NCBI RefSeq assembly: GCF_002355635.1
Contig: NZ_AP017558.1
Location: 2,046,001-2,110,000, forward strand
Direction: 5' to 3'
Origin: Halopenitus persicus
GTDB lineage: Archaea; Halobacteriota; Halobacteria; Halobacteriales; Haloferacaceae
Length of the DNA stretch: 64,000 bases
Shown: positions 1 through 64,000 of the stretch, one piece after another
Numbering within the stretch: the first letter of the stretch is position 1
Layout: each line of letters opens with the position of its first letter
Made by a program: the position numbers and the translations under genes
Notes under the pieces: model-generated
Told to the model about the DNA's origin: nothing
Seen by the model: only the letters and a program-made list of their open reading frames with translations
Database searches by the model: none

Positions 1-366
1 GCCGCCGTCGTCAACGACCTCGACCTCGACGCCGACGCCGGCGTCGCGAACGTCCGCCGGGAGCTCGAGGGCGGCGTGGAGGAGCTGACCGAGGTCGACG
101 TTCCGGCCGTCCTGACGGTCCAGACCGGGATCAACGAGCCACGATACGCGAGCCTCCGCGGGATCCGACAGGCACAGCGCAAGGAGATCGCGACGAAGGA
201 CCTCGCCGACATCGGCCTTTCGCCCGACGACGTCGAGGGTGCGCTGACCGTCACGAACATGTACGAGCCGGAAAGCGAGTCCGACGCGGAGATCATCGAG
301 GGCGACCCCGGCGAGGCGGCCGGTCGCCTTGCGGAGGTCCTGCGTGAGAAGGGGGTTGATGCCTGA
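1..366 (+). CDS. etfB: Electron transfer flavoprotein beta subunit, C-terminal part (truncated by window start)
   Basis: The reading frame is open from base 1 and ends in TGA at 364-366, so the N-terminal part lies outside the window. About 121 residues remain. They contain the conserved EtfB stretch with LTVQTGINEPRYASLRGI and a following A-Q-R-K segment, in the part of EtfB that lies beside the AMP site. The protein pairs with EtfA to carry electrons from acyl-CoA and other dehydrogenases to an ETF:quinone oxidoreductase. The TGATG overlap with the next gene indicates translational coupling of the two subunits. Identification is firm; only the missing N-terminus limits it. Confidence 0.95.
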   Translation, partial: AAVVNDLDLDADAGVANVRRELEGGVEELTEVDVPAVLTVQTGINEPRYASLRGIRQAQRKEIATKDLADIGLSPDDVEGALTVTNMYEPESESDAEIIEGDPGEAAGRLAEVLREKGVDA

Positions 367-1325
367 TGGCCGACCCCGCCGTCCTCGCCGTGGCCGAACA
401 CCGTCGCGGCGAGCTGCGCGAGATCTCCCTCGAGCTACTCACGGCCGGCCGCGAGCTCGCGGACGCCATCGGCGGCGAGCTCCACGTCGCGGTCGTCTCC
501 GGCGACGTCGAGGCGCACGCCGACTCGCTCAACCGCGAAGGCGTCGACGCGATCCACACGGTCGCGGTCGGCGAGGAGTTTGACCACTCCGTCTACCAGG
601 GCGCCGTCGAGGCGCTGGTGGACGCACACGACCCGACGACCCTTCTCCTTCCCAACTCGGTCAACGGGCTCGATTACGCGCCCGCGGTCGCGGAGAGCCT
701 CGGGGTCCCGCTCGTCACCGACGCGATCGACGTCGCCTATGACGACGCACTGACCGTGACCCGCGAGCAGTACGGCTCGAAGGTCGAAACGACCATCGAG
801 GTCGACGGCGACCGGTTCGCGATCACGATCCGGGGCGGCGAGTGGCCGGCCGCGACGGGGGCCGGCGAGGCGACCATTGAGTCGTTCGACGCTGCCGTCG
901 ATCCCGGCGAGTCCGGCGCGCGCGTCCAGGGGTACGAGGAGGTCGGCGACGGCGACGTCGACATCGCCGACGCGGACGTGCTCGTGTCGGTCGGTCGCGG
1001 GATCGAGGAGGAGGAGAACCTCGAGCTGATCTTCGATCTCGCGGAGGCGATGGGCGCGACGGTCTCGTCCTCGCGGCCGATCGTGGACAACGGGTGGCTG
1101 CCGAAGAACCGGCAGGTCGGTCAGTCGGGCAAGGTCGTGACGCCGGACGTCTACCTCGCTGTCGGGATCTCCGGAGCGGTCCAGCACGTCGCGGGGATGA
1201 AGGGAGCGGAGACGATCATCGCGGTCAACACCGATCCGAACGCGCCCATCTTCGACATCGCGGACTACGGCATCGTCGGCGATCTCTTCGAGATCGTTCC
1301 GGAACTCATCGACGACTTCGAGTAG
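366..1325 (+). CDS. etfA: Electron transfer flavoprotein alpha subunit
   Basis: A 319-residue protein of normal EtfA length. Its N-terminal half is the EtfA Rossmann-like domain. The C-terminal half, from about residue 195, is the FAD-binding domain with the family signatures SVGRGI, SSRPIVDNGW, QVGQSGK and VGISGAVQHVAGM. It binds FAD and forms the heterodimer with EtfB, passing electrons from flavoprotein dehydrogenases to the quinone pool. The ATG shares one base with the etfB stop, so the two are one operon. No fixC or fixX gene follows; the next gene is an unrelated regulator with its own promoter. Confidence 0.96.
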   Translation: MADPAVLAVAEHRRGELREISLELLTAGRELADAIGGELHVAVVSGDVEAHADSLNREGVDAIHTVAVGEEFDHSVYQGAVEALVDAHDPTTLLLPNSVNGLDYAPAVAESLGVPLVTDAIDVAYDDALTVTREQYGSKVETTIEVDGDRFAITIRGGEWPAATGAGEATIESFDAAVDPGESGARVQGYEEVGDGDVDIADADVLVSVGRGIEEEENLELIFDLAEAMGATVSSSRPIVDNGWLPKNRQVGQSGKVVTPDVYLAVGISGAVQHVAGMKGAETIIAVNTDPNAPIFDIADYGIVGDLFEIVPELIDDFE

Positions 1326-1512
1326 CTCGCGTCGCTCGCCCGGCGCGCGGGCCGCCACGCCCGCACTCGATTCGGTCCCTTATGCGAGACCGCGAGGTCA
1401 AGACCGGTCCTGAAACCGGGTGGGATGTGACGCCCCGAGCGTCGGACGTATTCCGGTTCGTGTGGCAGTGCGTCCCGAAACCGCCGCTTCGAGCCGCCGC
1501 ATCGGAGGAAAG

Positions 1513-1521
1513 GGTATATAC
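1513..1521 (+). promoter_or_regulatory. TATA box of the winged-helix gene
   Basis: GGTATATAC lies about 35-40 bases ahead of the ATG at 1555. A GGAG at 1545-1548 could serve as a Shine-Dalgarno motif. This supports the short start rather than an in-frame ATG at 1420, which lies upstream of the TATA box. Confidence 0.6.
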
Positions 1522-1554
1522 TCTCCCGGATGCAGAATCAATACGGAGAATCGG

Positions 1555-1890
1555 ATGTCGGGGGAAGACTTGATAGAGGTGCTCGGGAACAAGTACAACA
1601 CGGAGATCCTCGCGGCCGCCGACGACCCCAAGTCGGCACAGGAGCTCAGCGACGAGCTCGACGTCCCGATCGCGACGTGTTACCGCCGGATCGACGAACT
1701 GGAGGAGGCGGACCTGATCGAGCTACACGACCGGCCGCTCTCGGACGACCGTCGGCGGGTGAAGGTCTATCGACGGCGGGTCGACAGCGTCGTCGTGGAG
1801 TTTCACGACGGCGTCTCGATAGAGCTCACCGAGCGGACCAGCGCCGCGAACCGACTCGACGAGGCCTGGCGGAGCCTCTCGAACGCCTAG
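1555..1890 (+). CDS. Winged helix-turn-helix regulator (ArsR-like fold)
   Basis: A 111-residue protein. Residues about 5-60 form an ArsR/HTH_20-type winged helix (SAQELSDELDVPIATCYRRI is the helix-turn-helix), followed by a charged wing and a short C-terminal beta/helix segment that may dimerise. It is probably a DNA-binding transcription regulator in the cytoplasm; its target is unknown. The start chosen begins MSGEDLIEVL, 7 bases after GGAG and downstream of a clear TATA box. The frame stays open upstream to 1420, but that stretch lies across the promoter. It faces the KaiC-like gene tail to tail. Confidence 0.8.
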   Translation: MSGEDLIEVLGNKYNTEILAAADDPKSAQELSDELDVPIATCYRRIDELEEADLIELHDRPLSDDRRRVKVYRRRVDSVVVEFHDGVSIELTERTSAANRLDEAWRSLSNA

Positions 1891-1913
1891 CGTCCCGTCC
1901 GGGATCGGCACGC

Positions 1914-2639
1914 TCAGAAGGGCGATTCCGACCGCTCCATCATCGCGAACCCGCCGGCCTGGTCGTGGACGGTGAGTCCCCCCGCTCCGATCTCGAGCGG
2001 GAAGATGTCGGTGTCGATGTCCTGTTTCCGCATCTTGGCGACCCACACGTACCGATTGACTCCCGACTCGGTCGGCGTCTGGATCAGGTAGACGTTCCCG
2101 TCGGTGAGAAAGTTCTCCAGCCCGATCTCCGTGTCCGGGAAGACCGCACCCTGTTCGTTGATCAAAAGCGAGGTCAGGCCGCTCTGCTTGAGGATGTCGG
2201 AGAACTTCAGGAGGGAGGTCCGTTTCTCGTGCTCGTCCTCGAAGAAGAGCTGGAACATCGACAGCGAGTCGAGCACGAGCCGGTCGAACTCGCCCTCGGA
2301 GACCGTCTCGAGGAGCCGGTCGATCGTCTCGGTGAAGTCCTCGATGCGGAGCATCTCACGTTTATCCAGGATGACGATCTCGCCGTCGTCGACGAGGTCG
2401 CCGAACTCCTCGAACCCGATCGACTCGGCAGCCTCCCGGATGTCCTCCTCGTTCTCCTCGAACGAGACGTACACGCCCCGGTCGCCGTGTTCGGTCGCCC
2501 CGGTGTAGAGGTACTGAATCCCGAAGATGCTCTTCCCCGTCCCCGGGTTTCCGGAGACGAGCACCGTCGACTGTGCGGTGATCCCACCGCCCAGGATCGA
2601 GTCCAGACCGTCGACGCCGGTCGAGACGAGGTGTGACAT
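1914..2639 (-). CDS. KaiC/RadA-like single-domain ATPase
   Basis: A 241-residue RecA-fold ATPase of the KaiC-like group. It opens with the family signature TGVDGLDSILGGG, has Walker A GNPGTGKS at residues 30-37 and a Walker B segment LVLDSLSMF near the middle. Haloarchaea carry many such stand-alone KaiC domains, often as signalling or regulatory ATPases; the substrate is not known. The start at 2639 is preceded by a strong GGAGGTG ribosome site, which excludes the longer frame starting at 2720. It lacks the second KaiC domain of the circadian protein. Confidence 0.85.
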   Translation of the reverse strand: MSHLVSTGVDGLDSILGGGITAQSTVLVSGNPGTGKSIFGIQYLYTGATEHGDRGVYVSFEENEEDIREAAESIGFEEFGDLVDDGEIVILDKREMLRIEDFTETIDRLLETVSEGEFDRLVLDSLSMFQLFFEDEHEKRTSLLKFSDILKQSGLTSLLINEQGAVFPDTEIGLENFLTDGNVYLIQTPTESGVNRYVWVAKMRKQDIDTDIFPLEIGAGGLTVHDQAGGFAMMERSESPF

Positions 2640-2768
2640 ACTGTCCCCACCTCCGGCAGCGACGGATAAAGTCCTCCCGGTCGATCCGACGTCGAACCCG
2701 CGTGCGGACGACGACGTCAATGGAGCTGCCGCTACCGGAGCCGATCGCGGACGGTCACGACAACACCA

Positions 2769-2776
2769 CTATACGT
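2769..2776 (+). promoter_or_regulatory. TATA box of rio1
   Basis: CTATACGT lies about 25-30 bases ahead of the ATG at 2800, the usual spacing for a leaderless haloarchaeal transcript. It fixes the start at 2800 and excludes the open frame that extends upstream to 2527. Confidence 0.55.
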
Positions 2777-2799
2777 GTCCGCCCCGAACCTTCCGGAAG

Positions 2800-3786
2800 A
2801 TGACCGACGAGTTCGACCTGCTCGAGTCCGACGGGTCGCCGGGCGACGAGTGGGAGGAACTCGACGTTTCCGACACCGAGGCTGACCGGATCGCCCGCCG
2901 ACAGGACCGGGAGTTCAACGAGTTCCGCAAGCGGCTGAAGGACGCCGACCAGTTCAAACTCGACGGGTCGGTCTTCGACGACGCCACGCTCGCGGCGATC
3001 TACAAGCTCGTCCAGGACGGCTACATCACCGCCTTCGGCGGGCCGGTCTCGACCGGCAAGGAGGCGAACGTCTTCGAGGCGTTCGGCGAGGACGAAAGCC
3101 AGGAGGTCGCCGTGAAGATCTACCGGATCAACTCCTCGAACTTCACCCAGATGCGCGAGTACCTCGAGGGCGACCCGCGGTTCGAGGGCATCGCCTCGGA
3201 CAAGAAGGCGACCGTGCTGGCCTGGACGAAAAAGGAGTTCGCGAACCTCCGTCGGGCGCGGGGCGCCGGCGTGCGGGTCCCCGAGCCGATCGCCGTCCAG
3301 CGGAACGCGCTCGTGATGGAGCTCGTGGGCCACGCCGACGACCGCGCGCGGCGGCTCTCGGAGGTCACCGTCGAGAACCCCGAGACGGCCTACGAGGTCG
3401 TCCGGGAGTATATGCGTCGACTCTACCGGGTCGGACTGATCCACGGCGACCTCTCGGAGTACAACCTGATCATCCACGACGGGGAACTCGTCGTGATCGA
3501 TCTGGGACAGGCCGCCACCGTTCACCACCCGAACGCACGGACGTTCCTCGAGCGGGACTGCCGGAACGTCGCCGCATTCTTCTCCAGGCAGGGCATCGAC
3601 GTCGATCCCGACGACCTCTGGGACTACGTCACCGAACCGGAGCCCGAGCCGGGGTCCGTTCGGGACGAGGACTCGGCCGAGGATCCGGACGATGGTCCGG
3701 CCGATACCGGGGATGACTCGACGGACCTCGATGACGACTCGCGGGACGCCGATCCGCTCGAGAACGATCCGATCGTCGACCCGTAG
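2800..3786 (+). CDS. rio1: Rio1-type serine/threonine protein kinase
   Basis: A 328-residue RIO kinase. The nucleotide loop GPVSTGKEANVF (about residues 81-92) is the RIO version of the glycine-rich loop. VAVKIYR holds the ATP-binding lysine, HGDLSEYN (about 213-220) is the catalytic loop and VIDLGQ (about 232) replaces the DFG motif. Rio1 acts in late maturation of the small ribosomal subunit. The C-terminal 50 residues are almost all D, E, P and S, a halophile-style acidic tail. In many archaea rio1 sits beside the KH protein Pno1; here the pno1-like gene is in the same window but 37 kb away. Confidence 0.95.
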   Translation: MTDEFDLLESDGSPGDEWEELDVSDTEADRIARRQDREFNEFRKRLKDADQFKLDGSVFDDATLAAIYKLVQDGYITAFGGPVSTGKEANVFEAFGEDESQEVAVKIYRINSSNFTQMREYLEGDPRFEGIASDKKATVLAWTKKEFANLRRARGAGVRVPEPIAVQRNALVMELVGHADDRARRLSEVTVENPETAYEVVREYMRRLYRVGLIHGDLSEYNLIIHDGELVVIDLGQAATVHHPNARTFLERDCRNVAAFFSRQGIDVDPDDLWDYVTEPEPEPGSVRDEDSAEDPDDGPADTGDDSTDLDDDSRDADPLENDPIVDP

Positions 3787-3794
3787 CACCGTCA

Positions 3795-3829
3795 CGGCAC
3801 ACGGCGCCGTCCCGGCACACGGCGCCGTC
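3795..3829. repeat. Two tandem copies of an 18-bp unit
   Basis: CGGCACACGGCGCCGTC occurs at 3795-3811 and 3813-3829 with one base between. The unit contains the palindrome GGCGCC. It lies in the short gap between rio1 and the next gene, in front of that gene's promoter. Confidence 0.85.
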
Positions 3830-3868
3830 GTCGCGGAACGCTTTTCGCCGGCCGCACGAAGGATGGGT

Positions 3869-4171
3869 ATGGCACTGGCACCGATCGTCGCCGGATCCGG
3901 ACTGTTGCTCGCCGCGGCGGCCGCGATCGCGGTCTACTGGGACGCCGACCGGCTCGGGCTCGCGCGAGCCCCGCTGTGGGCGGCGTTCGTCTTCCTCACC
4001 GTCGCGGTCGGACTGACGCTGCCCGTCTTCATTCCGACGGTCCCGATCGCGGGTACGCTCGTCATCCTGATCATGGGGCCCGCGATCTACGCCTTCGAGC
4101 GCGACGACACGCTCCACGGATCCGAGGCCGACCCGTCATCGCTGCCCGACGACCGCGACGACGAAAGCTGA
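3869..4171 (+). CDS. Small membrane protein of unknown function
   Basis: About 100 residues with three hydrophobic segments. They are roughly residues 5-24 (LLLAAAAAIAV), 35-52 (AAFVFLTVAVGLTLPVF) and 58-76 (GTLVILIMGPAIYAF), followed by a short acidic tail ending DDRDDES. I do not recognise the family. ATG codons at 3863 and 3869 are both possible; MALAPIVAG at 3869 is preferred because it starts close to the first membrane segment, and CGCTTTTCGC about 25 bases upstream may be the promoter. The open frame continues upstream into the rio1 tail, but the reading there is an arginine-rich shadow. Probably a cell-membrane protein. Confidence 0.65.
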   Translation: MALAPIVAGSGLLLAAAAAIAVYWDADRLGLARAPLWAAFVFLTVAVGLTLPVFIPTVPIAGTLVILIMGPAIYAFERDDTLHGSEADPSSLPDDRDDES

Positions 4172-4217
4172 CTCCTCGGCTCGAAGCGCCTCTGATACTC
4201 CCGGCCGCCGCACGCCC

Positions 4218-5264
4218 CTACCGGCCGCGCGGATACTCGCGGCCGAGATCGAGCGTCTGACCGGCCGACCCGTCGGCGTCCGTTCCGGTTCCGTCCGTTT
4301 CCGCTTCGGTTCGGTCCCGACTGCCGTCCCGATCGGCCGTTTCATCCCCGTCGTTCTCACCCTCGTCGGCGGGACTCACGCTCCCGGTTCGATACCCCTC
4401 CAGATCGAGCGTGACGTGGTCGAATCCGATCTCCCGCAGTCGGTCGGCGACCGCGTCGGCGAATCCCGGATCGAGCGCGTCCGCGAGCTCCTCGGGGGCG
4501 ACCTCGATGCGGGCCAGTCCGTCGTGATCGCGGACGCGGAACTGGCTGAACCCGCGGTCGCGGAGCACTCGCTCGGCCCGCTCGACCCGCGTCAGCCGCT
4601 CCTCGGTCACCTCGAGGCCGGTCGGGATCCGCGATGAGAGACACGCCATCGAGGGCTTGTCGGCGACCGACAGCCCGTAGGCGTCGGCGATCTCCCGGAC
4701 CTCCGATTTGTCGATGTCGTGGGTCAAAAGCGGCGATCGGACCGACAGCTCCTCGACGGCGCGGAGGCCGGGGCGGTGTCCTTCCCCCGGGTCTGAGGCG
4801 TTGGTGCCGTCACAGACCGTCTCGATGCCCATCTCGGCGGCCGTTTCGTACATCCGCCCGAGCCGCATCGTCCGGCAGTGGTAGCATCTGTCTCCGTCGT
4901 TGGCGACGAACGCCGGATCCGCCAGCTCGGAGAACTCGACGATCTCGTGGCGGACCCCGATCTCCTCGGCGACTCGAACCGCGTCGTCCAGCTCGGCGGC
5001 CGGCAGCGTCTCGCTCTTTGCGGTGCAGGCCACCGCGTCGTCGCCGAGCGCGTCGTGGGCGAGCGCCGCGACGACCGAGGAGTCGACGCCGCCGGAGAAG
5101 GCGATCACGGCGCCGTCGAGGGCGGCCAGCGATTCGCGGGCGAGATCGGCCTTTCGGGCGAGCGGGGGCGAGAGCGCGTCGCGATCGAGGCCGTCGGTCG
5201 TCGCTTCGGTCGTCGACCGGGACGGTCCTTCCCGTGAGCCGGGCGTGTCCGTGGCCGAATCCAT
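4218..5264 (-). CDS. larE: LarE-type ATP-dependent sacrificial sulfur transferase
   Basis: A 348-residue protein of the PP-loop ATP pyrophosphatase superfamily. SGGVDS at residues 57-62 is the PP loop; CYHC at 127-130 and the conserved MACLSSR, with cysteine at 208, are LarE hallmarks. LarE proteins transfer sulfur to a pyridinium biscarboxylic acid during nickel-pincer cofactor synthesis, in some cases using up their own cysteine. The N-terminal 35 residues and the D/E/T-rich 45-residue C-terminal tail are halophile-style extensions. No larA, larB or larC is in the window, so the physiological target here is inferred. Strand and start are clear. Confidence 0.88.
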   Translation of the reverse strand: MDSATDTPGSREGPSRSTTEATTDGLDRDALSPPLARKADLARESLAALDGAVIAFSGGVDSSVVAALAHDALGDDAVACTAKSETLPAAELDDAVRVAEEIGVRHEIVEFSELADPAFVANDGDRCYHCRTMRLGRMYETAAEMGIETVCDGTNASDPGEGHRPGLRAVEELSVRSPLLTHDIDKSEVREIADAYGLSVADKPSMACLSSRIPTGLEVTEERLTRVERAERVLRDRGFSQFRVRDHDGLARIEVAPEELADALDPGFADAVADRLREIGFDHVTLDLEGYRTGSVSPADEGENDGDETADRDGSRDRTEAETDGTGTDADGSAGQTLDLGREYPRGR

Positions 5265-5310
5265 ACCGACGCTGGGTGCCGCGCGGAAAAAAGGGCGTCG
5301 TCACTCCCGG

Positions 5311-5385
5311 GGCGTTCCGGACGCGGGCGTTTCGGACGCGGGCGTTTCGGACGCGGGCGTTTCGGACGCGGGCATTTCGGACGCA
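5311..5385. repeat. Five tandem copies of a 15-bp unit
   Basis: GGCGTTTCGGACGCG repeats at 5311, 5326, 5341, 5356 and 5371. The first copy has one change (TTCC) and the last copy two. The array lies between the divergent starts of larE (5264) and the MutS-like gene (5450), so it occupies their shared upstream region. It does not have the spacer structure of a CRISPR. Confidence 0.95.
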
Positions 5386-5449
5386 GCCGTCCTCCCGGCC
5401 GATCGCCGACCCTCATCCTTTTGCCCGTTCCCGCGATACCCCGGAGTGA

Positions 5450-7519
5450 ATGGAGCTGGAGGCGATCCCCGGCGTCGGGGCGAAGACGGCCGACGCCCTT
5501 CGGGAGCTCGACGACCCGGCGGCGGCGCTGCACAACGGCGACGTCGCCGCCATCGCGCGGGCGCCGGGCGTGACCCACGGGCGCGCCGTTCAGATCGCCC
5601 GCGGGGCGATCCGAAGCCGGCACGACGACGACGGCCGCGTGTTGGCCACGGATCGAGCCCGCGAGATCTACCGCGACGCGGTCGGCCTCCTGCAGGACCG
5701 GACGGTCACCGACTACGCGGCACAGCGGCTCGAGACCTTTTATCCGTCGGCGTCACGGTCCCGGATCGAGTCGGTGCAGTCGGTCGTTTCGACGGCCATG
5801 GAACGCGAACCGGACCCCGACACCCTCGAGGCGCTCGCGGGCGTCGAACCGCTCTCGTCGCCGCCGACGGTTCGGGTTCGGGAGCGCTGTCTCGCGACCG
5901 CCGACGCGGAACGCTACGCCGCGGCCGAGGACGCGGTTCCCGAGCTCTCGGTGGAGATCGCCGAGGACGGCCGCGACCTCGCGGAGCTGGCCCGGTCGTA
6001 CGCGACGGTCGTCGTCCTCGACGAGTCGTTCGCGGGGATCGACGTCGAGGGGGACGTGCGCGTTCGACCGGACGCCCTCGAGACGCCGTCCGAGACCGTT
6101 CCGGAGCGGCTCCTCGCGTTCTTCGCCACGAACCGTGACCGGCTGCTTGCCGCGGCGGACGTCCACGAGGCGGCCGGGATGGAACCGGCCTGCGATCCCG
6201 CGGCGCTTCGGGACGCCCTCTCGCGGCTCGACGACGACGGCACCGTGATCGGCGACGACGAACACGAGCGCCTGGCGGTCGCCGTCGAGGACCTCGACGC
6301 GGCGGTCGGCACCGCGGAGTCGGTCGCCAACGACCACCTCCGGGACGCCATCCGCGAACGCGACGTGACGATCGAGGGGCAGGACTTCCTCTCGCTGGTC
6401 GAACAGGGCGCCCGCGTCGACTCGCTGCTCTCGCGGGAGCTCGCCGACGAGTACGACACGGCCCTCGAGGCGGCCACCGAGCACGTGGTCGAGAGCCTCC
6501 GCCTGGACCCCGGCGAGGCGGAGATCGCCGACCGGATCTTCCGCGGCGATCCCACGTTCCCGGTCGAACACGACGAGGCGGCCGTCTCCAGGCTTCGCAC
6601 GGAGTTGACCGCGGCCCGCGACCAGCGTGCGACGGAGCTGAAGGAAACGCTCGCCGCGGACCTCGCGGACCTCCGCGAGCCCGCCGCCGACCTCGTCCAC
6701 GACGCGCTCGAGCGTGACGTCGAGCTGGCGATCGCCCGGTTCGCGGCCGACTTCGGGTGCACGCTGCCGACGTTCGTCGACGGCGACGACGATGCCTCGG
6801 CGGGCGGCGCGGGCGGTAGTGCCTCCGCGGACGCCGCCGCCGAGCCTCCCGCGGACGACGTCGACGGGGGCCCCGCGGACGGCGGGTTCGCGATCGTCGG
6901 CGGCCGGTCGCCGCTGTTGGACGTCGACTTCGCGGACGTCGAGCCGGTCGACTACGCGGTTGACGGGGCGACCCTGCTCTCCGGCGTCAACTCCGGCGGG
7001 AAGACGTCGACGCTCGATCTGGTCGCGCTCGTGGCGATACTCGCCCAGATGGGGATGCCGGTCCCGGCCGAGCGGGTACGGCTCGAGCGGTTCGAGGAGA
7101 TCCACTACTACGCGAAGTCGCAGGGGACCCTCGACGCCGGCGCCTTCGAGGCCACGCTCCGGGAGTTCGGCGACCTCGTGTCGGGAGCCAGCGGCCGGCT
7201 CGTGTTGGTCGACGAGCTCGAGTCGATCACCGAGCCCGGCGCCTCCGCGAAGATCATCGCCGGCATCCTCGAGGCGCTCGAGGGACAGGACGCCACCGGC
7301 GTGTTCGTCTCCCACCTCGCCAGGGAGATCCGCGACGCCGCCGACTTCGACGTCGCCGTCGACGGCATCGAGGCGGTCGGGCTCGTCGACGGCGAACTCC
7401 GGGTGAACCGCTCGCCGCAGAAGAACCACCTCGCCAGATCCACGCCCGAGCTCATCGTCGAGAAGCTCGCCGACGATCGCGGCGGGGAGTTCTACGACGA
7501 CCTGTTGGAGAAGTTCTGA
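5450..7519 (+). CDS. MutS-related ATPase with N-terminal helix-hairpin-helix
   Basis: A 689-residue protein. Residues 1-60 (LEAIPGVGAKTADAL, then ARAPGVTHGRAVQIA) are a double helix-hairpin-helix DNA-binding region, followed by a long helical lever-like core. The C-terminal third is a MutS-type ABC ATPase: Walker A SGVNSGGKTS near residue 511, Walker B LVLVDELESIT near 585 and the SHLAREI H-loop. It lacks the mismatch-reading N-terminal domain of true MutS, so it resembles MutS2/MutS5-type paralogues and probably acts in recombination or junction processing. An acidic A/G/D/S-rich insert precedes the ATPase. Its stop overlaps the next gene's ATG by one base. Confidence 0.88.
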   Translation: MELEAIPGVGAKTADALRELDDPAAALHNGDVAAIARAPGVTHGRAVQIARGAIRSRHDDDGRVLATDRAREIYRDAVGLLQDRTVTDYAAQRLETFYPSASRSRIESVQSVVSTAMEREPDPDTLEALAGVEPLSSPPTVRVRERCLATADAERYAAAEDAVPELSVEIAEDGRDLAELARSYATVVVLDESFAGIDVEGDVRVRPDALETPSETVPERLLAFFATNRDRLLAAADVHEAAGMEPACDPAALRDALSRLDDDGTVIGDDEHERLAVAVEDLDAAVGTAESVANDHLRDAIRERDVTIEGQDFLSLVEQGARVDSLLSRELADEYDTALEAATEHVVESLRLDPGEAEIADRIFRGDPTFPVEHDEAAVSRLRTELTAARDQRATELKETLAADLADLREPAADLVHDALERDVELAIARFAADFGCTLPTFVDGDDDASAGGAGGSASADAAAEPPADDVDGGPADGGFAIVGGRSPLLDVDFADVEPVDYAVDGATLLSGVNSGGKTSTLDLVALVAILAQMGMPVPAERVRLERFEEIHYYAKSQGTLDAGAFEATLREFGDLVSGASGRLVLVDELESITEPGASAKIIAGILEALEGQDATGVFVSHLAREIRDAADFDVAVDGIEAVGLVDGELRVNRSPQKNHLARSTPELIVEKLADDRGGEFYDDLLEKF

Positions 7520-8229
7520 TGGCATCCGTCATACCCGTCCTCCTCGCCACTGCGGGACGCTGGGTCCTCCTCGTCCTCGCGCTCGTTCCGATCCTCGCCG
7601 TCCTTGCGGTCACCATCGGACCGCTGTACGTCGCCGACAGGTATCGGGAGACGCGGGATCCGACGCGCGCCGAGCGCGCTCGCCTCGACGAACTGCGGTC
7701 GGCCGCCGGACTCGACGTCGAGCCGGTCGCGATCCTCGAATCCGGGGCGGAGACGGACGCCGGGACGGCCGCCGCCGTCGAGATCGCGGTTCGCGGTCCG
7801 CCCGGGAGACGCGTGTTGTTCGTCTCCGAGACCGTGCTCGAAGGCGTCGACGAGGACCTGGCGGTCGCCCTCCTTGCGGCCGAGGCCGGCCGGGTCGAAA
7901 CGCGCTACACGATGGTTCGGGCGGTCGGCGTCGCCGGCGTGACGACCATCCTCGCCGCGATCGTCACGACGCTCGTTCCCTTCGATGCGGGGTTCACCGC
8001 CCTGGCGATCGTCGGCGTCGTCTCGCTGTGGGCCGGCCGGCGGGTGCAGTACGCCGCCGACGCGCGGGCGGCCGACCGCGTCGGCGCGTCGCGGCTGGCC
8101 GACGCCTTCGAGCGAATGGCCGACCGCCGGGGCGTCGTCCCCGAGCGCGGTGACTGGCGGGTCTGGTTCGAGGTTCAGCCGCCCCTCGGCGACCGGATCG
8201 ACAGGCTTCGGGACCGGGACGGAGCGTGA
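7519..8229 (+). CDS. M48-like membrane protein lacking the zinc ligands (pseudo-peptidase)
   Basis: A 236-residue protein with a hydrophobic N-terminal segment (residues 8-37) and a hydrophobic pair at about 134-172, the layout of HtpX/M48 membrane metallopeptidases. Where M48 enzymes have LAHELGHV, this protein reads LAAEAGRV (119-126): both zinc histidines are gone, although the glutamate is kept. Where they have the third ligand in REYxAD, it reads VQYAAD (176-181). It is therefore probably catalytically dead, with a binding or regulatory role. TGATG overlap couples it to the MutS-like gene. The M48 assignment rests on this local pattern and the topology, so it is an inference. Confidence 0.65.
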   Translation: MASVIPVLLATAGRWVLLVLALVPILAVLAVTIGPLYVADRYRETRDPTRAERARLDELRSAAGLDVEPVAILESGAETDAGTAAAVEIAVRGPPGRRVLFVSETVLEGVDEDLAVALLAAEAGRVETRYTMVRAVGVAGVTTILAAIVTTLVPFDAGFTALAIVGVVSLWAGRRVQYAADARAADRVGASRLADAFERMADRRGVVPERGDWRVWFEVQPPLGDRIDRLRDRDGA

Positions 8230-8316
8230 CCGCCCCTGCGGACGCCGCCGCGGATCGGCGGGCTTTAGGTTCGGATGCCCGGAACGATCACACGAGCGAG
8301 CGATCCGCGATCCACG

Positions 8317-8420
8317 GGACGTGACCCACGAGCCGCGATCCACCGGACGCGACCCACGAGCCGCGATCCACCGGACGCGACCCACGAGCCGCGATCCACC
8401 GGACGCGACCCACGAACTGC
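8317..8420. repeat. About 3.5 tandem copies of a 28-bp unit
   Basis: The unit begins GGACGCGACCCACGAGCCGC and starts at 8317, 8345 and 8373, with a partial fourth at 8401. Copies 2 and 3 are identical and copy 1 has a single change. It fills the gap between the M48-like gene and metG, ending about 60 bases before the metG start. There are no spacers between copies. Confidence 0.95.
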
Positions 8421-8481
8421 GTTCCGCGACGCGCGATCACGACAGTCGACCCATCACACCCATCGATCCCATCACCCATCC

Positions 8482-10698
8482 ATGAGCCACGAAGACTTCC
8501 CCACGGACGACCCCGCGGTGGTGACCTGCGGGTTGCCCTACGCCAACGGCGACCTCCACGTGGGCCACCTCCGTACCTACGTGGGCGGCGACGTCTACGC
8601 CCGCGCACTCGAACGACTCGGCCAGCAAACGGCGTTCGTCAGCGGTTCGGATATGCACGGCACGCCGGTCGCCGTCAACGCCGAACGGGAGGGCGTCTCC
8701 CCCGAGGACTTCGCCCTCGAGTGGCACGAGCGGTACGCCGAGACGTTCCCGAAGTTCAACGTCGACTTCGACAACTACGGCCACACCCACGACGAGACGA
8801 ACACCGAGATCACCCGCGAGCTCGTCCGGGAACTCGACGAGCGCGGCCACGTCTACGAGAAGGAGATCATGGTCGCGTACGACCCCGTCGACGACCAGTA
8901 CCTCCCGGACCGATACGTCGAGGGGACCTGTCCCTACTGCGGGGCCCAGGCGCGCGGCGACGAGTGCGACGAGGGCTGCCAGCGCCACCTCGAGCCCGGC
9001 GAGATCGAGGACCCCGTCTCGACGATCAGCGGGAACCCCGCGGAGTACCGCGAACGAACCCACAAGTTCTTCGCGGTCTCCGAGTTCGCCGACTACCTCT
9101 CGGAGTTCCTCGACCGGCTCGAGGGGACCTCGAACGCCCGTAACCAGCCCCGGGAGTGGATCGAGCAGGGCCTCCAGGACTGGTGTATCACCCGCGACAT
9201 GGACTGGGGCATCGACTACCCGTCCGACGACGACGGGACTACCGACGCCGACGAGACCGACGCCGACGAGACCGACGCCGCCGACCTCGTCCTCTACGTC
9301 TGGGTCGACGCGCCGATCGAGTACATCTCCTCGACGAAGCAGTACGCCGACCGGGTCGGCGCGGACGTCTTCGACTGGGAGGCCGCCTGGAAAGCCGACG
9401 CCGACCACGACGGCGGCCAGGTCGTCCACGTGATCGGTCGCGACATCATCCAGCACCACACGATCTTCTGGCCCGCGATGTTGCACGCCACCGACCACGT
9501 CGAGCCCCGGGCCGTGATGGCTTCCGGCTTCGTCACCCTCGGCGGCAAGGGCTTCTCGACGAGCCGCGACCGGGCGGTCTGGGCCGACGAATACCTCGAG
9601 GAGGGCTTCCATCCGGACCTGCTGCGGTATTACCTCGCGACGAACGGCGGCTTCCAGCAGGACGTCGACTTCTCCTGGGAGCGGTTCCGCGAGCGTGTGA
9701 ACGCCGAGCTGGTGGGCACGATCGGCAACTTCCTCTACCGGTCGCTGCTGTTCGCCCACCGCAACTACGACGGCGCCCCCGCCGACGTCGAGGGCGCAAG
9801 CGAGGAGGTCGCGGCGGCGATCGACGAGGCCGTCGCCGACGTGGCCGCGGCGGTCAACGACTACTCGATCCGGGATCTCGGCGACGCGGTCACCGCCCTC
9901 GCCGGGTTCGGCAACGAGTACATCCAGCGCAACGAGCCGTGGGCGCTCGTCGACGACGACCCCGACGCCGCCGCGCAGGTCATCTACGACTGCGTCCAGA
10001 TCGCGAAGGCGATCGCCGTTCTCTTCGAGCCGATCGCCCCCGAGAAGTGCGAGCGGCTCTGGGCCCAGCTCGGCGAGGACGGCTCCGTCCACGACGTCAC
10101 CGTCGAGGCGGCGACGGAACCGCCCGCGGGTGCCTTCGGCGAGCCCGACGAGCTCTTCGCGAAGATCCCCGAGGAGCGCGTCGAGGAGCTGAACGAGAAG
10201 CTCGAGGCCCGCGTCGCCGAAGCCACGGACGAGGACGCTGCCGACGGCGAGGATGCGGACGGAGACGGCTCCGCCGCCGACGATGCCAGCGCCGACGATG
10301 CCAGCGCCGACGAGACTGCCGCTGACGCCGCCGACGACGAGGGTAACGACGCCGCGAGCGACCTCGAACCCCTGGCCGAGGAACGGATCGGCTTCGGAGA
10401 GTTCGAGGATCTCGACCTCCGGGTCGGCCAGATCGTCTCCGCCGAGGGGATCGAGGGCGCCGATAAGCTCGCGCGTCTCGAGGTCGATCTGGGGGTCGAG
10501 GCGCGCCAGATCGTGGCGGGAATCAAGCAGCTCCACGACCTCGAGTCGCTCCCGGGGACGCGCGTGATCGTGCTCGCGAACCTGGAGCGCGCGGAGCTGT
10601 TCGGCGTCGAGTCGAACGGGATGGTGCTCGCCGCGGGCGAGGAGGCCGACCTCCTCACGACCCACGGCGACGCCGAGCCCGGAACGCAGGTCAAGTAG
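8482..10698 (+). CDS. metG: Methionine-tRNA ligase
   Basis: A 738-residue class I aminoacyl-tRNA synthetase. The HIGH-type signature is HVGHL near residue 28, after GLPYANGDL. The zinc knuckle is CPYCG with two further cysteines. The KMSKS-type loop is the archaeal variant GGKGFSTSRD. After the anticodon-binding helical domain comes an acidic D/A/S linker with in-frame short repeats, then a C-terminal tRNA-binding OB domain (DLRVGQIVSAEG, GIKQLHDLE) as in long MetRS forms. It charges initiator and elongator tRNA-Met. ATG 8482 gives the conserved N-terminus; the frame is open further upstream only through the 28-bp repeat. Confidence 0.97.
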   Translation: MSHEDFPTDDPAVVTCGLPYANGDLHVGHLRTYVGGDVYARALERLGQQTAFVSGSDMHGTPVAVNAEREGVSPEDFALEWHERYAETFPKFNVDFDNYGHTHDETNTEITRELVRELDERGHVYEKEIMVAYDPVDDQYLPDRYVEGTCPYCGAQARGDECDEGCQRHLEPGEIEDPVSTISGNPAEYRERTHKFFAVSEFADYLSEFLDRLEGTSNARNQPREWIEQGLQDWCITRDMDWGIDYPSDDDGTTDADETDADETDAADLVLYVWVDAPIEYISSTKQYADRVGADVFDWEAAWKADADHDGGQVVHVIGRDIIQHHTIFWPAMLHATDHVEPRAVMASGFVTLGGKGFSTSRDRAVWADEYLEEGFHPDLLRYYLATNGGFQQDVDFSWERFRERVNAELVGTIGNFLYRSLLFAHRNYDGAPADVEGASEEVAAAIDEAVADVAAAVNDYSIRDLGDAVTALAGFGNEYIQRNEPWALVDDDPDAAAQVIYDCVQIAKAIAVLFEPIAPEKCERLWAQLGEDGSVHDVTVEAATEPPAGAFGEPDELFAKIPEERVEELNEKLEARVAEATDEDAADGEDADGDGSAADDASADDASADETAADAADDEGNDAASDLEPLAEERIGFGEFEDLDLRVGQIVSAEGIEGADKLARLEVDLGVEARQIVAGIKQLHDLESLPGTRVIVLANLERAELFGVESNGMVLAAGEEADLLTTHGDAEPGTQVK

Positions 10699-10751
10699 CC
10701 GACCGAACGCCGGGACCGCTCGGAAGACGGCATCGAGGATCGACTCCACTG

Positions 10752-10880
10752 TTTATAAGGGCGTCGGGGAACGCCCCGCGGTCGTTTATAAGGCGTCGAG
10801 GAACGCCTTGCGATCCTTTATAAATATCCGGGCAACGCCTCGAGCACACTTATAAGGCGTCGGGGAACGCCTCGAGCGTC
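10752..10880. repeat. Four degenerate copies of the 3' end of the threonine-synthase-like gene
   Basis: Units of 32-33 bp start at about 10752, 10785, 10817 and 10849 (plus-strand view), each with TTTATAA followed by GGCGTCGGGGAACGCC or a variant. The copy at 10849 is the real end of the minus-strand gene (codons for EAFPDAL and TAA). Two of the three downstream copies still read EALPGYL-stop and KAFLDAL-stop. Most units also hold a short inverted repeat, GGCGT/ACGCC, next to the A/T run, so they could act as stacked terminators. Confidence 0.9.
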
Positions 10881-12076
10881 ACCGTCTCCGTCCGCACGTC
10901 GTCCGGGTCGCCGACCGACTCCTTGAACCCCGATCCGGTGGCGATGCAGACGACCGACTCGTCCGCGTCGATCTCCCCCTCTCGAGCGAGCCGGCGGGCG
11001 CCGGCCAGCGACGTCGCCGAGGACGCCTCGACGGTGAGTCCCGCCGCGGTCGCCAGCCGCCGTTTCGCCTCGCGGATGGCGTCGTCCGGGACGGCGATCG
11101 CCGTCCCGCCGGTCTCGCGGGCGCCGTACAGGGCGCGGGTCCCGCTCGGCGGGTCGGGGTTCGCGATCGAGTACGCGATCGTCTCGCCCCGATCGCTGGG
11201 GTCGCCGCGTTCGACCGTCTCCGCCCCGCGTGCCGCGGCCTCGGCGATCGGCGCGCACGCCGCCGCCTGGACGAGGTAGAGCCGGGGCATCGCGTCCGCC
11301 GCGCCCGGCTCCGCGTCCGGATCGATCAGTCCGGCCGCCCGGAGATCCGAGAGTCCTTTATAAGCGCCGCTGGCGTGACCGCCGGAGGAGCTCGGGAGAA
11401 CGATCGCGTCCGGGAGCTCGCCGGTTCGCCGACGATGCTGGTCGAGCGCCTCCAGCACCGTCGTCTTCTGGCCGGCGACGCGTCCCGGCGAGTCCGAGTT
11501 GATGAACCGGATCCCCCGTTCGGCCCCCGCCTCGATCGCGTCGTAGTAGAGCCGGCCGTAGTCGCCGTCGATCCGGAGGATTCGTGGGTCGTATCGTCCG
11601 ATGTTCCGGATCCGTTCCGCCGAGATGTCGTCCGGGACGCAGACGGTACACTCGAGACCGGCGGCCGCGGCGTGGGCCGCGACGGACATCGCCATGTTCC
11701 CGTGCGAGACGGTCCCGACCGCGTCGGCGCCCTCCGCCAGGGCGATCTCGATCCCGACCGCGGTACCGCGGTCCTTGAACGAGCCGGTCGGGTTCCGCCC
11801 CTCGTCCGCGACCGAGACGGCCGCTCCCGCGTACTCGTCGAGCGCGGGAGTTCGAACGAGCGGCGTTCCCCCGCTGGCGGTCGCGAGTCCGTCCGCGGGC
11901 GGGGCGACCGGCAACAGGTCCGCGAACGCCCACGTTCCGGCCGCGAGGTCGATGGGCCACTCGAACTCGGCGACGGCCGAGTCGGTCTCGTACCACCGTG
12001 GCTCGCCGCAGGAACAGCGGGGGGGTGCGGGCGCTTCGACCGTCTCGCCACAGGCGTAACACGCGAGCGTCGGCAT
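10850..12076 (-). CDS. thrC: Threonine synthase-like PLP enzyme
   Basis: A 408-residue fold-type II PLP enzyme. It starts with a zinc-ribbon-like CYACGETV...CSCGEPRW, common in archaeal threonine synthases. NPTGSFKDRG carries the PLP lysine, and LPSSSGGHASGAYKGL and IATGSGFKES hold the phosphate and pyridoxal contacts. The expected reaction is O-phosphohomoserine to threonine. Haloarchaea have several paralogues, so substrate is likely but not certain. The frame stays open far upstream to 13045, but that part is antisense to pyk. Three extra copies of its own 3' end follow the stop. Confidence 0.85.
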   Translation of the reverse strand: MPTLACYACGETVEAPAPPRCSCGEPRWYETDSAVAEFEWPIDLAAGTWAFADLLPVAPPADGLATASGGTPLVRTPALDEYAGAAVSVADEGRNPTGSFKDRGTAVGIEIALAEGADAVGTVSHGNMAMSVAAHAAAAGLECTVCVPDDISAERIRNIGRYDPRILRIDGDYGRLYYDAIEAGAERGIRFINSDSPGRVAGQKTTVLEALDQHRRRTGELPDAIVLPSSSGGHASGAYKGLSDLRAAGLIDPDAEPGAADAMPRLYLVQAAACAPIAEAAARGAETVERGDPSDRGETIAYSIANPDPPSGTRALYGARETGGTAIAVPDDAIREAKRRLATAAGLTVEASSATSLAGARRLAREGEIDADESVVCIATGSGFKESVGDPDDVRTETVTLEAFPDAL

Positions 12077-12155
12077 GGTTCGGATCCACACGGTGACGAG
12101 AAAAGCGATGCGGTCGAGAACGCGTTCTCGACTCGGCCCGCGTGGCGTCACCGGC

Positions 12156-12225
12156 CGGGTCGCGGAGGGGTTTTGAAGCTCCCCGCCAACCGGGTCGCGG
12201 AGGGGTTTTGAAGCTCCCCGCCAAC
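12156..12225 (+). repeat. Perfect 35-bp tandem duplication just upstream of pyk (possible doubled promoter)
   Basis: Two identical adjacent copies at 12156-12190 and 12191-12225. Each contains CGCGGAGGGGTTTTGAAGC. The TTTTGAA of the second copy lies about 25-28 bases ahead of the pyk ATG at 12234, where a haloarchaeal TATA box is expected, so the duplication seems to double the core promoter. Confidence 0.9.
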
Positions 12226-12233
12226 CGGAAGGT

Positions 12234-13994
12234 ATGCGAAACGCCAAGATCGTCTGTACGCTGGGACCGGCGTCGGACGACGTCGAAACCATCCGCGCGC
12301 TCGCTGACGCGGGGATGTCGGTCGCCCGGCTCAACGCGAGCCACGGCACCACGGACCATCGAAGAGAGGTCATCGAACGGGTCCGCGCGGTCGACGATGA
12401 GACCGACTCCCCGATCGCGGTGATGGTCGACCTCCAGGGGCCGGAGGTCCGAACCGCCGAGACCGACCAGCCGGTGGTCCTCGAGGCCGGGACCGACGTC
12501 CGGTTCGCTCCGGGCGAGACCGTGACGCCGACCGCGGTCGGGCTGTCACACTCGATCGCGGCCGCGGAGGCGGGGGACACGGTCCTGCTCGACGACGGCC
12601 GGATCGAGGCGACCGTCCGGCGGGTGGAGTCGGACGGCACCGTCGTCGCCACCGTCGACTCCGGCGGCGAGCTGGGCTCCCGGAAGGGGGTCAACCTCCC
12701 GGGCGTCGCCATCGACGTCGACCTCGTCACGCCGGGCGACGAGCAGGAGCTCGAGCTCGCGGCCGCGGCGAACGCCGACTTCGTGGCCGCCTCCTTCGTA
12801 CGCGACGCTGCCGACGTGTACACGATCGCCGACCACCTGGACGCGTCCGGGGGCGGCGACGTCCCGATCCTCGCGAAGATCGAGCGGGCCGGTGCCGTCG
12901 AGAACCTCGCCGAGATCGTCGACGCCGCCGACGGCGTGATGGTCGCCCGCGGCGACCTCGGCGTCGAGTGTCCGCTCGAGGACGTGCCGATGATCCAAAA
13001 GCGGATCATCCGAATCTGCGTCGACGCCGGCGTGCCGGTCATCACCGCGACCGAGATGCTCGACTCGATGGTTCACTCCCGTCGGCCGACGCGGGCGGAG
13101 GCCTCCGACGTCGCCAACGCCGTGCTCGACGGCACCGACGCGGTGATGCTCTCCGGGGAGACCGCCGTCGGCGACCATCCGGTCCGCGTCGTCGAGACGA
13201 TGGACCGGATCATCCGGCAAGTCGAGGGAAGCGACGAATACGCCGAAACCCGGGACCAGCGCGTTCCCACGGCCGACGAGGACTCCCGGACCGAGGCGCT
13301 CGCCCGCTCGGCGCGGTACCTCGCGCGCGACGTCGGCGCGACCGCGATCGTCGCCGTCTCCGAGTCGGGCTACACGGCCCGAAAAACCGCGATGTTCCGT
13401 CCGGGGGTGCCGGTCGTCGCGACGACCCCGACCGATCGGGTTCGCCGGCAACTGGCGCTCTCGTGGGGCGTCAACCCGCAGTACGCCGACTACGCGGCCG
13501 ACATCGAGCACGTGCTCGACAACGCCGTGGACGCCGCGATGGACGCCGGCGTCGCGGACTCGGGCGACACGCTGGTCGTGCTCTCCGGGATGATGACCGA
13601 GATCGAGGGGACCGACACGGCGAACACCCTGAAGGTTCACGTCGCCGCCGAGACGATCGCCACGGGCAAGCCGGTCGTGAGCGGCCGGGCCGCCGGGCCG
13701 GTCGTCAGGGTGCCCGACGGCGACCTCTCGACCCTGTCGACCGACGCGATCGTCGCTCTACCGGAGTCGTTCGACGGCGAGTTCACCGGCGACCTCTCCC
13801 GGATCGCGGGCGTCATCGGAGAACGGCCGGGAATGACCGGGTATCCAGCGGTCATCGCCCGCGAGCTCGGCGTCCCGATGGTCTCGGGCGTCACGCTCCC
13901 GCGGGACGTGGCCGACGGCGACGTGGTGACCGTCGACGGCGAACGGGGCGTGGTCTACGAGGGCGACGTCACTCCCGAGACCCGGCGTCGGTAG
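12234..13994 (+). CDS. pyk: Pyruvate kinase with C-terminal PEP-utilizing-type domain
   Basis: A 586-residue protein: pyruvate kinase core plus an extra C-terminal mobile domain. Core signatures are ARLNASHGT, MVDLQGPEVR, the catalytic AKIERAGAVENL and TATEMLDSM. The last 110 residues resemble the swivelling domain of PEP synthase and PEP-PTS enzyme I, as in some bacillar pyruvate kinases. At the position of the catalytic TSH-type histidine it reads GMTGYPAVIARELG, so the phosphohistidine residue is missing. It makes ATP and pyruvate from PEP and ADP in the last glycolytic step. A 35-bp promoter-region duplication lies just upstream. Confidence 0.95.
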   Translation: MRNAKIVCTLGPASDDVETIRALADAGMSVARLNASHGTTDHRREVIERVRAVDDETDSPIAVMVDLQGPEVRTAETDQPVVLEAGTDVRFAPGETVTPTAVGLSHSIAAAEAGDTVLLDDGRIEATVRRVESDGTVVATVDSGGELGSRKGVNLPGVAIDVDLVTPGDEQELELAAAANADFVAASFVRDAADVYTIADHLDASGGGDVPILAKIERAGAVENLAEIVDAADGVMVARGDLGVECPLEDVPMIQKRIIRICVDAGVPVITATEMLDSMVHSRRPTRAEASDVANAVLDGTDAVMLSGETAVGDHPVRVVETMDRIIRQVEGSDEYAETRDQRVPTADEDSRTEALARSARYLARDVGATAIVAVSESGYTARKTAMFRPGVPVVATTPTDRVRRQLALSWGVNPQYADYAADIEHVLDNAVDAAMDAGVADSGDTLVVLSGMMTEIEGTDTANTLKVHVAAETIATGKPVVSGRAAGPVVRVPDGDLSTLSTDAIVALPESFDGEFTGDLSRIAGVIGERPGMTGYPAVIARELGVPMVSGVTLPRDVADGDVVTVDGERGVVYEGDVTPETRRR

Positions 13995-14043
13995 CGTTCC
14001 ACCCCACCGTCGGCCACCGGTGACCGTCGGTCCGTCATCCATC

Positions 14044-14130
14044 CGCCGCTCCGCAGATCCAAGCCATTCTCCCGCCGATCCGCAGATCCAAGCCATTCTC
14101 CCGCCGATCCGCCGACCCACCAGCCATTTA
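14044..14130. repeat. Three imperfect copies of a 29-31-bp unit
   Basis: CCGCAGATCCAAGCCATTCT occurs at 14051-14070 and again 29 bases later; a decayed third copy ends in GCCATTTACCCG near 14123-14134. The last copy supplies CATTTACC about 28 bases ahead of the ATG at 14155, so it probably overlaps the promoter of that gene. Confidence 0.85.
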
Positions 14131-14154
14131 CCCGCCGCCGCCGAACCATCGGGT

Positions 14155-14391
14155 ATGAGCCGGAGCGACGGCGGACGAGGACACGCGAGTTCGGCGGCCG
14201 AGGAGGGGGACGATCCCGAGGAGGAGCCCGAGTGGCGGTTTGCGATCGACGACGTCGGTCCCGATGGGATCGTCGAGGAGACGACCCCGGCCGAGGAGCC
14301 GATCGAGCCGGAGCCGATCGATCCCGTTCACGCCGTCTTCGTCGCCCTCGGCGTCGTCATCACGGTCGGGCTGCTCGCGACGGCGCTGTGA
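14155..14391 (+). CDS. Small tail-anchored acidic membrane protein
   Basis: 78 residues: a hydrophilic, very acidic N-terminal part (DDPEEEPEWRFAIDDV, then PEPID) followed by one C-terminal membrane helix, HAVFVALGVVITVGLLATAL. The positively charged end is missing, so orientation is unclear. I recall short haloarchaeal proteins of this layout with a DUF label (possibly DUF7312) but cannot confirm it. The ATG at 14155 lies about 28 bases after a TATA-like CATTTACC. Function unknown; probably in the cell membrane. Confidence 0.75.
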   Translation: MSRSDGGRGHASSAAEEGDDPEEEPEWRFAIDDVGPDGIVEETTPAEEPIEPEPIDPVHAVFVALGVVITVGLLATAL

Positions 14392-14472
14392 GACGCGGGC
14401 GGGTTCCGGATGCGGCTCGTCAACAGCTTCCACCGTGGGATCACTTAATCGGCTGGAACCCCTACGACGGAT

Positions 14473-15087
14473 ATGGAACTCCTGTTCCAGGCCGGCGTTC
14501 TCGACCCGGGAACCCTGCCGATGCTGCTCGTGGTCGCGGGGCTGCTGTTGTCGGTCGCGGAGGCGATCGCCCCCGGCGCGAACTTCATCGTGGTCGGGGC
14601 GTCCCTGCTCGGCGCGGGACTCGTCGGGCTCGCGTTCGCGCCCCTCGCGAGCCCGTTCGCCCTCGGCCTGCTGGTGCTCGTGTTCGGCGCGATCGCCTTC
14701 TACGCCTACCACGAGTTCGACGTCTACGGCGGCAAGGGCCAACCGCAGACGCGAGACAGCGGGTCGCTCACCGGGCAGACCGGCCGGGTGACCGAGCGCG
14801 TCACCGAGACGGACGGACAGGTCAAACTCGATCAGGGTGGGTTTAACCCCCACTACTCCGCCCGTTCGGTCGACGGCGAGATTCCGGAGGGAACCGAGGT
14901 GATCGTCGTCGATCCCGGCGGCGGAAACGTCCTCACCGTCGAGTCGCTCGCGGGCGTCGAGGACGACATCGACCGCGCGCTGGCGGCCGACCGGAGCCCG
15001 ACTGGAACGGGAAACGCGGCGAACGCGATCGATGCGACCGATACGGTCGAGGACGACGCCGACGCCACCGAAACCGAACGCGCGTGA
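14473..15087 (+). CDS. NfeD-like membrane protein
   Basis: A 204-residue protein. Two to three membrane helices fill residues 1-90 (LLVVAGLLLSVAEAIAPGAN and further). A small OB-like NfeD domain follows (LTGQTGRVTERV, then GTEVIVVDPGGGNVLTVESL), with a low-complexity acidic tail of about 45 residues. NfeD proteins pair with SPFH/stomatin proteins, and the next gene is exactly such a partner. Together they form a membrane-organising complex. The ATG at 14473 is preceded by CACTTAATCGG, a good TATA box about 27 bases upstream. Confidence 0.9.
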   Translation: MELLFQAGVLDPGTLPMLLVVAGLLLSVAEAIAPGANFIVVGASLLGAGLVGLAFAPLASPFALGLLVLVFGAIAFYAYHEFDVYGGKGQPQTRDSGSLTGQTGRVTERVTETDGQVKLDQGGFNPHYSARSVDGEIPEGTEVIVVDPGGGNVLTVESLAGVEDDIDRALAADRSPTGTGNAANAIDATDTVEDDADATETERA

Positions 15088-15159
15088 GGGTCGGCGATTT
15101 CCCGTGCCGATTCACCCGGCGGGCCGAACGCTTATGATTGTCCTGTGGTAACGATCGGT

Positions 15160-16290
15160 ATGGAAACACTGGCCCTCCAGTCGGTCTTCGGGCTCGCGCC
15201 GATCGGCTTCCTATTCCTGTTGTTGGTGGTCGTGGTCGTCTGGCAGTCCGTCGAGATCGTCGACGCCTACGAGAAGAAGGCGCTCACGGTCTTCGGGGAG
15301 TACAGGCAGCTGCTGGAGCCCGGGATCAACGTCATTCCGCCGTTCGTCTCGCGGACCTATCCCTTCGATATGCGGACCCAAACCCTCGACGTCCCGCGCC
15401 AGGAGGCGATCACCCGGGACAACTCGCCGGTGACCGCCGACGCCGTCGTCTACATCAAGGTGATGGACGCCAAGAAGGCCTTCCTGGAGGTCGACGACTA
15501 CAAGAAGGCCGTCTCGAACCTCGCCCAGACGACGCTGCGCGCCGTCCTCGGCGACATGGAGCTCGACGACACCCTGAACAAACGCCAGGAGATCAACGCG
15601 AAGATCCGCAAGGAGCTCGACGAGCCCACCGACGAGTGGGGGATCCGCGTCGAGAGCGTCGAGGTCCGGGAGGTCAATCCCTCCAAGGACGTCCAGCAGG
15701 CGATGGAGCAGCAGACCTCCGCCGAGCGCCGCCGCCGCGCGATGATCCTCGAGGCGCAGGGTGAACGCCGCTCCGCGGTCGAGCAGGCCGAGGGTGACAA
15801 GCAGTCGAACATCATCCGTGCGCAGGGTGAAAAGCAGAGCCAGATCCTCGAGGCACAGGGTGACGCGATCTCCACGGTCCTCCGCGCGAAATCCTCGGAG
15901 GCGATGGGCGAGCGCGCGATCATCGAACGCGGGATGGAGACGCTGGAGGCGATCGGCCAGGGCGAGTCGACGACGTTCGTCCTTCCCCAGGAGCTCACGA
16001 GCCTCGTCGGCCGGTACGGCAAACACCTCTCCGGCTCCGACGCCGCGACCGACGCCGAGCCCCTCGACGCCCTGGAGTTCGACGCCGAGACCCGGCAGCT
16101 GCTCGGACTCGACGACATCGACGAGATCCTCGGCCAGATCGACGAGGCCGCGGAGATGAACGTCGAGGAGCTCGAACAGGAGGCGGAAGCCATCAAGTCG
16201 GGCGACACGGGCAGCATCAGGTCGGCCGACGAGGTCATCCAGGAGATGGACGAGGAGGCCCCGGCGGACGTCGAAACCGAACGAGAGTAG
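15160..16290 (+). CDS. SPFH/Band 7 (stomatin-like) membrane protein
   Basis: 376 residues. One N-terminal membrane helix (FLFLLLVVVVVW), then the Band 7 domain (YEKKALTVFGEYRQLLEPGI, RTQTLDVPRQEAITRDNSPV). A long coiled-coil stretch rich in A, E, Q and R follows, containing repeated AQGE/AEGD motifs, and then an acidic tail. This is the QmcA/stomatin type that builds oligomeric rings on the membrane and helps control proteolysis or membrane domains. It follows its NfeD partner on the same strand. ATG 15160 fits the TATA box CTTATGATT at 15131; a GTG at 15145 in frame is less likely. Confidence 0.93.
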   Translation: METLALQSVFGLAPIGFLFLLLVVVVVWQSVEIVDAYEKKALTVFGEYRQLLEPGINVIPPFVSRTYPFDMRTQTLDVPRQEAITRDNSPVTADAVVYIKVMDAKKAFLEVDDYKKAVSNLAQTTLRAVLGDMELDDTLNKRQEINAKIRKELDEPTDEWGIRVESVEVREVNPSKDVQQAMEQQTSAERRRRAMILEAQGERRSAVEQAEGDKQSNIIRAQGEKQSQILEAQGDAISTVLRAKSSEAMGERAIIERGMETLEAIGQGESTTFVLPQELTSLVGRYGKHLSGSDAATDAEPLDALEFDAETRQLLGLDDIDEILGQIDEAAEMNVEELEQEAEAIKSGDTGSIRSADEVIQEMDEEAPADVETERE

Positions 16291-16319
16291 TTCGACCGGA
16301 TCCATCCCTCGGTGCAGAA

Positions 16320-16379
16320 CCGGCCCCGGACCAAACCCGAACCGGCCCCGGACCAAACCCGAACCGGCTCCGGAGCGGA
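16320..16379. repeat. Two exact and one partial copy of a 22-bp unit
   Basis: The unit begins CCGGCCCCGGACCAAACCCG and occurs at 16320-16341 and 16342-16363, with a diverged third copy to about 16379. It lies just after the SPFH gene and 80 bases before the next gene. Confidence 0.9.
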
Positions 16380-16460
16380 CCCAACCCGGGGCCGGATTCG
16401 TCGGACCCTCCGATCGTGGCGGGCGACGTGCTTTTATTCGCCGGGCGACAGGCTTCGATA

Positions 16461-17120
16461 GTGAGTGACGGCGTCGACGAACGGAAACGGCGGACGCTCC
16501 GGCGCTTTGCCGCCATCGGAGCTGCCGGCCCGCTCGTCGGCGGCGCACGCGCGGCATCCGAGGCGGACTCGGGTCGCGACGCCGAGACGTCGTCGGGGAG
16601 CCGCGATCGGCCCGAGACGAACGAAACCCGCGAGGCGATCCGCGGATACGTCGCCACGACTCCCGGTGCGCACTTCTCGAAGCTTCGCGACGACCTCCGG
16701 CTCGGAACCGGCGAGACGCAGTACCACCTCCGGAAGCTGGTCGATGCGTCGGCCATCGAAACGACGAAGGACGGCGAGTTCCGCCGCTACTTTCCGGCTG
16801 ACCGCTTCGATGCGGTAGAGAAGCGAGCGCTCGGCGCCCTCAGACGCGACACGCCCCGCGGCATCGTCCTCCACCTGCTCCGGGAACCGACCGCGACCGG
16901 CTCCCGAATCGCCGAGGCGCTCGACGTCTCCAGACCGACGATCAGCGCTGCTGCCGGCGATCTCGAGGACGCCGGTCTCCTCGACCGGACCGACGGCTAC
17001 GAGCTTCGGTCGCCCGAGCGCCTCATCACGCTCGTGGTTCGGTACGCCGACTCGTTCGGCCCCGATGCGAGGTCGTTTGCCGACGACGCGGCCGCGTACG
17101 TCCGCTATGACCCGAAGTAA
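16461..17120 (+). CDS. Double winged-helix regulator with Tat-signal-like N-terminus
   Basis: 219 residues from a GTG start. Two winged-helix units follow an N-terminal extension. The first (GAHFSKLRDDLRLGTGETQY, about residues 65-115) resembles MarR/ArsR types. The second (SRIAEALDVSRPTISAAAGD) has a clear helix-turn-helix. The N-terminus reads RRTLRRFAAIGAAGPLVGG, which looks like a twin-arginine signal or a single short membrane segment, odd for a DNA-binding protein. CTTTTATTCG at 16431-16440 is a good TATA box about 25 bases ahead of GTG 16461 and argues against an in-frame GTG at 16416, which lies upstream of it. It is convergent with the HAD gene. Confidence 0.8.
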   Translation: MSDGVDERKRRTLRRFAAIGAAGPLVGGARAASEADSGRDAETSSGSRDRPETNETREAIRGYVATTPGAHFSKLRDDLRLGTGETQYHLRKLVDASAIETTKDGEFRRYFPADRFDAVEKRALGALRRDTPRGIVLHLLREPTATGSRIAEALDVSRPTISAAAGDLEDAGLLDRTDGYELRSPERLITLVVRYADSFGPDARSFADDAAAYVRYDPK

Positions 17121-17165
17121 GCGTTTTCAACGCCGTCTCGACTCCGGCATCGGCGTTCCGACCGG

Positions 17166-17906
17166 TCAGTCGTCGTCGATGACGTCCGGAATCCGATGGA
17201 GGGAGTCGATGACGTGGTCCGGTTCGACCGTGAACTTCCCGACATCGACGTGTGGTCGGTCGATCACGATCGCTTCGAGACCGGCCCGACGGGCGGCGAT
17301 CACGTCGGTCTCCCGGTCGCCGACGTAGTACCCTGACTCCGACCCCGACTCTGGCTCCCACTCCGTCTCCAGCGCCGTGACCCCGCGCTCCAGGAAATCC
17401 GGCTCCGGCTTTCGGCGACGATACGACTCGATCGTCGGCTTTCGGCCGATCACGGCGTCGAACCGATCGGGGACGCAGTAGGTCGCGACGAACTCCGCGG
17501 TCGCCGTTCGGTTGTTGGTCACCAGTGCGAGCGACCGGTCGGCCGACAGCGACGACAGCGCGTCGACGTCCGGATACGTCGGTCGATCACCGGATCGAAC
17601 GCGAGCATTGGTTCGCCGGGAGGCGTATCGTTCGCGCGCCCGCCACCACGCGTCCCGATCCACGCCAAGGAGCGAGCACGCCTCGTCGACGGGCGGGGAG
17701 TATCGGACCGCCTCGAGCGCCTCACGGGCTTCCCGGATCTCGGACGGTCCAACGTCATCCGACAGTCCGGTTCGCGTCCGGACGTCCACGCCGAACTCGC
17801 GGAGGGCGTCGTGTGCGGCCGCCCGGTAGACTCCGGGATGGGTCCCCGGTCCCGACAGGATCACGCCGTCCATATCGAACAGCAATGCGGCTCTCACGGA
17901 TCCCAT
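17166..17906 (-). CDS. HAD-superfamily hydrolase (phosphoglycolate phosphatase-like)
   Basis: 246 residues. FDMDGVIL near the N-terminus is HAD motif I, ALVTNNRT is motif II with the conserved threonine/asparagine, and the lysine in RRRKPEPDF is motif III. YYVGDRETDVIAARRAGL is motif IV. The inserted helical cap marks subclass IA, as in phosphoglycolate phosphatase and GPH-like enzymes. Substrate cannot be read from sequence. Its ATG at 17906 is 68 bases from the next upstream gene on the same strand, so the two may be transcribed separately or together. Confidence 0.88.
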   Translation of the reverse strand: MGSVRAALLFDMDGVILSGPGTHPGVYRAAAHDALREFGVDVRTRTGLSDDVGPSEIREAREALEAVRYSPPVDEACSLLGVDRDAWWRARERYASRRTNARVRSGDRPTYPDVDALSSLSADRSLALVTNNRTATAEFVATYCVPDRFDAVIGRKPTIESYRRRKPEPDFLERGVTALETEWEPESGSESGYYVGDRETDVIAARRAGLEAIVIDRPHVDVGKFTVEPDHVIDSLHRIPDVIDDD

Positions 17907-17974
17907 TCGGTCGGTGACGGTGGAAAACTCGTCGGTCGGTTTGTGACCTCAAACCCGATCGGTCGCCATCCAGG

Positions 17975-18220
17975 TTAGCGTTCGACCATCCAGGTCGTCC
18001 CGGAGGAGTATCCCCACTTCTCGATCGACAGGTCCGTGTTCGCCTCGCGAACCGTTCGGAGGTTCGCGCCGACCTCCTTTGCGGACAGGCCGAGGTCCTC
18101 GGCGATGAGTCGCGATTTAAAGTACGTCCGTGAGTCGGCTCGCTCCCGGAGGTACGTGAGGATGCGTCGCTGTTTCTCGGTCAGCGTCGCGTCGCCGGAG
18201 CGTGTGGTCGTCGCGCTCAT
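17975..18220 (-). CDS. Small winged-helix protein (haloarchaeal DUF7123-like)
   Basis: 81 residues that are nearly all one winged helix. LTEKQRRILTYLRERAD is helix 1, KSRLIAEDLGLSAKEVG the helix-turn-helix, and KWGYSSGTTWMVER the wing end. I recall a widespread haloarchaeal family of this size (DUF7123, from memory and not verified). It is probably a cytoplasmic transcription regulator; target unknown. It is divergent from the aglD-like gene, so it could control that gene or itself through the 247-base gap between them. Confidence 0.8.
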   Translation of the reverse strand: MSATTTRSGDATLTEKQRRILTYLRERADSRTYFKSRLIAEDLGLSAKEVGANLRTVREANTDLSIEKWGYSSGTTWMVER

Positions 18221-18467
18221 ACACTCCCCTACACGGTGGTCGCATAAGCACCGTTTGGTAGGATCGGTTAATCGGCTGCAGTCGGGTGGTTTATCGTCGA
18301 TCGGGGTGCCGATCCCGCGGTTATCCGTCCGGCGTGGGTACGGTCGTCGAACCGGATCGACCCGTCCCCGATTTCCGATCGGAGTCGTCAGGTCGGACGG
18401 GGTGGACCCCGAACGGGGGTCGCACGCTTCAGAAGGTACTTACCTCGGCCGCGGCGATGTGGCCGTG
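18221..18467. promoter_or_regulatory. Divergent promoter region between the DUF7123-like gene and the aglD-like gene
   Basis: 247 bases without a gene. GGTTAATCGG (18256) and GGTTTATCG (18287) are A/T islands, and GGTACTTACC at 18435-18444 lies about 25 bases ahead of the aglD-like ATG and is the best TATA candidate for it. I see no clear repeat or palindrome. Confidence 0.45.
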
Positions 18468-20288
18468 ATGACGGATCCCGACGGTGTGGCCCGCGTCAGC
18501 GTGGTTCTCCCCGCGTACGACGAGGAGGACACCATCGAACACACCGTCGAGCGGACGATCGCGGCCCTCGAGGGGTTTCTGTCTCCGAACGCCTTCGAGG
18601 TGATCGTCGCCGAGGACGGCTGTACGGACCGAACGCCGGAGATTGCCGACCGGATCGCGGCGGCTGACGACCGAGTTCGACACGTCCACAGCGACGAGCG
18701 GCTCGGTCGCGGCGGGGCGCTCGAACGGGCCTTCAGGGCGGCCGACGGCGACGTCCTCGTCTACTTCGACACCGATCTGGCAACGGATCTCGACCACCTC
18801 GAGGAGCTGGTGGAATCGATCCGGTCCGGCGACTACGACGTCGCGACCGGATCACGGTGGATGCCGGGCCGTGAGGCCGACCGGCCGCCCAAACGTGGCG
18901 TCCCCTCCCGTGCGTTCAACCTGCTCGTTCGGGGGCTTCTCCGGTCCGACGTTCGGGACCACCAGTGCGGATTCAAGGCGATCTCGCGGGACGCGTTCGG
19001 AACCCTGGTCGACGACGTCGAGGACGACCACTGGTTCTGGGACACCGAGCTGTTGGTCCGGGCACAGCGTGCGGGCCTCGCGGTCAGGGAGTTCCCCGTC
19101 GCCTGGGAGCCGAAGGGCGACACGAAGGTCGATCTGGTTCGTGACGTCTTCGGGATGGGGTCGCAGCTGCTGCGGCTCTGGTGGCAGCTGTCGGTTCGGC
19201 CGCGGATCACTCCACGCGTGAGCTTCGGCGCCGGGCTCCTGCTCGTGGCGGTCGCGGTCGCGTTGATGTCGACCTACATCGACTTCGGCGCCGTGATCGC
19301 GGAGATGCGTCGTGCGGACACGACGCTCGTCGCGATCGCGACCGTCGTGTACGCCCTCTCGTGGCCGCTCCGTGGTTACCGGTATCGGGACATCCTTCGG
19401 GAGCTCGGATTCACCGAACGGACCGGATTCCTGACCGGCGCGGTCTTCGTCTCGCAGACGGGGAACCTCGTGTTGCCGGCCCGGGGCGGCGACGCGATCC
19501 GCGCGTACATCGTGAAGGTCCGACGCGGGATCCCGTACCCATCGGGATTCGCCTCGCTGGCGGCAGAGCGCGTCTTCGACCTGCTGACTCTCGTCGGGCT
19601 CTCCGGTGCCGTGCTCGTCGGATACGCCGCGTCCGGCCGACTCGGCGAGATCGTGGCTGCGCTCACCGACGGCGAGGCAGCGGGTGACGCCGGATGGACC
19701 GCGGCCCTCGTCGCGATGGGCGTCGGCCTCGTCGCCGTCGGCGCCGTGATCGGGATCGTGTTGTCGGCCCGGTCGGACTCGAATCACGTCCGCTCCGCGA
19801 TCGCGCGGGTGAGCACCGACTCCTACGGCGAGGCGGTGGCGGACGTCCTCGAACGGTTCGTCGGCGACGTCCAACGCGTGGGCGGCGACCCGATCGCCTT
19901 CTCCCGAGTCGGTGCCACCAGCGTGGTCATCTGGGCGCTCGACGTGCTCGTCGCGGCGATCGTCCTCGCGGCCTTCAGGGTCGATCTGGACCCGGTCACG
20001 CTGATCGCGGTCTGTTTCTTCGCGGTCAGCGTCGGCAACCTCGCGAAGGTGATCCCGATCTCCCCCGGCGGGATCGGCCTCTATGAGGGCGCCTTCACCG
20101 CGATCATGGTCGGGCTGACCCCGATCGGCGTCTCGACGGCCCTCGGTGCGGCGGTCCTCGATCACGCGCTAAAGAACGTCGTCACTCTCGCGGGCGGCGT
20201 CGGGTCGATGCTGGCGCTCAACGTCTCGCTCACGACGGCCGTCGAGGAGACGGCGGACGTGAACGAGGCCGAGGCGCTCCAGGAGTGA
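18468..20288 (+). CDS. aglD: AglD-like GT2 glycosyltransferase fused to a flippase-like membrane domain
   Basis: 606 residues in two parts. Residues 1-245 are a family 2 glycosyltransferase of the dolichol-phosphate-mannose type: SVVLPAYDEEDTI, VIVAEDGCTDRT and the metal-binding DTDLATDLDH, then DHQCGFKA. From about 250 there are eight or so membrane helices of the lysylphosphatidylglycerol-synthase/UPF0104 type, ending VIPISPGGIGLYEGAF. This is the domain order of AglD, which charges dolichol phosphate with the last sugar of the S-layer N-glycan in Haloferax. The same role here is inferred. The start at 18468 gives the normal GT2 N-terminus; the frame is open upstream without coding character. 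Confidence 0.85.
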   Translation: MTDPDGVARVSVVLPAYDEEDTIEHTVERTIAALEGFLSPNAFEVIVAEDGCTDRTPEIADRIAAADDRVRHVHSDERLGRGGALERAFRAADGDVLVYFDTDLATDLDHLEELVESIRSGDYDVATGSRWMPGREADRPPKRGVPSRAFNLLVRGLLRSDVRDHQCGFKAISRDAFGTLVDDVEDDHWFWDTELLVRAQRAGLAVREFPVAWEPKGDTKVDLVRDVFGMGSQLLRLWWQLSVRPRITPRVSFGAGLLLVAVAVALMSTYIDFGAVIAEMRRADTTLVAIATVVYALSWPLRGYRYRDILRELGFTERTGFLTGAVFVSQTGNLVLPARGGDAIRAYIVKVRRGIPYPSGFASLAAERVFDLLTLVGLSGAVLVGYAASGRLGEIVAALTDGEAAGDAGWTAALVAMGVGLVAVGAVIGIVLSARSDSNHVRSAIARVSTDSYGEAVADVLERFVGDVQRVGGDPIAFSRVGATSVVIWALDVLVAAIVLAAFRVDLDPVTLIAVCFFAVSVGNLAKVIPISPGGIGLYEGAFTAIMVGLTPIGVSTALGAAVLDHALKNVVTLAGGVGSMLALNVSLTTAVEETADVNEAEALQE

Positions 20289-20565
20289 GCGTCGGTCGCC
20301 TCACGGCGAGGGATTCGAGGCGCTTCGATCGCGAGACCGCGCTGAACGGTGGGCGAACGGGCGACACGGATCTCGAACCGGGCCGTCGACTCGCCGTCTG
20401 GAGTCGGTCGGTTCGACGTCGCGGATCCCGGAACGTCCGTGTCGCACGCCCGCGTTCCGTCCCGGGCTCGTCATCGATGCACGGGCGGTCTGGCTCGCGA
20501 TCGCTGAAAAACGTCCGGGGGATCCGTTCTCGTGAGGGGTCCGGATCGGCTGGCGTCCGACGACG

Positions 20566-21078
20566 TCACCGCGAAGGGTCGTAGAGGTCCGTCTCGAAGG
20601 GACCGCACGCGCCGGCGACCGCGGTCGCGAGCGCCTCGGTCCGGTCGAGACGGCCGTTCGTGAACGCCGCGATCGCGCCGTCGCGTTCGGCGAGACCGGC
20701 GTCACCGGTGACGTCGGCCATCACCGGTCCGAGTTCCTCGCCGTTGCGAACCCGACGCGCGACGTCGGCGGGGAGGCGAACGCTCGGGCCGGCGCCACGG
20801 CCGACCGTGGCTCCGTCGTCGAGCGTGGCCCACATGATCAGGAAGAGTCCGTCGCGTCCGTCGACGGTGGCGACGCCCCCCTCGAGACCCACGCCGAGAT
20901 CGTAGCCGGCCTCGAGGGCCGCTGCAGCCCGTGTGTCGGCCCCGCGAACGGTCTCGCTGCGTCCTCGCGGCTGTTCGGAAACGCCGCTGTCGACCGGGAC
21001 GACCTCGACGGATCCCTCGAGGACCGACGCCACCGCTGCACGCTTCACCGGGTTTCCGCTGCCGACGCCGATACGCAT
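20566..21078 (-). CDS. DUF84 family inosine/xanthosine triphosphatase
   Basis: 170 residues, the usual length of the family. The N-terminus, MRIGVGSGNPVKRAAV, is the nucleotide-binding signature. EAGYDLGVGLEGGV and ATLDDGATVGRG follow, then the conserved LGPVMADVTGD. Members such as E. coli YjjX and archaeal homologues hydrolyse non-canonical purine triphosphates (ITP, XTP) to keep them out of nucleic acid. ATG 21078 is the only start that gives this conserved N-terminus; the frame stays open to 23277 by chance. The 277 bases between it and aglD hold no feature I can see. Confidence 0.88.
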   Translation of the reverse strand: MRIGVGSGNPVKRAAVASVLEGSVEVVPVDSGVSEQPRGRSETVRGADTRAAAALEAGYDLGVGLEGGVATVDGRDGLFLIMWATLDDGATVGRGAGPSVRLPADVARRVRNGEELGPVMADVTGDAGLAERDGAIAAFTNGRLDRTEALATAVAGACGPFETDLYDPSR

Positions 21079-21134
21079 CGTCGGGGATCGGTCGGGGGCA
21101 CCAATACGGATGTCGGTTGGCAGAGCGACCGCCG

Positions 21135-21926
21135 TCAGCGTTCTTCGGATGATGAATCCACGAAGGCGCCGGGATGAAGGATCCGTGCCAGTCGCTCGAC
21201 GCCCTCGACCAGGCTCGGTCCGGGCTGGTTCAGGAGGTCGTCGTCGATGGCGTGTACCGACGCGTCGATGGCCCAGTCGCGCTCGTGGATGACGCTCGGG
21301 TCGGCGCGATCGCCGTAGCCACACGGATGGAGAACCACGTGGTCGGGGTCGTGTCGTTCGACCGTCTCGCGGTCGATCTCGTGTGATCGCTTGCCGGCGT
21401 CGACGAACGGATATCGGCCGCCGGCGGCCTCGACCACGTCGGGAACCCAGTTGCCGGCTGCCATCGGCGGATCGGACCACTCCTCGCAGTAGACGACCGG
21501 TCGATCGACCGACTCGGCGGCGAGAAACGTCTCGACGCTCGTTTCGACGGCTTCGATCCGGTTGCGAAGGTCGTTCGCGAGCCGAGTTGCCGCGGTCGGT
21601 CGGTCGATCGCCTCGCCGATCGTCGCCGCGGACTCGATCACCTCCGGAAGCGTGCCGGGCTCGTGATGGCGGACGCGGTGGCCGCGGTCCTCGAGTGCCG
21701 TCACGACGTCCGCCTGGAGACCGTCGCTCGTGAACACGAGGTCGGGATCGAGCGCGTCCACCAGGTCGAGGTCGGGGGTCATCCACCCGCCGACGCGTTC
21801 CGGGGCCGGATCGACGTCGCCGGGGTCGCAGTGGTGGGTCACCCCGACGAGTCGGTCGGCGGCTCCGAGTGCGCGGAGCAGTGCGGTCGCGCTGGGAGCG
21901 AGCGAGACGAGACGTGGCCGGTCCAT
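21135..21926 (-). CDS. BtuF-like cobalamin/helical-backbone metal-binding protein without signal peptide
   Basis: 263 residues of the periplasmic-binding-protein type used for B12 and iron chelates: RLVSLAPSATALLRALGAAD, VGGWMTPDLDLVDALDPDLV, then WSDPPMAAGNWVPDVVEAAGG. There is no signal sequence or lipobox; the protein starts MDRPRLVSL at 21926. A longer frame to 21968 adds only a non-signal stretch. Cytoplasmic cobalamin-binding paralogues of this kind are common in haloarchaea and may take part in B12 uptake or storage. No ABC transporter genes are next to it. It diverges from tfb. Confidence 0.8.
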   Translation of the reverse strand: MDRPRLVSLAPSATALLRALGAADRLVGVTHHCDPGDVDPAPERVGGWMTPDLDLVDALDPDLVFTSDGLQADVVTALEDRGHRVRHHEPGTLPEVIESAATIGEAIDRPTAATRLANDLRNRIEAVETSVETFLAAESVDRPVVYCEEWSDPPMAAGNWVPDVVEAAGGRYPFVDAGKRSHEIDRETVERHDPDHVVLHPCGYGDRADPSVIHERDWAIDASVHAIDDDLLNQPGPSLVEGVERLARILHPGAFVDSSSEER

Positions 21927-22042
21927 GCGTGACCGATCGCCCGCCCACGCCAATGGGTCTATCGGCATCCCACCCGTCCGTGTGGGTGTGTCTCATCGAG
22001 GATCGTGATCGTTCGTTCGATTTTGCTCTCCGGATTCCGGTC

Positions 22043-22098
22043 GATTTAAGTGTCGTTCCCGCGTCTTTCGGGTAAGTACTTCCTTGGGATCTTATTGA
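22043..22098 (+). promoter_or_regulatory. Promoter region of tfb
   Basis: GATTTAAG at 22043-22050 and GATCTTATTG at 22088-22097 are TATA-like. The second is 20-30 bases from ATG codons at 22114 and 22123, so it is the likelier core element for tfb. Confidence 0.45.
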
Positions 22099-22113
22099 CC
22101 CACCCCAGGGGGG

Positions 22114-23079
22114 ATGACATCTATGAGTGAACGCACACATCTGCGGGAGAGAAACTCCCAGCGCGAGACGGAGACCGACGAGGGGCTCACATGCCCGGAG
22201 TGTGACGGCCACGTCGTCACCGACGAGGAGCACGGCGAGACGGTTTGTTCCGACTGCGGACTCGTCGTCGAGGCGGACTCGGTCGACCGCGGGCCGGAGT
22301 GGCGCGCGTTCGACTCCCGCGAGAAGGACGAGAAGTCCCGCGTTGGTGCCCCGACGACGAACACGATGCACGACAAGGGGCTCTCGACGAACATCGACTG
22401 GCGCGACCAGGACGCCTACGGCCGGTCGCTGTCCGGCCGCCAGCGACAGAAGATGCAGCGGCTCCGAAAGTGGAACGAGCGATTCCGCACCCGCGACTCC
22501 AAGGAGCGGAACCTCAAGCAGGCGCTCGGCGAGATCGACCGGATGGCCTCCGCGCTCGGCCTGCCGGACAACGTCCGCGAGACCGCCTCCGTCATCTACC
22601 GACGCGCGCTCGACGAGGACCTCCTCCCCGGCCGCTCCATCGAGGGCGTTTCGACGTCGTGCGTCTACGCCGCCGCCCGAATGGCCGGCGTCCCGCGGAG
22701 CCTCGACGAGATCTCGGACGTCTCCCGCGTCGAGAAGTCCGAGATCGCCCGCACATATCGCTACGTCGTCCGGGAGCTCAAGCTCGAGGTCAAGCCCGCC
22801 GACCCCGAACAGTACGTTCCCCGGTTCGCCTCCGCGCTCGAGCTCTCCGATGAGGCCGAGATGCGCGCCAAACAGCTGCTGAAGAACGCCAAGGAGAAGG
22901 GCGTCCACTCCGGGAAGTCCCCGGTCGGGCTCGCCGCGGCCGCCGTCTACGCCGCCGCGCTGCTCACCAACGAGAAGACGACCCAGGCGGCGGTCTCGGA
23001 GGTCGCCGACATCTCCGAGGTCACGATCCGGAACCGCTACCACGAGCTGCTCGAGGCCGAGGAAGGCCTGATCGCCTGA
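22114..23079 (+). CDS. tfb: Transcription initiation factor B (TFB)
   Basis: A 321-residue archaeal TFIIB. An N-terminal zinc ribbon (CPECDG ... CSDCGLV) is followed by the B-finger/linker region, with RGPEWRAFDSREKDEKSR and the GLSTNIDW stretch. Two cyclin repeats follow (about residues 120-215 and 220-315) with the helix KSPVGLAAAAVYAAALL. TFB binds TBP-TATA and BRE and recruits RNA polymerase. Haloarchaea carry several TFBs; which paralogue this is cannot be told here. ATG 22114 (MTSMSERT) and ATG 22123 (MSERTH) are both possible starts. Confidence 0.96.
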   Translation: MTSMSERTHLRERNSQRETETDEGLTCPECDGHVVTDEEHGETVCSDCGLVVEADSVDRGPEWRAFDSREKDEKSRVGAPTTNTMHDKGLSTNIDWRDQDAYGRSLSGRQRQKMQRLRKWNERFRTRDSKERNLKQALGEIDRMASALGLPDNVRETASVIYRRALDEDLLPGRSIEGVSTSCVYAAARMAGVPRSLDEISDVSRVEKSEIARTYRYVVRELKLEVKPADPEQYVPRFASALELSDEAEMRAKQLLKNAKEKGVHSGKSPVGLAAAAVYAAALLTNEKTTQAAVSEVADISEVTIRNRYHELLEAEEGLIA

Positions 23080-23117
23080 GACGGCGATCCTCCCTTTCAG
23101 TCCGTTCCGTCGAAGCC

Positions 23118-23495
23118 GTGCGACTCGTTCATCACTCCGCGTCCGCCGACGGCGACTGCATCGCCACCACGGTTGACGTCGCCGACTCGTTTCTCTCGCG
23201 GGCTCGTGGGCTGATGTTCCGCCGGTCGATCCCCGACGACTATGCGCTCGCGTTCCCGTTCGGCGAACCGAAGTCACGGACGCTGCACATGCTGTTCGTC
23301 CCCTTTGCGATCGACGCGGTCTGGCTCCACGACGGGGAGGTGACCGCCGTGAAACGGCTGCGTCCGTTCGTCGGTATCGGTCGCGGTCGTGGCGACGTCG
23401 TGGTCGAGCTCCCCGCGGGCGCGGCCGCGGACGTCGAACCCGGCGACCGGCTCGACTTCCTCGCCACGGACGGCACGACCGTCGTTCCCGGCTGA
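23118..23495 (+). CDS. DUF192 family protein
   Basis: 125 residues with the DUF192 pattern: DSFLSRARGLMFRRSIPDDY, then LHMLFVPFAIDAVWLHDGEV, VKRLRPF and VVELPAGAAA with GDRL. Family members are small beta-rich proteins, often secreted; this one has no signal peptide. Function is unknown. It starts at GTG 23118, only 38 bases after tfb, and could be read from the tfb transcript. Confidence 0.85.
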   Translation: MRLVHHSASADGDCIATTVDVADSFLSRARGLMFRRSIPDDYALAFPFGEPKSRTLHMLFVPFAIDAVWLHDGEVTAVKRLRPFVGIGRGRGDVVVELPAGAAADVEPGDRLDFLATDGTTVVPG

Positions 23496-23573
23496 TCGAT
23501 CGGCACCGATCGATCGGTCGCTGCGTGCCCGACGGTCGCCCGTCGAAACCGATCGCACGTTCGAAAACCCGTC

Positions 23574-23630
23574 ACCTTATTAGGGTGGGCCGCATTGCCA
23601 CGAACACGAATGACACGAGATACTCGTGGT
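23574..23630 (+). promoter_or_regulatory. cimA promoter with a perfect palindrome at the transcript start
   Basis: CACCTTATTAGGG (about 23574-23585) is a TATA box whose expected start point is near 23605. Just downstream, 23616-23630 is a perfect inverted repeat: CACGAG and CTCGTG with ATA between. It could be an operator at the start point or a small RNA hairpin. Confidence 0.6.
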
Positions 23631-23687
23631 AATTCGGAGGATAGAGGAAGTCGCCACACGGCGGCTGGCCGTGAAATTCTCCGGTAA
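23610..23687 (+). other. Possible leader reading frame ahead of cimA (25 codons)
   Basis: ATG 23610 is the first ATG expected in the transcript and opens a 25-codon frame that ends with TAA at 23685-23687. It overlaps the cimA frame out of phase. It could be a regulatory leader peptide, or the sign of a frameshift joining an original ATG start to the cimA frame. Codon third positions are less GC-rich here than in the body of cimA. Confidence 0.35.
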
Positions 23688-25263
23688 CACCGACTACCCG
23701 GCTCGTCCTTCTCACGACGGGCCAGCAACCGACGCCGTTCTCACACCGCTTTCCGATCGCGATTCCGTTCGACTGCTCGACACGACCCTCCGGGACGGCG
23801 AGCAGATGCCGGGCGTCTCGTTGACCCCCGAGCGGAAGCTCGAGATCGCGCGCGAACTCGACGCGACGGGCGTCCACGTGATCGAGGCGGGATCGGCGTG
23901 CACTTCGGAGGGTGAGCGCGACGGCATCCGACGAGTTGCCGGCGAGGGACTCGACGCCACGGTGACGAGCTTCGCCCGCGGCGTGCGCTCGGACATCGAC
24001 CACGCCCTCGACTGTGACGTCGACGGGGTCAACCTCGTGGTTCCGTCCTCCGACCGACACGTCGAAACCAAGGTCGGATCGACCCGCGAGGAGGTTCTCG
24101 CCAACGTCGAGGACCTCATCGCGTACGCGAAGGACCACGGGCTCTGGGTCGAGCTGCTCGGCGAGGACGGCTCCCGCGCCGACCTGTCGTATCTCCGCCG
24201 GATGGCCGAGACGGGCCACGACGCCGGCGCCGACCGGTTCTGTTACTGTGACACCGTCGGCGCGGCCAGCCCCGAGCACACCCTCGAGGTCGTCGCCGAG
24301 CTCGCCGAGCTCGGTCCGACGGGCGTTCACACCCACGACGATCTCGGATTCGGGATGGCGAACGTCCACGCGGGCCTGCGCGCGGGCGCCGACTTCGTCC
24401 ACGCCACCGTCAACGGCGTCGGCGAACGCGCCGGCAACGTCGCCCTCGAGGAGGTCGCGATCGCGCTCGACCGCTGTTACGACGTCGAGACGGTCGAGTT
24501 GGAGCGGCTCTACCGGCTTGCCCGGCTCGTTTCGGAGGCGACCGGCGTCTCGCTCCCGCCGAACAAGGCCGTCTGCGGGGCGAACTCCTTCGCCCACGAA
24601 TCGGGCATCCACACCGACGGGACGTTGAAGGACGGCGCGATGTACGAGCCGTATCCGCCCGAGGTCGTCGGGCGCGAACGCCGGCTCGTGCTCGGAAAAC
24701 ACGCCGGCCGCGCCGGCGTCGCGGCGGCGCTATCGGAACACGACGTCGACGTCGACGAGGACGAGCTCTCGGCGATCGTCGAGCACGTGAAGGACCTCGG
24801 GGACCGCGGCAAGCGCGTCACCGACGCCGACCTGCTGGCGATCGCCGACGACGTCCAGGAGCGCGACCGGGACCGACAGGTCGAGCTGCTGGACCTCACC
24901 GCCTCCTCGGGCTCCGGGCTGCCGACCGCCTCCGTCCGGCTCCGGGTCGCCGGCGAGGAGCGGGTGGCCTCGGGTCACGGCTCCGGCCCGGTCGACGCGG
25001 CCGTCACCGCGGTCCGCGCGGCGCTGGCCGACGAGAACGTCGAGTTCGAGCTCGACTCCTACCACGTCGACGCGATCACCGGCGGCACCGACGCGGTCGT
25101 CACCGTCGTCGTCGAGCTCTCCCGCGGCGACCGGACGGTCACCGTCGAGGCCGCGGAGGCCGACATCACCCGCGCGAGCGTGATCGCGATGGTCGACGCG
25201 CTCGACCGGCTCTGCGGCGACGTCCTCGAGACGGACGGCGAGACGCCCCTGGCCGACGACTGA
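23626..25263 (+). CDS. cimA: (R)-citramalate synthase (LeuA/CimA family)
   Basis: Up to 545 residues. The core is a DRE-TIM barrel: LLDTTLRDGEQMPGVSLTPE, VIEAGSACTSEGER, HTHDDLGFGMAN (metal ligands) and VNGVGERAGNVALEE. A LeuA-type C-terminal allosteric domain begins near residue 430. The SLTPE, AGSACTSEGER and GADRFCYCDTVG segments match Methanocaldococcus CimA better than 2-isopropylmalate synthase. It would condense pyruvate and acetyl-CoA to citramalate for isoleucine. The start is uncertain: GTG 23626 or GTG 23671, both in a leader that also holds an upstream frame. There is no in-frame ATG before the barrel. Confidence 0.85.
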   Translation: MVIRRIEEVATRRLAVKFSGNTDYPARPSHDGPATDAVLTPLSDRDSVRLLDTTLRDGEQMPGVSLTPERKLEIARELDATGVHVIEAGSACTSEGERDGIRRVAGEGLDATVTSFARGVRSDIDHALDCDVDGVNLVVPSSDRHVETKVGSTREEVLANVEDLIAYAKDHGLWVELLGEDGSRADLSYLRRMAETGHDAGADRFCYCDTVGAASPEHTLEVVAELAELGPTGVHTHDDLGFGMANVHAGLRAGADFVHATVNGVGERAGNVALEEVAIALDRCYDVETVELERLYRLARLVSEATGVSLPPNKAVCGANSFAHESGIHTDGTLKDGAMYEPYPPEVVGRERRLVLGKHAGRAGVAAALSEHDVDVDEDELSAIVEHVKDLGDRGKRVTDADLLAIADDVQERDRDRQVELLDLTASSGSGLPTASVRLRVAGEERVASGHGSGPVDAAVTAVRAALADENVEFELDSYHVDAITGGTDAVVTVVVELSRGDRTVTVEAAEADITRASVIAMVDALDRLCGDVLETDGETPLADD

Positions 25264-25358
25264 TCCGTTCGGCCGCGCCGTGCGCCGTCCGTCCGGCGTC
25301 CGTCGCTCGGACGCGCGTCTGACGGGGTTTTTATTCGATCGCGGTCCCAGCATCGTCC

Positions 25359-25685
25359 GTGAGCGTCGTCGTCGCGATCAAGCCCTCGGCACGCAAACGG
25401 AACGCGAAGGTCGGCACGCTCGTCCTCGAGGACGGCGTCCGCCACGTCTTTCGGAGCCGCGAGGCCGCCGAACGGTGGGCCGCCGACCTCTCGACCGGCG
25501 ACGGCCACGTCTGGGTCGCGGCCGCCCATCCCGCGGACGGAAGTCCGGTCGACTGCTATCTCGTCTCGCGAGCGACGAACGCGAAGCTCGAGGCGGCCTA
25601 CGACAAGCGCCGCCGACGGGCCCGCGGCGATCGGGATGCGGACCAGCGGTCGCTCGAGGGAGTGACCGGCGGTCACCCACGGTGA
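25359..25685 (+). CDS. Conserved-looking small protein of unknown function
   Basis: 108 residues from GTG 25359, which lies 22 bases after TATA box TTTTATTCG. It has an alpha/beta pattern (VVVAIKPSARKRNAKVGTLV, HVFRSREAAERWAADL, VWVAAAHP, VDCYLVSR) and a basic helical tail, YDKRRRRARG. I do not recognise the family. Its base composition and start signals are those of a real gene. Its last codons (DQRSLEGVT) correspond to a decayed first copy of the 23-bp repeat array that follows. Confidence 0.7.
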   Translation: MSVVVAIKPSARKRNAKVGTLVLEDGVRHVFRSREAAERWAADLSTGDGHVWVAAAHPADGSPVDCYLVSRATNAKLEAAYDKRRRRARGDRDADQRSLEGVTGGHPR

Positions 25686-25690
25686 TGACC

Positions 25691-25851
25691 GACGGTCGCT
25701 CGAGGGAATGGCCGACGGTCGCTCGAGGGAATGGCCGACGGTCGCTCGAGGGAATGGCCGACGGTCGCTCGAGGGAATGGCCGACGGTCGCTCGAGGGAA
25801 TGGCCGACGGTCGCTCGAGGGAATGGCCGACGGTCGCTCGAGGGAACGTGA
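25691..25851. repeat. Seven tandem copies of a 23-bp unit
   Basis: The unit begins GACGGTCGCTCGAGGGAATG and starts at 25691, 25714, 25737, 25760, 25783, 25806 and 25829. The copies are identical until the last, which ends AACGTG. A diverged copy lies at about 25641-25666, inside the 3' end of the preceding gene. The array ends 14 bases before the 3' end of tRNA-Ser. No spacers, so not a CRISPR. Confidence 0.97.
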
Positions 25852-25864
25852 ATCGCGGAGAAGC

Positions 25865-25948
25865 GCCGAGGAAGGGATTTGAACCCCTGAGTCCGAACGG
25901 ACAGCAGATTTCGAATCTGCCGCCTTGGCCAGGCTAGGCTACCTCGGC
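25865..25948 (-). tRNA. tRNA-Ser (CGA)
   Basis: 84 bases, read on the minus strand. GCCGAGG pairs with CCTCGGC in the acceptor stem. The anticodon stem GCAGA/TCTGC encloses the loop TTCGAAA, giving anticodon CGA. There is a long variable arm, as expected for serine, and the T loop is GGTTCAAATCC. No intron. CCA is not encoded. Confidence 0.95.
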
Positions 25949-26126
25949 TCGTCCGCTCGTAATCGCGGTCCGATGAAAGGGGTTTCGATCCCGACCGGGG
26001 GCCGGCCCGCAGTCGTCCGGTTTCGATCCGAGCGGTCGGCCGTCAGCGTTCGAGTTCGATCCGGATCGCCGGGCGCCGCGTCCGGTCCCGTGTCACTTTT
26101 AGGAGCCGGCGGCGAGGTGCGAACCG

Positions 26127-26894
26127 ATGGTCGAGGCGTTCGCGGTCGCCAGCGGCAAGGGTGGGACCGGCAAGACGACGAGCACGCTCGCGCTCGGGAT
26201 GGCGCTCGCCGAGACGCACGACGTGACGGTCGTCGACGCGGACACGGGGATGGCGAACCTGCTGTTTCACGCCGGGCTTTCCGAGGCCGACGTCACCCTC
26301 CACGACCTGCTCGTCACGGGCACGGCACGGGACGTCTCGGCGGCCACCTACGAACGGTTCGGGATGTCGGTGGTCCCCTGCGGCACGTCGCTTGCGGGAT
26401 TCGAGCGGGCGGATCCCGACCGGCTTCGCGAGGTCGTCGCCGAGCTGGCGGCCGGGACCGACGTCCTGCTGTTGGACTCGCCGGCAGCCCTCGGTTCGAA
26501 GTCCGCCGTCCTGCCCGTCGTGTTGGCCGATCGGGTCATCATCGTCGTGGAACCGACGATTCCGGCGCTGTCGGACGGGCTGAAAGTCCAGGAGTACGCC
26601 CGGTCGTACGGCACCGAGACTGCGGGCGTCCTGTTCAACAAGGTCCGCGAGGACGTCGACCGGATCGTCGAGCAGGCCGACCGACACTTCGGCGGGCCGA
26701 CGCTCGCGCGGGTCCCCGCCGCGGACGCCGTCCGGCGCGCCAGACAGGCGGGCGAGCCGCTGTTGGCACACGCGCCCGATTGCCCCGCCGCGGCGGCGTT
26801 CCGCCGCGCCGCCGACGCGATCACGGTCCGGAACGGGGACGGCGATGCCGTCGCGGACCGGTTCCGCAGCGCGGTCGTTCCGGAGACGATATGA
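26127..26894 (+). CDS. MinD/ParA-family ATPase
   Basis: 255 residues. The deviant Walker A is KGGTGKTT (about residues 11-18), the Walker A' is VVDADTGMANLLFHAGL, and LLLDSPAAL is Walker B. It has the MinD-type VVEPTIPALSDG switch region. It has no clear amphipathic membrane-targeting helix at the C-terminus (it ends VPETI). Such ATPases place cell machinery in space, often through a dedicated partner. The next gene overlaps it by ATGA and probably encodes that partner. The TATA-like CACTTTTAGG at 26094 precedes the ATG by about 28 bases. Confidence 0.9.
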   Translation: MVEAFAVASGKGGTGKTTSTLALGMALAETHDVTVVDADTGMANLLFHAGLSEADVTLHDLLVTGTARDVSAATYERFGMSVVPCGTSLAGFERADPDRLREVVAELAAGTDVLLLDSPAALGSKSAVLPVVLADRVIIVVEPTIPALSDGLKVQEYARSYGTETAGVLFNKVREDVDRIVEQADRHFGGPTLARVPAADAVRRARQAGEPLLAHAPDCPAAAAFRRAADAITVRNGDGDAVADRFRSAVVPETI

Positions 26895-27544
26895 CCGCCG
26901 ACGCGGACCGGAATCCCGCGCTCGCTGACGCACCCCTCCCGGTCCCCCGCGGCGACCTGCGCCGCTCGCGGGTCGTCACCGATCCGGCCGTGGTTCTCCG
27001 GTCAGCGCTCGAGACGCGGCTGGACGGCTATCTCACACTCGTCCCGCAGGAGACGCTGCTGCTCGGCGGGGACGCCAGGGCGGTCGTCGCCTTCGAGGAG
27101 GGCGTCCCGACGGTGGCGTACAACACGCGGACCGAACGCGGCGGTACCGCCGCCCTCTCGGACGTGGCGCTCACGGGCCCCTACCGGGTCGAGGTCTACG
27201 AGCTCCCGCCGGATGCGCTCGATCCGATCCACGAGACGGCGGACCTGGCCGTTCCGCCCGGTGCACCGGCGCGCGAGCTGGCCGGCGACGACGCTCTCGC
27301 CGACCGAACCCGCGAGCGCGCGCCGGATGACCGACCTCCAGGCGGTGATCCGCGGGAGGGACCGAGCGGGGTCGAGGCGTTCCTGGCCGACGACGACCGG
27401 ATCGCGGAGATCCGCGAGCAGGCGCGATCGGAGGCCGCCGACCGGGCCGCCGAGTGGGGACTCGGCGATCTCGAGGCCGACGCGGACGGTCCGGAGACGG
27501 GAACTGCAGGTCCGATCGACGCGTCGGACGCACGGAAGCCGTAG
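26891..27544 (+). CDS. Unknown partner protein of the MinD-like ATPase
   Basis: 217 residues, translationally coupled to the MinD-like gene by an ATGA overlap. The N-terminal 110 residues form a beta-rich unit: YLTLVPQETLLLGGDARAVV, FEEGVPTVAYNTRTERGG, then PYRVEVYELPPDAL. The pattern resembles the DUF4388/PatA-N type, in which a short domain reads F..G..R....FE.G. The middle is an acidic, low-complexity linker. The C-terminus has a short helix, LADDDRIAEIREQARSEAA. I do not recognise a named family. Being so tightly coupled, it may be the cargo or regulator of the ATPase; this is inference. Confidence 0.7.
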   Translation: MTADADRNPALADAPLPVPRGDLRRSRVVTDPAVVLRSALETRLDGYLTLVPQETLLLGGDARAVVAFEEGVPTVAYNTRTERGGTAALSDVALTGPYRVEVYELPPDALDPIHETADLAVPPGAPARELAGDDALADRTRERAPDDRPPGGDPREGPSGVEAFLADDDRIAEIREQARSEAADRAAEWGLGDLEADADGPETGTAGPIDASDARKP

Positions 27545-27575
27545 GCTTAACCCCACGGCGCCGGGCAGGGTCCGT

Positions 27576-28328
27576 ATGTCGACGACCACGATACGGGAAA
27601 CGGTCGCCGGACTGGGGCGACGCGCAAACCCGGCGTTCGCCGGCGGCGTCGTCCTCGTCGCGGTCTGTGCGCTCGGGTACGCCCTGACGGTCGCGTCGCT
27701 GCGACACCACACCTACGTCCACGTGATGGCGGGCGTCCTCTGGACCGGGATCGACCTCTTCATCGGCGCGGTTCTCGGTCCGGTACTCGGCAGCCTCGAG
27801 AAGGAGCAAAGCGCCGCGGTCTTCGAACGATTGACGCCGAAGACGGCGTTCCTGCTGCCCTCGCTGGCCACTGTCACGATCGCGTCCGGGATCGTGTTGG
27901 CCCAGCGGGTCGGACTGTTTCCCAACGCCGAGCCGTGGATCGCGCTGTTCACCCTCGTCACCCTCGTTCCGGTCCTCCTGCTGCTCGGCTGGCGGTTCGA
28001 CGCCTTCGGCGACCGCCGCTGGCGGATCGCCTTCGCGGTCGTCGCGGTCGGGTCGGTCGCCTGGGTGGCGACGACCGTCGGATCGCTGCAACCGACCACG
28101 CCGGCCGTGCTCGTCTCGTTGGCGATCGTGGCGATCCTCTCCGTCCAGGGCTTCGGCTTCCTGTTGCCCGGCGAGATCCGGATGTATCGAGAGATGACCG
28201 CCGCCGACCCCGACCCCGGCGTCATCGCCGGGATCGGCCAGCAGAACGCGAAGCTCGGCGGCGTGCAGGGGGTCCTCCAGCTCGTGTTGATCCTGGTGAT
28301 GGTCTACCTACGATATCGCGGGTTCTGA
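27576..28328 (+). CDS. Polytopic membrane protein (DUF2269-like)
   Basis: 250 residues with six hydrophobic segments. The first (VVLVAVCALGYALTVASL) is followed by HHTYVHVMAGVLWTGIDLFI, which holds conserved histidines and a tryptophan as in DUF2269/CopD-type proteins. The C-terminal half has QNAKLGGVQGVLQLVLI. Possible roles include heme or copper related membrane functions, but none can be shown here. The TATA-like GGCTTAACCCC lies about 30 bases ahead of ATG 27576. A cell-membrane protein. Confidence 0.75.
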   Translation: MSTTTIRETVAGLGRRANPAFAGGVVLVAVCALGYALTVASLRHHTYVHVMAGVLWTGIDLFIGAVLGPVLGSLEKEQSAAVFERLTPKTAFLLPSLATVTIASGIVLAQRVGLFPNAEPWIALFTLVTLVPVLLLLGWRFDAFGDRRWRIAFAVVAVGSVAWVATTVGSLQPTTPAVLVSLAIVAILSVQGFGFLLPGEIRMYREMTAADPDPGVIAGIGQQNAKLGGVQGVLQLVLILVMVYLRYRGF

Positions 28329-28367
28329 GCCCGTCGAGGCCGGTGATTCCGGGCTGCGCGGTCACCT

Positions 28368-29039
28368 TCAGTCCCGATCCGGGGCAGCGGTCGCCGAACG
28401 CACGGCCGCGAGTGCTCGATCCGCGTCCGCCTCGATCGCGTCCGCGCGTTCCGCGAACGTCGCTGTGGGCTCGTCCGCGAGCGCGTCGAGGTTGGCACGA
28501 ACGGTCGCGGCCGACGCCCGAACCGCGGCGTGTGCCAGGTAGGCGCCGGTCACGCCGTCCGGAACGGCGTTCCGGTTTCCGTACTCGACCACTGCGACCG
28601 CGTCCGCCAGCACGTCGCGGGCCGTCGCCGCCGTCTCGATCGGGACCTCGGTGGCCCGCTTCGCGGCCTCGTGTCGGCGGTCCGCCCCGACGTCGGCGGC
28701 GAACGCCTCCCCTACGGCGTCGACCGCGGCGACGTCGGCGTCGGCGAGATCGAGCAGCCGACCGCGGCGGTCCCCGAAGTCGTTTCGAAGCGCGGCGAAG
28801 TCCGGATCAGTCGCCTCGACGTCGGCCCGTCCGTGGGTCGCGGCCGTCTCCGCGGCGCCCGTTGCGGCGTCAGTTGTAGTGCGGTCGTCCCCGTGTCCGA
28901 TCGTGTGAATACAGACCATCTCGCACAGTGCGGCCCCCATCGCGCCCCCGACCGCCGCGACCGCGCCGCCGCTCGGCGTCACGCGGGTCGAGGCGACGTC
29001 CCCGAGGAACGCGTCGATGGATTGGTCGGCGATCGTCAT
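28368..29039 (-). CDS. Cyclodeaminase/cyclohydrolase family protein (FtcD C-terminal type)
   Basis: 223 residues, all helical. It matches the formiminotetrahydrofolate cyclodeaminase / methenyl-THF cyclohydrolase (FchA) family: IDAFLGDVASTRVTPSGGAVAAVGGAMGAAL near the N-terminus (with the SGGA motif), a central DDADVAAVDAV stretch, and a conserved NRNAVPDGVTGAYLAHAA. It would act in one-carbon folate metabolism. No formiminotransferase domain is attached and no histidine-degradation genes are nearby, so a stand-alone cyclohydrolase is the likelier reading. Confidence 0.85.
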   Translation of the reverse strand: MTIADQSIDAFLGDVASTRVTPSGGAVAAVGGAMGAALCEMVCIHTIGHGDDRTTTDAATGAAETAATHGRADVEATDPDFAALRNDFGDRRGRLLDLADADVAAVDAVGEAFAADVGADRRHEAAKRATEVPIETAATARDVLADAVAVVEYGNRNAVPDGVTGAYLAHAAVRASAATVRANLDALADEPTATFAERADAIEADADRALAAVRSATAAPDRD

Positions 29040-29135
29040 CGTGTTTCCCGTCCTTCGGCCGGCCGTGCCCGCGGCGTCGTCGACTCGTCCATATCGGTCC
29101 CCTTCGTCGCGTCCCGAGTAAGCCTTTTCCCGACC

Positions 29136-29966
29136 TCATTCGGCCCGGTCACGCAGCTCCGCGGCCGCCCGTTCGAAACGGTTGGCGAGGAACGGCGTGC
29201 CGGACGCCGCTCGGTCCTCGAGGAACGCGGCGGCGTCCTCGATGTCGCCGTCAGCCGTCGCATCCTCGTCAGCCGCCGGCTCCCCGTCACTCGCCGCGAC
29301 GCAGTCGACGTAGCCGTCGAGCGCCGTCGTGAACGCCCTCGTGAAATGGTCGTACGAGCCGTCCACCAGTTCCATGTGGTCGTCGAGCGATTCGATGAGC
29401 GCCCGGTGGACGGCCGCCGCCGAGTCGTACCGCCCCTGTTCCCGATGGCTCGCCGCGAGCTCGAGGTACTCGTCGAAGTCGATCGGGTCGAAGACGACCG
29501 CGTAATCGGGGTTCGTCTCCTCGAACAGGCGATCGATCTCGGCACGGAACTCCGCGACCGATCGCGTGGTCGATCCGTCGAACCGAGCGAGGAACCGATC
29601 CCGGAGCCCGACGTCGGACGCCAGCTCCTCACGAAGGAACGCCCGGAGGGCATCGGGGTCGGCACGCTCGAGCACGGCATCGATCCGGTCGCGCTCGTCG
29701 GTCGGCGGGTTCGCCATCCATCGCAACAGCACGGCGACGACGTGCTTGCACGTTCCGGGTCCGTCGTACGGACAGCTACACCGCGCGGACTCCGGACTCG
29801 AAGGGTCGACGCGGACGTCGTATCGTCGACTCCCGGCGACCACGGCCGTCAGCTCGTCGTCGAATCGGCTGATCCGTTCGATTCGTCCCTCCTCGAGGTA
29901 CGTCCGACCCCGTTCGAAGACGGCGTCCGGACACAGGTCCCGAATCTCCTCGTCGGTCAGGTCCAT
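29136..29966 (-). CDS. SWIM zinc-finger protein
   Basis: 276 residues. After an N-terminal segment common to SWIM proteins (FERGRTYLEEGRIERI) comes the zinc finger CSCPYDGPGTCKHVVAVLL, a C-x-C...C-x-H pattern, at about residues 62-80. The rest is helical with TPR-like pairs (LAASHREQGRYDSAAAVHRA) and an acidic low-complexity stretch. SWIM domains bind DNA or proteins; the role is not known. ATG 29966 is preferred because a TATA element (CTTTATAATATGG on the minus strand) lies near 30002-30014; the frame open to 30116 crosses this promoter. Confidence 0.8.
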   Translation of the reverse strand: MDLTDEEIRDLCPDAVFERGRTYLEEGRIERISRFDDELTAVVAGSRRYDVRVDPSSPESARCSCPYDGPGTCKHVVAVLLRWMANPPTDERDRIDAVLERADPDALRAFLREELASDVGLRDRFLARFDGSTTRSVAEFRAEIDRLFEETNPDYAVVFDPIDFDEYLELAASHREQGRYDSAAAVHRALIESLDDHMELVDGSYDHFTRAFTTALDGYVDCVAASDGEPAADEDATADGDIEDAAAFLEDRAASGTPFLANRFERAAAELRDRAE

Positions 29967-30047
29967 CTCGTTCGGATCGTATCGCCGCCGTGCACCTAGA
30001 ATCCATATTATAAAGAGCAAGGAGAATATCCGCGCCTTTAGGCGTCC

Positions 30048-30095
30048 CCAGAAATCAAAGATTTCTGGTGTGCGAACGAGACCTCTGGTCTCGTT
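30048..30095. repeat. Two adjacent perfect hairpins in intergenic DNA (possible IS200/IS605-type relic)
   Basis: Hairpin 1 spans 30048-30068 with arms CCAGAAATC and GATTTCTGG around AAA. Hairpin 2 spans 30075-30095 with arms AACGAGACC and GGTCTCGTT around TCT. Both have 9-bp perfect stems and triloops, six bases apart. They sit in the 318-base gap between the SWIM and cold-shock genes; the rest of the gap (30096-30284) holds no recognisable gene. Such short perfect hairpins are typical of the ends of IS200/IS605-type elements and PATEs in haloarchaea, but no transposase is present. Confidence 0.6.
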
Positions 30096-30284
30096 AACGC
30101 GGGATGAATCCGACAACTCATTGTACTGGAACTGTCGTGTGTCCGTTTCCGGACGCGTCTCCGGGCGTGGAGGCGTCCGAGGAGTACACGACCGCTTCCG
30201 AGAGCGTAAGCTCGGCGGTAATCGTTCGAGGAATCGAAGAATCGAGAAAGGTCCGCCGCCGTCAGCGACGGGCGTGTCTCGGAA

Positions 30285-30491
30285 TTACTGCCGGACGACG
30301 TTCGCCGCGCGAGGCCCCTTGGGCGAGGACTCGATGTCGAACTCGACCTCAGTACCTTCCTCGAGGTCCGGGCCGCCGACGTCCTCCATGTGGAAGAACA
30401 CGTCTTCGTCGTCGTCGAGGTCGCCGTCGTCAGTCGAAATGAAACCGTAGCCGCCAGTGTCGTTGAAGAAATCAACCTTACCGTTTGCCAT
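30285..30491 (-). CDS. cspA: Cold-shock domain protein
   Basis: 68 residues, a complete single cold-shock domain. It has the RNP1-type GGYGFISTDDGD and the RNP2-type DVFFHMEDV, and starts MANGKVDFFND. Acidic replacements are typical for halophiles. It binds single-stranded RNA or DNA as an RNA chaperone. The start at 30491 is the only one that gives a normal N-terminus; the frame extends upstream without coding character. Downstream lie the two perfect hairpins. Confidence 0.95.
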   Translation of the reverse strand: MANGKVDFFNDTGGYGFISTDDGDLDDDEDVFFHMEDVGGPDLEEGTEVEFDIESSPKGPRAANVVRQ

Positions 30492-30687
30492 TACAACCAC
30501 ACCGAGGGGTGGGCGAGGGATAACCCTTCCGAGGGTCGAGGTACCACGACCCTTCACTACGATCACGGCGTCAGCGACCGACCGTTTCAGTTCGGGAGAC
30601 GCGATCCGCAAGCGCTACTCGCCCGATCCAGTCGGTCGCCGATCTCTATCCGGTGAACCGCATTGGTCGCGGTTCGATAGGTCCCGT

Positions 30688-30777
30688 AACGGGCGCGACG
30701 GGATCCACGCGAGCGAAGCGAGCGTGGGTCAGTCGCGGCTATGAGTGAGCGTCGCGAACGAACGGGCGCGACGGGAT
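30688..30777. repeat. 17-bp duplication of the tRNA-Arg 3' end (possible attachment-site scar)
   Basis: AACGGGCGCGACGGGAT occurs at 30688-30704 and at 30761-30777. The second copy is the 3' end of tRNA-Arg plus three bases of flank; the first is a detached copy 73 bases away on the 3' side of the tRNA. A direct repeat of a tRNA 3' end is the usual trace of tyrosine-recombinase integration. The 56 bases between hold no gene. Confidence 0.7.
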
Positions 30778-30835
30778 TTGAACCCGCGGCATCTTGGTCC
30801 GGAACCAAGTGCTCTGTCCACTGAGCTACGCGCCC
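30764..30835 (-). tRNA. tRNA-Arg (CCG)
   Basis: 72 bases on the minus strand. The acceptor stem pairs GGGCGCG with CGCGCCC. The anticodon stem CTTGG/CCAAG encloses the loop TTCCGGA, giving anticodon CCG. The T arm is GCGGGTTCAAATCCCGT. No intron and no encoded CCA. A TATA-like GTTTAACCG (minus strand, near 30862-30870) lies upstream. Confidence 0.96.
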
Positions 30836-30917
30836 TCGTGGTGTCGTATCCGGTTCGATCGGTTAAACGGTTCGGAAAAACGCTCGAATCGTCGACGACG
30901 TCTGCAGCGTCGTGTGG

Positions 30918-31496
30918 CTACGGCGCCTCGCCCGTCTCGATGCTGAAGGAGTCGCGCGGGTAGGCGACGCAGGTGAGCGTGTAGCCGTCCTCGATCTCGG
31001 CCTCGCCGAGCATCTCCTGGTTGTCGTGGACGACGAAGTCCTCGGAGGGGCCGTCGGTGATGTGGGCCGCACAGGAGACGCACTGGCCCTGCCGGCAGGC
31101 GTAGGGCATGTCCCAGCCCTGGTCCTCGCCCTGGTCCAGGATGGGCTCGTTGTTGGCCAGCTCGACCGTCTCGCCCTCCTTGACGAACTCGACCTCGTAG
31201 TACTCGACCTCGTCCTCCGGGATGTCGCCGGGGCCGGCGGACTCCTCGGCGCCGCCCTCCGCGAGCTCGCCGGTCTCGCCGTCACCGCCGCCGCCGATCG
31301 CGACCGCGCCCCCGCCGCCGATCGAGCGGTTCATCGGCTCGGGGAAGTCGGTCTCGGGCACGGTGGCCGCGCGGCGTTCGAGCACCTCCTCGGAGATGTC
31401 CTCCGCCGGACTCCAGCCGGTCCCGTCGAGGGAGGAGAAGAACACGACGACGAGCACGATCGCCGCCGCGACTCCGATCGCCAGTGGATCAACCAT
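30918..31496 (-). CDS. Membrane-anchored [2Fe-2S] ferredoxin
   Basis: 192 residues. The N-terminal segment PLAIGVAAAIVLVVVFF is one membrane helix. A 70-residue acidic, glycine-rich linker follows. The C-terminal 90 residues are a plant-type ferredoxin with cluster ligands YACRQGQCVSCAAHI and the distal LTCVAYP cysteine (C-x4-C-x2-C...C). It carries electrons at the membrane surface; the partner is unknown. The tether sets it apart from the soluble haloarchaeal ferredoxin. Confidence 0.9.
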   Translation of the reverse strand: MVDPLAIGVAAAIVLVVVFFSSLDGTGWSPAEDISEEVLERRAATVPETDFPEPMNRSIGGGGAVAIGGGGDGETGELAEGGAEESAGPGDIPEDEVEYYEVEFVKEGETVELANNEPILDQGEDQGWDMPYACRQGQCVSCAAHITDGPSEDFVVHDNQEMLGEAEIEDGYTLTCVAYPRDSFSIETGEAP

Positions 31497-31663
31497 ACGC
31501 GCGAGTACGGAGAGGTCCCATAAGGGGGTTTTGATCGGTCCGAGTTGCTGGGAGGCGGGCGATCCGGTCGGCGTTGCGACGCGGAGCGGTGGTGCGGTGG
31601 CTGATCGGGCCGGGGATGCTGGAAAAAATGGAGGGCCGGAAACGTGCGGCTCGGGAACTCGCG

Positions 31664-32902
31664 CTACTCGCGAGTGATGTAGTAACCGATTCCGATGAGC
31701 GCCAGAATGACGATCAGTCCGCCGGCGATGAGGGTCGTGTTCGACCCGCCATCATCTGGCTGGTCGGGCGTCTCGCCCGGCGCCTCTTCGGTCGGCGTGT
31801 CGGTCGTCTCGGTCGTGTCCGTGGGGGTGTCGGTCATCGGTGTTTCGACTGGTTCGCTTGGCGTGTCGGTCGGCGTGTCGGTTGGCGTATCGGTGTCCGT
31901 CGGCGTTTCCGTCTCGTCGCCGATGGCGGCACCGCCACCACCGCCACCGCCGCCACCGCCGCCACCGCCGCCACCGCCATCGCCGTCACCGCCATCGCTG
32001 GTGTCGTCGGCTTCGGCGATCGCGAACGGTGACAGACCGTTACTGGTCGCGGTGAGAGTAACGCTGCTTCCGCTGACGTCGACGTCAGTGTCGAGTTCCT
32101 CCCACGAGCCGCCGGTGTAGTGCAGCAGTACGGCGTCGTCGGACGGGATGCTGCCGAGTGCGGATTCGGAGACGGTCGTCTCGACCGTGACGTCACCCGT
32201 CACGTCGACGGCGTTCCCGTTGGACGTGGCACTGATGTCGAGGTAGACCGCCGCCCCTTGGCTTGGTTCCGGCGCGTTGCCGGTGGGACGTGTCGACTCC
32301 GTGACGGACACGCTGTCAGCGCCGGCGTTCGACGGGAGAGTGACCCCGACGCGTTCGGCGTTCCCGCCGGAGAGGGTGACCTCCGCGCTGCCGTCTGCGC
32401 CGACCGGACCGTTTCCGCTGGCAACGGTGTTTTCATCCTCACCGTCATCCGGCGTGTCAGTCGGCGGTGTCTCTGTCGGCGGTGTCTCTGTCGGCGTGTC
32501 GGTCGGCGGTGTGTCAGTTGGCGTGTCGGTCGGCGGGTCTTCAGCTGGGACGCCGCTGAAGTCGATTCGTTCCGACGCCCCGGTCTCCCAGGTCGTCATC
32601 GCTGATTGGTCTCCGACCCTGATCTCGAGGGATTCGTTCTCGGCGGTGTCGTCGGGGTCTTCGATCTGTACCTCGTAGTAGCCGTTCTCGTCGGTCTGCG
32701 TCTGTGCGATCGTCGTGCCGTCGTAGACGACTTCGATCGCTTGGCCGGCGACCGGGTTGCTGGAGTCGTCGTTGACCGTGCCGAACACCTCGTGTGGCGG
32801 GGCTGGTATCTGGGCGGCGCCCGCGCCGACGGCGCTGAGACAGAGGACAGCGACGACGACGACGGTGCACAGACGGCGACCGTGTGATGTGGATCGTGTC
32901 AT
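31664..32902 (-). CDS. Secreted surface protein with Thr-Pro linkers and C-terminal membrane anchor
   Basis: 412 residues. Signal peptide at the start (LCTVVVVAVLCLSAVGAGAA). A carboxypeptidase-regulatory/CNA-B-like beta domain spans about 40-125 (VFGTVNDDSSNPVAGQAI, ENGYYEVQI). A Thr-Pro-Asp repeat linker follows. A second beta domain resembles the PGF-pre-PGF type (LLHYTGGSWEELDTDV, NGLSPFAIAE). Next come a run of about 16 glycines, a second Thr-rich linker and a terminal helix, TLIAGGLIVILALIGIGYYI. The start is ATG 32902 with GGAGGT 13 bases upstream. Probably a cell-surface glycoprotein whose Thr-rich linkers are O-glycosylated; function unknown. Confidence 0.8.
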   Translation of the reverse strand: MTRSTSHGRRLCTVVVVAVLCLSAVGAGAAQIPAPPHEVFGTVNDDSSNPVAGQAIEVVYDGTTIAQTQTDENGYYEVQIEDPDDTAENESLEIRVGDQSAMTTWETGASERIDFSGVPAEDPPTDTPTDTPPTDTPTETPPTETPPTDTPDDGEDENTVASGNGPVGADGSAEVTLSGGNAERVGVTLPSNAGADSVSVTESTRPTGNAPEPSQGAAVYLDISATSNGNAVDVTGDVTVETTVSESALGSIPSDDAVLLHYTGGSWEELDTDVDVSGSSVTLTATSNGLSPFAIAEADDTSDGGDGDGGGGGGGGGGGGGGGGAAIGDETETPTDTDTPTDTPTDTPSEPVETPMTDTPTDTTETTDTPTEEAPGETPDQPDDGGSNTTLIAGGLIVILALIGIGYYITRE

Positions 32903-32954
32903 ATGAAATTTGAATACCTCCAATAAAAATTGGAACGCGAGTTAGGGGAGACCT

Positions 32955-35900
32955 TTACTCGTCTTGAGTAAATGTCGTGGATTCGCCGTACACGTCGTCG
33001 TCGGTGACGAAGACCCAGTAGGATTCACCGGGCTTGAGGTCGCCACTGTGTGCGGTGTAGGTGTAACCGCTTCCCGACTGCGTGTAGACTGCGGTATCGG
33101 TGGCGCGGTTGTCGAGCGTGCTCAGGGCGTTCGTCTGTGTCTGCTTCCCTTCCTGCCAGTGGCCGACGAGGTTCCAACCTTCGGAGAGTTCCTGCTGGCC
33201 GGGCGTCGCGGTGTCTTGGGAGTCGCCACCGACGACGTTATACGCGTTCACGTCCATCGTGGCGGACTGATCCATCTCGAAGACGTAACCCTGGCCGCCC
33301 TCGAGCGCGGTGAAGTCGTTGTTCGCGTCGGACTTCGCCGGATCGTAGCTCTGCCAGGAGCCGTCCTCGTACGTCCAGACGACGTCGATCGGCTGGGTAT
33401 CGTACTGAGTCAGATCCACGGTGTTCGCAGTCGCCTCCGGAATTGACACGAAGTTCGTGCCCTCCGAGAGGCTCAGTTGCGTCGTGTGGATCGTGGTCTT
33501 CGAGTCGGCCTGCACGGTCCCGCTGCCGGAGCGTTCCGTGATGTCAGCTGCCGTGTTGACGGAAACGTTCGGCTCGTCGCCGGTTTGGACGGCGTTGCTG
33601 ACTGTGAGTGTGACCTGGCCTGACTCCAGATCGGACGTTGTACCGGTCACATCTTCGCCTTCAACCGAGAGGGTCTCGGTCTCGGAATCGGCATCACCAT
33701 CGTTGATAGAACCTGCAAGCGGTTCGTTGAACTGCACCGTGATGTCGGTGCTTGAACCGTCGTAGCTGCTGATGGTCGCGTCGGTCAGGTACGGCTGCGT
33801 CGTGTTGACCGTCGCGGTGTTACTACCGAGACCCGGCGTCGCGGTTTCTCCTTCCGCATTTGCGACCTCCACCGTGTTAAGATTGTATTCACCGTCGCGC
33901 GGCGCGGTGAACGTTCCAGTGTAGTAGTCGCCGTCGGCAGTCAGGGTGATCGTCTCGGAGATCACTCCATCTTCGTCCGCCAGCGACTGCGAGGACTGGA
34001 TCGTCGCGTTGACCGTGTCGAAGCTAGTCGCCGTGGAGACGTTGACCGAGACCGTGTTGCCGTCGGCCGTGAACTCCTCAACAGTCACCGTCGTGTAGGT
34101 GAAGTTCCACGACTCGGTGGTCTGTTCACCGTTCGTGTCCGTCGCCTCGACGGTCACATCGACGTCACCCTCGGCGTAGGCGGGTGCGTCTCCGGTGGAT
34201 GCGATCTTCAGCGTGCCATCACTGTAGGTGACACCGTTCGTTGCATCCACACGACCACGATCGATGAGCTCCCCGGTGGAGTCTTCGAGCGTAACGTAGA
34301 TGTCGCCTGAGTTGACGCCGACGCCGCCGTCGTCAGTGATCGTCGCCGTGATGTCCTCTTGAGATGTGACGATCGCGTTGTTGGTCGGTGAGTCAGGCGT
34401 GATGGACGGTCCGGTCTGATCGATCTGGACCGTTTCGGTCGTCTGATCGACGTCATCGTTGCCCGCGGCGTCAGCGGCGGACTCGATGCTACCGAAGTAC
34501 GTCCCGTCGGCCGAGACCGTGTAGTTCGTCGTGTAGTTGTACGTCCCACTCGAGACGGACTCGTTGAAGTCCGACTCGTTCAGCGTGACGACTGCCGGGT
34601 CGTCGTCATTGATGCCGTCACCTTCGGTGTCGTTGATCGTGACGGTGAAGCTGTCGAGCTGCTCGTCCGAGTCGAGCGAGACGTTCAGCGTCCGCCCGTC
34701 CTTCTGGACGAGATCGAAGCTTGAAACCGTCGGCGCAACGCCGTCAGCTGCCTCGATCGTCTGTGCAGATTCGACGCCGTTACCGGCATCGTCCGTGATG
34801 CTACCACCCGTTTCGAGCGTCGCGTTCGGCGTCGCGTTGGCGGTGAGGGCCGAACTGAGCTCGAGTTCGAGCGTGGTGGGATCACTGTCACTGTTGGCGT
34901 TGATGCCATTGACTGTTACGCCATCGTTGTCATCATCGGTAACCGAGAAGTCATCAGTTTCCGCCGAACTGTAGGTGTCGTTCAGCGTGACGTCGATGCG
35001 GTCCACGCTACCGTCCGAGCTTTCGTCGGTCGTGGCCGAGTCGATTCCGAGCGACGCGGTGTCGATCTCGAAGGTTCGAGTGTCCTCGTTCGCGAGGCTG
35101 TTTCCGTTGGTTCCCGTGGCGTCGGAGACCGTCGTCGTCGCGTCGACTTCCGCGTTGGAGACGTTGATGTCGACGGTCCCGGACCACGTCTTGCTATCTT
35201 CACTCCACGAGCCCTCGTTGATGGACACGTCTTCGCCACCAACTGTCAGCGAGGCCGTCGGATCGACGCTCGTGTCCATCTTCTTATCGAAGGTGATCGC
35301 GAGCGTCTGATCGGTACCGTTGACGTTCTCGCCGTAAACGCCACCCTCCGAGATGGACGTTTCGTTGATACTCACGCCGTCACTCGCCACCGTCGGTGCC
35401 GACGTCGATCCGACGCTGAGCGTCCGCGTCACGTCGACGTCCGGCGTGTCGGGATCGAGTCGGAGTGCGACGTCAGTATTCTCGCTCGGGTTGACCGTGT
35501 CGTTGTATTCGAGGATGATCTGGTTGCCGGAGTCAATCGTCGTCGAACTACTGGTGTCAACCGTTAGAACGGTCCCATCAGCGCCGCTGACTTGGTTTAC
35601 GCCACCAGCATTCGAATCTGAGCTGGTGAAGTCGAGATCGTCTCCTGAGATTTCACCGTCTTCGTTCAGATCGACACCGAACTGAACGATGTCTTCCGGT
35701 CCGACGTTACTGATATCGGCACCGTTTGCACCGCTTCCAGTGTCGTAGTCGATCTCGTAGGTCTGGACGTCAGTCTGTGACCCGAGCGTCCACGTGACGG
35801 TGTGGTTGGCGCTCTGCTCGGTTCCGTCAGGCGAGGCACTGATGGATGCGAGAGTGTCCACGGTCACGTCGTCGGTTAGCCCGGAAACATCCTCAGCATT

Positions 35901-37049
35901 GTTTCCACCGTTGTTATCTGTAGCGTCGATGGCGTCATCGACACTTGCGGTGTACGTTCCCGTACCGTCATCGTACGCTTGGGTAGTGGTCAGTTCGTAC
36001 CCGTACGTCCCGTCATTATTCTCGGCGGACTCCGAGAAATCCGAGCCGTCGAACTGGTACTGGTTCTCACTGTTTGGACTATCGACAGTGACTTGGATAT
36101 CCGAGTCCTGTTCAGTTATCGGCTCACTGCTGTTGAAGGAGAGATCAAGTTCCTCGTTCGATTCGGACAGCGACACCTGCGTGATACTCGGCGCTGCGCC
36201 GTCGGTTGTACTACTGAATGTCTGATCTGTGTGTTCTTTGTCTTGCTGATCGGCATCTACAATATCATCCGATCCGGCAGCATACGTCACCTCGGGAGTG
36301 ACATCAGTATCTGGTGAACTTTCTTCCACCAGATCGATCGTCACGGAGCCAGTGTCGTCCACAGCGTAATCAGCATTGCCGATCTCGTAATTTTGGATGC
36401 TGACACCGGGGAACCCATCGCCTGAATCGCCATCAGAGATGCTGACATTCTCGCTGAAGGTTACCTGAATCTGGTCGATCTGACCGTTTCCATCGCTGTC
36501 AGCGGTCGTGGCGTCGCTTATCTCGGGTGCGACGTCTATCTCCGTTGGTGAATTGGCAGTGGCAACCCCGTCGTAACTGTACTCTGAATCCGAATTGACT
36601 GTTGTGTTTGTCTGGATAGTGTACCCATCAGTCGGCTCGGACGCAATGTCGGCTGTGACGGTGAAGGTTTGTGACTCGTCAGTCGCTATCTCCACGTCAG
36701 CGTCAACGTTTCCGAACCCACTCTCGTTGCTGCCCACTTTCCCAGCACTTTCTCCGTAAACTGAAATCTGGTCAACATCCGAGTCCGTTGCAGTACCATC
36801 ATTTTCAACGGTAAATGAACTTATTGTGGTACTTCCGGCATTGCCGGCTGTGACTGTTATCTCTTGTACGGCGACGTTCCCAGCGCCCGCGTCGACATAT
36901 GTCGGACCCGAGTTGGCCTGGGTAACCGTCGATTCGTTTCCTGCCGCAGCGGCCGCTCCCGTGAACGCGACGCTCGCCCCGACGACGGAGACGAGCATCA
37001 CGATCGCGAGGAAGACCGCGCGCGACTTGTCTCGATATTCCCTTGACAT
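32955..37049 (-). CDS. Large secreted surface glycoprotein (S-layer-like)
   Basis: 1364 residues. The N-terminus (SREYRDKSRAVFLAIVMLVS, then GAAAAA) is the haloarchaeal S-layer-type signal. The mature part is a long string of acidic beta-sandwich (Ig-like) units with many N-x-S/T sites. The last 230 residues hold two related modules around VVWTYEDGSWQSYDP and ELSEGWNLVGHWQEG, ending YWVFVTDDDVYGES...TQDE. There is no PGF-CTERM, membrane helix or other anchor. GC and codon use are lower than in neighbours. The 412-residue anchored protein lies 52 bases downstream on the same strand and may partner it. Confidence 0.85.
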   Translation of the reverse strand: MSREYRDKSRAVFLAIVMLVSVVGASVAFTGAAAAAGNESTVTQANSGPTYVDAGAGNVAVQEITVTAGNAGSTTISSFTVENDGTATDSDVDQISVYGESAGKVGSNESGFGNVDADVEIATDESQTFTVTADIASEPTDGYTIQTNTTVNSDSEYSYDGVATANSPTEIDVAPEISDATTADSDGNGQIDQIQVTFSENVSISDGDSGDGFPGVSIQNYEIGNADYAVDDTGSVTIDLVEESSPDTDVTPEVTYAAGSDDIVDADQQDKEHTDQTFSSTTDGAAPSITQVSLSESNEELDLSFNSSEPITEQDSDIQVTVDSPNSENQYQFDGSDFSESAENNDGTYGYELTTTQAYDDGTGTYTASVDDAIDATDNNGGNNAEDVSGLTDDVTVDTLASISASPDGTEQSANHTVTWTLGSQTDVQTYEIDYDTGSGANGADISNVGPEDIVQFGVDLNEDGEISGDDLDFTSSDSNAGGVNQVSGADGTVLTVDTSSSTTIDSGNQIILEYNDTVNPSENTDVALRLDPDTPDVDVTRTLSVGSTSAPTVASDGVSINETSISEGGVYGENVNGTDQTLAITFDKKMDTSVDPTASLTVGGEDVSINEGSWSEDSKTWSGTVDINVSNAEVDATTTVSDATGTNGNSLANEDTRTFEIDTASLGIDSATTDESSDGSVDRIDVTLNDTYSSAETDDFSVTDDDNDGVTVNGINANSDSDPTTLELELSSALTANATPNATLETGGSITDDAGNGVESAQTIEAADGVAPTVSSFDLVQKDGRTLNVSLDSDEQLDSFTVTINDTEGDGINDDDPAVVTLNESDFNESVSSGTYNYTTNYTVSADGTYFGSIESAADAAGNDDVDQTTETVQIDQTGPSITPDSPTNNAIVTSQEDITATITDDGGVGVNSGDIYVTLEDSTGELIDRGRVDATNGVTYSDGTLKIASTGDAPAYAEGDVDVTVEATDTNGEQTTESWNFTYTTVTVEEFTADGNTVSVNVSTATSFDTVNATIQSSQSLADEDGVISETITLTADGDYYTGTFTAPRDGEYNLNTVEVANAEGETATPGLGSNTATVNTTQPYLTDATISSYDGSSTDITVQFNEPLAGSINDGDADSETETLSVEGEDVTGTTSDLESGQVTLTVSNAVQTGDEPNVSVNTAADITERSGSGTVQADSKTTIHTTQLSLSEGTNFVSIPEATANTVDLTQYDTQPIDVVWTYEDGSWQSYDPAKSDANNDFTALEGGQGYVFEMDQSATMDVNAYNVVGGDSQDTATPGQQELSEGWNLVGHWQEGKQTQTNALSTLDNRATDTAVYTQSGSGYTYTAHSGDLKPGESYWVFVTDDDVYGESTTFTQDE

Positions 37050-37316
37050 AGTTGGTTATCTATGTGCACGACAGCCACGTTCGCTTCCGACGACTACTGA
37101 AGGAAGCTGTCGATAGCACATACCATCGGTATATCTCGACTCTACATAAAATTATTCACTACGCACTCTCGGGATTTATTCCGACCATTCGACCGTTTAA
37201 TGGGTTCCTACTGACGCATCTCGACGTTTCCTCGGGTCAGAACCGGTCGCTCCGAGATCGATATCGGTGGTTTAGTTGAACTATGTCCAACGCGATGGCG
37301 AGGCGGTCGTCGCGTC
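37050..37316 (-). promoter_or_regulatory. A/T-rich upstream region of the surface-protein gene
   Basis: 267 bases without a gene. On the minus strand AATTTTATG near 37143-37155 is TATA-like and would give a 5' leader of about 70 bases, as known for some S-layer genes. GATATACC near 37128 is a second A/T site. I see no strong repeat. Confidence 0.4.
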
Positions 37317-37625
37317 TTACGACTCGTCGTCGCCGTCGCGCTCGGACAGCTCCCGCTCGATCAGCGCCTCGAAGTCGAGGTCGTCGTCCTCGTACGCCGC
37401 CTGGTTCCGCGCCGCGATCTGTCCCCAATCCGTGATCACGTAGAGGCCGCTGTTCGGCGCGGGACCCACACGCTCCAGCAGCCCGTAGTCGGTCAACACC
37501 GGCAGACGGGTGTTGATGTAGGACCGGTTTCGGTCCAGAACATATGCAAGGTTTGCGGCGTTGTTTCGACGACCGTCGGAGAGTGCGGAGAGGATCTCGA
37601 AATCGGTCGGAACGGTGAGCCGCAT
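37317..37625 (-). CDS. Winged-helix protein, PhiH1-repressor-like
   Basis: 102 residues. A winged helix occupies residues 5-75: FEILSALSDGRRNNAANLAYVL, RSYINTRLPVLTDYGLLERV and the wing NSGLYVITDWG. The tail is acidic. It matches the haloarchaeal family named after the repressor of halovirus PhiH1. Cellular members are common and not proof of a prophage. The minus-strand TATA box CTTTATCG near 37648 is about 25 bases ahead of the ATG. It could act on the surface-protein gene that follows. Confidence 0.82.
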   Translation of the reverse strand: MRLTVPTDFEILSALSDGRRNNAANLAYVLDRNRSYINTRLPVLTDYGLLERVGPAPNSGLYVITDWGQIAARNQAAYEDDDLDFEALIERELSERDGDDES

Positions 37626-37687
37626 TTACTCGTCCTACCGTGTACCCCCGATAAAGACGTTGTCAATTATCACCGTGAGAACGATTT

Positions 37688-38005
37688 TTATGGGGGGTAT
37701 GTTACCGCTCCGAAATACCTACCGCCGTCATCCGATCGCCGTCGGTGATAGCGACCGTGATCGACGACGCTCCAACGGGTAGCACGGTCCTCTCGGAGCG
37801 CTTCCCGAGCAACCTCCAGGTCCTCGATCGCCCGTTCGTGGCTCTCGATCGCCTCCTCGAGACACGTCTCGATCCCGTCGTCGTCGAGGCCGAACTCCTC
37901 GTGAGTCGCATACAGGAGGTACTGCTCCATACACGCGTTCGTGTGTGACTGGGCGTCGATGAGTGCCTTCATCACCGTCCACTCGTGGTTGCTCACCGGT
38001 CCCAT
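37688..38005 (-). CDS. Small helical protein of unknown function
   Basis: 105 residues from ATG 38005, preceded by a GGGAGGAAGG ribosome site on the minus strand. The first 80 residues are two or three long amphipathic helices (EWTVMKALIDAQSHTNACME, CLEEAIESHERAIEDLEVAR), with two cysteines and several histidines, in the style of a four-helix bundle. The tail is less ordered, HGRYHRRRSDDGG. I do not recognise the family. The strong ribosome site and helical pattern make it a real gene. It lies behind an A/T-rich gap with a near-palindrome at 38061-38079. Confidence 0.65.
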   Translation of the reverse strand: MGPVSNHEWTVMKALIDAQSHTNACMEQYLLYATHEEFGLDDDGIETCLEEAIESHERAIEDLEVAREALREDRATRWSVVDHGRYHRRRSDDGGRYFGAVTYPP

Positions 38006-38533
38006 CCTTCCTCCCGGCTCCGCGGTCCGCTCCCCGACACGCACAGTGTGGACGACCTCATATCCGACATATGTATGGATTTTGAGACACGAGTTTGTAC
38101 GCCGTTCGACCTCCCTCGTGTCGGCCGCTTTCGGCGCTCGACGGTCGCGACGTCGAACTGTCCGTCGGATAAACGGATCGATGACCACCGGCGGGTATTC
38201 GGCCGTTGCCCCCTATACGAGTCGAAATCCGGGTTCGGAGAGTAGAGGGTACATACGGAACGACGTCGCTGTCGTAGATCCACCACCATAAGTTGCTATT
38301 GGTACATACTATCGGCACTCGTTATAAAGTATCAGTTCATCCACAGTCTTACCGCCACTTTCAGCAGGATCGGCCCTTGTGGCTATCCGCCGTGGAGATG
38401 TTAAATCCGGTTCAATATCCGAAAAATGTTCGGACGCTGTTCGCGATCGACGCGGCGAGGGGCCGGACGCGATCGGGGTGACGGCGAAACGACGGGTCGT
38501 GTGGGTGTGGTGGTGGCTGTCCTGAACCGACGC
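38006..38533. promoter_or_regulatory. 528-base intergenic region, A/T-rich for this genome
   Basis: No gene is visible. It holds ACATATGT inside ATCCGACATATGTATGGAT at 38061-38079, about 55 bases before the 37688-38005 gene and a possible operator for it. It also has a perfect 6-bp inverted repeat TCCGAA/TTCGGA around AAATG at 38418-38434, and A/T-rich strings such as GTTATAAAGTATC near 38322. The last may be a promoter on either strand for an RNA not identified here. Confidence 0.45.
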
Positions 38534-40219
38534 TTACATTGCGCCGCCCATGCCGCCCATACCGCCCATGCCGCCCATACCGCCGGCGCCGCCGGGACCG
38601 CCGGCGCCCGCGTCGTCGTCATCGTCGGAGCCGCCGCCCTTGAGGTCGCCGGCAGCGATGACGTCGTCGATGCGGAGGATCATCACGGCCGCCTCGGTGG
38701 CGGACTCGATGGCCTGGGTCTTGACGCCGAGGGGCTCGACGACGCCCTCCTCCTCCATGTCGATCACGTCGCCGGTGTAGGCGTCGAGGCCGGCGCCGAG
38801 CTCGCCGCCGTCGTGGCGGGCGCGGAGGTCGACCAGCGAGTCGATGGGGTCGAGACCGGCGTTCTCGGCGAGGGTGCGCGGGATGACCTCCAGCGCGTCG
38901 GCGAACGCCTCGACGGCCAGCTGCTCGCGGCCGCCGACGGAGTCGGCGAAGTCACGAAGCTGCAGCGCGAGTTCCGTCTCGGGCGCGCCGCCGCCGGGCA
39001 GGACCGCGCCCTCCAGCAGCGTCGTCCGGACGACGCCGAGCGAGTCGTCGACCGCGCGCTCGACCTCGTCGACCACGTGCTCGGTGCCGCCGCGGAGGAT
39101 GAGCGTGACCGAGCGGGCCTGCTCGACGTCCTCGACGAAGATGCGCTCGTCGCCGCCGATGTCCTTCTGTGCGACGGAGCCGGCGAAGCCGAGGTCGTCC
39201 TCCTCGATGTCCTCGAGGGTGGCGACGATCTGGCCGCCGGTTGCGCGGGCGAGCCGGTTCAGGTCGTCGGACTTGGCGCGGCGGACCGCGAGGATGCCCT
39301 CCTTCGCGAGGTAGTGCTGGGCCATGTCGTCGATGCCGCCGTCAACGAAGACGACGTCGGCGCCGACCTCGACGAGCTGGTCGACCATCTCGCGCAGCTG
39401 CTTTTCCTCCTGGTCGAGGAACTGCTGGAGCTGGTCGGGGTCGGTGACGTTGACCTCGGTGTCGATCTCCGTCTCCTGGACCTCGATGGCGCCGTCGAAC
39501 AGCGCGACGTTGGCGTCCTCGACCGCGTAGGGCATGTTCTCGTCGACGCGCTCCTTGTCGACGATGACGCCCTCGACGAGCTCGGACTCGTCGATGGAGC
39601 CGCCGACGACCTTCTCGACGGAGACGTTCTCCGTGTCGATGCCGTCGTCGTCGGCGACGGCGAGCACCGCGTCGACGACGAGGTCGGCCAGCACGTCCTT
39701 GGCGGACTCCGCGCCCTTGCCGGTCATCGCCGTCGCGGCGATCTCGGTGAGCGTCTCGCGGTCGTCCTCGGTGACCTCGATGGCTTCGTCCTCGAGGATC
39801 TCCTTGGCCTTCGCGGCGGCCTGGCGGAATCCCTGCGCGAGCGTGGTCGCGTGGATGTCCTGGTCGAGGAGTTCCTCGGCCTGGTCGAGGAGTTCACCGG
39901 CCACGACGACGGCGGTCGTCGTTCCGTCTCCGACTTCCTCCTCCTGCGTCTCGGAGACCTCGACGATCATGTTCGCCGCCGGGTGGTCGATGTCCATCTC
40001 CTTGAGGATGGTGACGCCGTCGTTCGTGACGACGACCCCGCCCGTCGAGTCGACGAGCATCTTGTCCATCCCTTTCGGACCGAGCGTCGTGCGGACCGAC
40101 TCGGCGACGGCCTTGCCGGCCGTGATGTTCATCGTCTGCGCGTCCTTGCCGGACGTGCGCTGCGACTCCTCGGAAAGTACGATCATCGGCTGGTTGCCCA
40201 TTCGCTGTCGCTGACTCAT
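38534..40219 (-). CDS. thsA: Thermosome subunit (group II chaperonin)
   Basis: 561 residues, full-length TCP-1/CCT family. Near the N-terminus is [25 protein letters not shown], with ATP-binding VTNDGVTIL and GDGTTTAVV. The catalytic aspartate region is [18 protein letters not shown]-like. The tail is the repeated GGM/GMG pattern typical of haloarchaeal thermosome subunits. It folds proteins in a double-ring ATP-driven chamber and is usually heat-shock induced. The TATA box CTTTTATAG on the minus strand lies near 40244-40253, about 28 bases ahead of ATG. Which subunit (alpha, beta or gamma) it is cannot be fixed from this window. Confidence 0.95.
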
Positions 40220-40243
40220 AGTACAGCGTGTGATTGTCTGTAG

Positions 40244-40253
40244 TTCTATAAAA
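40244..40253 (-). promoter_or_regulatory. TATA box of the thermosome gene
   Basis: Minus-strand CTTTTATAGA lies 25-30 bases ahead of the ATG at 40219. Further up the same strand are GCTTATAAACCGTG (about 40328-40341) and GCTTATAAATATAACCGTG (about 40360-40378). These are two related A/T boxes, each followed by AACCGTG, that could be extra promoters or stress-factor sites. Confidence 0.6.
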
Positions 40254-40405
40254 GGATTACGCTACCGGTCGATGGAAGCGCCCAACGGGGTGGGGGAGAA
40301 CCCGTGTGGTATCCGATCGCATAGCACGGTTTATAAGCATTTTCGGGCCTGGATCACGGTTATATTTATAAGCCATCCCCGATCGTGAAGCGAATCGGCC
40401 CCGTT

Positions 40406-40530
40406 CAGCCGCCGTGGTTCCTGCTCAGCCGCCGTGGTTCCTGCTCAGCCGCCGCGTTGGCTCGCTTGTCGCCGCGTTGGCTCGCTTGTCGCCGCGTTGG
40501 CTCGCTTGTCGCCGCGTTGGCTCGCCCGTC
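40406..40530. repeat. Two adjoining 20-bp tandem arrays upstream of the thermosome gene
   Basis: First, CAGCCGCCGTGGTTCCTGCT at 40406 and 40426, with its start again at 40446. Then GCCGCGTTGGCTCGCTTGTC at 40451, 40471 and 40491, with a slightly changed fourth at 40511. Together they fill most of the DNA between the KH gene's end (40567) and the thermosome promoter. Confidence 0.95.
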
Positions 40531-40566
40531 GTCGTGGTGGCGACGCTTCTCCGCCTGCCGTCGCGG

Positions 40567-41109
40567 TCACTGCGGTGCCGAGAAGCTGACGTCGTCGTCG
40601 AGCTCGTTGGACTTCCGCTCGAGGAAGGAGTAGACCGCGCCGTGGGGGGCGCCGTCGAGCAGCATCCCGACCGCTCGCCGCACCGCGGAGACCTCCTCGG
40701 CGCCGCCGATGATGCCGACCGTGGATCCGTAGATGACGACCTCGGCGCCCGTCAACTCCTCCATCAGCTCGCGCGTCCGGCCGTTCTCGCCGATGATCCG
40801 ACCCTTCTTCCGCTGCAGGTCGTTGTCGTTTCGCGTGTGGTCCGCCAGGTCGATCAGCTCGAACCGCCGCAGGTCGTGGTCCAGAAGCGAGAGCGCGACC
40901 TCCGGGGTGAACCCGCGGCCGATCGCCTTGACGATGTCGGGGGCCACCATCGCCGCGACCGGATCGCCGGTCGAGTCGATCGCGACCGACCCCGTCTCGG
41001 AGTCGACGTCGAGACGCACGTCGGCGCGGTCCTCCACCTCGCGCAGCGTCTCGCCGCCCTCGCCGATGAGGACGCCGATCCGGTCTTGCGGAACCGTTAC
41101 GTGTCTCAT
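40567..41109 (-). CDS. KH-domain protein, archaeal Pno1/Dim2-like ribosome assembly factor
   Basis: 180 residues with two KH domains. The first has VLIGEGGETLREVEDRADVR and the second GRIIGENGRTRELMEELTGA, each with a GxxG loop. Between them lies the conserved IGRGFTPEVALSLLDHDL, the hallmark of Pno1/Dim2. It works in 18S/16S 3'-end maturation of the small subunit with Rio1 and Nob1. rio1 is present in this window but far away. The minus-strand TATA-like CTTAAAAG near 41131-41138 fits the start. Confidence 0.92.
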   Translation of the reverse strand: MRHVTVPQDRIGVLIGEGGETLREVEDRADVRLDVDSETGSVAIDSTGDPVAAMVAPDIVKAIGRGFTPEVALSLLDHDLRRFELIDLADHTRNDNDLQRKKGRIIGENGRTRELMEELTGAEVVIYGSTVGIIGGAEEVSAVRRAVGMLLDGAPHGAVYSFLERKSNELDDDVSFSAPQ

Positions 41110-41335
41110 ACGCTCGATTGTTCACGGATGCTTTTAAGAGTGTTCTCGTCGTCGTCCCCGTGGTGACCGGTGGCGCGGTCCGTGTCGGTTTCTGTCGATC
41201 ACCGCATCGCGACTCGGTGGAGCGAGACGTGGGTCGGCCCCTCCGACGCCTCCTGCTCCGCTGCCGCGGACGTCTCCTGCCGGCTGCCGCGGACGCCTCC
41301 CCGGTTTATAATCCTCCGGACGTTCTGGGGACGGT

Positions 41336-42622
41336 ATGATCCTCGATTCGACCGCGATGGCGGCGGGCGTGATCGCGATCCTGTTGGGCTGTAGCGCGTT
41401 CTTCTCCGCCAGCGAGATCGCGATCTTCTCGCTGGAACGCCACCGGATCGCGGCGCTCGCGTCCGGATCGGACCCCGACGGAGCGGCGCTGGCACGCCTC
41501 CGGGAGGACCCCCACCGCCTGCTCGTCACGATCCTGGTGGGCAACAACGTCGTCAACATCTCGATGGCCAGCCTCGCGACCGCGACGCTGGCGACGATCT
41601 ACGGTCCCGGGGCGGGCGTGACCGTCGCCACCGCCGTGATGTCCGTGCTCATCCTGGTGGTCGGCGAGATCGCGCCCAAGTCCTACGGCGTCGCCAACGC
41701 CGAGCGGATCGCGCTCCTGGTCGCACGCCCGATCGCGGCCTTCGAGCGCGCCATCTCCCCGGTCGTCACCGTCTTCGAGGGCGTCGTCTCGGTGCTCGAC
41801 CGACTGACGGGGTCGAAGCCGGCCGCCGCGACCGAGCTCACCCGGGCCGAGCTGGAGCGACTGATCGCCACGGGCGAGGACGTCGGCGCGATCGACGAGC
41901 GCGAGCGCCGGATGGTCCAGGGCGTCTTCGACCTGGAGATGACGAGCGTCCGGGAGGTGCTCGTGCCGCGTCCGAACGTGATCGCCGTGGACGAGACCAC
42001 GCCGCTCTCCGAAATCGTCGGCCTGTGCGCCCGCGAGCGCGTGACGCGCGTCCCGGTCTACCGCGACTCCCTCGACGACGTGGTCGGGATCGTCGACGTC
42101 CGCGACGCGGAGCGTGCGCTCCGGGAGGGACTATCGCTTGCGGACGTCCTCCGGGAGCCGGTCCTCGTGCCCGATTCCCGGCGCGTGGGCGCGCTGCTCG
42201 CGGAGCTGCAGGCGCGCCGGGCCCCGCTCGCGGTCGTCGTCGACGAGTACGGCGAGACCGAGGGGATCGTCACGATCGAGGACGTCCTCGAGGAGATCGT
42301 CGGCGAGATCGCGGAGGTGGGCGAACCCCGCAGCCTGCGACACACCGACGACGGCCTGCTCGTGAACGGCGAGGTGACCGTCGGCGAGGTGAACGACGCC
42401 CTCGGGATCGAACTGCCCCGTGCCGGCGACTACGAGACCATCGCGGGGCTGGTCACAGCCCGTCTCGGTCGGCTCGGCGAGGTCGGCGACGCCGTGGCGG
42501 TCCCCGAGACCGGCGTCACGATCGTCGTCGAGGAGACCGACCGGAATCGCATCGAGCAGGTTCGCGTGCGGCTGGACGACACGCCCACGGACAGCGCCGA
42601 CCGCGGCGATCCGGACGACTGA
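41336..42622 (+). CDS. DUF21/CBS/CorC-HlyC membrane protein (CNNM/CorC type)
   Basis: 428 residues. Residues 1-190 are a DUF21 domain with three to four membrane helices (AILLGCSAFFSASEIAIFSLE, NNVVNISMASLATATLATIY). A pair of CBS domains spans about 205-315 (VLVPRPNVIAVDETTPLSEI, VDEYGETEGIVTIEDVLEEI). A C-terminal CorC/HlyC domain follows. These proteins are Mg2+/Co2+ exporters or regulators (CorC, CNNM) rather than true haemolysins. The TATA box GGTTTATAATCC at 41302-41313 fits ATG 41336. It is divergent from the KH gene. Confidence 0.92.
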   Translation: MILDSTAMAAGVIAILLGCSAFFSASEIAIFSLERHRIAALASGSDPDGAALARLREDPHRLLVTILVGNNVVNISMASLATATLATIYGPGAGVTVATAVMSVLILVVGEIAPKSYGVANAERIALLVARPIAAFERAISPVVTVFEGVVSVLDRLTGSKPAAATELTRAELERLIATGEDVGAIDERERRMVQGVFDLEMTSVREVLVPRPNVIAVDETTPLSEIVGLCARERVTRVPVYRDSLDDVVGIVDVRDAERALREGLSLADVLREPVLVPDSRRVGALLAELQARRAPLAVVVDEYGETEGIVTIEDVLEEIVGEIAEVGEPRSLRHTDDGLLVNGEVTVGEVNDALGIELPRAGDYETIAGLVTARLGRLGEVGDAVAVPETGVTIVVEETDRNRIEQVRVRLDDTPTDSADRGDPDD

Positions 42623-42658
42623 CGTCCTCGGCGTCGGCGGCCGCGTCGGTCCGCCCCG

Positions 42659-44080
42659 CTATTCCCCGTTCTTTGCCACGCCTGCGGCACACTCGCGGAT
42701 CAACCCGTCGAGGATCTCGGGCGTCGTGGGGTGGTACGCGCGGTCGGGGATCGCCCGGACGTCGAGCTCCATCTCGACGGCGAGCTGGAGCGTCTTCGCC
42801 ATCACGTCGGCGTGGTAGTGGAGCCCCTGCCAGCCGAGCACCGTCCCGTCGTCGGCGTCGACGACGAGCCGGGCCAGTCCGTGCGGGGCGTCCTTCGATT
42901 TAAAAACGCCGTCGTCGCTGGCCTGCCGAGTCGCCGTCACGATCGAGTGGCCGGCCTCGACGGCCGACCGGGGGGTGTGGCCGACCCGCGCGAACGGGTA
43001 GACCGCGGCGCCCGAGAAGATCACGTGGTGATGGACGTTCCCGTACGGCTCGATCGGCTCGCCGCGTGCGTGCGAGAGGATGTTCTCGGCCGTCCGGTAC
43101 CCCTGCTCCTTGGCGACGTGGAGGATCGGCTCGCGACCGTTGGCGTCGCCGACGACGAACGTTCGGTCCGCGTTCGGGGGGCGCATCGTCGCGTCGATCC
43201 AGCCGTCCTCGGGCGACAGCGACGTGTGCTCGATCCCGATCCGGTCGAGGTTCGGCACCCGACCGGTGAAACAGAAGATGTCCTCGGCCTCGACCGGCTC
43301 GGGACCCCTGTTGCCGTCGGCGTCGACCAGGTCGAGCCGGATCCCGTCGTCGGTCTCGGTGACGCGATCCTCGTAGACCTCGGTTCGGACGTCGATGTCG
43401 AACTCCTCGCGGTAGATCTCCAGCAGGGCGTCGCCGAACTCGGGGTCCGCCTCGTCGATCGGACGCTCGTCGTGTTCGATCACGGTGAGGTCGACGCCGG
43501 CCTCGGCCAGGTACGGCGCCATCTCCAGCCCGACGTACCCGAACCCGAGCAGGACCGCCGACTCCGGCAGCTCGGTCGCGTGCAGCAGGTCCCTGCTCGT
43601 GTGGTAGCCGGCTGCCTCGAGGCCGGGGATGTCCGGGACGTTCGGGACCGACCCGGTCGCGATCACGACGTAGTCCGCCTCGATCGTCCGGCCGCCGACC
43701 TCGATCGTGTGGTCGTCGACGAACGTCGCCGGCGCGTGGATGAACTCCGCGTTCTCGTCGGTCGCGATCTCGTGGATCGACTCGCGCCGGTGGCCGGCCC
43801 AGCCGCGCGTCCGGTCGTTCTTCTCCGCGACGATCCGCTCCAGGTCGAGCCCGTGCGGCTCGCCGGTCAGCCGGTCGTCGACCCGGCCCTGGAACCGGTG
43901 GGCGGCCGCCGAGAGGAGCTCCTTCGAGGGCATGCATCCCTCGAGGATGCAGAGTCCCCCGCCGGGCTCGCCGTCGTCGATGAGCGTGAGCTGGTCGACC
44001 CGGGTTCCGACGGCCGGGGCGAGCCCCTCCGCGACTGCGGCACCGGCGCTCCCGTACGCGCCGATCACGACTACGTGCAT
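42659..44080 (-). CDS. Flavin-dependent pyridine nucleotide-disulfide oxidoreductase (Lpd/MerA-like)
   Basis: 473 residues. The FAD site is VVVIGAYGSAGAAVAEGL, a variant of the GxGxxG motif. The redox-active pair is in CILEGCMPSKEL (C-x4-C). NAD(P)-binding ATGSVPNVPDIPG and FGYVGLEMAPYLAEAGVDLT follow. The C-terminal dimer domain has the catalytic base motif YHPTTPE. It resembles dihydrolipoamide dehydrogenase and mercuric reductase. No dehydrogenase E1/E2 genes are nearby, so its partner is open; coenzyme A-disulfide or another small disulfide is possible. ATG 44080 gives the conserved N-terminus. Confidence 0.85.
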   Translation of the reverse strand: MHVVVIGAYGSAGAAVAEGLAPAVGTRVDQLTLIDDGEPGGGLCILEGCMPSKELLSAAAHRFQGRVDDRLTGEPHGLDLERIVAEKNDRTRGWAGHRRESIHEIATDENAEFIHAPATFVDDHTIEVGGRTIEADYVVIATGSVPNVPDIPGLEAAGYHTSRDLLHATELPESAVLLGFGYVGLEMAPYLAEAGVDLTVIEHDERPIDEADPEFGDALLEIYREEFDIDVRTEVYEDRVTETDDGIRLDLVDADGNRGPEPVEAEDIFCFTGRVPNLDRIGIEHTSLSPEDGWIDATMRPPNADRTFVVGDANGREPILHVAKEQGYRTAENILSHARGEPIEPYGNVHHHVIFSGAAVYPFARVGHTPRSAVEAGHSIVTATRQASDDGVFKSKDAPHGLARLVVDADDGTVLGWQGLHYHADVMAKTLQLAVEMELDVRAIPDRAYHPTTPEILDGLIRECAAGVAKNGE

Positions 44081-44175
44081 ACCGATCGTCGCGCTCGCGC
44101 GGTAGTAAGCGTTGTCCACCGCGACCGCGTCGCCCGTTCCGACGTCGGGGACTCATCCGACCCGCAGTCGTCGGC

Positions 44176-45147
44176 TCATCGATCCAGGGCGCTCGGATCG
44201 GCGATCACGGCGTCGACCGCTTCGCGGGAGACGATCGCCGCCTCGCCGTCGATCGTTCCCGTCAATGCGGCGGTGGCAGCGCCCAGCTCGAGCGCGTCGG
44301 GGACCGATCCCCCCGCGATCCGTTCCGTGAGGAACCCCGCGACGAACGCGTCGTCGGTGCCGGACGGGTCCCGGCTGTCAACCCGGTACGCGGGGCCCTC
44401 GTGCACCGCCCCCGCGTCGATCGCGACCGCCCCGGTCTCCGCCCCGTCCCGGGTGAGCACCACGGTCTCGAGGTCGAACTCGGTCCGCAGCGAGTGCACG
44501 ATCTCGACGGCGTCGCCCTCACACGACAGCACGGACCGGGCCTCGCTGCGGGAGACGAACAGCGTCTCGACGTGGTCGAACGCCTCACGGTAGACGCGGT
44601 CGGCGGGGGCGGTCCGATCGGCGTCCCACAGCCGGTCCCGATGCCGAAGCGCGAGCGAGCGTCGAACGTCCGCCTCCCCGGCGGCCTCGAGCAGGTCGAG
44701 CGCGGTCTCCCGCGCCCGGTCCGAGACGCCGAGCGTCGCGCCCGTCGTGTGAACCCGGTCAGTCGACTCGACGACGCCGTCCGGCAGATCCGCCGGCGTG
44801 ACCGTGGTAAACGCGGATCCGGCCCGGTCGTCGATCGCCGTCGTCCCGTGTGTCGCGGCGCCACGGTCCTCGTAAACGGTCCCGACGCGCCCCGCCTCGG
44901 CGTCCGTCCAGGCGATGCCGGTCCGAACGCCGTGGCTCCGAAGCGCCGCGACCACCCGGCGTCCGAGCGCCGAGGCGGGAAGCTTCGAGAGCCAGGCTGC
45001 GTCGACGCCGAGCCGGGCGGCCCCGACGGCGGCGTTGCTCTCGGGGCCGCTCACCCGCACGTCGAGGGACGGGGTCGTTTCGAGTCGGCCGCCACGTGGC
45101 GGCGAGAGACGCATCGTCGCCTCGCCGAACGTCACCAGATCCGTCAC
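44176..45147 (-). CDS. PfkB-family sugar kinase, divergent KDG-kinase-like
   Basis: 323 residues from GTG 45147. The N-terminus, LVTFGEATMRLSPP and SGPESNAAVGAARLG, resembles 2-keto-3-deoxygluconate kinases. The usual FDLNYR segment is replaced by LALRHR. The catalytic DTxGAGD motif reads DPSGTDDAFVAGF: the aspartate base is kept but GAGD has become GTDD. The altered anion hole suggests a different substrate or reduced activity. The minus-strand TATA box CCTATATACC lies at 45181-45190. A 21-bp tandem array is just upstream. Confidence 0.75.
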   Translation of the reverse strand: MTDLVTFGEATMRLSPPRGGRLETTPSLDVRVSGPESNAAVGAARLGVDAAWLSKLPASALGRRVVAALRSHGVRTGIAWTDAEAGRVGTVYEDRGAATHGTTAIDDRAGSAFTTVTPADLPDGVVESTDRVHTTGATLGVSDRARETALDLLEAAGEADVRRSLALRHRDRLWDADRTAPADRVYREAFDHVETLFVSRSEARSVLSCEGDAVEIVHSLRTEFDLETVVLTRDGAETGAVAIDAGAVHEGPAYRVDSRDPSGTDDAFVAGFLTERIAGGSVPDALELGAATAALTGTIDGEAAIVSREAVDAVIADPSALDR

Positions 45148-45208
45148 CGCTCCCGCTCCATATCGGCCCCACAGAAGCCGGGTATATAGGTGATGTGGCC
45201 GAAGTCCC

Positions 45209-45292
45209 GCTGAACGTCCGGAACGAGTCGCTGAACGTCCGGAACGAGTCGCTGAACGTCCGGAACGAGTCGCTGAACGTCCGGAACGGACC
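45209..45292. repeat. Four tandem copies of a 21-bp unit
   Basis: GCTGAACGTCCGGAACGAGT plus C starts at 45209, 45230, 45251 and 45272; the first three copies are exact and the fourth ends GGACC. It lies between mutL's end (45328) and the promoter of the PfkB gene (TATA box at 45181-45190). Confidence 0.97.
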
Positions 45293-45327
45293 GCTGCGCC
45301 GCCTCCCCGCTTCGGTGCGGCCGACGA

Positions 45328-47880
45328 CTACTCCCGCCGTCGCCCCGCGTGGCCGGGATAGTCGCGCTCGAACCGGTCGGCGATCTCGTCGTCGTCGAAC
45401 GCGATGATCACCGGGCGGCCGTGGGGACACGCGTAGGGGTTCTCGCAGTCGTCCAGCGCCGCCAAGAGGTCGACGATCGACCCCTCGGTCAACGACGTGT
45501 TGCCCGTCACGGAGGGGTAACACGCCAGATCCGCCAGGAGGTCGTCGACCACGTCGCGAACGGGCGCGTCGTCCGCGCTCGCTTCGTCGACCAGCGACCC
45601 GAGCACGTCCCGAATCAGTTTCGGGTCGAGCGTCGAGTCGAAGACCGCCGGCACGGCGGAGACGACGATCTCCCGATCGTCGTCCCGCCCGGGATCGGCG
45701 GCCCGTTCGGCCCGGAAGCCGATGGCCGCCAGGTCATCGAGGAACTCCCCGAACAGCGCCGCCTCCCGTGCGGTCACCTCGATGGACACCGGTTCGGCCA
45801 GCGCCTGTGCGGGCGCGCCGTCCGCGAACAGCGCCCGGAGGCGCTCGTAGTTGACTCGCTCGTCGGCCGCGTGCTGGTCGATCAGCACCAACCCGTCGGG
45901 GGATTCGGCGACCACGTACGTCTCCCGGTGCTGTCCGAGCACGCGGAGCGGCGGCAGCGAGTCGTAGGTCCGTTCGACGGCGGTCGTTCCCCCGATCGGC
46001 CCGGGATCGGGACCCTCGCCACCGTGCGTCGCGACCCCCTCGGCCGCTCCGGTTGCGTCGTCTCCGGCGGTCGGAAGCGTGCCCTGATCGGTCGCCGTCG
46101 GGGTCGGTCTCGAAGCGCGGTCCGTCGCGTCGTCCGCGGTGGCTACGCCGGTCGCGTCGTCCCTGGCGGCTACGCCGGTCGCGTCGTCCCTGGCGGCTAC
46201 GCCGGCCGCGTCGCTTTGGGTGGCCGCGTCGGTCGATCCCGTCGGAGTGGTCGCCCCCGTTTCGCCGTCGTCCTGGCGGTTGCCGTCGTCCTGACGGTCG
46301 CCGTCGTCCGACTGCCACCGTCTCGGCGAGGGCGGTACGCTCGCTCCGCCGGTCGTTGACCCCGGTTCCGGGTGCGCTTCGGATTCGCCCAGTCCGGAGA
46401 CGGACCAGGCGTCCTCGTCCGTCGGCGAGATCGCGGTCGTGTCCGCCTCGGTTTCCGGATCCGTTTCGGGTCCCGTGCCGGATCCCATCTCGGTCTCCGG
46501 TTCCGTTTCGGTGTGCGTTTCTGCTTTCGTTTCCGCTTCCGTCTCCGTTCCCGCTTTCGTCCCGCTCTCGAGTTTGTGATCGTTCACATCGGCCGCATTC
46601 GCGGCGTTCGCGGCTGCCTCGCGCTCGTGTCGCGTCCCCGCACCGCCGACCGCTTCGTCGTCGGGGCTGCCGTCCTCGCCCGGAGAAACGGTCGTCTCCG
46701 CCGGCGCCGACCGCCCGCGCGGCGCCGTCGACCGGATCACGCCGTGGTCGAGCAGTGCCGATTCGACCGCCGACGTCACCGTCTCGCGTACCGCCGCCGG
46801 CTCATCAAAGCGTATCTCAAGCTTTCGGGGGTGAACGTTCACGTCCACCGTTCCGGCCGGCAGCTCGACGAACAGGACGGCGAAGGGGTACCGGTCCGGG
46901 GCGAGCTGGCCGCCGTAGGCGTCGACGACCGCGTTCCGCAGCGTGCTCGCGGTCACGTATCGGTCGTTGACGAACGTCGAGAGGTACTCCCGGTTCGCCC
47001 GCGTCGTTTCGGGATGCGAGACGAGCCCGTGTACGCGCTCGACCGGCGTTCCGGCCACGGCTTCCGTTCGTTCCGACTCGGCCTCGTCCTCGACCGCGTC
47101 GTCGACCGCGATCATCGACCGGGCGACGTCGCGACCGTAGACCGCGAGCACCGCGCTCTCGAGGTCGCCGTTCCCCTGGGTGGCGAACGTCTCGCGGCCG
47201 TCGTGCTCGAGCGACACCGCGACGTCGGGGTTCGCGAGCGCGTACTGCGTGACGACCCGGTTGACGTGGTCGAACTCCGTGGCGTCGGTCTTGAGGAACT
47301 TCCGGCGGGCGGGCGTGTTGAAGAACAGATCGGCCACCTCGACGGTCGTCCCGACCGGACAGCCGGCCGGCCGGACGTCCCCGACCTCGCCGCCCTCGAC
47401 GGTCAGCTCCGCGCCCGCGTCCGGCGGGAGGTCGACGTCGGGTTGCTCCCCATCCCGAGACGCGGTCGGGTCGTGTGCGTCCGGTCGGGGACGCGATCTG
47501 ACGGTCAGCCGGGAGACCGCCCCGATCGTGTACAGCGCCTCGCCGCGGAAGCCGAGCGTCCCGACCCCCGAATCGAGGTCCTCGATGTCGGCGATCTTCG
47601 AGGTGGCGTGTTCCGCGACGGCGTCGGGCAATTGGGCCGGCGGGATGCCGACGCCGTCGTCGCGCACCCGGATCCGGGACGTGCCGCCGTCCGTGACCGA
47701 CACCGATATCCGGTCCGCGTCGGCGTCCAGGGCGTTCTCGACGAGCTCCTTGACCACCGACGCCGGCCGTTCGACGACCTCGCCGGCGGCGATCCGCTGG
47801 ACGGTTCGTTCGTCCAGGTGCCGGATCGACGCCGTCTCCGGACCGCCAGCGGGCTTCGTCCCTCGTTCGCCCTCCTCCAT
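45328..47880 (-). CDS. mutL: DNA mismatch repair protein MutL with endonuclease motif
   Basis: 850 residues. An N-terminal GHKL ATPase (VKELVENALDADADRI, VRDDGVGIPP, GFRGEALYTIGAVS) is followed by the transducer domain (HPRKLEIRFDEP). A very long hydrophilic linker of roughly 280 residues follows, with E/T repeats and three 9-residue DDATGVAAR repeats. The C-terminal dimer domain carries DQHAADERVNYE (DQHA-x2-E-x4-E) near residue 665 and CPHGRP near 816, the metal-binding motifs of nicking MutL. It makes strand cuts after MutS recognition. ATG 47880 follows a GGGAG site; an in-frame GTG at 47922 is possible. No canonical mutS is in the window. Confidence 0.94.
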   Translation of the reverse strand: MEEGERGTKPAGGPETASIRHLDERTVQRIAAGEVVERPASVVKELVENALDADADRISVSVTDGGTSRIRVRDDGVGIPPAQLPDAVAEHATSKIADIEDLDSGVGTLGFRGEALYTIGAVSRLTVRSRPRPDAHDPTASRDGEQPDVDLPPDAGAELTVEGGEVGDVRPAGCPVGTTVEVADLFFNTPARRKFLKTDATEFDHVNRVVTQYALANPDVAVSLEHDGRETFATQGNGDLESAVLAVYGRDVARSMIAVDDAVEDEAESERTEAVAGTPVERVHGLVSHPETTRANREYLSTFVNDRYVTASTLRNAVVDAYGGQLAPDRYPFAVLFVELPAGTVDVNVHPRKLEIRFDEPAAVRETVTSAVESALLDHGVIRSTAPRGRSAPAETTVSPGEDGSPDDEAVGGAGTRHEREAAANAANAADVNDHKLESGTKAGTETEAETKAETHTETEPETEMGSGTGPETDPETEADTTAISPTDEDAWSVSGLGESEAHPEPGSTTGGASVPPSPRRWQSDDGDRQDDGNRQDDGETGATTPTGSTDAATQSDAAGVAARDDATGVAARDDATGVATADDATDRASRPTPTATDQGTLPTAGDDATGAAEGVATHGGEGPDPGPIGGTTAVERTYDSLPPLRVLGQHRETYVVAESPDGLVLIDQHAADERVNYERLRALFADGAPAQALAEPVSIEVTAREAALFGEFLDDLAAIGFRAERAADPGRDDDREIVVSAVPAVFDSTLDPKLIRDVLGSLVDEASADDAPVRDVVDDLLADLACYPSVTGNTSLTEGSIVDLLAALDDCENPYACPHGRPVIIAFDDDEIADRFERDYPGHAGRRRE

Positions 47881-48176
47881 ACTCCCTTCGTCGGAGGGCG
47901 GTCCACTTGAACGTGCGGTCACGTGGCGACGCGGATCGCGCGGCGTCGCCGACGTGGGTTCCGCGTACGGTCGCTTCGTCCGGGTTGCGCACTGCTGTTA
48001 CAGGAGTAGTAACTCGTACTCGAGGGATCGACATCCAACAGCGGATACATATACCTCGGCGGCTCGCGAACGTCGACCCGCGGGCGATCCGTGACGCTCG
48101 CGATGCCGCAGCTCGACGATTCGGCCCTCCTGCCGCCCTACCGCGATCGGGATCGCACGTCCGGTCGACCGTGGGG
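47881..48176. promoter_or_regulatory. Intergenic region upstream of mutL
   Basis: 296 bases. On the minus strand CGTTCAAGTGG (near 47905-47915) is a weak TATA candidate for mutL. GTTAC/GTAAC arms around AGGAGTA at 47997-48013 form a short inverted repeat. The only open frame (60 codons on the minus strand, 47998-48180) shows no family pattern and is not called. Confidence 0.35.
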
Positions 48177-49091
48177 TCACCCGTCGTTCGGATCGCCGTC
48201 GAATCCGTCACCGTCGTCGCCGTCGTCCTCGATTGCGCCGTCGTCCTCGATTGCGCCGTCGTCCTCGATTGCGCCGTCGTCCTCGATTGCGCCGTCGTCG
48301 ATCACGCCCTCGAGCGGCCGCGATCGATCCCGGACGCGATCGAACCACGTCAGCGCCCACTCGTGGACCGACTCGTCGGCACACTCGAGCAGGGCTCGTG
48401 GCGTGTTCTGGTCGTCGTAGGCCATCAGACACGTCCGTGGCCCCTCGCGATCGGTGAACAGTCCGACCCCGAGCGGGTCCGGATGAACGCTCACTGAGAC
48501 GTCGCAGCGGTCGACCGCGCGCGTCAGCGCCTCCGGGAACGTCTCGGCGGAGGTTTCGAGGACGCGCTCGTCGATCACCAGCCGGATGCTCGTCCCCCGC
48601 CCGAGCAGTTCCATCGCGGCCTCGTTGAACGTCCGCGAGACGATGGGCGAGACGCTTCTGACGGCGGCCCCCTCGGTCTCCTCGAACCGGTCGATCAGGC
48701 GGTCGACCGGCGCGAGCGGATCCTGGGCGGTCGCCACGGTTAGGCTCCCGTGTTCGAAGGCCGCAGCCGGCATCTCGGCGGCGATCGGCTCCGCGTTGGC
48801 GGCGAAGGGTGCGAACTCGCGGGCCCGCGCGGTCGCATCGAGGAGGCCCTCGTAGGCGGCACACACCCGCTCGCCGGTCGCGGTCAGCCGGTAGGTCGCG
48901 TCCCGTTCGACCACCCAGCGGCGCTCTCGAAACCCCGCGAGCACGCGTTGGACCGTCGTTCGCGTCGAGTCGACGCGGCGAGTGATGGCTGCCGGCCGCA
49001 GCGGCTCCTCGCGGATCGTCCGGAGGATCTCGATCCGGCCCGGCGACCCCGCCAGATAGCGGACGTCCTCGTGCGCGTCCTCGCTCGGCAT
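48177..49091 (-). CDS. Winged-helix regulator with FilR1-like middle domain
   Basis: 304 residues. A winged helix fills about 8-85 (IEILRTIREEPLRPAAITRR, STRTTVQRVLAGFRERRWVV). The middle part (about 110-260) with GTSIRLVIDERVLETSAETF and VSVHPDPLGVGLFTDREGPR matches the FilR1 domain family (PF08350, from memory). The tail has four 6-residue EDDGAI-type repeats encoded by 18-bp tandem DNA. It is probably a repressor or ligand-controlled regulator in the cytoplasm. ATG 49091 follows the minus-strand TATA-like CGTATTTGG. It lies after the pilus-like operon in the same orientation. Confidence 0.82.
   Translation of the reverse strand: MPSEDAHEDVRYLAGSPGRIEILRTIREEPLRPAAITRRVDSTRTTVQRVLAGFRERRWVVERDATYRLTATGERVCAAYEGLLDATARAREFAPFAANAEPIAAEMPAAAFEHGSLTVATAQDPLAPVDRLIDRFEETEGAAVRSVSPIVSRTFNEAAMELLGRGTSIRLVIDERVLETSAETFPEALTRAVDRCDVSVSVHPDPLGVGLFTDREGPRTCLMAYDDQNTPRALLECADESVHEWALTWFDRVRDRSRPLEGVIDDGAIEDDGAIEDDGAIEDDGAIEDDGDDGDGFDGDPNDG
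48222..48300. repeat. 18-bp tandem repeat inside the regulator gene's 3' end
   Basis: GTCGTCCTCGATTGCGCC starts at 48222, 48240, 48258 and 48276, with a partial copy at 48294. The 18-base period keeps the reading frame, giving a repeating DDGAIE tail on the minus strand. Confidence 0.97.
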
Positions 49092-49180
49092 CGGGCAGAC
49101 GTTCGGCGAACGCGCCCAAATACGTGTCGCCACGGAGCGTGTCGCGTCCGACCGAGACGTCGTCCGGTCACGTCGTCGGC

Positions 49181-49756
49181 TCACGGCACGACGACGACCG
49201 TGGCCGTGGTCGTCCCGCTCGCCCGCCGGATGTCGACCTTGAGGGCGACGGCGACGACCGTCGTCGTTCCCGCGCGGTCCTGCACGACGACGCCGCGATC
49301 AGCCTCGCAGCCGCCGAAGACGCGGTTCGGACCGGCGGGACACGACGCCGCGCTCCGGGCCGCTGCGACCGAGGGTGCCGCCGTGACCGCGATCACCGTT
49401 CCGTCGCGGATCGTCGCCCCCTCAACCGCGTCGAGGTCCCCCTCGAGGCCGTCGTGATACGCCGACACCGCCGCCCGGCGATCGCTCCATCCGTACGCGC
49501 CGGCGACGTCACCGATCCGAATCGTCGCCGTTCGGTCGACTGCTTCGAGAACCGCGGCGTCGGCTCCGCCAGGGAATCCAGCCGGCCCGGCCGTTTCAAC
49601 CGCCGGCTCCCGGGCCACGTCGCCCGCGTACCCGAGCTGCAGGTACGCGAGCGCGAGCGGCACGAGCGCCAGCGCGAGCGTGACCGCCGCGAGCAGGACG
49701 AGCTGGCCGCGGTCGCGACCGGCGCCGGCTCGCGTTCCGGTTCGGGTCACCGCCAC
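49181..49756 (-). CDS. Pilin-like minor protein (last gene of the pilus operon)
   Basis: 191 residues from GTG 49756. After a basic N-terminus, RDRGQLVLLAAVTLALALVP gives the G-Q junction and hydrophobic stretch of an archaeal prepilin; PibD would cut after the G. The rest is a soluble acidic domain (VLEAVDRTATIRIGDVAGAY) with a conserved-looking cysteine pair in SCPAGPNRVFGGC. Families of this kind are labelled DUF7261-type in related genomes (memory, unverified). It overlaps the previous gene by 10 bases. Probably a minor pilus subunit. Confidence 0.72.
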   Translation of the reverse strand: MAVTRTGTRAGAGRDRGQLVLLAAVTLALALVPLALAYLQLGYAGDVAREPAVETAGPAGFPGGADAAVLEAVDRTATIRIGDVAGAYGWSDRRAAVSAYHDGLEGDLDAVEGATIRDGTVIAVTAAPSVAAARSAASCPAGPNRVFGGCEADRGVVVQDRAGTTTVVAVALKVDIRRASGTTTATVVVVP

Positions 49757-50286
49757 ACCGCCACGACGACTCGTCCGTTTCGCGTGTGCAGCGCCGCCCG
49801 GCCCACGGTCGCCCCGGACGGCGGTTCGGTCCCGACGTCGCCGTGGGGAGTCCTCACGTGATACCGGAGCCGGTCGGGGACGAGCGCGTCGGTGCGGGCG
49901 TCGATCGCCTCGCGCTCGGCCGCGAAGGTCTCCGGGGTCGCGATCGCCGCGGGAAGCGGCGCTCCGGTCGCGTTCCCGTCGCCGTCGTCCTCCGTCCCGG
50001 CCTCATCACCGAACATCGCCCCGGCCTCATCGCCGAGCACTGCCCCGCCCTCGTTCCCGAGCACCGTCGCGACGTCGGTCGCGTAGGCGTCGAGGTCCGC
50101 GGCCCCGGTGCCAGGATCCGGCGGCACAACGGTGAACGCGGTCGCGAGCGCCAGCACGAACGCCACGCCGATGGCCGCCTCGACGGCCGACAGCGAGAGC
50201 TGGCCGCGAGACGGCGGGGTGGACCCCTCCGTGGCCCCGTCGAGCGCGACGCGGGCGGCGGCATCGTCGGGTGCGCCGCTATCCAT
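49747..50286 (-). CDS. Pilin-like minor protein
   Basis: 179 residues. SRGQLSLSAVEAAIGVAFVL is a prepilin-like G-Q junction and hydrophobic helix, preceded by 28 residues of acidic leader. A low-complexity stretch with three GDEAG-type repeats follows, then a beta domain, DALVPDRLRYHVRT, to the end. The start codon at 50284-50286 lies within one copy of a 19-bp direct repeat whose other copy holds the stop of the gene before. Function inferred from context: minor pilin or pseudopilin of the 49-57 kb operon. Confidence 0.72.
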   Translation of the reverse strand: MDSGAPDDAAARVALDGATEGSTPPSRGQLSLSAVEAAIGVAFVLALATAFTVVPPDPGTGAADLDAYATDVATVLGNEGGAVLGDEAGAMFGDEAGTEDDGDGNATGAPLPAAIATPETFAAEREAIDARTDALVPDRLRYHVRTPHGDVGTEPPSGATVGRAALHTRNGRVVVAVWR

Positions 50287-50317
50287 CGACGGTCACCCTA
50301 TCCATCGACGGTCACCC
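50280..50317. repeat. 19-bp direct repeat at a gene junction in the pilus operon
   Basis: TATCCATCGACGGTCACCC occurs at 50280-50298 and 50299-50317. One copy carries the stop of the upstream gene (TAG, 50298-50300) and the other the start codon of the next gene (ATG, 50284-50286). The duplication appears to have separated two genes that once overlapped. Confidence 0.9.
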
Positions 50318-51023
50318 TGAGGACCACCGGCGTTCGTCGCTCGTGCTCGATCCGTACCTCGACCACGCCGATCCCCGTGAACGCGACGGTCGCGGCTCGC
50401 CCTCGAGGAAGATCGACCGTCGCCGAACCCCGGATCCCGTCCGGCCGGTGCAGCACCACCCGGTCGTTTACCCGAACCGCGGTCACGTTCCCGGAGACGA
50501 TCCTGACTGTAGCGGTTCGTGCGGCGGCGGATGCCTCCCGCGTAGTCTCCCCGTCAACGTGGACACGGTGAGTTCGGTTTTCTGAGTGCGCGAGGACCGC
50601 GATCCGGCTCGTGCGTTCGCCCCCGCGGACCGACCCACGCTCCAGGATCGTCCGTTCCTCGACCGGCAGCTCCGCGACCGCGTCGCCCGCGATCCGGATC
50701 CGGAACGCCCGTCCACGAACCGCCGGGACGGCGTTCTCGACCGTCTCGGCCGAGAGCGCCAGCGTCGCCTCCCGGTCGAGAACGTTCCGGCGCCGCGTCG
50801 TCGGTCCCTCCGGATCGACGAGCACGTCGGCCAGCGTGACCGCAGCACCGCGGGTCACGCCGTCGCGTTCCGCGGCCGTTCGGGCCTCGTCGGCGACCGA
50901 GACGGCGAGCACGGTCGCCGAGGTCAGGATCACGAGCGCGACGACGAGCGTCGGAAACGCAGCCTGGGCACGAGCGCGTTCGGGACCGCCACGCTCGATC
51001 CCACGCTGTCGCGGCACGGTCAT
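50298..51023 (-). CDS. Pilin-like minor protein
   Basis: 241 residues. A positively charged start (RGGPERARAQAAFPTLVVAL) leads into one hydrophobic helix, VVALVILTSATVLAVSV, in a prepilin-like arrangement (A-Q instead of G-Q). The rest is a beta-rich domain ending with repeated strands, TVAFTGIGVVEVRI and TPVVLRVTVDG. It overlaps the next upstream gene by ATGA (51020-51023). I do not recognise a named family beyond haloarchaeal DUF726x-type proteins. Probably a minor subunit of the pilus-like system. Confidence 0.7.
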   Translation of the reverse strand: MTVPRQRGIERGGPERARAQAAFPTLVVALVILTSATVLAVSVADEARTAAERDGVTRGAAVTLADVLVDPEGPTTRRRNVLDREATLALSAETVENAVPAVRGRAFRIRIAGDAVAELPVEERTILERGSVRGGERTSRIAVLAHSENRTHRVHVDGETTREASAAARTATVRIVSGNVTAVRVNDRVVLHRPDGIRGSATVDLPRGRAATVAFTGIGVVEVRIEHERRTPVVLRVTVDG

Positions 51024-51541
51024 CGATTCACCAACTCCACCGTCAGCCCCGTCTCCACCCGACGAACCACGACGAGCGTCCGTGCGTCGCTCCGCCAGGT
51101 GCTTGCCGTCCCCGCCGGCTCCGTTGGGAAGGCAAGCCGCCGCCGGCCGCCGACGGCCGGGTCCGGGTGCTCGAGCGTGAGCGCCCCGTCGGCGAACCGG
51201 ATCCGATATGATTCGCCCCGGATCGTCTCCGGGAGGTCGACCGCCCGCCTGGTCGTCGCCGAGCGGACCGCCGACGAGCGCGGATCCGGCGGGACGGCCG
51301 ACGTGATCGCGTGACCGGCCGCGGTCAGCGTCCGGTCGCCGACCTCCTCCGCGACCGCCGACCGGTAGTCCGGAACCACGCCGCCGTAGAGCGCGGTCGA
51401 CAGCGTGGCCACGAACAGCACGACGATGCCGATCTCCAGGAGTTTGCCGGCGACCGGCGTCACGGCACGGGACCGGGTCGTCGACGCGGTTCGGGATCGG
51501 GTCGGCGTTCCGTGGGTTCGGAGCGGCGGCTTACGACCCAT
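51020..51541 (-). CDS. Pilin-like minor protein
   Basis: 173 residues. The basic leader SRTASTTRSRAVTPVAGKLL is followed by one membrane helix, IGIVVLFVATLSTALYG; RAVTPVAG resembles the RA-x-SP-V-x-G cleavage region of archaeal pilins. A small beta domain follows (SYRIRFADGALTLEHPD, LVVVRRVETGLTVELV). It overlaps the neighbour upstream by 11 bases and the next gene by ATGA. Function inferred from operon position. Confidence 0.7.
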   Translation of the reverse strand: MGRKPPLRTHGTPTRSRTASTTRSRAVTPVAGKLLEIGIVVLFVATLSTALYGGVVPDYRSAVAEEVGDRTLTAAGHAITSAVPPDPRSSAVRSATTRRAVDLPETIRGESYRIRFADGALTLEHPDPAVGGRRRLAFPTEPAGTASTWRSDARTLVVVRRVETGLTVELVNR

Positions 51542-52427
51542 TCGTCACCTCCAGATCCAGATCGATGGTGCGGACCAGAAGGTACCCCTCCCGATCGCCG
51601 TCGACCGTCACGACCACGCTCCCGTAGTCGTCGCCGGCGAACCGTCGTCGGTCGATCGACAGCGAGGGATCCGCCTCGGGATCGTTTGCGGCGGCCCGGT
51701 CGCCAGTCCGCCGGATCGCCCGTTCGACTGCGGCCGGGGTCGACGTCTCGATGGCGATCCGGACGGGTCCGGTTCCCAGGTCCCGCTCGTCGTGATCGAC
51801 CACCATCCGAAGGCGAGCAGTCCCGCCCGACGCGTCGATCGTTCCGTCGACTGCCCTGCCGTCCGCCCTGCCGGCCGTCCGGCTACCCGCACCGACCGCC
51901 CCGCCGCCCCGGATCACGGGGATCGTAGCCACGAACGCGTCCTCGCCGACGAGGAGCGCCGGATCCCGGACGGCGATCGCGCCGTCGCCGTACTCCCGGA
52001 CGACGAGCCCGGCGACGCTCACGACGCGCTGGTTCCCCGAGTTCGGGACGTAGCGGATCCCGTTCGCCTCGAGGGACTGCCAGCCGTCGCCGTCGTGTAC
52101 CCGGACGGTTCGGTCGATCGTGTCGATGCGACCGCCGGACAGTCGGACCGATGCCGTCGTCCGGCCGCCGCGGGCGGTCGCGTCGATCGCGTCGGTCAGG
52201 TCGGCGGTCGTCGTTTCCATCCCGATCGCCCGCGCGTGCTCCTCGATGACGACGCCCGCACCGGCCGTGATCAACCCCAGGCTCGTGACCGTGATCGCGA
52301 TGAGGAGCGTCACTCCGACGACCGTCGATTGGCCGCGGCCAGTCGCTCGGACGCCGTCGGTCGGCGGTTTCCCGTCGGTGGTCGGCCCCGAACGTGGCGT
52401 CACGGGATCCCGTGCATCCGGGCTCAC
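51531..52427 (-). CDS. Pilin-like protein with archaellin-type N-terminus
   Basis: 298 residues from a GTG at 52425-52427 that overlaps the pilC stop (GTGA). RGQSTVVGVTLLIAITVTSL is the clearest class III prepilin motif of the operon: G before Q-S-T-V-V-G, like DUF1628-type archaeal pilins. The long soluble part has repeated beta strands (NSGNQRVVSVAGLVVREYGD, GSVVVTVDGDREGYLLVRTI). Being longest and closest to pilC, it may be the main or tip subunit. The frame is open upstream through pilC by chance. Confidence 0.75.
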   Translation of the reverse strand: MSPDARDPVTPRSGPTTDGKPPTDGVRATGRGQSTVVGVTLLIAITVTSLGLITAGAGVVIEEHARAIGMETTTADLTDAIDATARGGRTTASVRLSGGRIDTIDRTVRVHDGDGWQSLEANGIRYVPNSGNQRVVSVAGLVVREYGDGAIAVRDPALLVGEDAFVATIPVIRGGGAVGAGSRTAGRADGRAVDGTIDASGGTARLRMVVDHDERDLGTGPVRIAIETSTPAAVERAIRRTGDRAAANDPEADPSLSIDRRRFAGDDYGSVVVTVDGDREGYLLVRTIDLDLEVTNGS

Positions 52428-54535
52428 AGCAGCCCGACCCCCGCGAAGACGACGTAACAGACCCCGACGAGAACGCCGGAGTGCAACAGCGCCTCGTACC
52501 AGCCGCGGGAGGCGACCCCCGCGAACCAGCCCGACGCGAGCATCGTCGCCTGAAGCACGACGTAGAAACGATACCGCTCGCGCTCGGGGCGTATCGTTCC
52601 GGGATCGAACCGGACGGCCGAGGCATCCGAGACGGCCGAGAGCTGGGCGAACCCGTCGATGACGTGGAGGTTGACCGCGACGACGATCCCGATGACCAAC
52701 AGCGCCGCCGTCCAGCCCACCGCGACGTACACGAGCATCGCGGACCGAAGCGCTCGTTTCTGGTGGTAGAGCCGTCCGATCTCCGTCTGGAGCGTCTCGA
52801 AGACCGTTTGGGTGTCGCTGCCGGCGTCGAGCGCCCCCGTGATGAGCCCCACCGTCTGCTCGGCCAGCGGCGTCCCGACGTTCTCGACGAACCGGTTCAG
52901 CGCCGCGGTTCGGACCGTTTTCCGTTCGGCCTCGGCGCTGGCGATCCGTTCGGCCCCCGCGTCGGCGTTCCCATCGGGTTCCGCATCGGCGTTCGTCGAC
53001 CGATCGAGGACGTTCCGCGCGGCCCGCTCGTTTCCGGTCGTCAGCGAGAGGTTGAACGCCAGGTCCGCCACGTCGGCGTCGAGCGCGCCGAGGTCGACGT
53101 CCCGAGCGACGAGCGCGACCGCCTCCGGGAAGGGGCGACCGAGCGAGACGTGCCCCGAGACGGCGTGGACGAAGTCCTTGATCTCCCGGTCCTTCGCGTC
53201 GTCGAGTCGGGCGCGCCGGACCGAGACGATCCCGGTCGGCACGGCGAAGAGGACGTAGCCGAGCGCCACGACGTTGACCGGATCGACGCCGGCGTTCGCG
53301 AGCACCGCGCTCGCGCCGATCGCCGGACCGGCGACCACCGCCGCCGCGGATCGAGGATTGACGGGAACGCTCCGACACAGCGCCACCACCCCGTCCGGCA
53401 GCTCGTAGTGCGTCCGCTGGTCGGGCGGCCGCAGCCGTTCGACCATCGTCGACGAGGCGAGCCCGACGACCAGGATGAACGCCGCGCTGCCGTAGACGAT
53501 CGCGGCGCGCGTCGACGTCGAGCCGACCGGCGTGTGGATCGGATCCGACAGGCCGGGCGCGATCACCCCGATCACGGTCAGGACGATGACCAGCAGCGTC
53601 GGCAACACCAACAACACGATGAACAGCTCCGAGAGCAGCTCCAGGAACCCCTCCGCGCGCTTTCGGGCCCGGTCCTCCCGATGGCCGAGCATCCGCCCCT
53701 CCATCGCGAGGTAGTTGCCGAGGGCGTCCTCGCCCTGGTTGGCGTGTTCGCGGAACTTGAGGAGGAAGGGCGCCAACAGGTCGTTCGAGGGCGTATCCCG
53801 CGCGACGCGCCCGAGCGCCTGATCGAGACTGCCCGTCAGGCGCGCGCTGTTGAGCGCGGCCCGGAAGGCGACGGCCGTTTCGCCGTAGGCCTCGTTGGCT
53901 GCCGTCTTGCGGATCATCCCGCGTGCGGTGTCGCTGCCCGACGAGAGCGCGTGCAGGTATCGGACCGCGCCCGGAAGGGTGCGCTCGATGTCCGTCCGCC
54001 GAGCGGTCGCGATCCACCGGAGGTACGATCCGCCGCCGCGGACGACGCCACGCTTTGCGACGGCGCCGGCGAGAACCGCCGCGCCGAGGACGACCCACTC
54101 CGGCGGGAGCCGGGCGAGTCCGATCCCGTCGGTCGGCAGCCCCGACGCGAGCGCGGCGTCGACCCGGGTCAGGAGGGCCGGCGAAAGGCCACGTCCGATC
54201 AGCACGACGGGCATCGCGACTGCGACGCCGACGGCCCACGAGAGGCCGTATATTCGAGCGAGCAGCACGTCGAACGCGGTCCGTATCGCGGTTGCCCGAT
54301 ACCGGTCGCGGTCGCGAGCGTGCCGAGCCGCGTCGGCGTGCCGGGCGAACAGCGCGTGTAGCCCGCGGTCGACCGCGGAGACGCCCGAGTCGGTTCCGAC
54401 GACCGATCGATGCGGCTCGGCGGGGTCGATGTCGGATTCCGCCGTCCCGTCGCGATCGCCGCGTTTCGACCCGTTCCCGAGCGCCGTGGGGGGCGTCGCC
54501 ATGGTGCTCGAAACTGCCGGATCCCCGTCGCTCAT
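52424..54535 (-). CDS. pilC: PilC/TadC-type membrane platform protein (T2SF family)
   Basis: 703 residues. Two type II secretion F domains, one in each half (ALSSGSDTARGMIRKTAANE and HAVSGHVSLGRPFPEAVALV), each flanked by membrane helices; about eight helices in all (for example LFIVLLVLPTLLVIVLTVIG). It is the inner-membrane platform that the PilB ATPase turns or pushes to extend pilin. It begins with an ATGA overlap with pilB and ends with a GTGA overlap with the first pilin-like gene. Confidence 0.92.
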   Translation of the reverse strand: MSDGDPAVSSTMATPPTALGNGSKRGDRDGTAESDIDPAEPHRSVVGTDSGVSAVDRGLHALFARHADAARHARDRDRYRATAIRTAFDVLLARIYGLSWAVGVAVAMPVVLIGRGLSPALLTRVDAALASGLPTDGIGLARLPPEWVVLGAAVLAGAVAKRGVVRGGGSYLRWIATARRTDIERTLPGAVRYLHALSSGSDTARGMIRKTAANEAYGETAVAFRAALNSARLTGSLDQALGRVARDTPSNDLLAPFLLKFREHANQGEDALGNYLAMEGRMLGHREDRARKRAEGFLELLSELFIVLLVLPTLLVIVLTVIGVIAPGLSDPIHTPVGSTSTRAAIVYGSAAFILVVGLASSTMVERLRPPDQRTHYELPDGVVALCRSVPVNPRSAAAVVAGPAIGASAVLANAGVDPVNVVALGYVLFAVPTGIVSVRRARLDDAKDREIKDFVHAVSGHVSLGRPFPEAVALVARDVDLGALDADVADLAFNLSLTTGNERAARNVLDRSTNADAEPDGNADAGAERIASAEAERKTVRTAALNRFVENVGTPLAEQTVGLITGALDAGSDTQTVFETLQTEIGRLYHQKRALRSAMLVYVAVGWTAALLVIGIVVAVNLHVIDGFAQLSAVSDASAVRFDPGTIRPERERYRFYVVLQATMLASGWFAGVASRGWYEALLHSGVLVGVCYVVFAGVGLL

Positions 54536-57033
54536 TCGGCAGCCTCGCTTCGGGACTCCTCGTCGAAGCGATCGGTTCCGGGAACGCCGTCGTTCGTGGC
54601 GTCGTCATCGGGGCCCCCGTTTTCCGGCGCTGCGGGACTGCCCTCGTTCGATTCGGTGCCGGCGTCGGTCGATCGGAGCGCGCGCTCGACCGTCGCGGCC
54701 TCGTCGGTCCGCAGATCCGAGAGGAACTCGAAGAGCGCCTCGAAGTCGTCGACCCCCTCAGCGGCGAGGTAGCGAACGTACCGGTGTTTTCGGTGGAACT
54801 CGGCCTCGACGTCGGCGACGTCGCGGTCGGTCCGCTCCGCGAGCCGGGTGAACAGCGCGAAGCCGAGGGATCCCTCCGTGGCCGTACCGCGGTCGGTCTC
54901 GCCGACCGCCGACGTCGCGTCGTCCCCGTCGCTCGCCAGCGCCGGGTGGTCGTACTCGATCGCGAACGTCCCGTCGGTGTCACGCCAGGCGACCGTGTTC
55001 CAGTGCACCGTGGTCCCGTCCTTCCGTATCGTGCCGCCGCCACCCCGCCGCCGTACGCCGTCGGTCCCCCGGAGCGCGGCGCCGTCGAGCGCCTCGAACT
55101 CCTCGTCCGAGAGGATCTCGACGACGTGTGCGACGTATCGCTCCCCACGAGTCTTGTGGGGGAACACCACCAGATCCAGCTCGCGAAGCAGGTACGCCGG
55201 CAGCCCCTGCTCGATCACCCGGTTGACGAGCGTCTCGACGTCCTCGGCGTGTGTGGTTCCGAGCACCCCGTGGCCAGTATTCAGGGTCTCGGCGAAGGTC
55301 GCGAAGGACGCCGGCGTGTTGATCTCCGCGATGACCTCGACGTCGGGGTTTAAATAGTTCGTCTCGGTCATCAGCTCCGCCATCGTCACCCGCTTGTACT
55401 CGTTCTCGTGGTCGCGGGTCGTCAGCGAGACGCCCGTCTCGTGGGGGAGATGGACCTCGCGTGACCCCTCGTCGATCGATATCGGTCGGTCGTCGAAGGG
55501 GATAAACGGCATATGCGCGTTCATCAACGTCGTCTTCCCGACGCCCGTCGGCCCGGAAAAGAGCACGACACCGTGGTGTTCATACAGCAGCCACAGCAGC
55601 GTCACCAGCTCCGTCGAGAGCGCGTCCCGGTCGAGCAGGTCGACCGGCGTCATCGTCTCCGCCGACTGTTTGCGGATCGAGACGTGGGGACCACCCTCGG
55701 AGATCACCGGCAGCGCGACCGCACACCGGATCGTCTCCGCGACGCCGTCGACGTCGAGGTTCACCTTCGCCGAGGGGCGCGCGGCGTTGAGCTCAGTGCC
55801 GTCGCTGGCGGCCAGCTGGGTCACCACGTTGACGAACTCCCGCTCGGTCGTGAACGCCAGGTTGGTCGGCACGCGGTCGCCGGCGCCGCCGGCATCGTCG
55901 AAGACGGTCGTTCGCGGCACGACCTTGATCCGTTCGTCCACCCGGTTCGCCTCGATGTCCTCCAGGTTCGGGTCGCGTATCGGAACCGTCAGGATGCCCT
56001 CGCCGACGTAGTCACGCAACACGTAGTAGACGAGGTCATCGAGCCGATCGCGGGCGTAGCGGGAGTCGATCGGGGGAACGGCGAGCCCGTAGGCTGCAAG
56101 CGTCGACCGAACCCGGTAGCGCGTCGCCTCGAGCCACGCGCGGGCGTTGTTCGCCAGCAGCCGTCGCGCGAGGAATCGCCGGGCTCGGTCGGCGACGAAC
56201 GACTCCCGATCGGTCACGACGCGGTCGACGTTGGACTCCCAGATCCGGGATTTGCACTCGTCGATCAGCGCTTCGTCGCCCGGCAGTAGGTCCGGCTCGA
56301 GGACCGCGTACTTCGTCTCGAACCTGTCTGAACCGAGGAGCCGCTCCCGGTAGATGACCACGTCCACGTCGAAGCCGGCGAAGGGAACCGTATACCGGTG
56401 GAGCCGCTCGCCGGCGACGCGGTCGACGTATCGGGCGTCCGCGGAGACGCCGGTTCGGACCGGCGCGAACGACTCCGTATGGACGACCAGCTCGTCGGAA
56501 TCGCCCACGTCGGCCACCTCGATCCGGGGATCCACCGCGAGCGGCGTCAGATCCTCGAGCAGCCGTAGCTCGCTCAACGCGTGGTGATCGATCCGCCGGC
56601 GGGCGGCCGGCGTCGTCTCGAGTAGCCGGTCGATCGCCCGCTCGTATTTCGGCTCGAACCCGCGGTTCGCCCGCTCGAGTACGCCCTGTCTGGTGAGCGG
56701 ACGCCGATGGCGGGTCGCCGAGAAGTGGTCCCGAATCGTCGCCAGGGCGGCCTCGTCGGTCGGCGACAGCGGCGGCCGGCGGCTCTCGTGGACGAACTCG
56801 CCGTCGCGTTCCCGGATCGTGGTGACGATTCCCGAGACCGGCTCGTACTGTGCCCGGACCGCGGGCGCGTACCACGCGTCCGGATCGTCCGGCGGCCGCG
56901 GCGCGGGGACCGCCGTGGCTGGCCAGGACGTCCTTCCGTTCCGATCCGTCCCCGTACCGCCCTCGCTGCCGTTCCCGGCATCATTCCCGCTTCGTTCCTC
57001 CTCGGCCGACGACCGCACACTCACGTCTTCCAC
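54532..57033 (-). CDS. pilB: PilB/VirB11-type secretion ATPase
   Basis: 833 residues from GTG 57033. The ATPase core has Walker A SGPTGVGKTTLM near residue 492, an Asp box (PISIDEGSREVHL), Walker B VEVIAEIN and the His box GVLGTTHAEDVETL. A 300-residue N-terminal domain precedes it and an acidic tail follows. It powers assembly of type IV pilus-like fibres with PilC. It is the first gene of a seven-gene operon on the minus strand. No prepilin peptidase is present in the window. Confidence 0.94.
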   Translation of the reverse strand: MEDVSVRSSAEEERSGNDAGNGSEGGTGTDRNGRTSWPATAVPAPRPPDDPDAWYAPAVRAQYEPVSGIVTTIRERDGEFVHESRRPPLSPTDEAALATIRDHFSATRHRRPLTRQGVLERANRGFEPKYERAIDRLLETTPAARRRIDHHALSELRLLEDLTPLAVDPRIEVADVGDSDELVVHTESFAPVRTGVSADARYVDRVAGERLHRYTVPFAGFDVDVVIYRERLLGSDRFETKYAVLEPDLLPGDEALIDECKSRIWESNVDRVVTDRESFVADRARRFLARRLLANNARAWLEATRYRVRSTLAAYGLAVPPIDSRYARDRLDDLVYYVLRDYVGEGILTVPIRDPNLEDIEANRVDERIKVVPRTTVFDDAGGAGDRVPTNLAFTTEREFVNVVTQLAASDGTELNAARPSAKVNLDVDGVAETIRCAVALPVISEGGPHVSIRKQSAETMTPVDLLDRDALSTELVTLLWLLYEHHGVVLFSGPTGVGKTTLMNAHMPFIPFDDRPISIDEGSREVHLPHETGVSLTTRDHENEYKRVTMAELMTETNYLNPDVEVIAEINTPASFATFAETLNTGHGVLGTTHAEDVETLVNRVIEQGLPAYLLRELDLVVFPHKTRGERYVAHVVEILSDEEFEALDGAALRGTDGVRRRGGGGTIRKDGTTVHWNTVAWRDTDGTFAIEYDHPALASDGDDATSAVGETDRGTATEGSLGFALFTRLAERTDRDVADVEAEFHRKHRYVRYLAAEGVDDFEALFEFLSDLRTDEAATVERALRSTDAGTESNEGSPAAPENGGPDDDATNDGVPGTDRFDEESRSEAAE

Positions 57034-57345
57034 CTCACGGAGATTCTATTCAAATTTACTGTATTTAAGTATTTATTTCGTGTAACAATTTCTAATTATA
57101 TATTGGCGACGGCGAGCCATTCGCGGCGATCCCCTCGGCGAGGTCCTCGTCCGTTCTGCCGGTCGAACGTCTTCCGTTTTGCCGGTCGAACGTCTTCCAT
57201 TCTGCCGGCCGACGCACGCCGTCACATCGAGCGAAGGGAAGACGGAAAACGATTCGAACGGAGGTCAATACCACCGCGGTCGGACGCACGGCGACGCACG
57301 CGAAAGGGGAACAGAACAGCCCCCATCGTGGCGACCGGTCGGTGC
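57034..57345. promoter_or_regulatory. 312-base region with the pilus-operon promoter and a 23-bp repeat
   Basis: 57036-57112 is very A/T-rich. On the minus strand TTTGAATAG (about 57046-57054) and ACTTAAATAC (about 57062-57071) are TATA-like and lie just ahead of pilB. Further out, TGCCGGTCGAACGTCTTCC occurs at 57157 and 57180 with a decayed third start at 57203 (period 23). No gene is seen in the rest. Confidence 0.55.
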
Positions 57346-58296
57346 TCAGTCGATCCGCGCGATCCGGTCCTCAAGGGTTCGCCGATCCGACCGAATGTGG
57401 TCGACCACTTCCGCGACCGTGGCCAAGACGGGGTGTCGCGGTCCCTCGAGACCTTCGTAGAGGTACGCATAGAAGTCGGGGTCGCGTTCGGTGCGGCGGG
57501 TGAACGGCGGGTCCCGAAGCAGTTCCTGCCGGTCCGAGACGACCTCCTCGCAGGACTTCTCGAGGTCACCGAGGGACCGCCACACGTCGACTAAGGCGTC
57601 GAAGGACGGCTTCGATCGGCCCTCCGCGAGGTGGGCCTCGAGGTTGTTCCGGGTACGCTCGACGCGTTCGAGCCGAGCGTTCGAGGACTCCAGCTCCGCC
57701 AGCTCGGCGTCGACTGCCGACAGCAGCCGCTCCCGTGCCTGCGCCGCGCTTTGCCCGCGGTCCAAAAGCGTCGTCCGCAGCGCCGGCGGGAGTCGATCCT
57801 CCGTTTGGATCGCCCTCGCGACGTCCTCGCCGAGTTCCTCGGCGACGCTCATCGGGAACGAATCGTCGTATTCCTCGGCGTAGTGTGGCACCGACATCAC
57901 GGTCTCGCGGTACGCCTCGCGCGTCTGAACCAACCCGTCATCGGGCGGATCCGCGGAATCCGGCGGGAACCCGGCCAGTCGAACCGCGCCGTGCCCGGCC
58001 GGTTCGGCAGTCGTTCCCGATTCACGTGGCGTGACGCGCCGGAGCCGGTCGGTGAACTCCTCGAAGGCGTCCCGTTCGTCGACGACCCGGCGTCGCTCCT
58101 CACGAACGTGCGAACTCGCGTCGGCGATGTACGCGAACGCCGCGAAGACGGCGATTGAGGCGAACACGATGACCGAGACGACCGCCGGATCCGCGAGGAG
58201 ATCCGCCGTCTGACAGGTTAGATCGGCACATTCCGCGGCCAGAGGGTCCCGCGCGCCGATACGGAAGGAGACGCTTGCGGTCGACGAAAGTGACAT
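57346..58296 (-). CDS. Membrane-anchored coiled-coil protein (DUF7260-like)
   Basis: 316 residues. A short outer N-terminus with two cysteines (AECADLTCQTADLL) precedes one membrane helix, VVSVIVFASIAVFAAFAYIA, at about residues 42-62. A long helical, highly charged part follows with a coiled-coil character (ARERLLSAVDAELAELESSN, ARLERVERTRNNLEAHLAEG). I recall similar haloarchaeal proteins under DUF7260 (memory, unverified). Function unknown. It lies behind the pilus operon promoter, in the same direction but with its own start region, which holds 24-bp iterons. Confidence 0.7.
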   Translation of the reverse strand: MSLSSTASVSFRIGARDPLAAECADLTCQTADLLADPAVVSVIVFASIAVFAAFAYIADASSHVREERRRVVDERDAFEEFTDRLRRVTPRESGTTAEPAGHGAVRLAGFPPDSADPPDDGLVQTREAYRETVMSVPHYAEEYDDSFPMSVAEELGEDVARAIQTEDRLPPALRTTLLDRGQSAAQARERLLSAVDAELAELESSNARLERVERTRNNLEAHLAEGRSKPSFDALVDVWRSLGDLEKSCEEVVSDRQELLRDPPFTRRTERDPDFYAYLYEGLEGPRHPVLATVAEVVDHIRSDRRTLEDRIARID

Positions 58297-58370
58297 GGTA
58301 TGTGTACTCACACACTCGATCACGAAAGCTTTTCCGTCCGATCCCGATTTCCGGGAGCGGCCTGCGGTTG

Positions 58371-58490
58371 CGTAATCGTCACGATCACCGATTGCGTAAT
58401 CGTCACGATCACCGATTGCGTAATCGTCACGATCACCGATTGCGTAATCGTCACGATCACCGATTGCGTGACCGTCGCGATCGCCGGGCC
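58371..58490. repeat. 24-bp iterons between divergent genes (four exact, one decayed)
   Basis: The unit begins CGTAATCGTCACGATCACCG and starts at 58371, 58395, 58419, 58443 and, decayed, at 58467. Inside each is a near-perfect inverted repeat ATCGT-C-ACGAT. The array lies between the coiled-coil protein (start 58296) and the methylmalonyl-CoA mutase subunit gene (start 58557), spaced like an operator array. Confidence 0.95.
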
Positions 58491-58556
58491 GGTACTCGCC
58501 AGATCGCCGGTTCCGTGGGCGTCAGAGTGAAACCGTATCCCTGTAAATTGGCATCT

Positions 58557-58973
58557 ATGCACACGACGGCGGACCGGCCGATCCGGTGTCTGATCGCCAA
58601 GGTCGGCCTCGACGGTCACGACCGTGGCGCGCACGTCATCGCTCGCGCGTTCCGTGACGCCGGCTTCGAGGTCGTCTACTCGGGGCTGCACCGATCCCCC
58701 GAGGAGATCGTCCGGGCGGCGATCCAGGAGGACGTGGACGTTCTCGGGATCTCGATCCTCTCGGGTGCCCACGACACCCTCGTCCCCGACGTGATCGAGG
58801 GACTTCGGAAGGCCGGCGCCTTCGCGGACACGCTCGTTCTCGTCGGCGGCATCGTTCCCCCCGAGGACGAACGCCGGCTGAAGGAGCTCGGCGTGGCCGA
58901 GGTCTTCGGACCGGGAACACCCACGGGAGAGACGGTCGCGTTCGTCCGCGAGCACGTCCGGGAGCGTGTCTAA
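58557..58973 (+). CDS. mcmA2: Methylmalonyl-CoA mutase, cobalamin-binding (small) subunit
   Basis: 138 residues. This is the stand-alone B12-binding domain: KVGLDGHDRGAHVIARAF contains the DxHxxG motif that supplies the axial histidine to cobalt. GISILSGAHDTLVP and VGGIVPPEDERRLKELGV complete the fold. With the large catalytic subunit, which is not in this window, it interconverts methylmalonyl-CoA and succinyl-CoA. The next gene, meaB, starts 2 bases after its stop, so the pair is one operon for the mutase and its guard. Confidence 0.95.
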   Translation: MHTTADRPIRCLIAKVGLDGHDRGAHVIARAFRDAGFEVVYSGLHRSPEEIVRAAIQEDVDVLGISILSGAHDTLVPDVIEGLRKAGAFADTLVLVGGIVPPEDERRLKELGVAEVFGPGTPTGETVAFVREHVRERV

Positions 58974-58975
58974 CG

Positions 58976-59980
58976 ATGCCAGGTCGGGGTGAGAACGTCG
59001 ACCCGGACGCGGTCGTCGACGCTCTGCTCGCGGGCGACGAGCGAACGCTCGCGCGCGTCATCAGCCGGATCGAGAACCGCACCGAGGGCGTCCGTCCGGT
59101 CCTCGCCCGGCTCTCCCGTCACGCCGGCGAGGCGACCGTGATCGGGATCACCGGCGCACCCGGTGCGGGGAAATCGACCCTGGTCGACGGGCTCGTCGAC
59201 GCCTATCGCGAACGCGATCTGACCGTCGGGGTCCTCGCGATCGATCCGTCCTCCCCGTACTCCGGCGGAGCCGTTCTCGGGGACCGGATCCGGATGCACC
59301 GGGACGGCGACGCGGGCGTCTTCGTTCGCTCGATGAGCGCTCGCGGTCGCCTCGGCGGACTGTCCCGGGCGGCCGCCGAGGCCGTCACCGTCCTCGACGC
59401 CGCCGGCTTCGACGTGGTCCTGATCGAGACCGTCGGCGCGGGGCAAAACGAGGTGGACGTCGTTCGCGCCGCCGACACCGTCGCCGTGCTCGTCCAGCCC
59501 GAATCCGGGGACGACGTCCAGCTGCTCAAGGCGGGCGTTCTGGAGATCGCGGACGTCTTCGTCGTGAACAAGGCGGACCTGGAGGGGGCGAGCCGGACCG
59601 TCGCCCGGCTCGAGGAGATGCGGCGCCTGCGCGAGCGGGCGACGACCGACCGCTCGTCCGAGACCGACGAATGGACGCCACCGATCGTGGAGACCGTCGC
59701 GACGACGGGGACGGGGATCGCCGACCTGATCGACGCCCTCGACGCCCACCGGAACCACCTGATCGAGACCGACGGGTTTGCGACGACCGCCCGCAGCCGC
59801 CACGCTGCCACGATACGCGCCCTGCTCCGTGCGGACCTCGAGGCGCTTCTCGAGACGACGCTCGAACGGCAGGGCGGGATCGACGGCCTCGTCCGGCGCG
59901 TGGAGGCGGGCGAAACGGACCCCTACGCCGCCGTCGAGTCGATGGTCGCTCCGATCGAGGACTGCCTCGAGGATCGCTGA
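58976..59980 (+). CDS. meaB: MeaB/ArgK-type GTPase, methylmalonyl-CoA mutase chaperone
   Basis: 334 residues. G1 is GITGAPGAGKSTL (about residues 57-69), the Mg/switch region is VLAIDPSSPYSGG, G3 IETVGAGQNE and G4 NKAD. RSMSARGRLGGLS is a family mark. The GTPase guards loading and repair of adenosylcobalamin in the mutase. Its neighbour encodes the B12 subunit, which supports that role rather than the older ArgK (arginine transport) label. Confidence 0.95.
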   Translation: MPGRGENVDPDAVVDALLAGDERTLARVISRIENRTEGVRPVLARLSRHAGEATVIGITGAPGAGKSTLVDGLVDAYRERDLTVGVLAIDPSSPYSGGAVLGDRIRMHRDGDAGVFVRSMSARGRLGGLSRAAAEAVTVLDAAGFDVVLIETVGAGQNEVDVVRAADTVAVLVQPESGDDVQLLKAGVLEIADVFVVNKADLEGASRTVARLEEMRRLRERATTDRSSETDEWTPPIVETVATTGTGIADLIDALDAHRNHLIETDGFATTARSRHAATIRALLRADLEALLETTLERQGGIDGLVRRVEAGETDPYAAVESMVAPIEDCLEDR

Positions 59981-60025
59981 ATCGGAGCCCACGACGTATA
60001 AGTCACGGACGCGTCAAGGATCCGT

Positions 60026-60955
60026 ATGAACCGACCACGACTCCTCGGCGGACTCGCGCTCGGTGCCGGCGCCGTCGCGGCCTGGACGCGACGCTCCCGC
60101 ATCGATCCGGACGCACTCGAGCCCGCCTTGGACGGCGAGGAACGGTCGTATCGGTGGCGCGGGATGGACGTCGCCTACGTCGTCGCCGGCGACCCCGATG
60201 CCCAACCGCTGGTGCTCGTGCACGGGGTCAACGCCGCCGGCTCAGCCGGCGAGTGGCGAGCGGTCTTCGACGCCCTCGCCGAGGAGTACCGGGTGATCGC
60301 GCCGGACCTGCCCGGATTCGGCCGGTCCGACCGCCCGGCGCTGCGCTACTCGGCTGCCCTGTACACGGATTTCCTTCGGGAGTTCCTCGCGACGTTCGAC
60401 CGGCCGCGGGTCATCGCCTCCTCGCTGTCGGCCGCCTACGTCGCCGACGTCGCCGGCGATCCGGACGTCGACCTGCGGAGCCTCCTGCTGGTCGTTCCGA
60501 CGACCGTTGCCGGCCCCGACCCGCCGAAGACGTGGCTCCGCGAGCTCCTCCGGTCGCCCGTCCTCGGCGAGGCGCTCTTCGGACTGATCGCCTCGAAGCC
60601 CTCGATCCGCTATTTCAACGCCGACCACGGCTACGACGACCCCGACGCGGTCGGGGAGGACTGGATCGACTACGAGTGGCGGACCGCCCACGTCGCCGGC
60701 GCCCGGTTCGCGCCGGCCTCCTTCATCGCGGGCCACCTCAACGCCGCGGTGACCCTGTCGGACGCGCTCGAGACGGCGGCCGTCCCGGTCACGCTCGTGT
60801 GGGGGCGCGAGACGGAGCTCACGCCGCTTTCGGAGGGTCGCGAGCTCGCGACGGCGGTCGACTGTCCGCTCGTGGTCTTCGACCGTGCAAAGCTGTTGCC
60901 CCACGTCGAACATCCCGAGGCGTTCCTCGGAGTCGTCGCGGACCACCTCGCCTGA
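60026..60955 (+). CDS. Alpha/beta-hydrolase
   Basis: 309 residues. A short hydrophobic N-terminus (LLGGLALGAGAVAAW) may anchor it or act as a signal. The core is an alpha/beta hydrolase: LVLVHGVNAAGSAGEW (oxyanion loop), APDLPGFGRSDRPAL, and the nucleophile elbow in VIASSLSAAYVADV, which has serine but alanine in place of the second glycine. LLPHVEHPEAFLGVV holds the histidine. Substrate unknown. The minus-strand thiolase and DUF35 genes are convergent to it. Confidence 0.8.
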   Translation: MNRPRLLGGLALGAGAVAAWTRRSRIDPDALEPALDGEERSYRWRGMDVAYVVAGDPDAQPLVLVHGVNAAGSAGEWRAVFDALAEEYRVIAPDLPGFGRSDRPALRYSAALYTDFLREFLATFDRPRVIASSLSAAYVADVAGDPDVDLRSLLLVVPTTVAGPDPPKTWLRELLRSPVLGEALFGLIASKPSIRYFNADHGYDDPDAVGEDWIDYEWRTAHVAGARFAPASFIAGHLNAAVTLSDALETAAVPVTLVWGRETELTPLSEGRELATAVDCPLVVFDRAKLLPHVEHPEAFLGVVADHLA

Positions 60956-60967
60956 CCGACGTCCCTG

Positions 60968-61522
60968 CTACTCCTCGACGGGATCGAAGACGAGCGTTCG
61001 GTCCCCGTTTGACCGCCGCTCGACGCCCGCCTCGACCGGATCGCCGATCGCGATCGGCTCCGGGTTCGTCTGCTGTTCGTCGTCCGCTTCCGTCTCTGGA
61101 TCGACTCCGCGAACGACCCCGGTGAGCCGAACCGACCCGAAGTCGGCGATCGCGGTCACGTAGGGCGTCTCGTCGGCGAACGCCGGCGTGCCCACGTGGA
61201 CGACGGTGAACGTCTCGACGGTCCCCGCTGACGGAAGCGCCGTCTCCGAGAGGTCGGTCACGCCGCAGTCGGGACAGACGTGCCGCGGCGGCAGCGACGC
61301 GTGCCCGTTCGGACACGTGAGGGCGTAGCCCTCGCCGTCCGCGACCGCGTCGAGCCACTCGTCGTATCCCGTGTTTCGGACGATCCCGCTCGTCGTTCCA
61401 CCCTCCGTGTTCGTCCCATCCGTCTCGTCCGTGCCCGTCTCGTCCGCGGCGTCCGCGGCGTCCGCGGCGTCCGCGGCGTCCGCGGCGTCGGTCCCGCCGG
61501 CGTCGTGGGGCGCGTCGCTCAC
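60968..61522 (-). CDS. Zn-ribbon OB-fold DUF35 protein (thiolase partner)
   Basis: 184 residues from GTG 61522. The first 25 residues are DAADAADAADAADAAD repeats encoded by 9-bp tandem DNA (about 61437-61490). A rubredoxin-like zinc ribbon follows, LTCPNGHASLPPRHVCPDCG. The rest is a DUF35 OB fold (VETFTVVHVGTPAFADETPY, ATADFGSVRLTGVV-type). In archaea DUF35 proteins form complexes with SCP2-type thiolases and HMG-CoA synthase. Its start overlaps the thiolase stop by GTGA, which supports that pairing. Confidence 0.88.
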   Translation of the reverse strand: MSDAPHDAGGTDAADAADAADAADAADETGTDETDGTNTEGGTTSGIVRNTGYDEWLDAVADGEGYALTCPNGHASLPPRHVCPDCGVTDLSETALPSAGTVETFTVVHVGTPAFADETPYVTAIADFGSVRLTGVVRGVDPETEADDEQQTNPEPIAIGDPVEAGVERRSNGDRTLVFDPVEE

Positions 61523-62685
61523 GCGACCACCTCCAGCACGTGGACGACCGCGGTCGCGACGCTTCCGCCGGCGTTGTGCGCGACCCCGATCGAGGCGTCC
61601 GGGACGTGGTCGCTGTTGGGGTGATCTCCCCGGAGCAGCCGCGTCAGCTCGACGATCTGTGACCCGCCGGTCGCGCCGACCGGATGGCCCTTCGCCTTGA
61701 GGCCCCCCGAGAGGTTCACCGGGATCGCGCCGTCCGCGGCGGTGGCCCCCTCCCGTGCGGCCGTGATCCCCTCGCCGACCGGGAACAGTCCCAGCGACTC
61801 CGTGGCCATCACCTCCGCGATCGTGAAGCAGTCGTGGACCTCCGCGACGTCGACGTCCTCGGGTTCGACGCTCGCCTCCCCGTAGGCCGTCTCCGCGGCT
61901 CGCGTCGCGGCCGGCGTCTCCGCGAGTCGGTCGCGGTCGCCCAGCGCCAGCCGGTCGGTCCCCTGTCCGGACCCGCTCACCGCGACCGGCGCCTCGACGT
62001 CGTGGGCGGCCGCGTAGGAGTCGGAGACGAACACGACGGCGCTTGCACCGTCCGTGATCGGACAGGCGTCGAACAGGTGAAGCGGCGTCGCCACCGGCGG
62101 GGCCGACAGGGCCTCCTCGACGCTCACCGCCCGGCGGAACTGGGCGTACTCGTTCGGGATCGCGTGATCGTGGTTCTTGCTCGCGACGTGCGCCAGATCC
62201 GTCCGCGTCCCGCCGAACCGGTCGAAGTACGCGCGCGCCATCAGCCCGTACGCCCCGGGGAAGGTCATCCCCGAACGGACCTCGAGGAGGTCGTCCGCCG
62301 CCGTGGCCAGCCCCGCGGTGACGTCAGCGGTCTCGAGGTGGCTCATCCGCTCCATCCCGCCGGCGACGACGACGTCCGCCTCGCCGGACCGGACCGTCCG
62401 GACGGCCTCCCGGACCGCGACCCCGGCGGAGGCACACGCCTCCTCGTACCGCGTGGCCGGACACGACAGCCCCGCGGCCTCGGCCATCAGCGGGGCCTGA
62501 TGGCCCTGCCGCTCGGCGAGCGATCCCATAAAGTTCCCGTAGTTGAGCGCGTCGACGTTCGCTCGCGGAACCCCCGCGTCGGCGATGGCGGCGGCGGCTG
62601 CCTCCGCGAAGAGGTCACGCCCGGTTCGGTCGGGATGACTGCCGAAGGGCGTGAGCCCGACTCCGGCGATGCGTGCGGTTCCCAT
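61519..62685 (-). CDS. SCP2-type thiolase (acetyl-CoA C-acyltransferase-like)
   Basis: 388 residues. RIAGVGLTPFGSHPDRTGRD is the start of the non-decarboxylating, SCP-x-like thiolase group. The nucleophile cysteine lies in CPATRYEEACASAGVAVREA, VHDCFTIAEVMATESLGLFP is family-typical, and KAKGHPVGATGGSQ holds the catalytic histidine. It makes or breaks acyl-CoA thioesters with its DUF35 partner, perhaps for mevalonate synthesis or fatty-acid breakdown; which one cannot be told here. ATG 62685 is two codons after the frame's first ATG. Confidence 0.9.
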   Translation of the reverse strand: MGTARIAGVGLTPFGSHPDRTGRDLFAEAAAAAIADAGVPRANVDALNYGNFMGSLAERQGHQAPLMAEAAGLSCPATRYEEACASAGVAVREAVRTVRSGEADVVVAGGMERMSHLETADVTAGLATAADDLLEVRSGMTFPGAYGLMARAYFDRFGGTRTDLAHVASKNHDHAIPNEYAQFRRAVSVEEALSAPPVATPLHLFDACPITDGASAVVFVSDSYAAAHDVEAPVAVSGSGQGTDRLALGDRDRLAETPAATRAAETAYGEASVEPEDVDVAEVHDCFTIAEVMATESLGLFPVGEGITAAREGATAADGAIPVNLSGGLKAKGHPVGATGGSQIVELTRLLRGDHPNSDHVPDASIGVAHNAGGSVATAVVHVLEVVA

Positions 62686-62832
62686 ACACACACGATCATC
62701 GTCGATCCGTATAGGCCTGCCGAAGGGTCGTCACTCGTCGACGTCGTGTGATTTCATCCGAACCATCGACCGAAAACGTCGTCAAACGGATCGACGATCG
62801 ACGAAGCAATGATCACCTCGACGAACCGAGCG

Positions 62833-63585
62833 TTACCCGATGTATCGCAGCTCGTCGTCGCCGACCGCCGGTCCGTCCTGCATCTCCTGGATCTTGCCGG
62901 CGACCTCCTCCATCTCCTCGGCTCGCTCCTCGAGGGAGTCGAACGCGACCTCGAAGCCGAGCCGTTTCTGCAGCACCTCAAGCACCGCCCGGGCGCTCTT
63001 GGGGTCGACGAGGTACCCGCTCGTCTCACCCATCAGGCAGGCCGCGTCGAACCCGCGACGTTCGCCGAGTCCGAGGATCAGCCCCGAGACGCCGACGATC
63101 CCGCCCGCCGGCTCGTCGGCGCGGAACTGGACGTCCACGGCCTCCAGTTCCTCGCGCAGCTCCGCGTTGCTGACCGCGCCGAGGACGGTGTACTCCTCGA
63201 CGAGTTCGCCGGTCGGGACGCCCCCGAGCGCGTACGCCCGGCGCACGCCGAACTCCTCGGCGACGTCGAGAAACGCCGAGGTCAGCCGATAATGGCCGGC
63301 GTTCGTCGCTGCCTGGTGATCCCCGGTCAACACCAGCAGGTCCGTGCCCTCGGTCTCGACCGCGTGAAACTCCGCACAGGTCAGCTCGGTGACGCCGTCG
63401 TCGTCGACGGTCACCTGCGGGGGAAACTCGGTGGTGTAGACCCGCCGTACGAGCGTGCCGTCACCCTCCTCCAGAAGCTGCTCGGCCGCCAGCTTCCCGA
63501 CGTGGCCCACGCCCGGAAGCCCCTCGATCAGCACCGGGTCCTCGAGCTCCGGCGTCGCGACCACGTCGATCTCGATGTCGTCCAT
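62833..63585 (-). CDS. PAC2-family protein (proteasome assembly chaperone-like)
   Basis: 250 residues of the PAC2 family: EDPVLIEGLPGVGHVGKLAA near the N-terminus, TGDHQAATNAGHYRLTSAFL, then VYALGGVPTGELVEEY-like and SARAVLEVLQKRLGFEV. Archaeal PAC2 proteins are related to proteasome chaperones; the exact role is unsettled. It sits just downstream of nop10 and aIF2-alpha, a conserved archaeal gene order. ATG 63585 is preferred over one 9 bases upstream. Confidence 0.9.
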   Translation of the reverse strand: MDDIEIDVVATPELEDPVLIEGLPGVGHVGKLAAEQLLEEGDGTLVRRVYTTEFPPQVTVDDDGVTELTCAEFHAVETEGTDLLVLTGDHQAATNAGHYRLTSAFLDVAEEFGVRRAYALGGVPTGELVEEYTVLGAVSNAELREELEAVDVQFRADEPAGGIVGVSGLILGLGERRGFDAACLMGETSGYLVDPKSARAVLEVLQKRLGFEVAFDSLEERAEEMEEVAGKIQEMQDGPAVGDDELRYIG

Positions 63586-63621
63586 ACCGTACACTCCCGG
63601 CCGCGGCGCATAAGTGCGTGG

Positions 63622-63837
63622 CTATTCGGATTCCGCGTCCTCGCCGTCAACGGAGCGTTCCCCGGATCGTCGCCGTGCTCGGCGTCGATACTCGCCGTGG
63701 CGGTCCTCGGGTGAAAACGGCGGCGGCGCACTGTTCTCGGCCGCGGCTCCACAGTCGGGACACCGCTCTTTGAAGGTGTACACCGGCCGTTCGTGGGTCG
63801 TCCGCCACTCGCTGCAGCGGCGGATCGGCGATTTCAC
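63622..63837 (-). CDS. nop10: Nop10, H/ACA RNP subunit
   Basis: 71 residues. The zinc-ribbon-like N-terminus is MKSPIRRCSEWRTTHERPVY, then FKERCPDCGAAAENSAPPPF and SPEDRHGEYRR, which is the Nop10 fingerprint. It is part of the H/ACA ribonucleoprotein (with Cbf5, Gar1 and L7Ae) that makes pseudouridine in rRNA. The basic and then acidic tail (ERSVDGEDAESE) is a haloarchaeal addition. It lies between aIF2-alpha and the PAC2 gene, the usual archaeal order. Confidence 0.95.
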   Translation of the reverse strand: MKSPIRRCSEWRTTHERPVYTFKERCPDCGAAAENSAPPPFSPEDRHGEYRRRARRRSGERSVDGEDAESE

Positions 63838-63903
63838 GTTCGGCCCTCCAGGTCCCGCGGACGATGGTCGCCGGGCGTGTGGGGAATCACGGTCCCGACC
63901 GAG

Positions 63904-64000
63904 TTACTCGTCGTCCTCGCGTCGTTCACGGTGGAACTCGCCGCTACCGCCGGTCGCCTCGATCGACTCGCGGGCGCGTTCGGCGGCCGCCTCAAGCTGG
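63904..64000 (-). CDS. Translation initiation factor aIF2 alpha subunit, C-terminal end (truncated by window end)
   Basis: Only the last 31 codons are in the window, ending with TAA at 63904-63906. They read QLEAAAERARESIEATGGSG, then EFHRERREDDE. The helical, charged tail and the position just upstream of nop10 and PAC2 match archaeal eIF2-alpha. The rest is outside. In the ternary complex aIF2 brings initiator tRNA to the ribosome. Identification rests largely on gene order. Confidence 0.75.
   Translation of the reverse strand, partial: QLEAAAERARESIEATGGSGEFHRERREDDE

Follow-up and report, generated by a model that had tools for sequence, protein, structure and literature searches.

Within the 64,000-nucleotide stretch of a Halopenitus persicus contig analyzed here (the window), a tightly packed block on the minus strand, from 57033 to 49181, holds seven genes encoding PilB, PilC, and five single-helix proteins. 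We consider it very probable (about 0.85) that this block represents, in Halopenitus, the haloarchaeal PilB1-C1 T4P operon (clade 4C and, by gene content, pil-2) and that it works as an adhesive pilus with minor subunits and, most likely, a p2 shaft. Orthology, the conservation of the operon and its motifs, and the predicted pilin architecture of p2 come from this analysis; co-transcription and a role in adhesion come from the work of others on relatives, and we infer which subunit forms the shaft and what the remaining subunits do. Counting against the model are a similarity of p2 to PilA that lies below threshold, weak structural matches of p2, a stop in pilC2 of H. salinarum, and a Halorubrum clade that lacks these pilins. 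The operon is real, intact, well conserved, and of a known type.

Layout and identity of the operon

The features of the block are as follows, with a slash marking the expected cleavage site in each prepilin.

Candidate operon promoter, 57034..57100, minus strand: A+T-rich, directly upstream of pilB; some 33 bases ahead of the GTG lies a TATA-like TACTTAAATA (read from the sequence)
pilB, 54532..57033, minus strand: PilB/VirB11-type assembly ATPase, 833 aa, by sequence an ortholog of H. volcanii PilB1 (HVO_0620) (PF00437, E 1.8e-22)
pilC, 52424..54535, minus strand: multispanning membrane platform protein, 703 aa (PF00482, E 1e-12, two stretches)
p1, 51531..52427, minus strand: DUF7289 pilin, 298 aa, R-G/QSTVVG (PF23960, E 6.5e-28)
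p2, 51020..51541, minus strand: DUF7266 pilin, 173 aa, R-A/VTPVAGK (PF23928, E 2.1e-50)
p3, 50298..51023, minus strand: DUF7263 pilin-like protein, 241 aa, R-A/QAAF (PF23924, E 5.4e-52)
p4, 49747..50286, minus strand: DUF7262 pilin-like protein, 179 aa, R-G/QLSLSAVE (PF23923, E 7.1e-39)
p5, 49181..49756, minus strand: DUF7261 pilin-like protein, 191 aa, R-G/QLVLLA (PF23922, E 9.4e-53)

All seven reading frames are intact, and all seven proteins score above their Pfam family cut-offs. pilB and pilC meet in ATGA, and pilC and p1 in GTGA; p1 overlaps p2 by 11 bases and p2 overlaps p3 by 4, whereas 11 bases separate p3 from p4, and p4 overlaps p5 by 10. The first-pass annotation had described exactly such a packed seven-gene operon and had called it a pilus-like machine with a pilin set of its own; the frames and overlaps agree with the former, and the latter is also correct.

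To identify the operon, we turned to Haloferax. In Haloferax prahovense, the PilB ortholog (locus L054), about 64% identical to the window PilB, begins with the hvo_0620 start-codon primer ATGCCTACCCAAGGC, an exact match over 15 bases, and PilC ends in GVGLI, the end encoded by the published pilC1 end primer. Because the start of pilB and the end of pilC match these primers, the window operon corresponds to the one around HVO_0620-0619-0618, and sequence comparison thus makes it orthologous to the H. volcanii pilB1-C1 operon. A PilC/TadC-like protein adjoining PilB, which is a feature of clade 4C, is present (PF00482, with a 4-base overlap with pilB). An archaellum was rejected, as the window ATPase reaches 133.3 bits against a FlaI equivalog cut-off of 550 bits. 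The system is not new, and the operon type is already known from Haloferax and Halobacterium. The view that the machine is poorly described was therefore not sustained, given the matches to H. volcanii pilB1-C1, to H. salinarum pil-2 (by gene content), and to clade 4C. That the five subunits are individually uncharacterized was correct, in that our literature search found no study of any one of them; a search by name for DUF7289, DUF7266, DUF7263, DUF7262, and DUF7261 likewise found no paper using these names.

Two flanking genes were considered as operon members and rejected. The gene directly after p5 (48177-49184) encodes a helix-turn-helix (HTH) regulator with HVO_A0261_N and FilR1_middle and a C terminus carrying several tandem DDGAIE repeats; it was left out of the conserved core, this family having been found after p5 in Halopenitus and five other loci (four of the Haloarcula/Halomicroarcula group and L096). 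Upstream of pilB, the DUF7260 gene (57346-58323) encodes a membrane and probable coiled-coil protein and adjoins the operon only in Halopenitus.

Conservation of the prepilin set and its apparent absence from a Halorubrum clade

Three prepilin motifs had been counted initially, which was too low. All five proteins carry the archaeal R-[GA] cleavage pair, since p3 reads ARA/QAAF and p2 reads SRA/VTPVAG; in both, positions -2 and -1 hold the canonical R and A. The charged leader and hydrophobic helix that had been noted in the five genes also stand, with class III signal peptide features found in all five families. Among homologs, [RK][GA] at -2/-1 is kept in 53/56 for p1, 56/56 for p2, 56/56 for p3, 54/55 for p4, and 56/56 for p5. 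This retention across five families is far beyond chance, and loss of the motif from most homologs, which the first-pass annotation had named as a refutation, did not occur. The p1 family (DUF7289) is probably equivalent to arCOG02911.

The first-pass annotation had also proposed surveying the co-occurrence of the seven genes, and we did so in 80 loci with PilB relatives from named genomes. All seven genes were present in the complete order pilB-pilC-p1-p5 in 55 of the 80, spanning at least 23 named genera, with overlaps mostly of 4 or 8 bases; all loci of known origin belong to Halobacteria. Of 60 relatives, 32 were judged to have a PilB1 ortholog and 32 gave a strong DUF7261 match, and the two occurred together in 30 of the 34 genomes having either (Fisher p ~2e-12, ignoring relatedness). 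When 14 control genomes were searched for DUF7261, only H. volcanii gave a match. One 99% complete genome of the same family (G007) has a strong DUF7261 match without any PilB relative, possibly a remnant. Haloferacaceae archaeon XH8 has identical copies of the pilus locus (L047 and L048) near both ends of its chromosome record, which may reflect an unclosed assembly overlap or a large duplication.

Twenty PilB1 sequences without adjacent pilins group as a single clade (SH-aLRT 99) that lies within pilin-bearing relatives; 19 are labeled Halorubrum and one Halobellus captivus ZY8 (L032, L033, L034, L036, L037, L038, L039, L041, L042, L044, L045, L046, L049, L050, L051, L052, L058, L064, L079, and L088). 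All 20 retain an intact Walker A motif, and pilC is present wherever the contig reaches it. None of p1 to p5 was found beside pilB1 in this clade, with L050 uninformative as its contig ends just after pilB. Whole-genome searches of 13 clade genomes found no DUF7263 and only weak PilB4-type paralogs of DUF7261 and DUF7266, and on this basis search failure or relocation was rejected as the cause of the missing genes in these 13. Of 16 genomes checked, the 3 with a complete pilin set were the only ones to contain DUF7263 (the p3 family). Haloplanus ruber is a separate case in which the pilin block has moved about 70 kb away, and L081 and L100 lack pilins because their contigs end.

The simplest reading seems to be a single loss of the pilin block, with pilB1-C1 retained thereafter. 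Since this clade holds PilB1-C1 but not these pilins, the tie between motor and pilins is not a strict one, and the loss fits a published proposal of interchangeable pilin sets. The lineage offers a natural experiment on whether archaeal pilus motors can, as proposed, be re-used with other pilins. New here are the conservation of order in 55/80 loci, the pilin-less Halorubrum clade, and invariant helix charges in two of the pilins, which are described below.

Subunit roles and alternative readings

In the mechanism that we propose, a prepilin peptidase encoded elsewhere would cut the charged leader off all five prepilins after R-[GA], and a candidate for this enzyme is present in the same genome, outside the operon. 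The hydrophobic helix would then hold the mature subunits in the membrane, PilC would collect them, and PilB, hydrolyzing ATP, would extrude them as a filament that serves in surface adhesion. The shaft would most likely consist of the PilA-like p2 (DUF7266), with p1, p3, p4, and p5 as minor subunits for initiating, capping, or adapting the fiber.

Among the five subunits, p2 appears to have the best claim to the major pilin role. The archaeal Pilin_N model gave weak matches in 9 of 53 DUF7266 members (E up to 0.01), the window p2 reached 17 bits, below the Pfam cut-off of 25 bits, and the DUF7266 profile found Natrinema PilA2 at E 0.019. The predicted p2 structure (pLDDT 87.7) is a 54-residue helix followed by a beta domain; its structural matches are few and weak (best Z 4.2) and include PAK pilin, FimA, FimU, and an archaeal pilin. 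For clade 4C, a census of archaeal T4P likewise suggests a major pilin of the PilA kind (PMC4858521). The statement that no subunit looks like a known major pilin is thus doubtful, because DUF7266 has pilin architecture and weak similarity to the PilA N terminus.

Structure models cover p2 and p5 among the five subunits, and neither had a significant Foldseek match in the PDB. For p5, the model (pLDDT 86.8) consists of a short membrane helix, a disordered or flexible linker, and an alpha/beta head, with no clear structural match by Foldseek against the PDB or by VIA; the VIA list is topped by parts of pantothenate synthetase with Z up to 6.8, a range that the tool calls common. Such a predicted shape would be more in keeping with a tip or adaptor than with a shaft. 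The p5 family (DUF7261) has two conserved cysteines in CPxGPxRxFGxC (alignment positions 128 and 139), which could form a disulfide. In Halopenitus, p4 (49747-50286) contains an extra acidic, repeat-like insertion (GNEGGAVLGDEAGAMFGDEAG...) and is about 20 residues longer than homologs outside the genus.

We also surveyed all five families for charges among the 22 residues that follow the cleavage site. Charged residues are kept in only two, p2 (Lys+7 in 56/56 and Glu+10 in 48/56) and p4 (Glu+8 in 55/55, inside the hydrophobic helix). In the other two pilus loci, the p2-like proteins have Tyr at the Lys+7 position and the DUF7288 proteins have Glu at +6. We propose that Lys+7 of p2 might pair with Glu+8 of p4, with Glu+10 in the same p2 helix being just as plausible a partner; these charges are simple point-mutation handles on subunit pairing. 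A bolder version would unite the five co-conserved prepilins in an obligate heteromeric pilus of their own, with DUF7266 Lys+7 and DUF7262 Glu+8 setting the in-membrane assembly order, and would have the retained Halorubrum PilB1-C1 re-assigned to pilins encoded elsewhere; we consider it unlikely.

The p2 shaft has to be weighed against the possibility that all five proteins are minor subunits of a priming and tip complex, the shaft being built from PilA-family pilins encoded elsewhere. The genome does encode six clear Pilin_N proteins outside the operon, H. volcanii PilB3-C3 uses pilins in trans, and five unequal subunits resemble a minor-pilin set. However, PilB1-C1 of H. volcanii failed to support the formation of PilA1-6 pili (PMC6491452), and p2 itself has a PilA-like N terminus and pilin architecture, so we hold this arrangement to be possible but doubtful. 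A short pseudopilus that drives protein secretion, rather than an extended fiber, would also fit a set of unequal pilin-like subunits served by a single ATPase and a single platform protein; the p5 head on its flexible linker is unusual, and we found no isolated filament of a PilB1-C1 system in published work on its counterparts or here. Such a secretory role is nonetheless quite improbable, given that transposon insertion or deletion at pilB1-C1 in H. volcanii causes an adhesion defect in casamino-acid medium (PMC6491452) and that no secreted-substrate gene was recognized in the conserved block. Least credible of all is a decayed or silent paralog with only indirect adhesion effects in relatives. 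H. salinarum pil-2 offers a precedent, with its pilC2 stop, an insertion in pilB2 in strain NRC-1, and a low pilB2 transcript (PMC4292770), but the window has seven intact frames, and both the gene order and the motifs persist in at least 23 named genera.

Relation to known pilus systems

The closest counterpart of the window operon is the H. volcanii pilB1-C1 operon of clade 4C (HVO_0620, HVO_0619, HVO_0618, and onward), with which it shares orthologous PilB and PilC, the gene order, and a first pilin whose start overlaps the pilC stop. The Haloferax loci L054 to L057 and L061 contain the same five pilin families. The window operon differs from this type in its diverged sequence (about 64% for PilB of Haloferax prahovense) and in the acidic insertion of p4. 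The H. salinarum pil-2 operon (OE1347R to OE1332R) was reported as seven co-transcribed open reading frames, three of them FlaFind prepilins, restricted to haloarchaea (PMC4292770). It resembles the window in gene content (pilB2, pilC2, and five more), a match made from the paper's description and not from sequence, but it has an in-frame stop in pilC2 of strain R1, whereas the window pilC is intact.

Euryarchaeal clade 2 T4P of the PilB4 type are also related. The census places the PilB1-type ATPase in clade 4C, with pilins partly common to PilB4-type clade 2 (PMC4858521), and in agreement with this, DUF7289, DUF7266, and DUF7261 recur in another pilus locus that the same genome carries (C1:2594788-2604351), one of the clade 2 type. 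In contrast to the window, however, these systems have a PilB only about 29% identical to the window's, another gene order, and DUF7288 in place of DUF7262 and DUF7263. The PilB3-C3/PilA pilus is likewise an archaeal adhesion T4P, and in H. volcanii PilB3-C3 was able to replace PilB1-C1 (PMC6491452). It has no pilin genes beside pilB3-C3, its shaft being made of PilA1-6 encoded in trans, whereas the window operon has pilins of its own.
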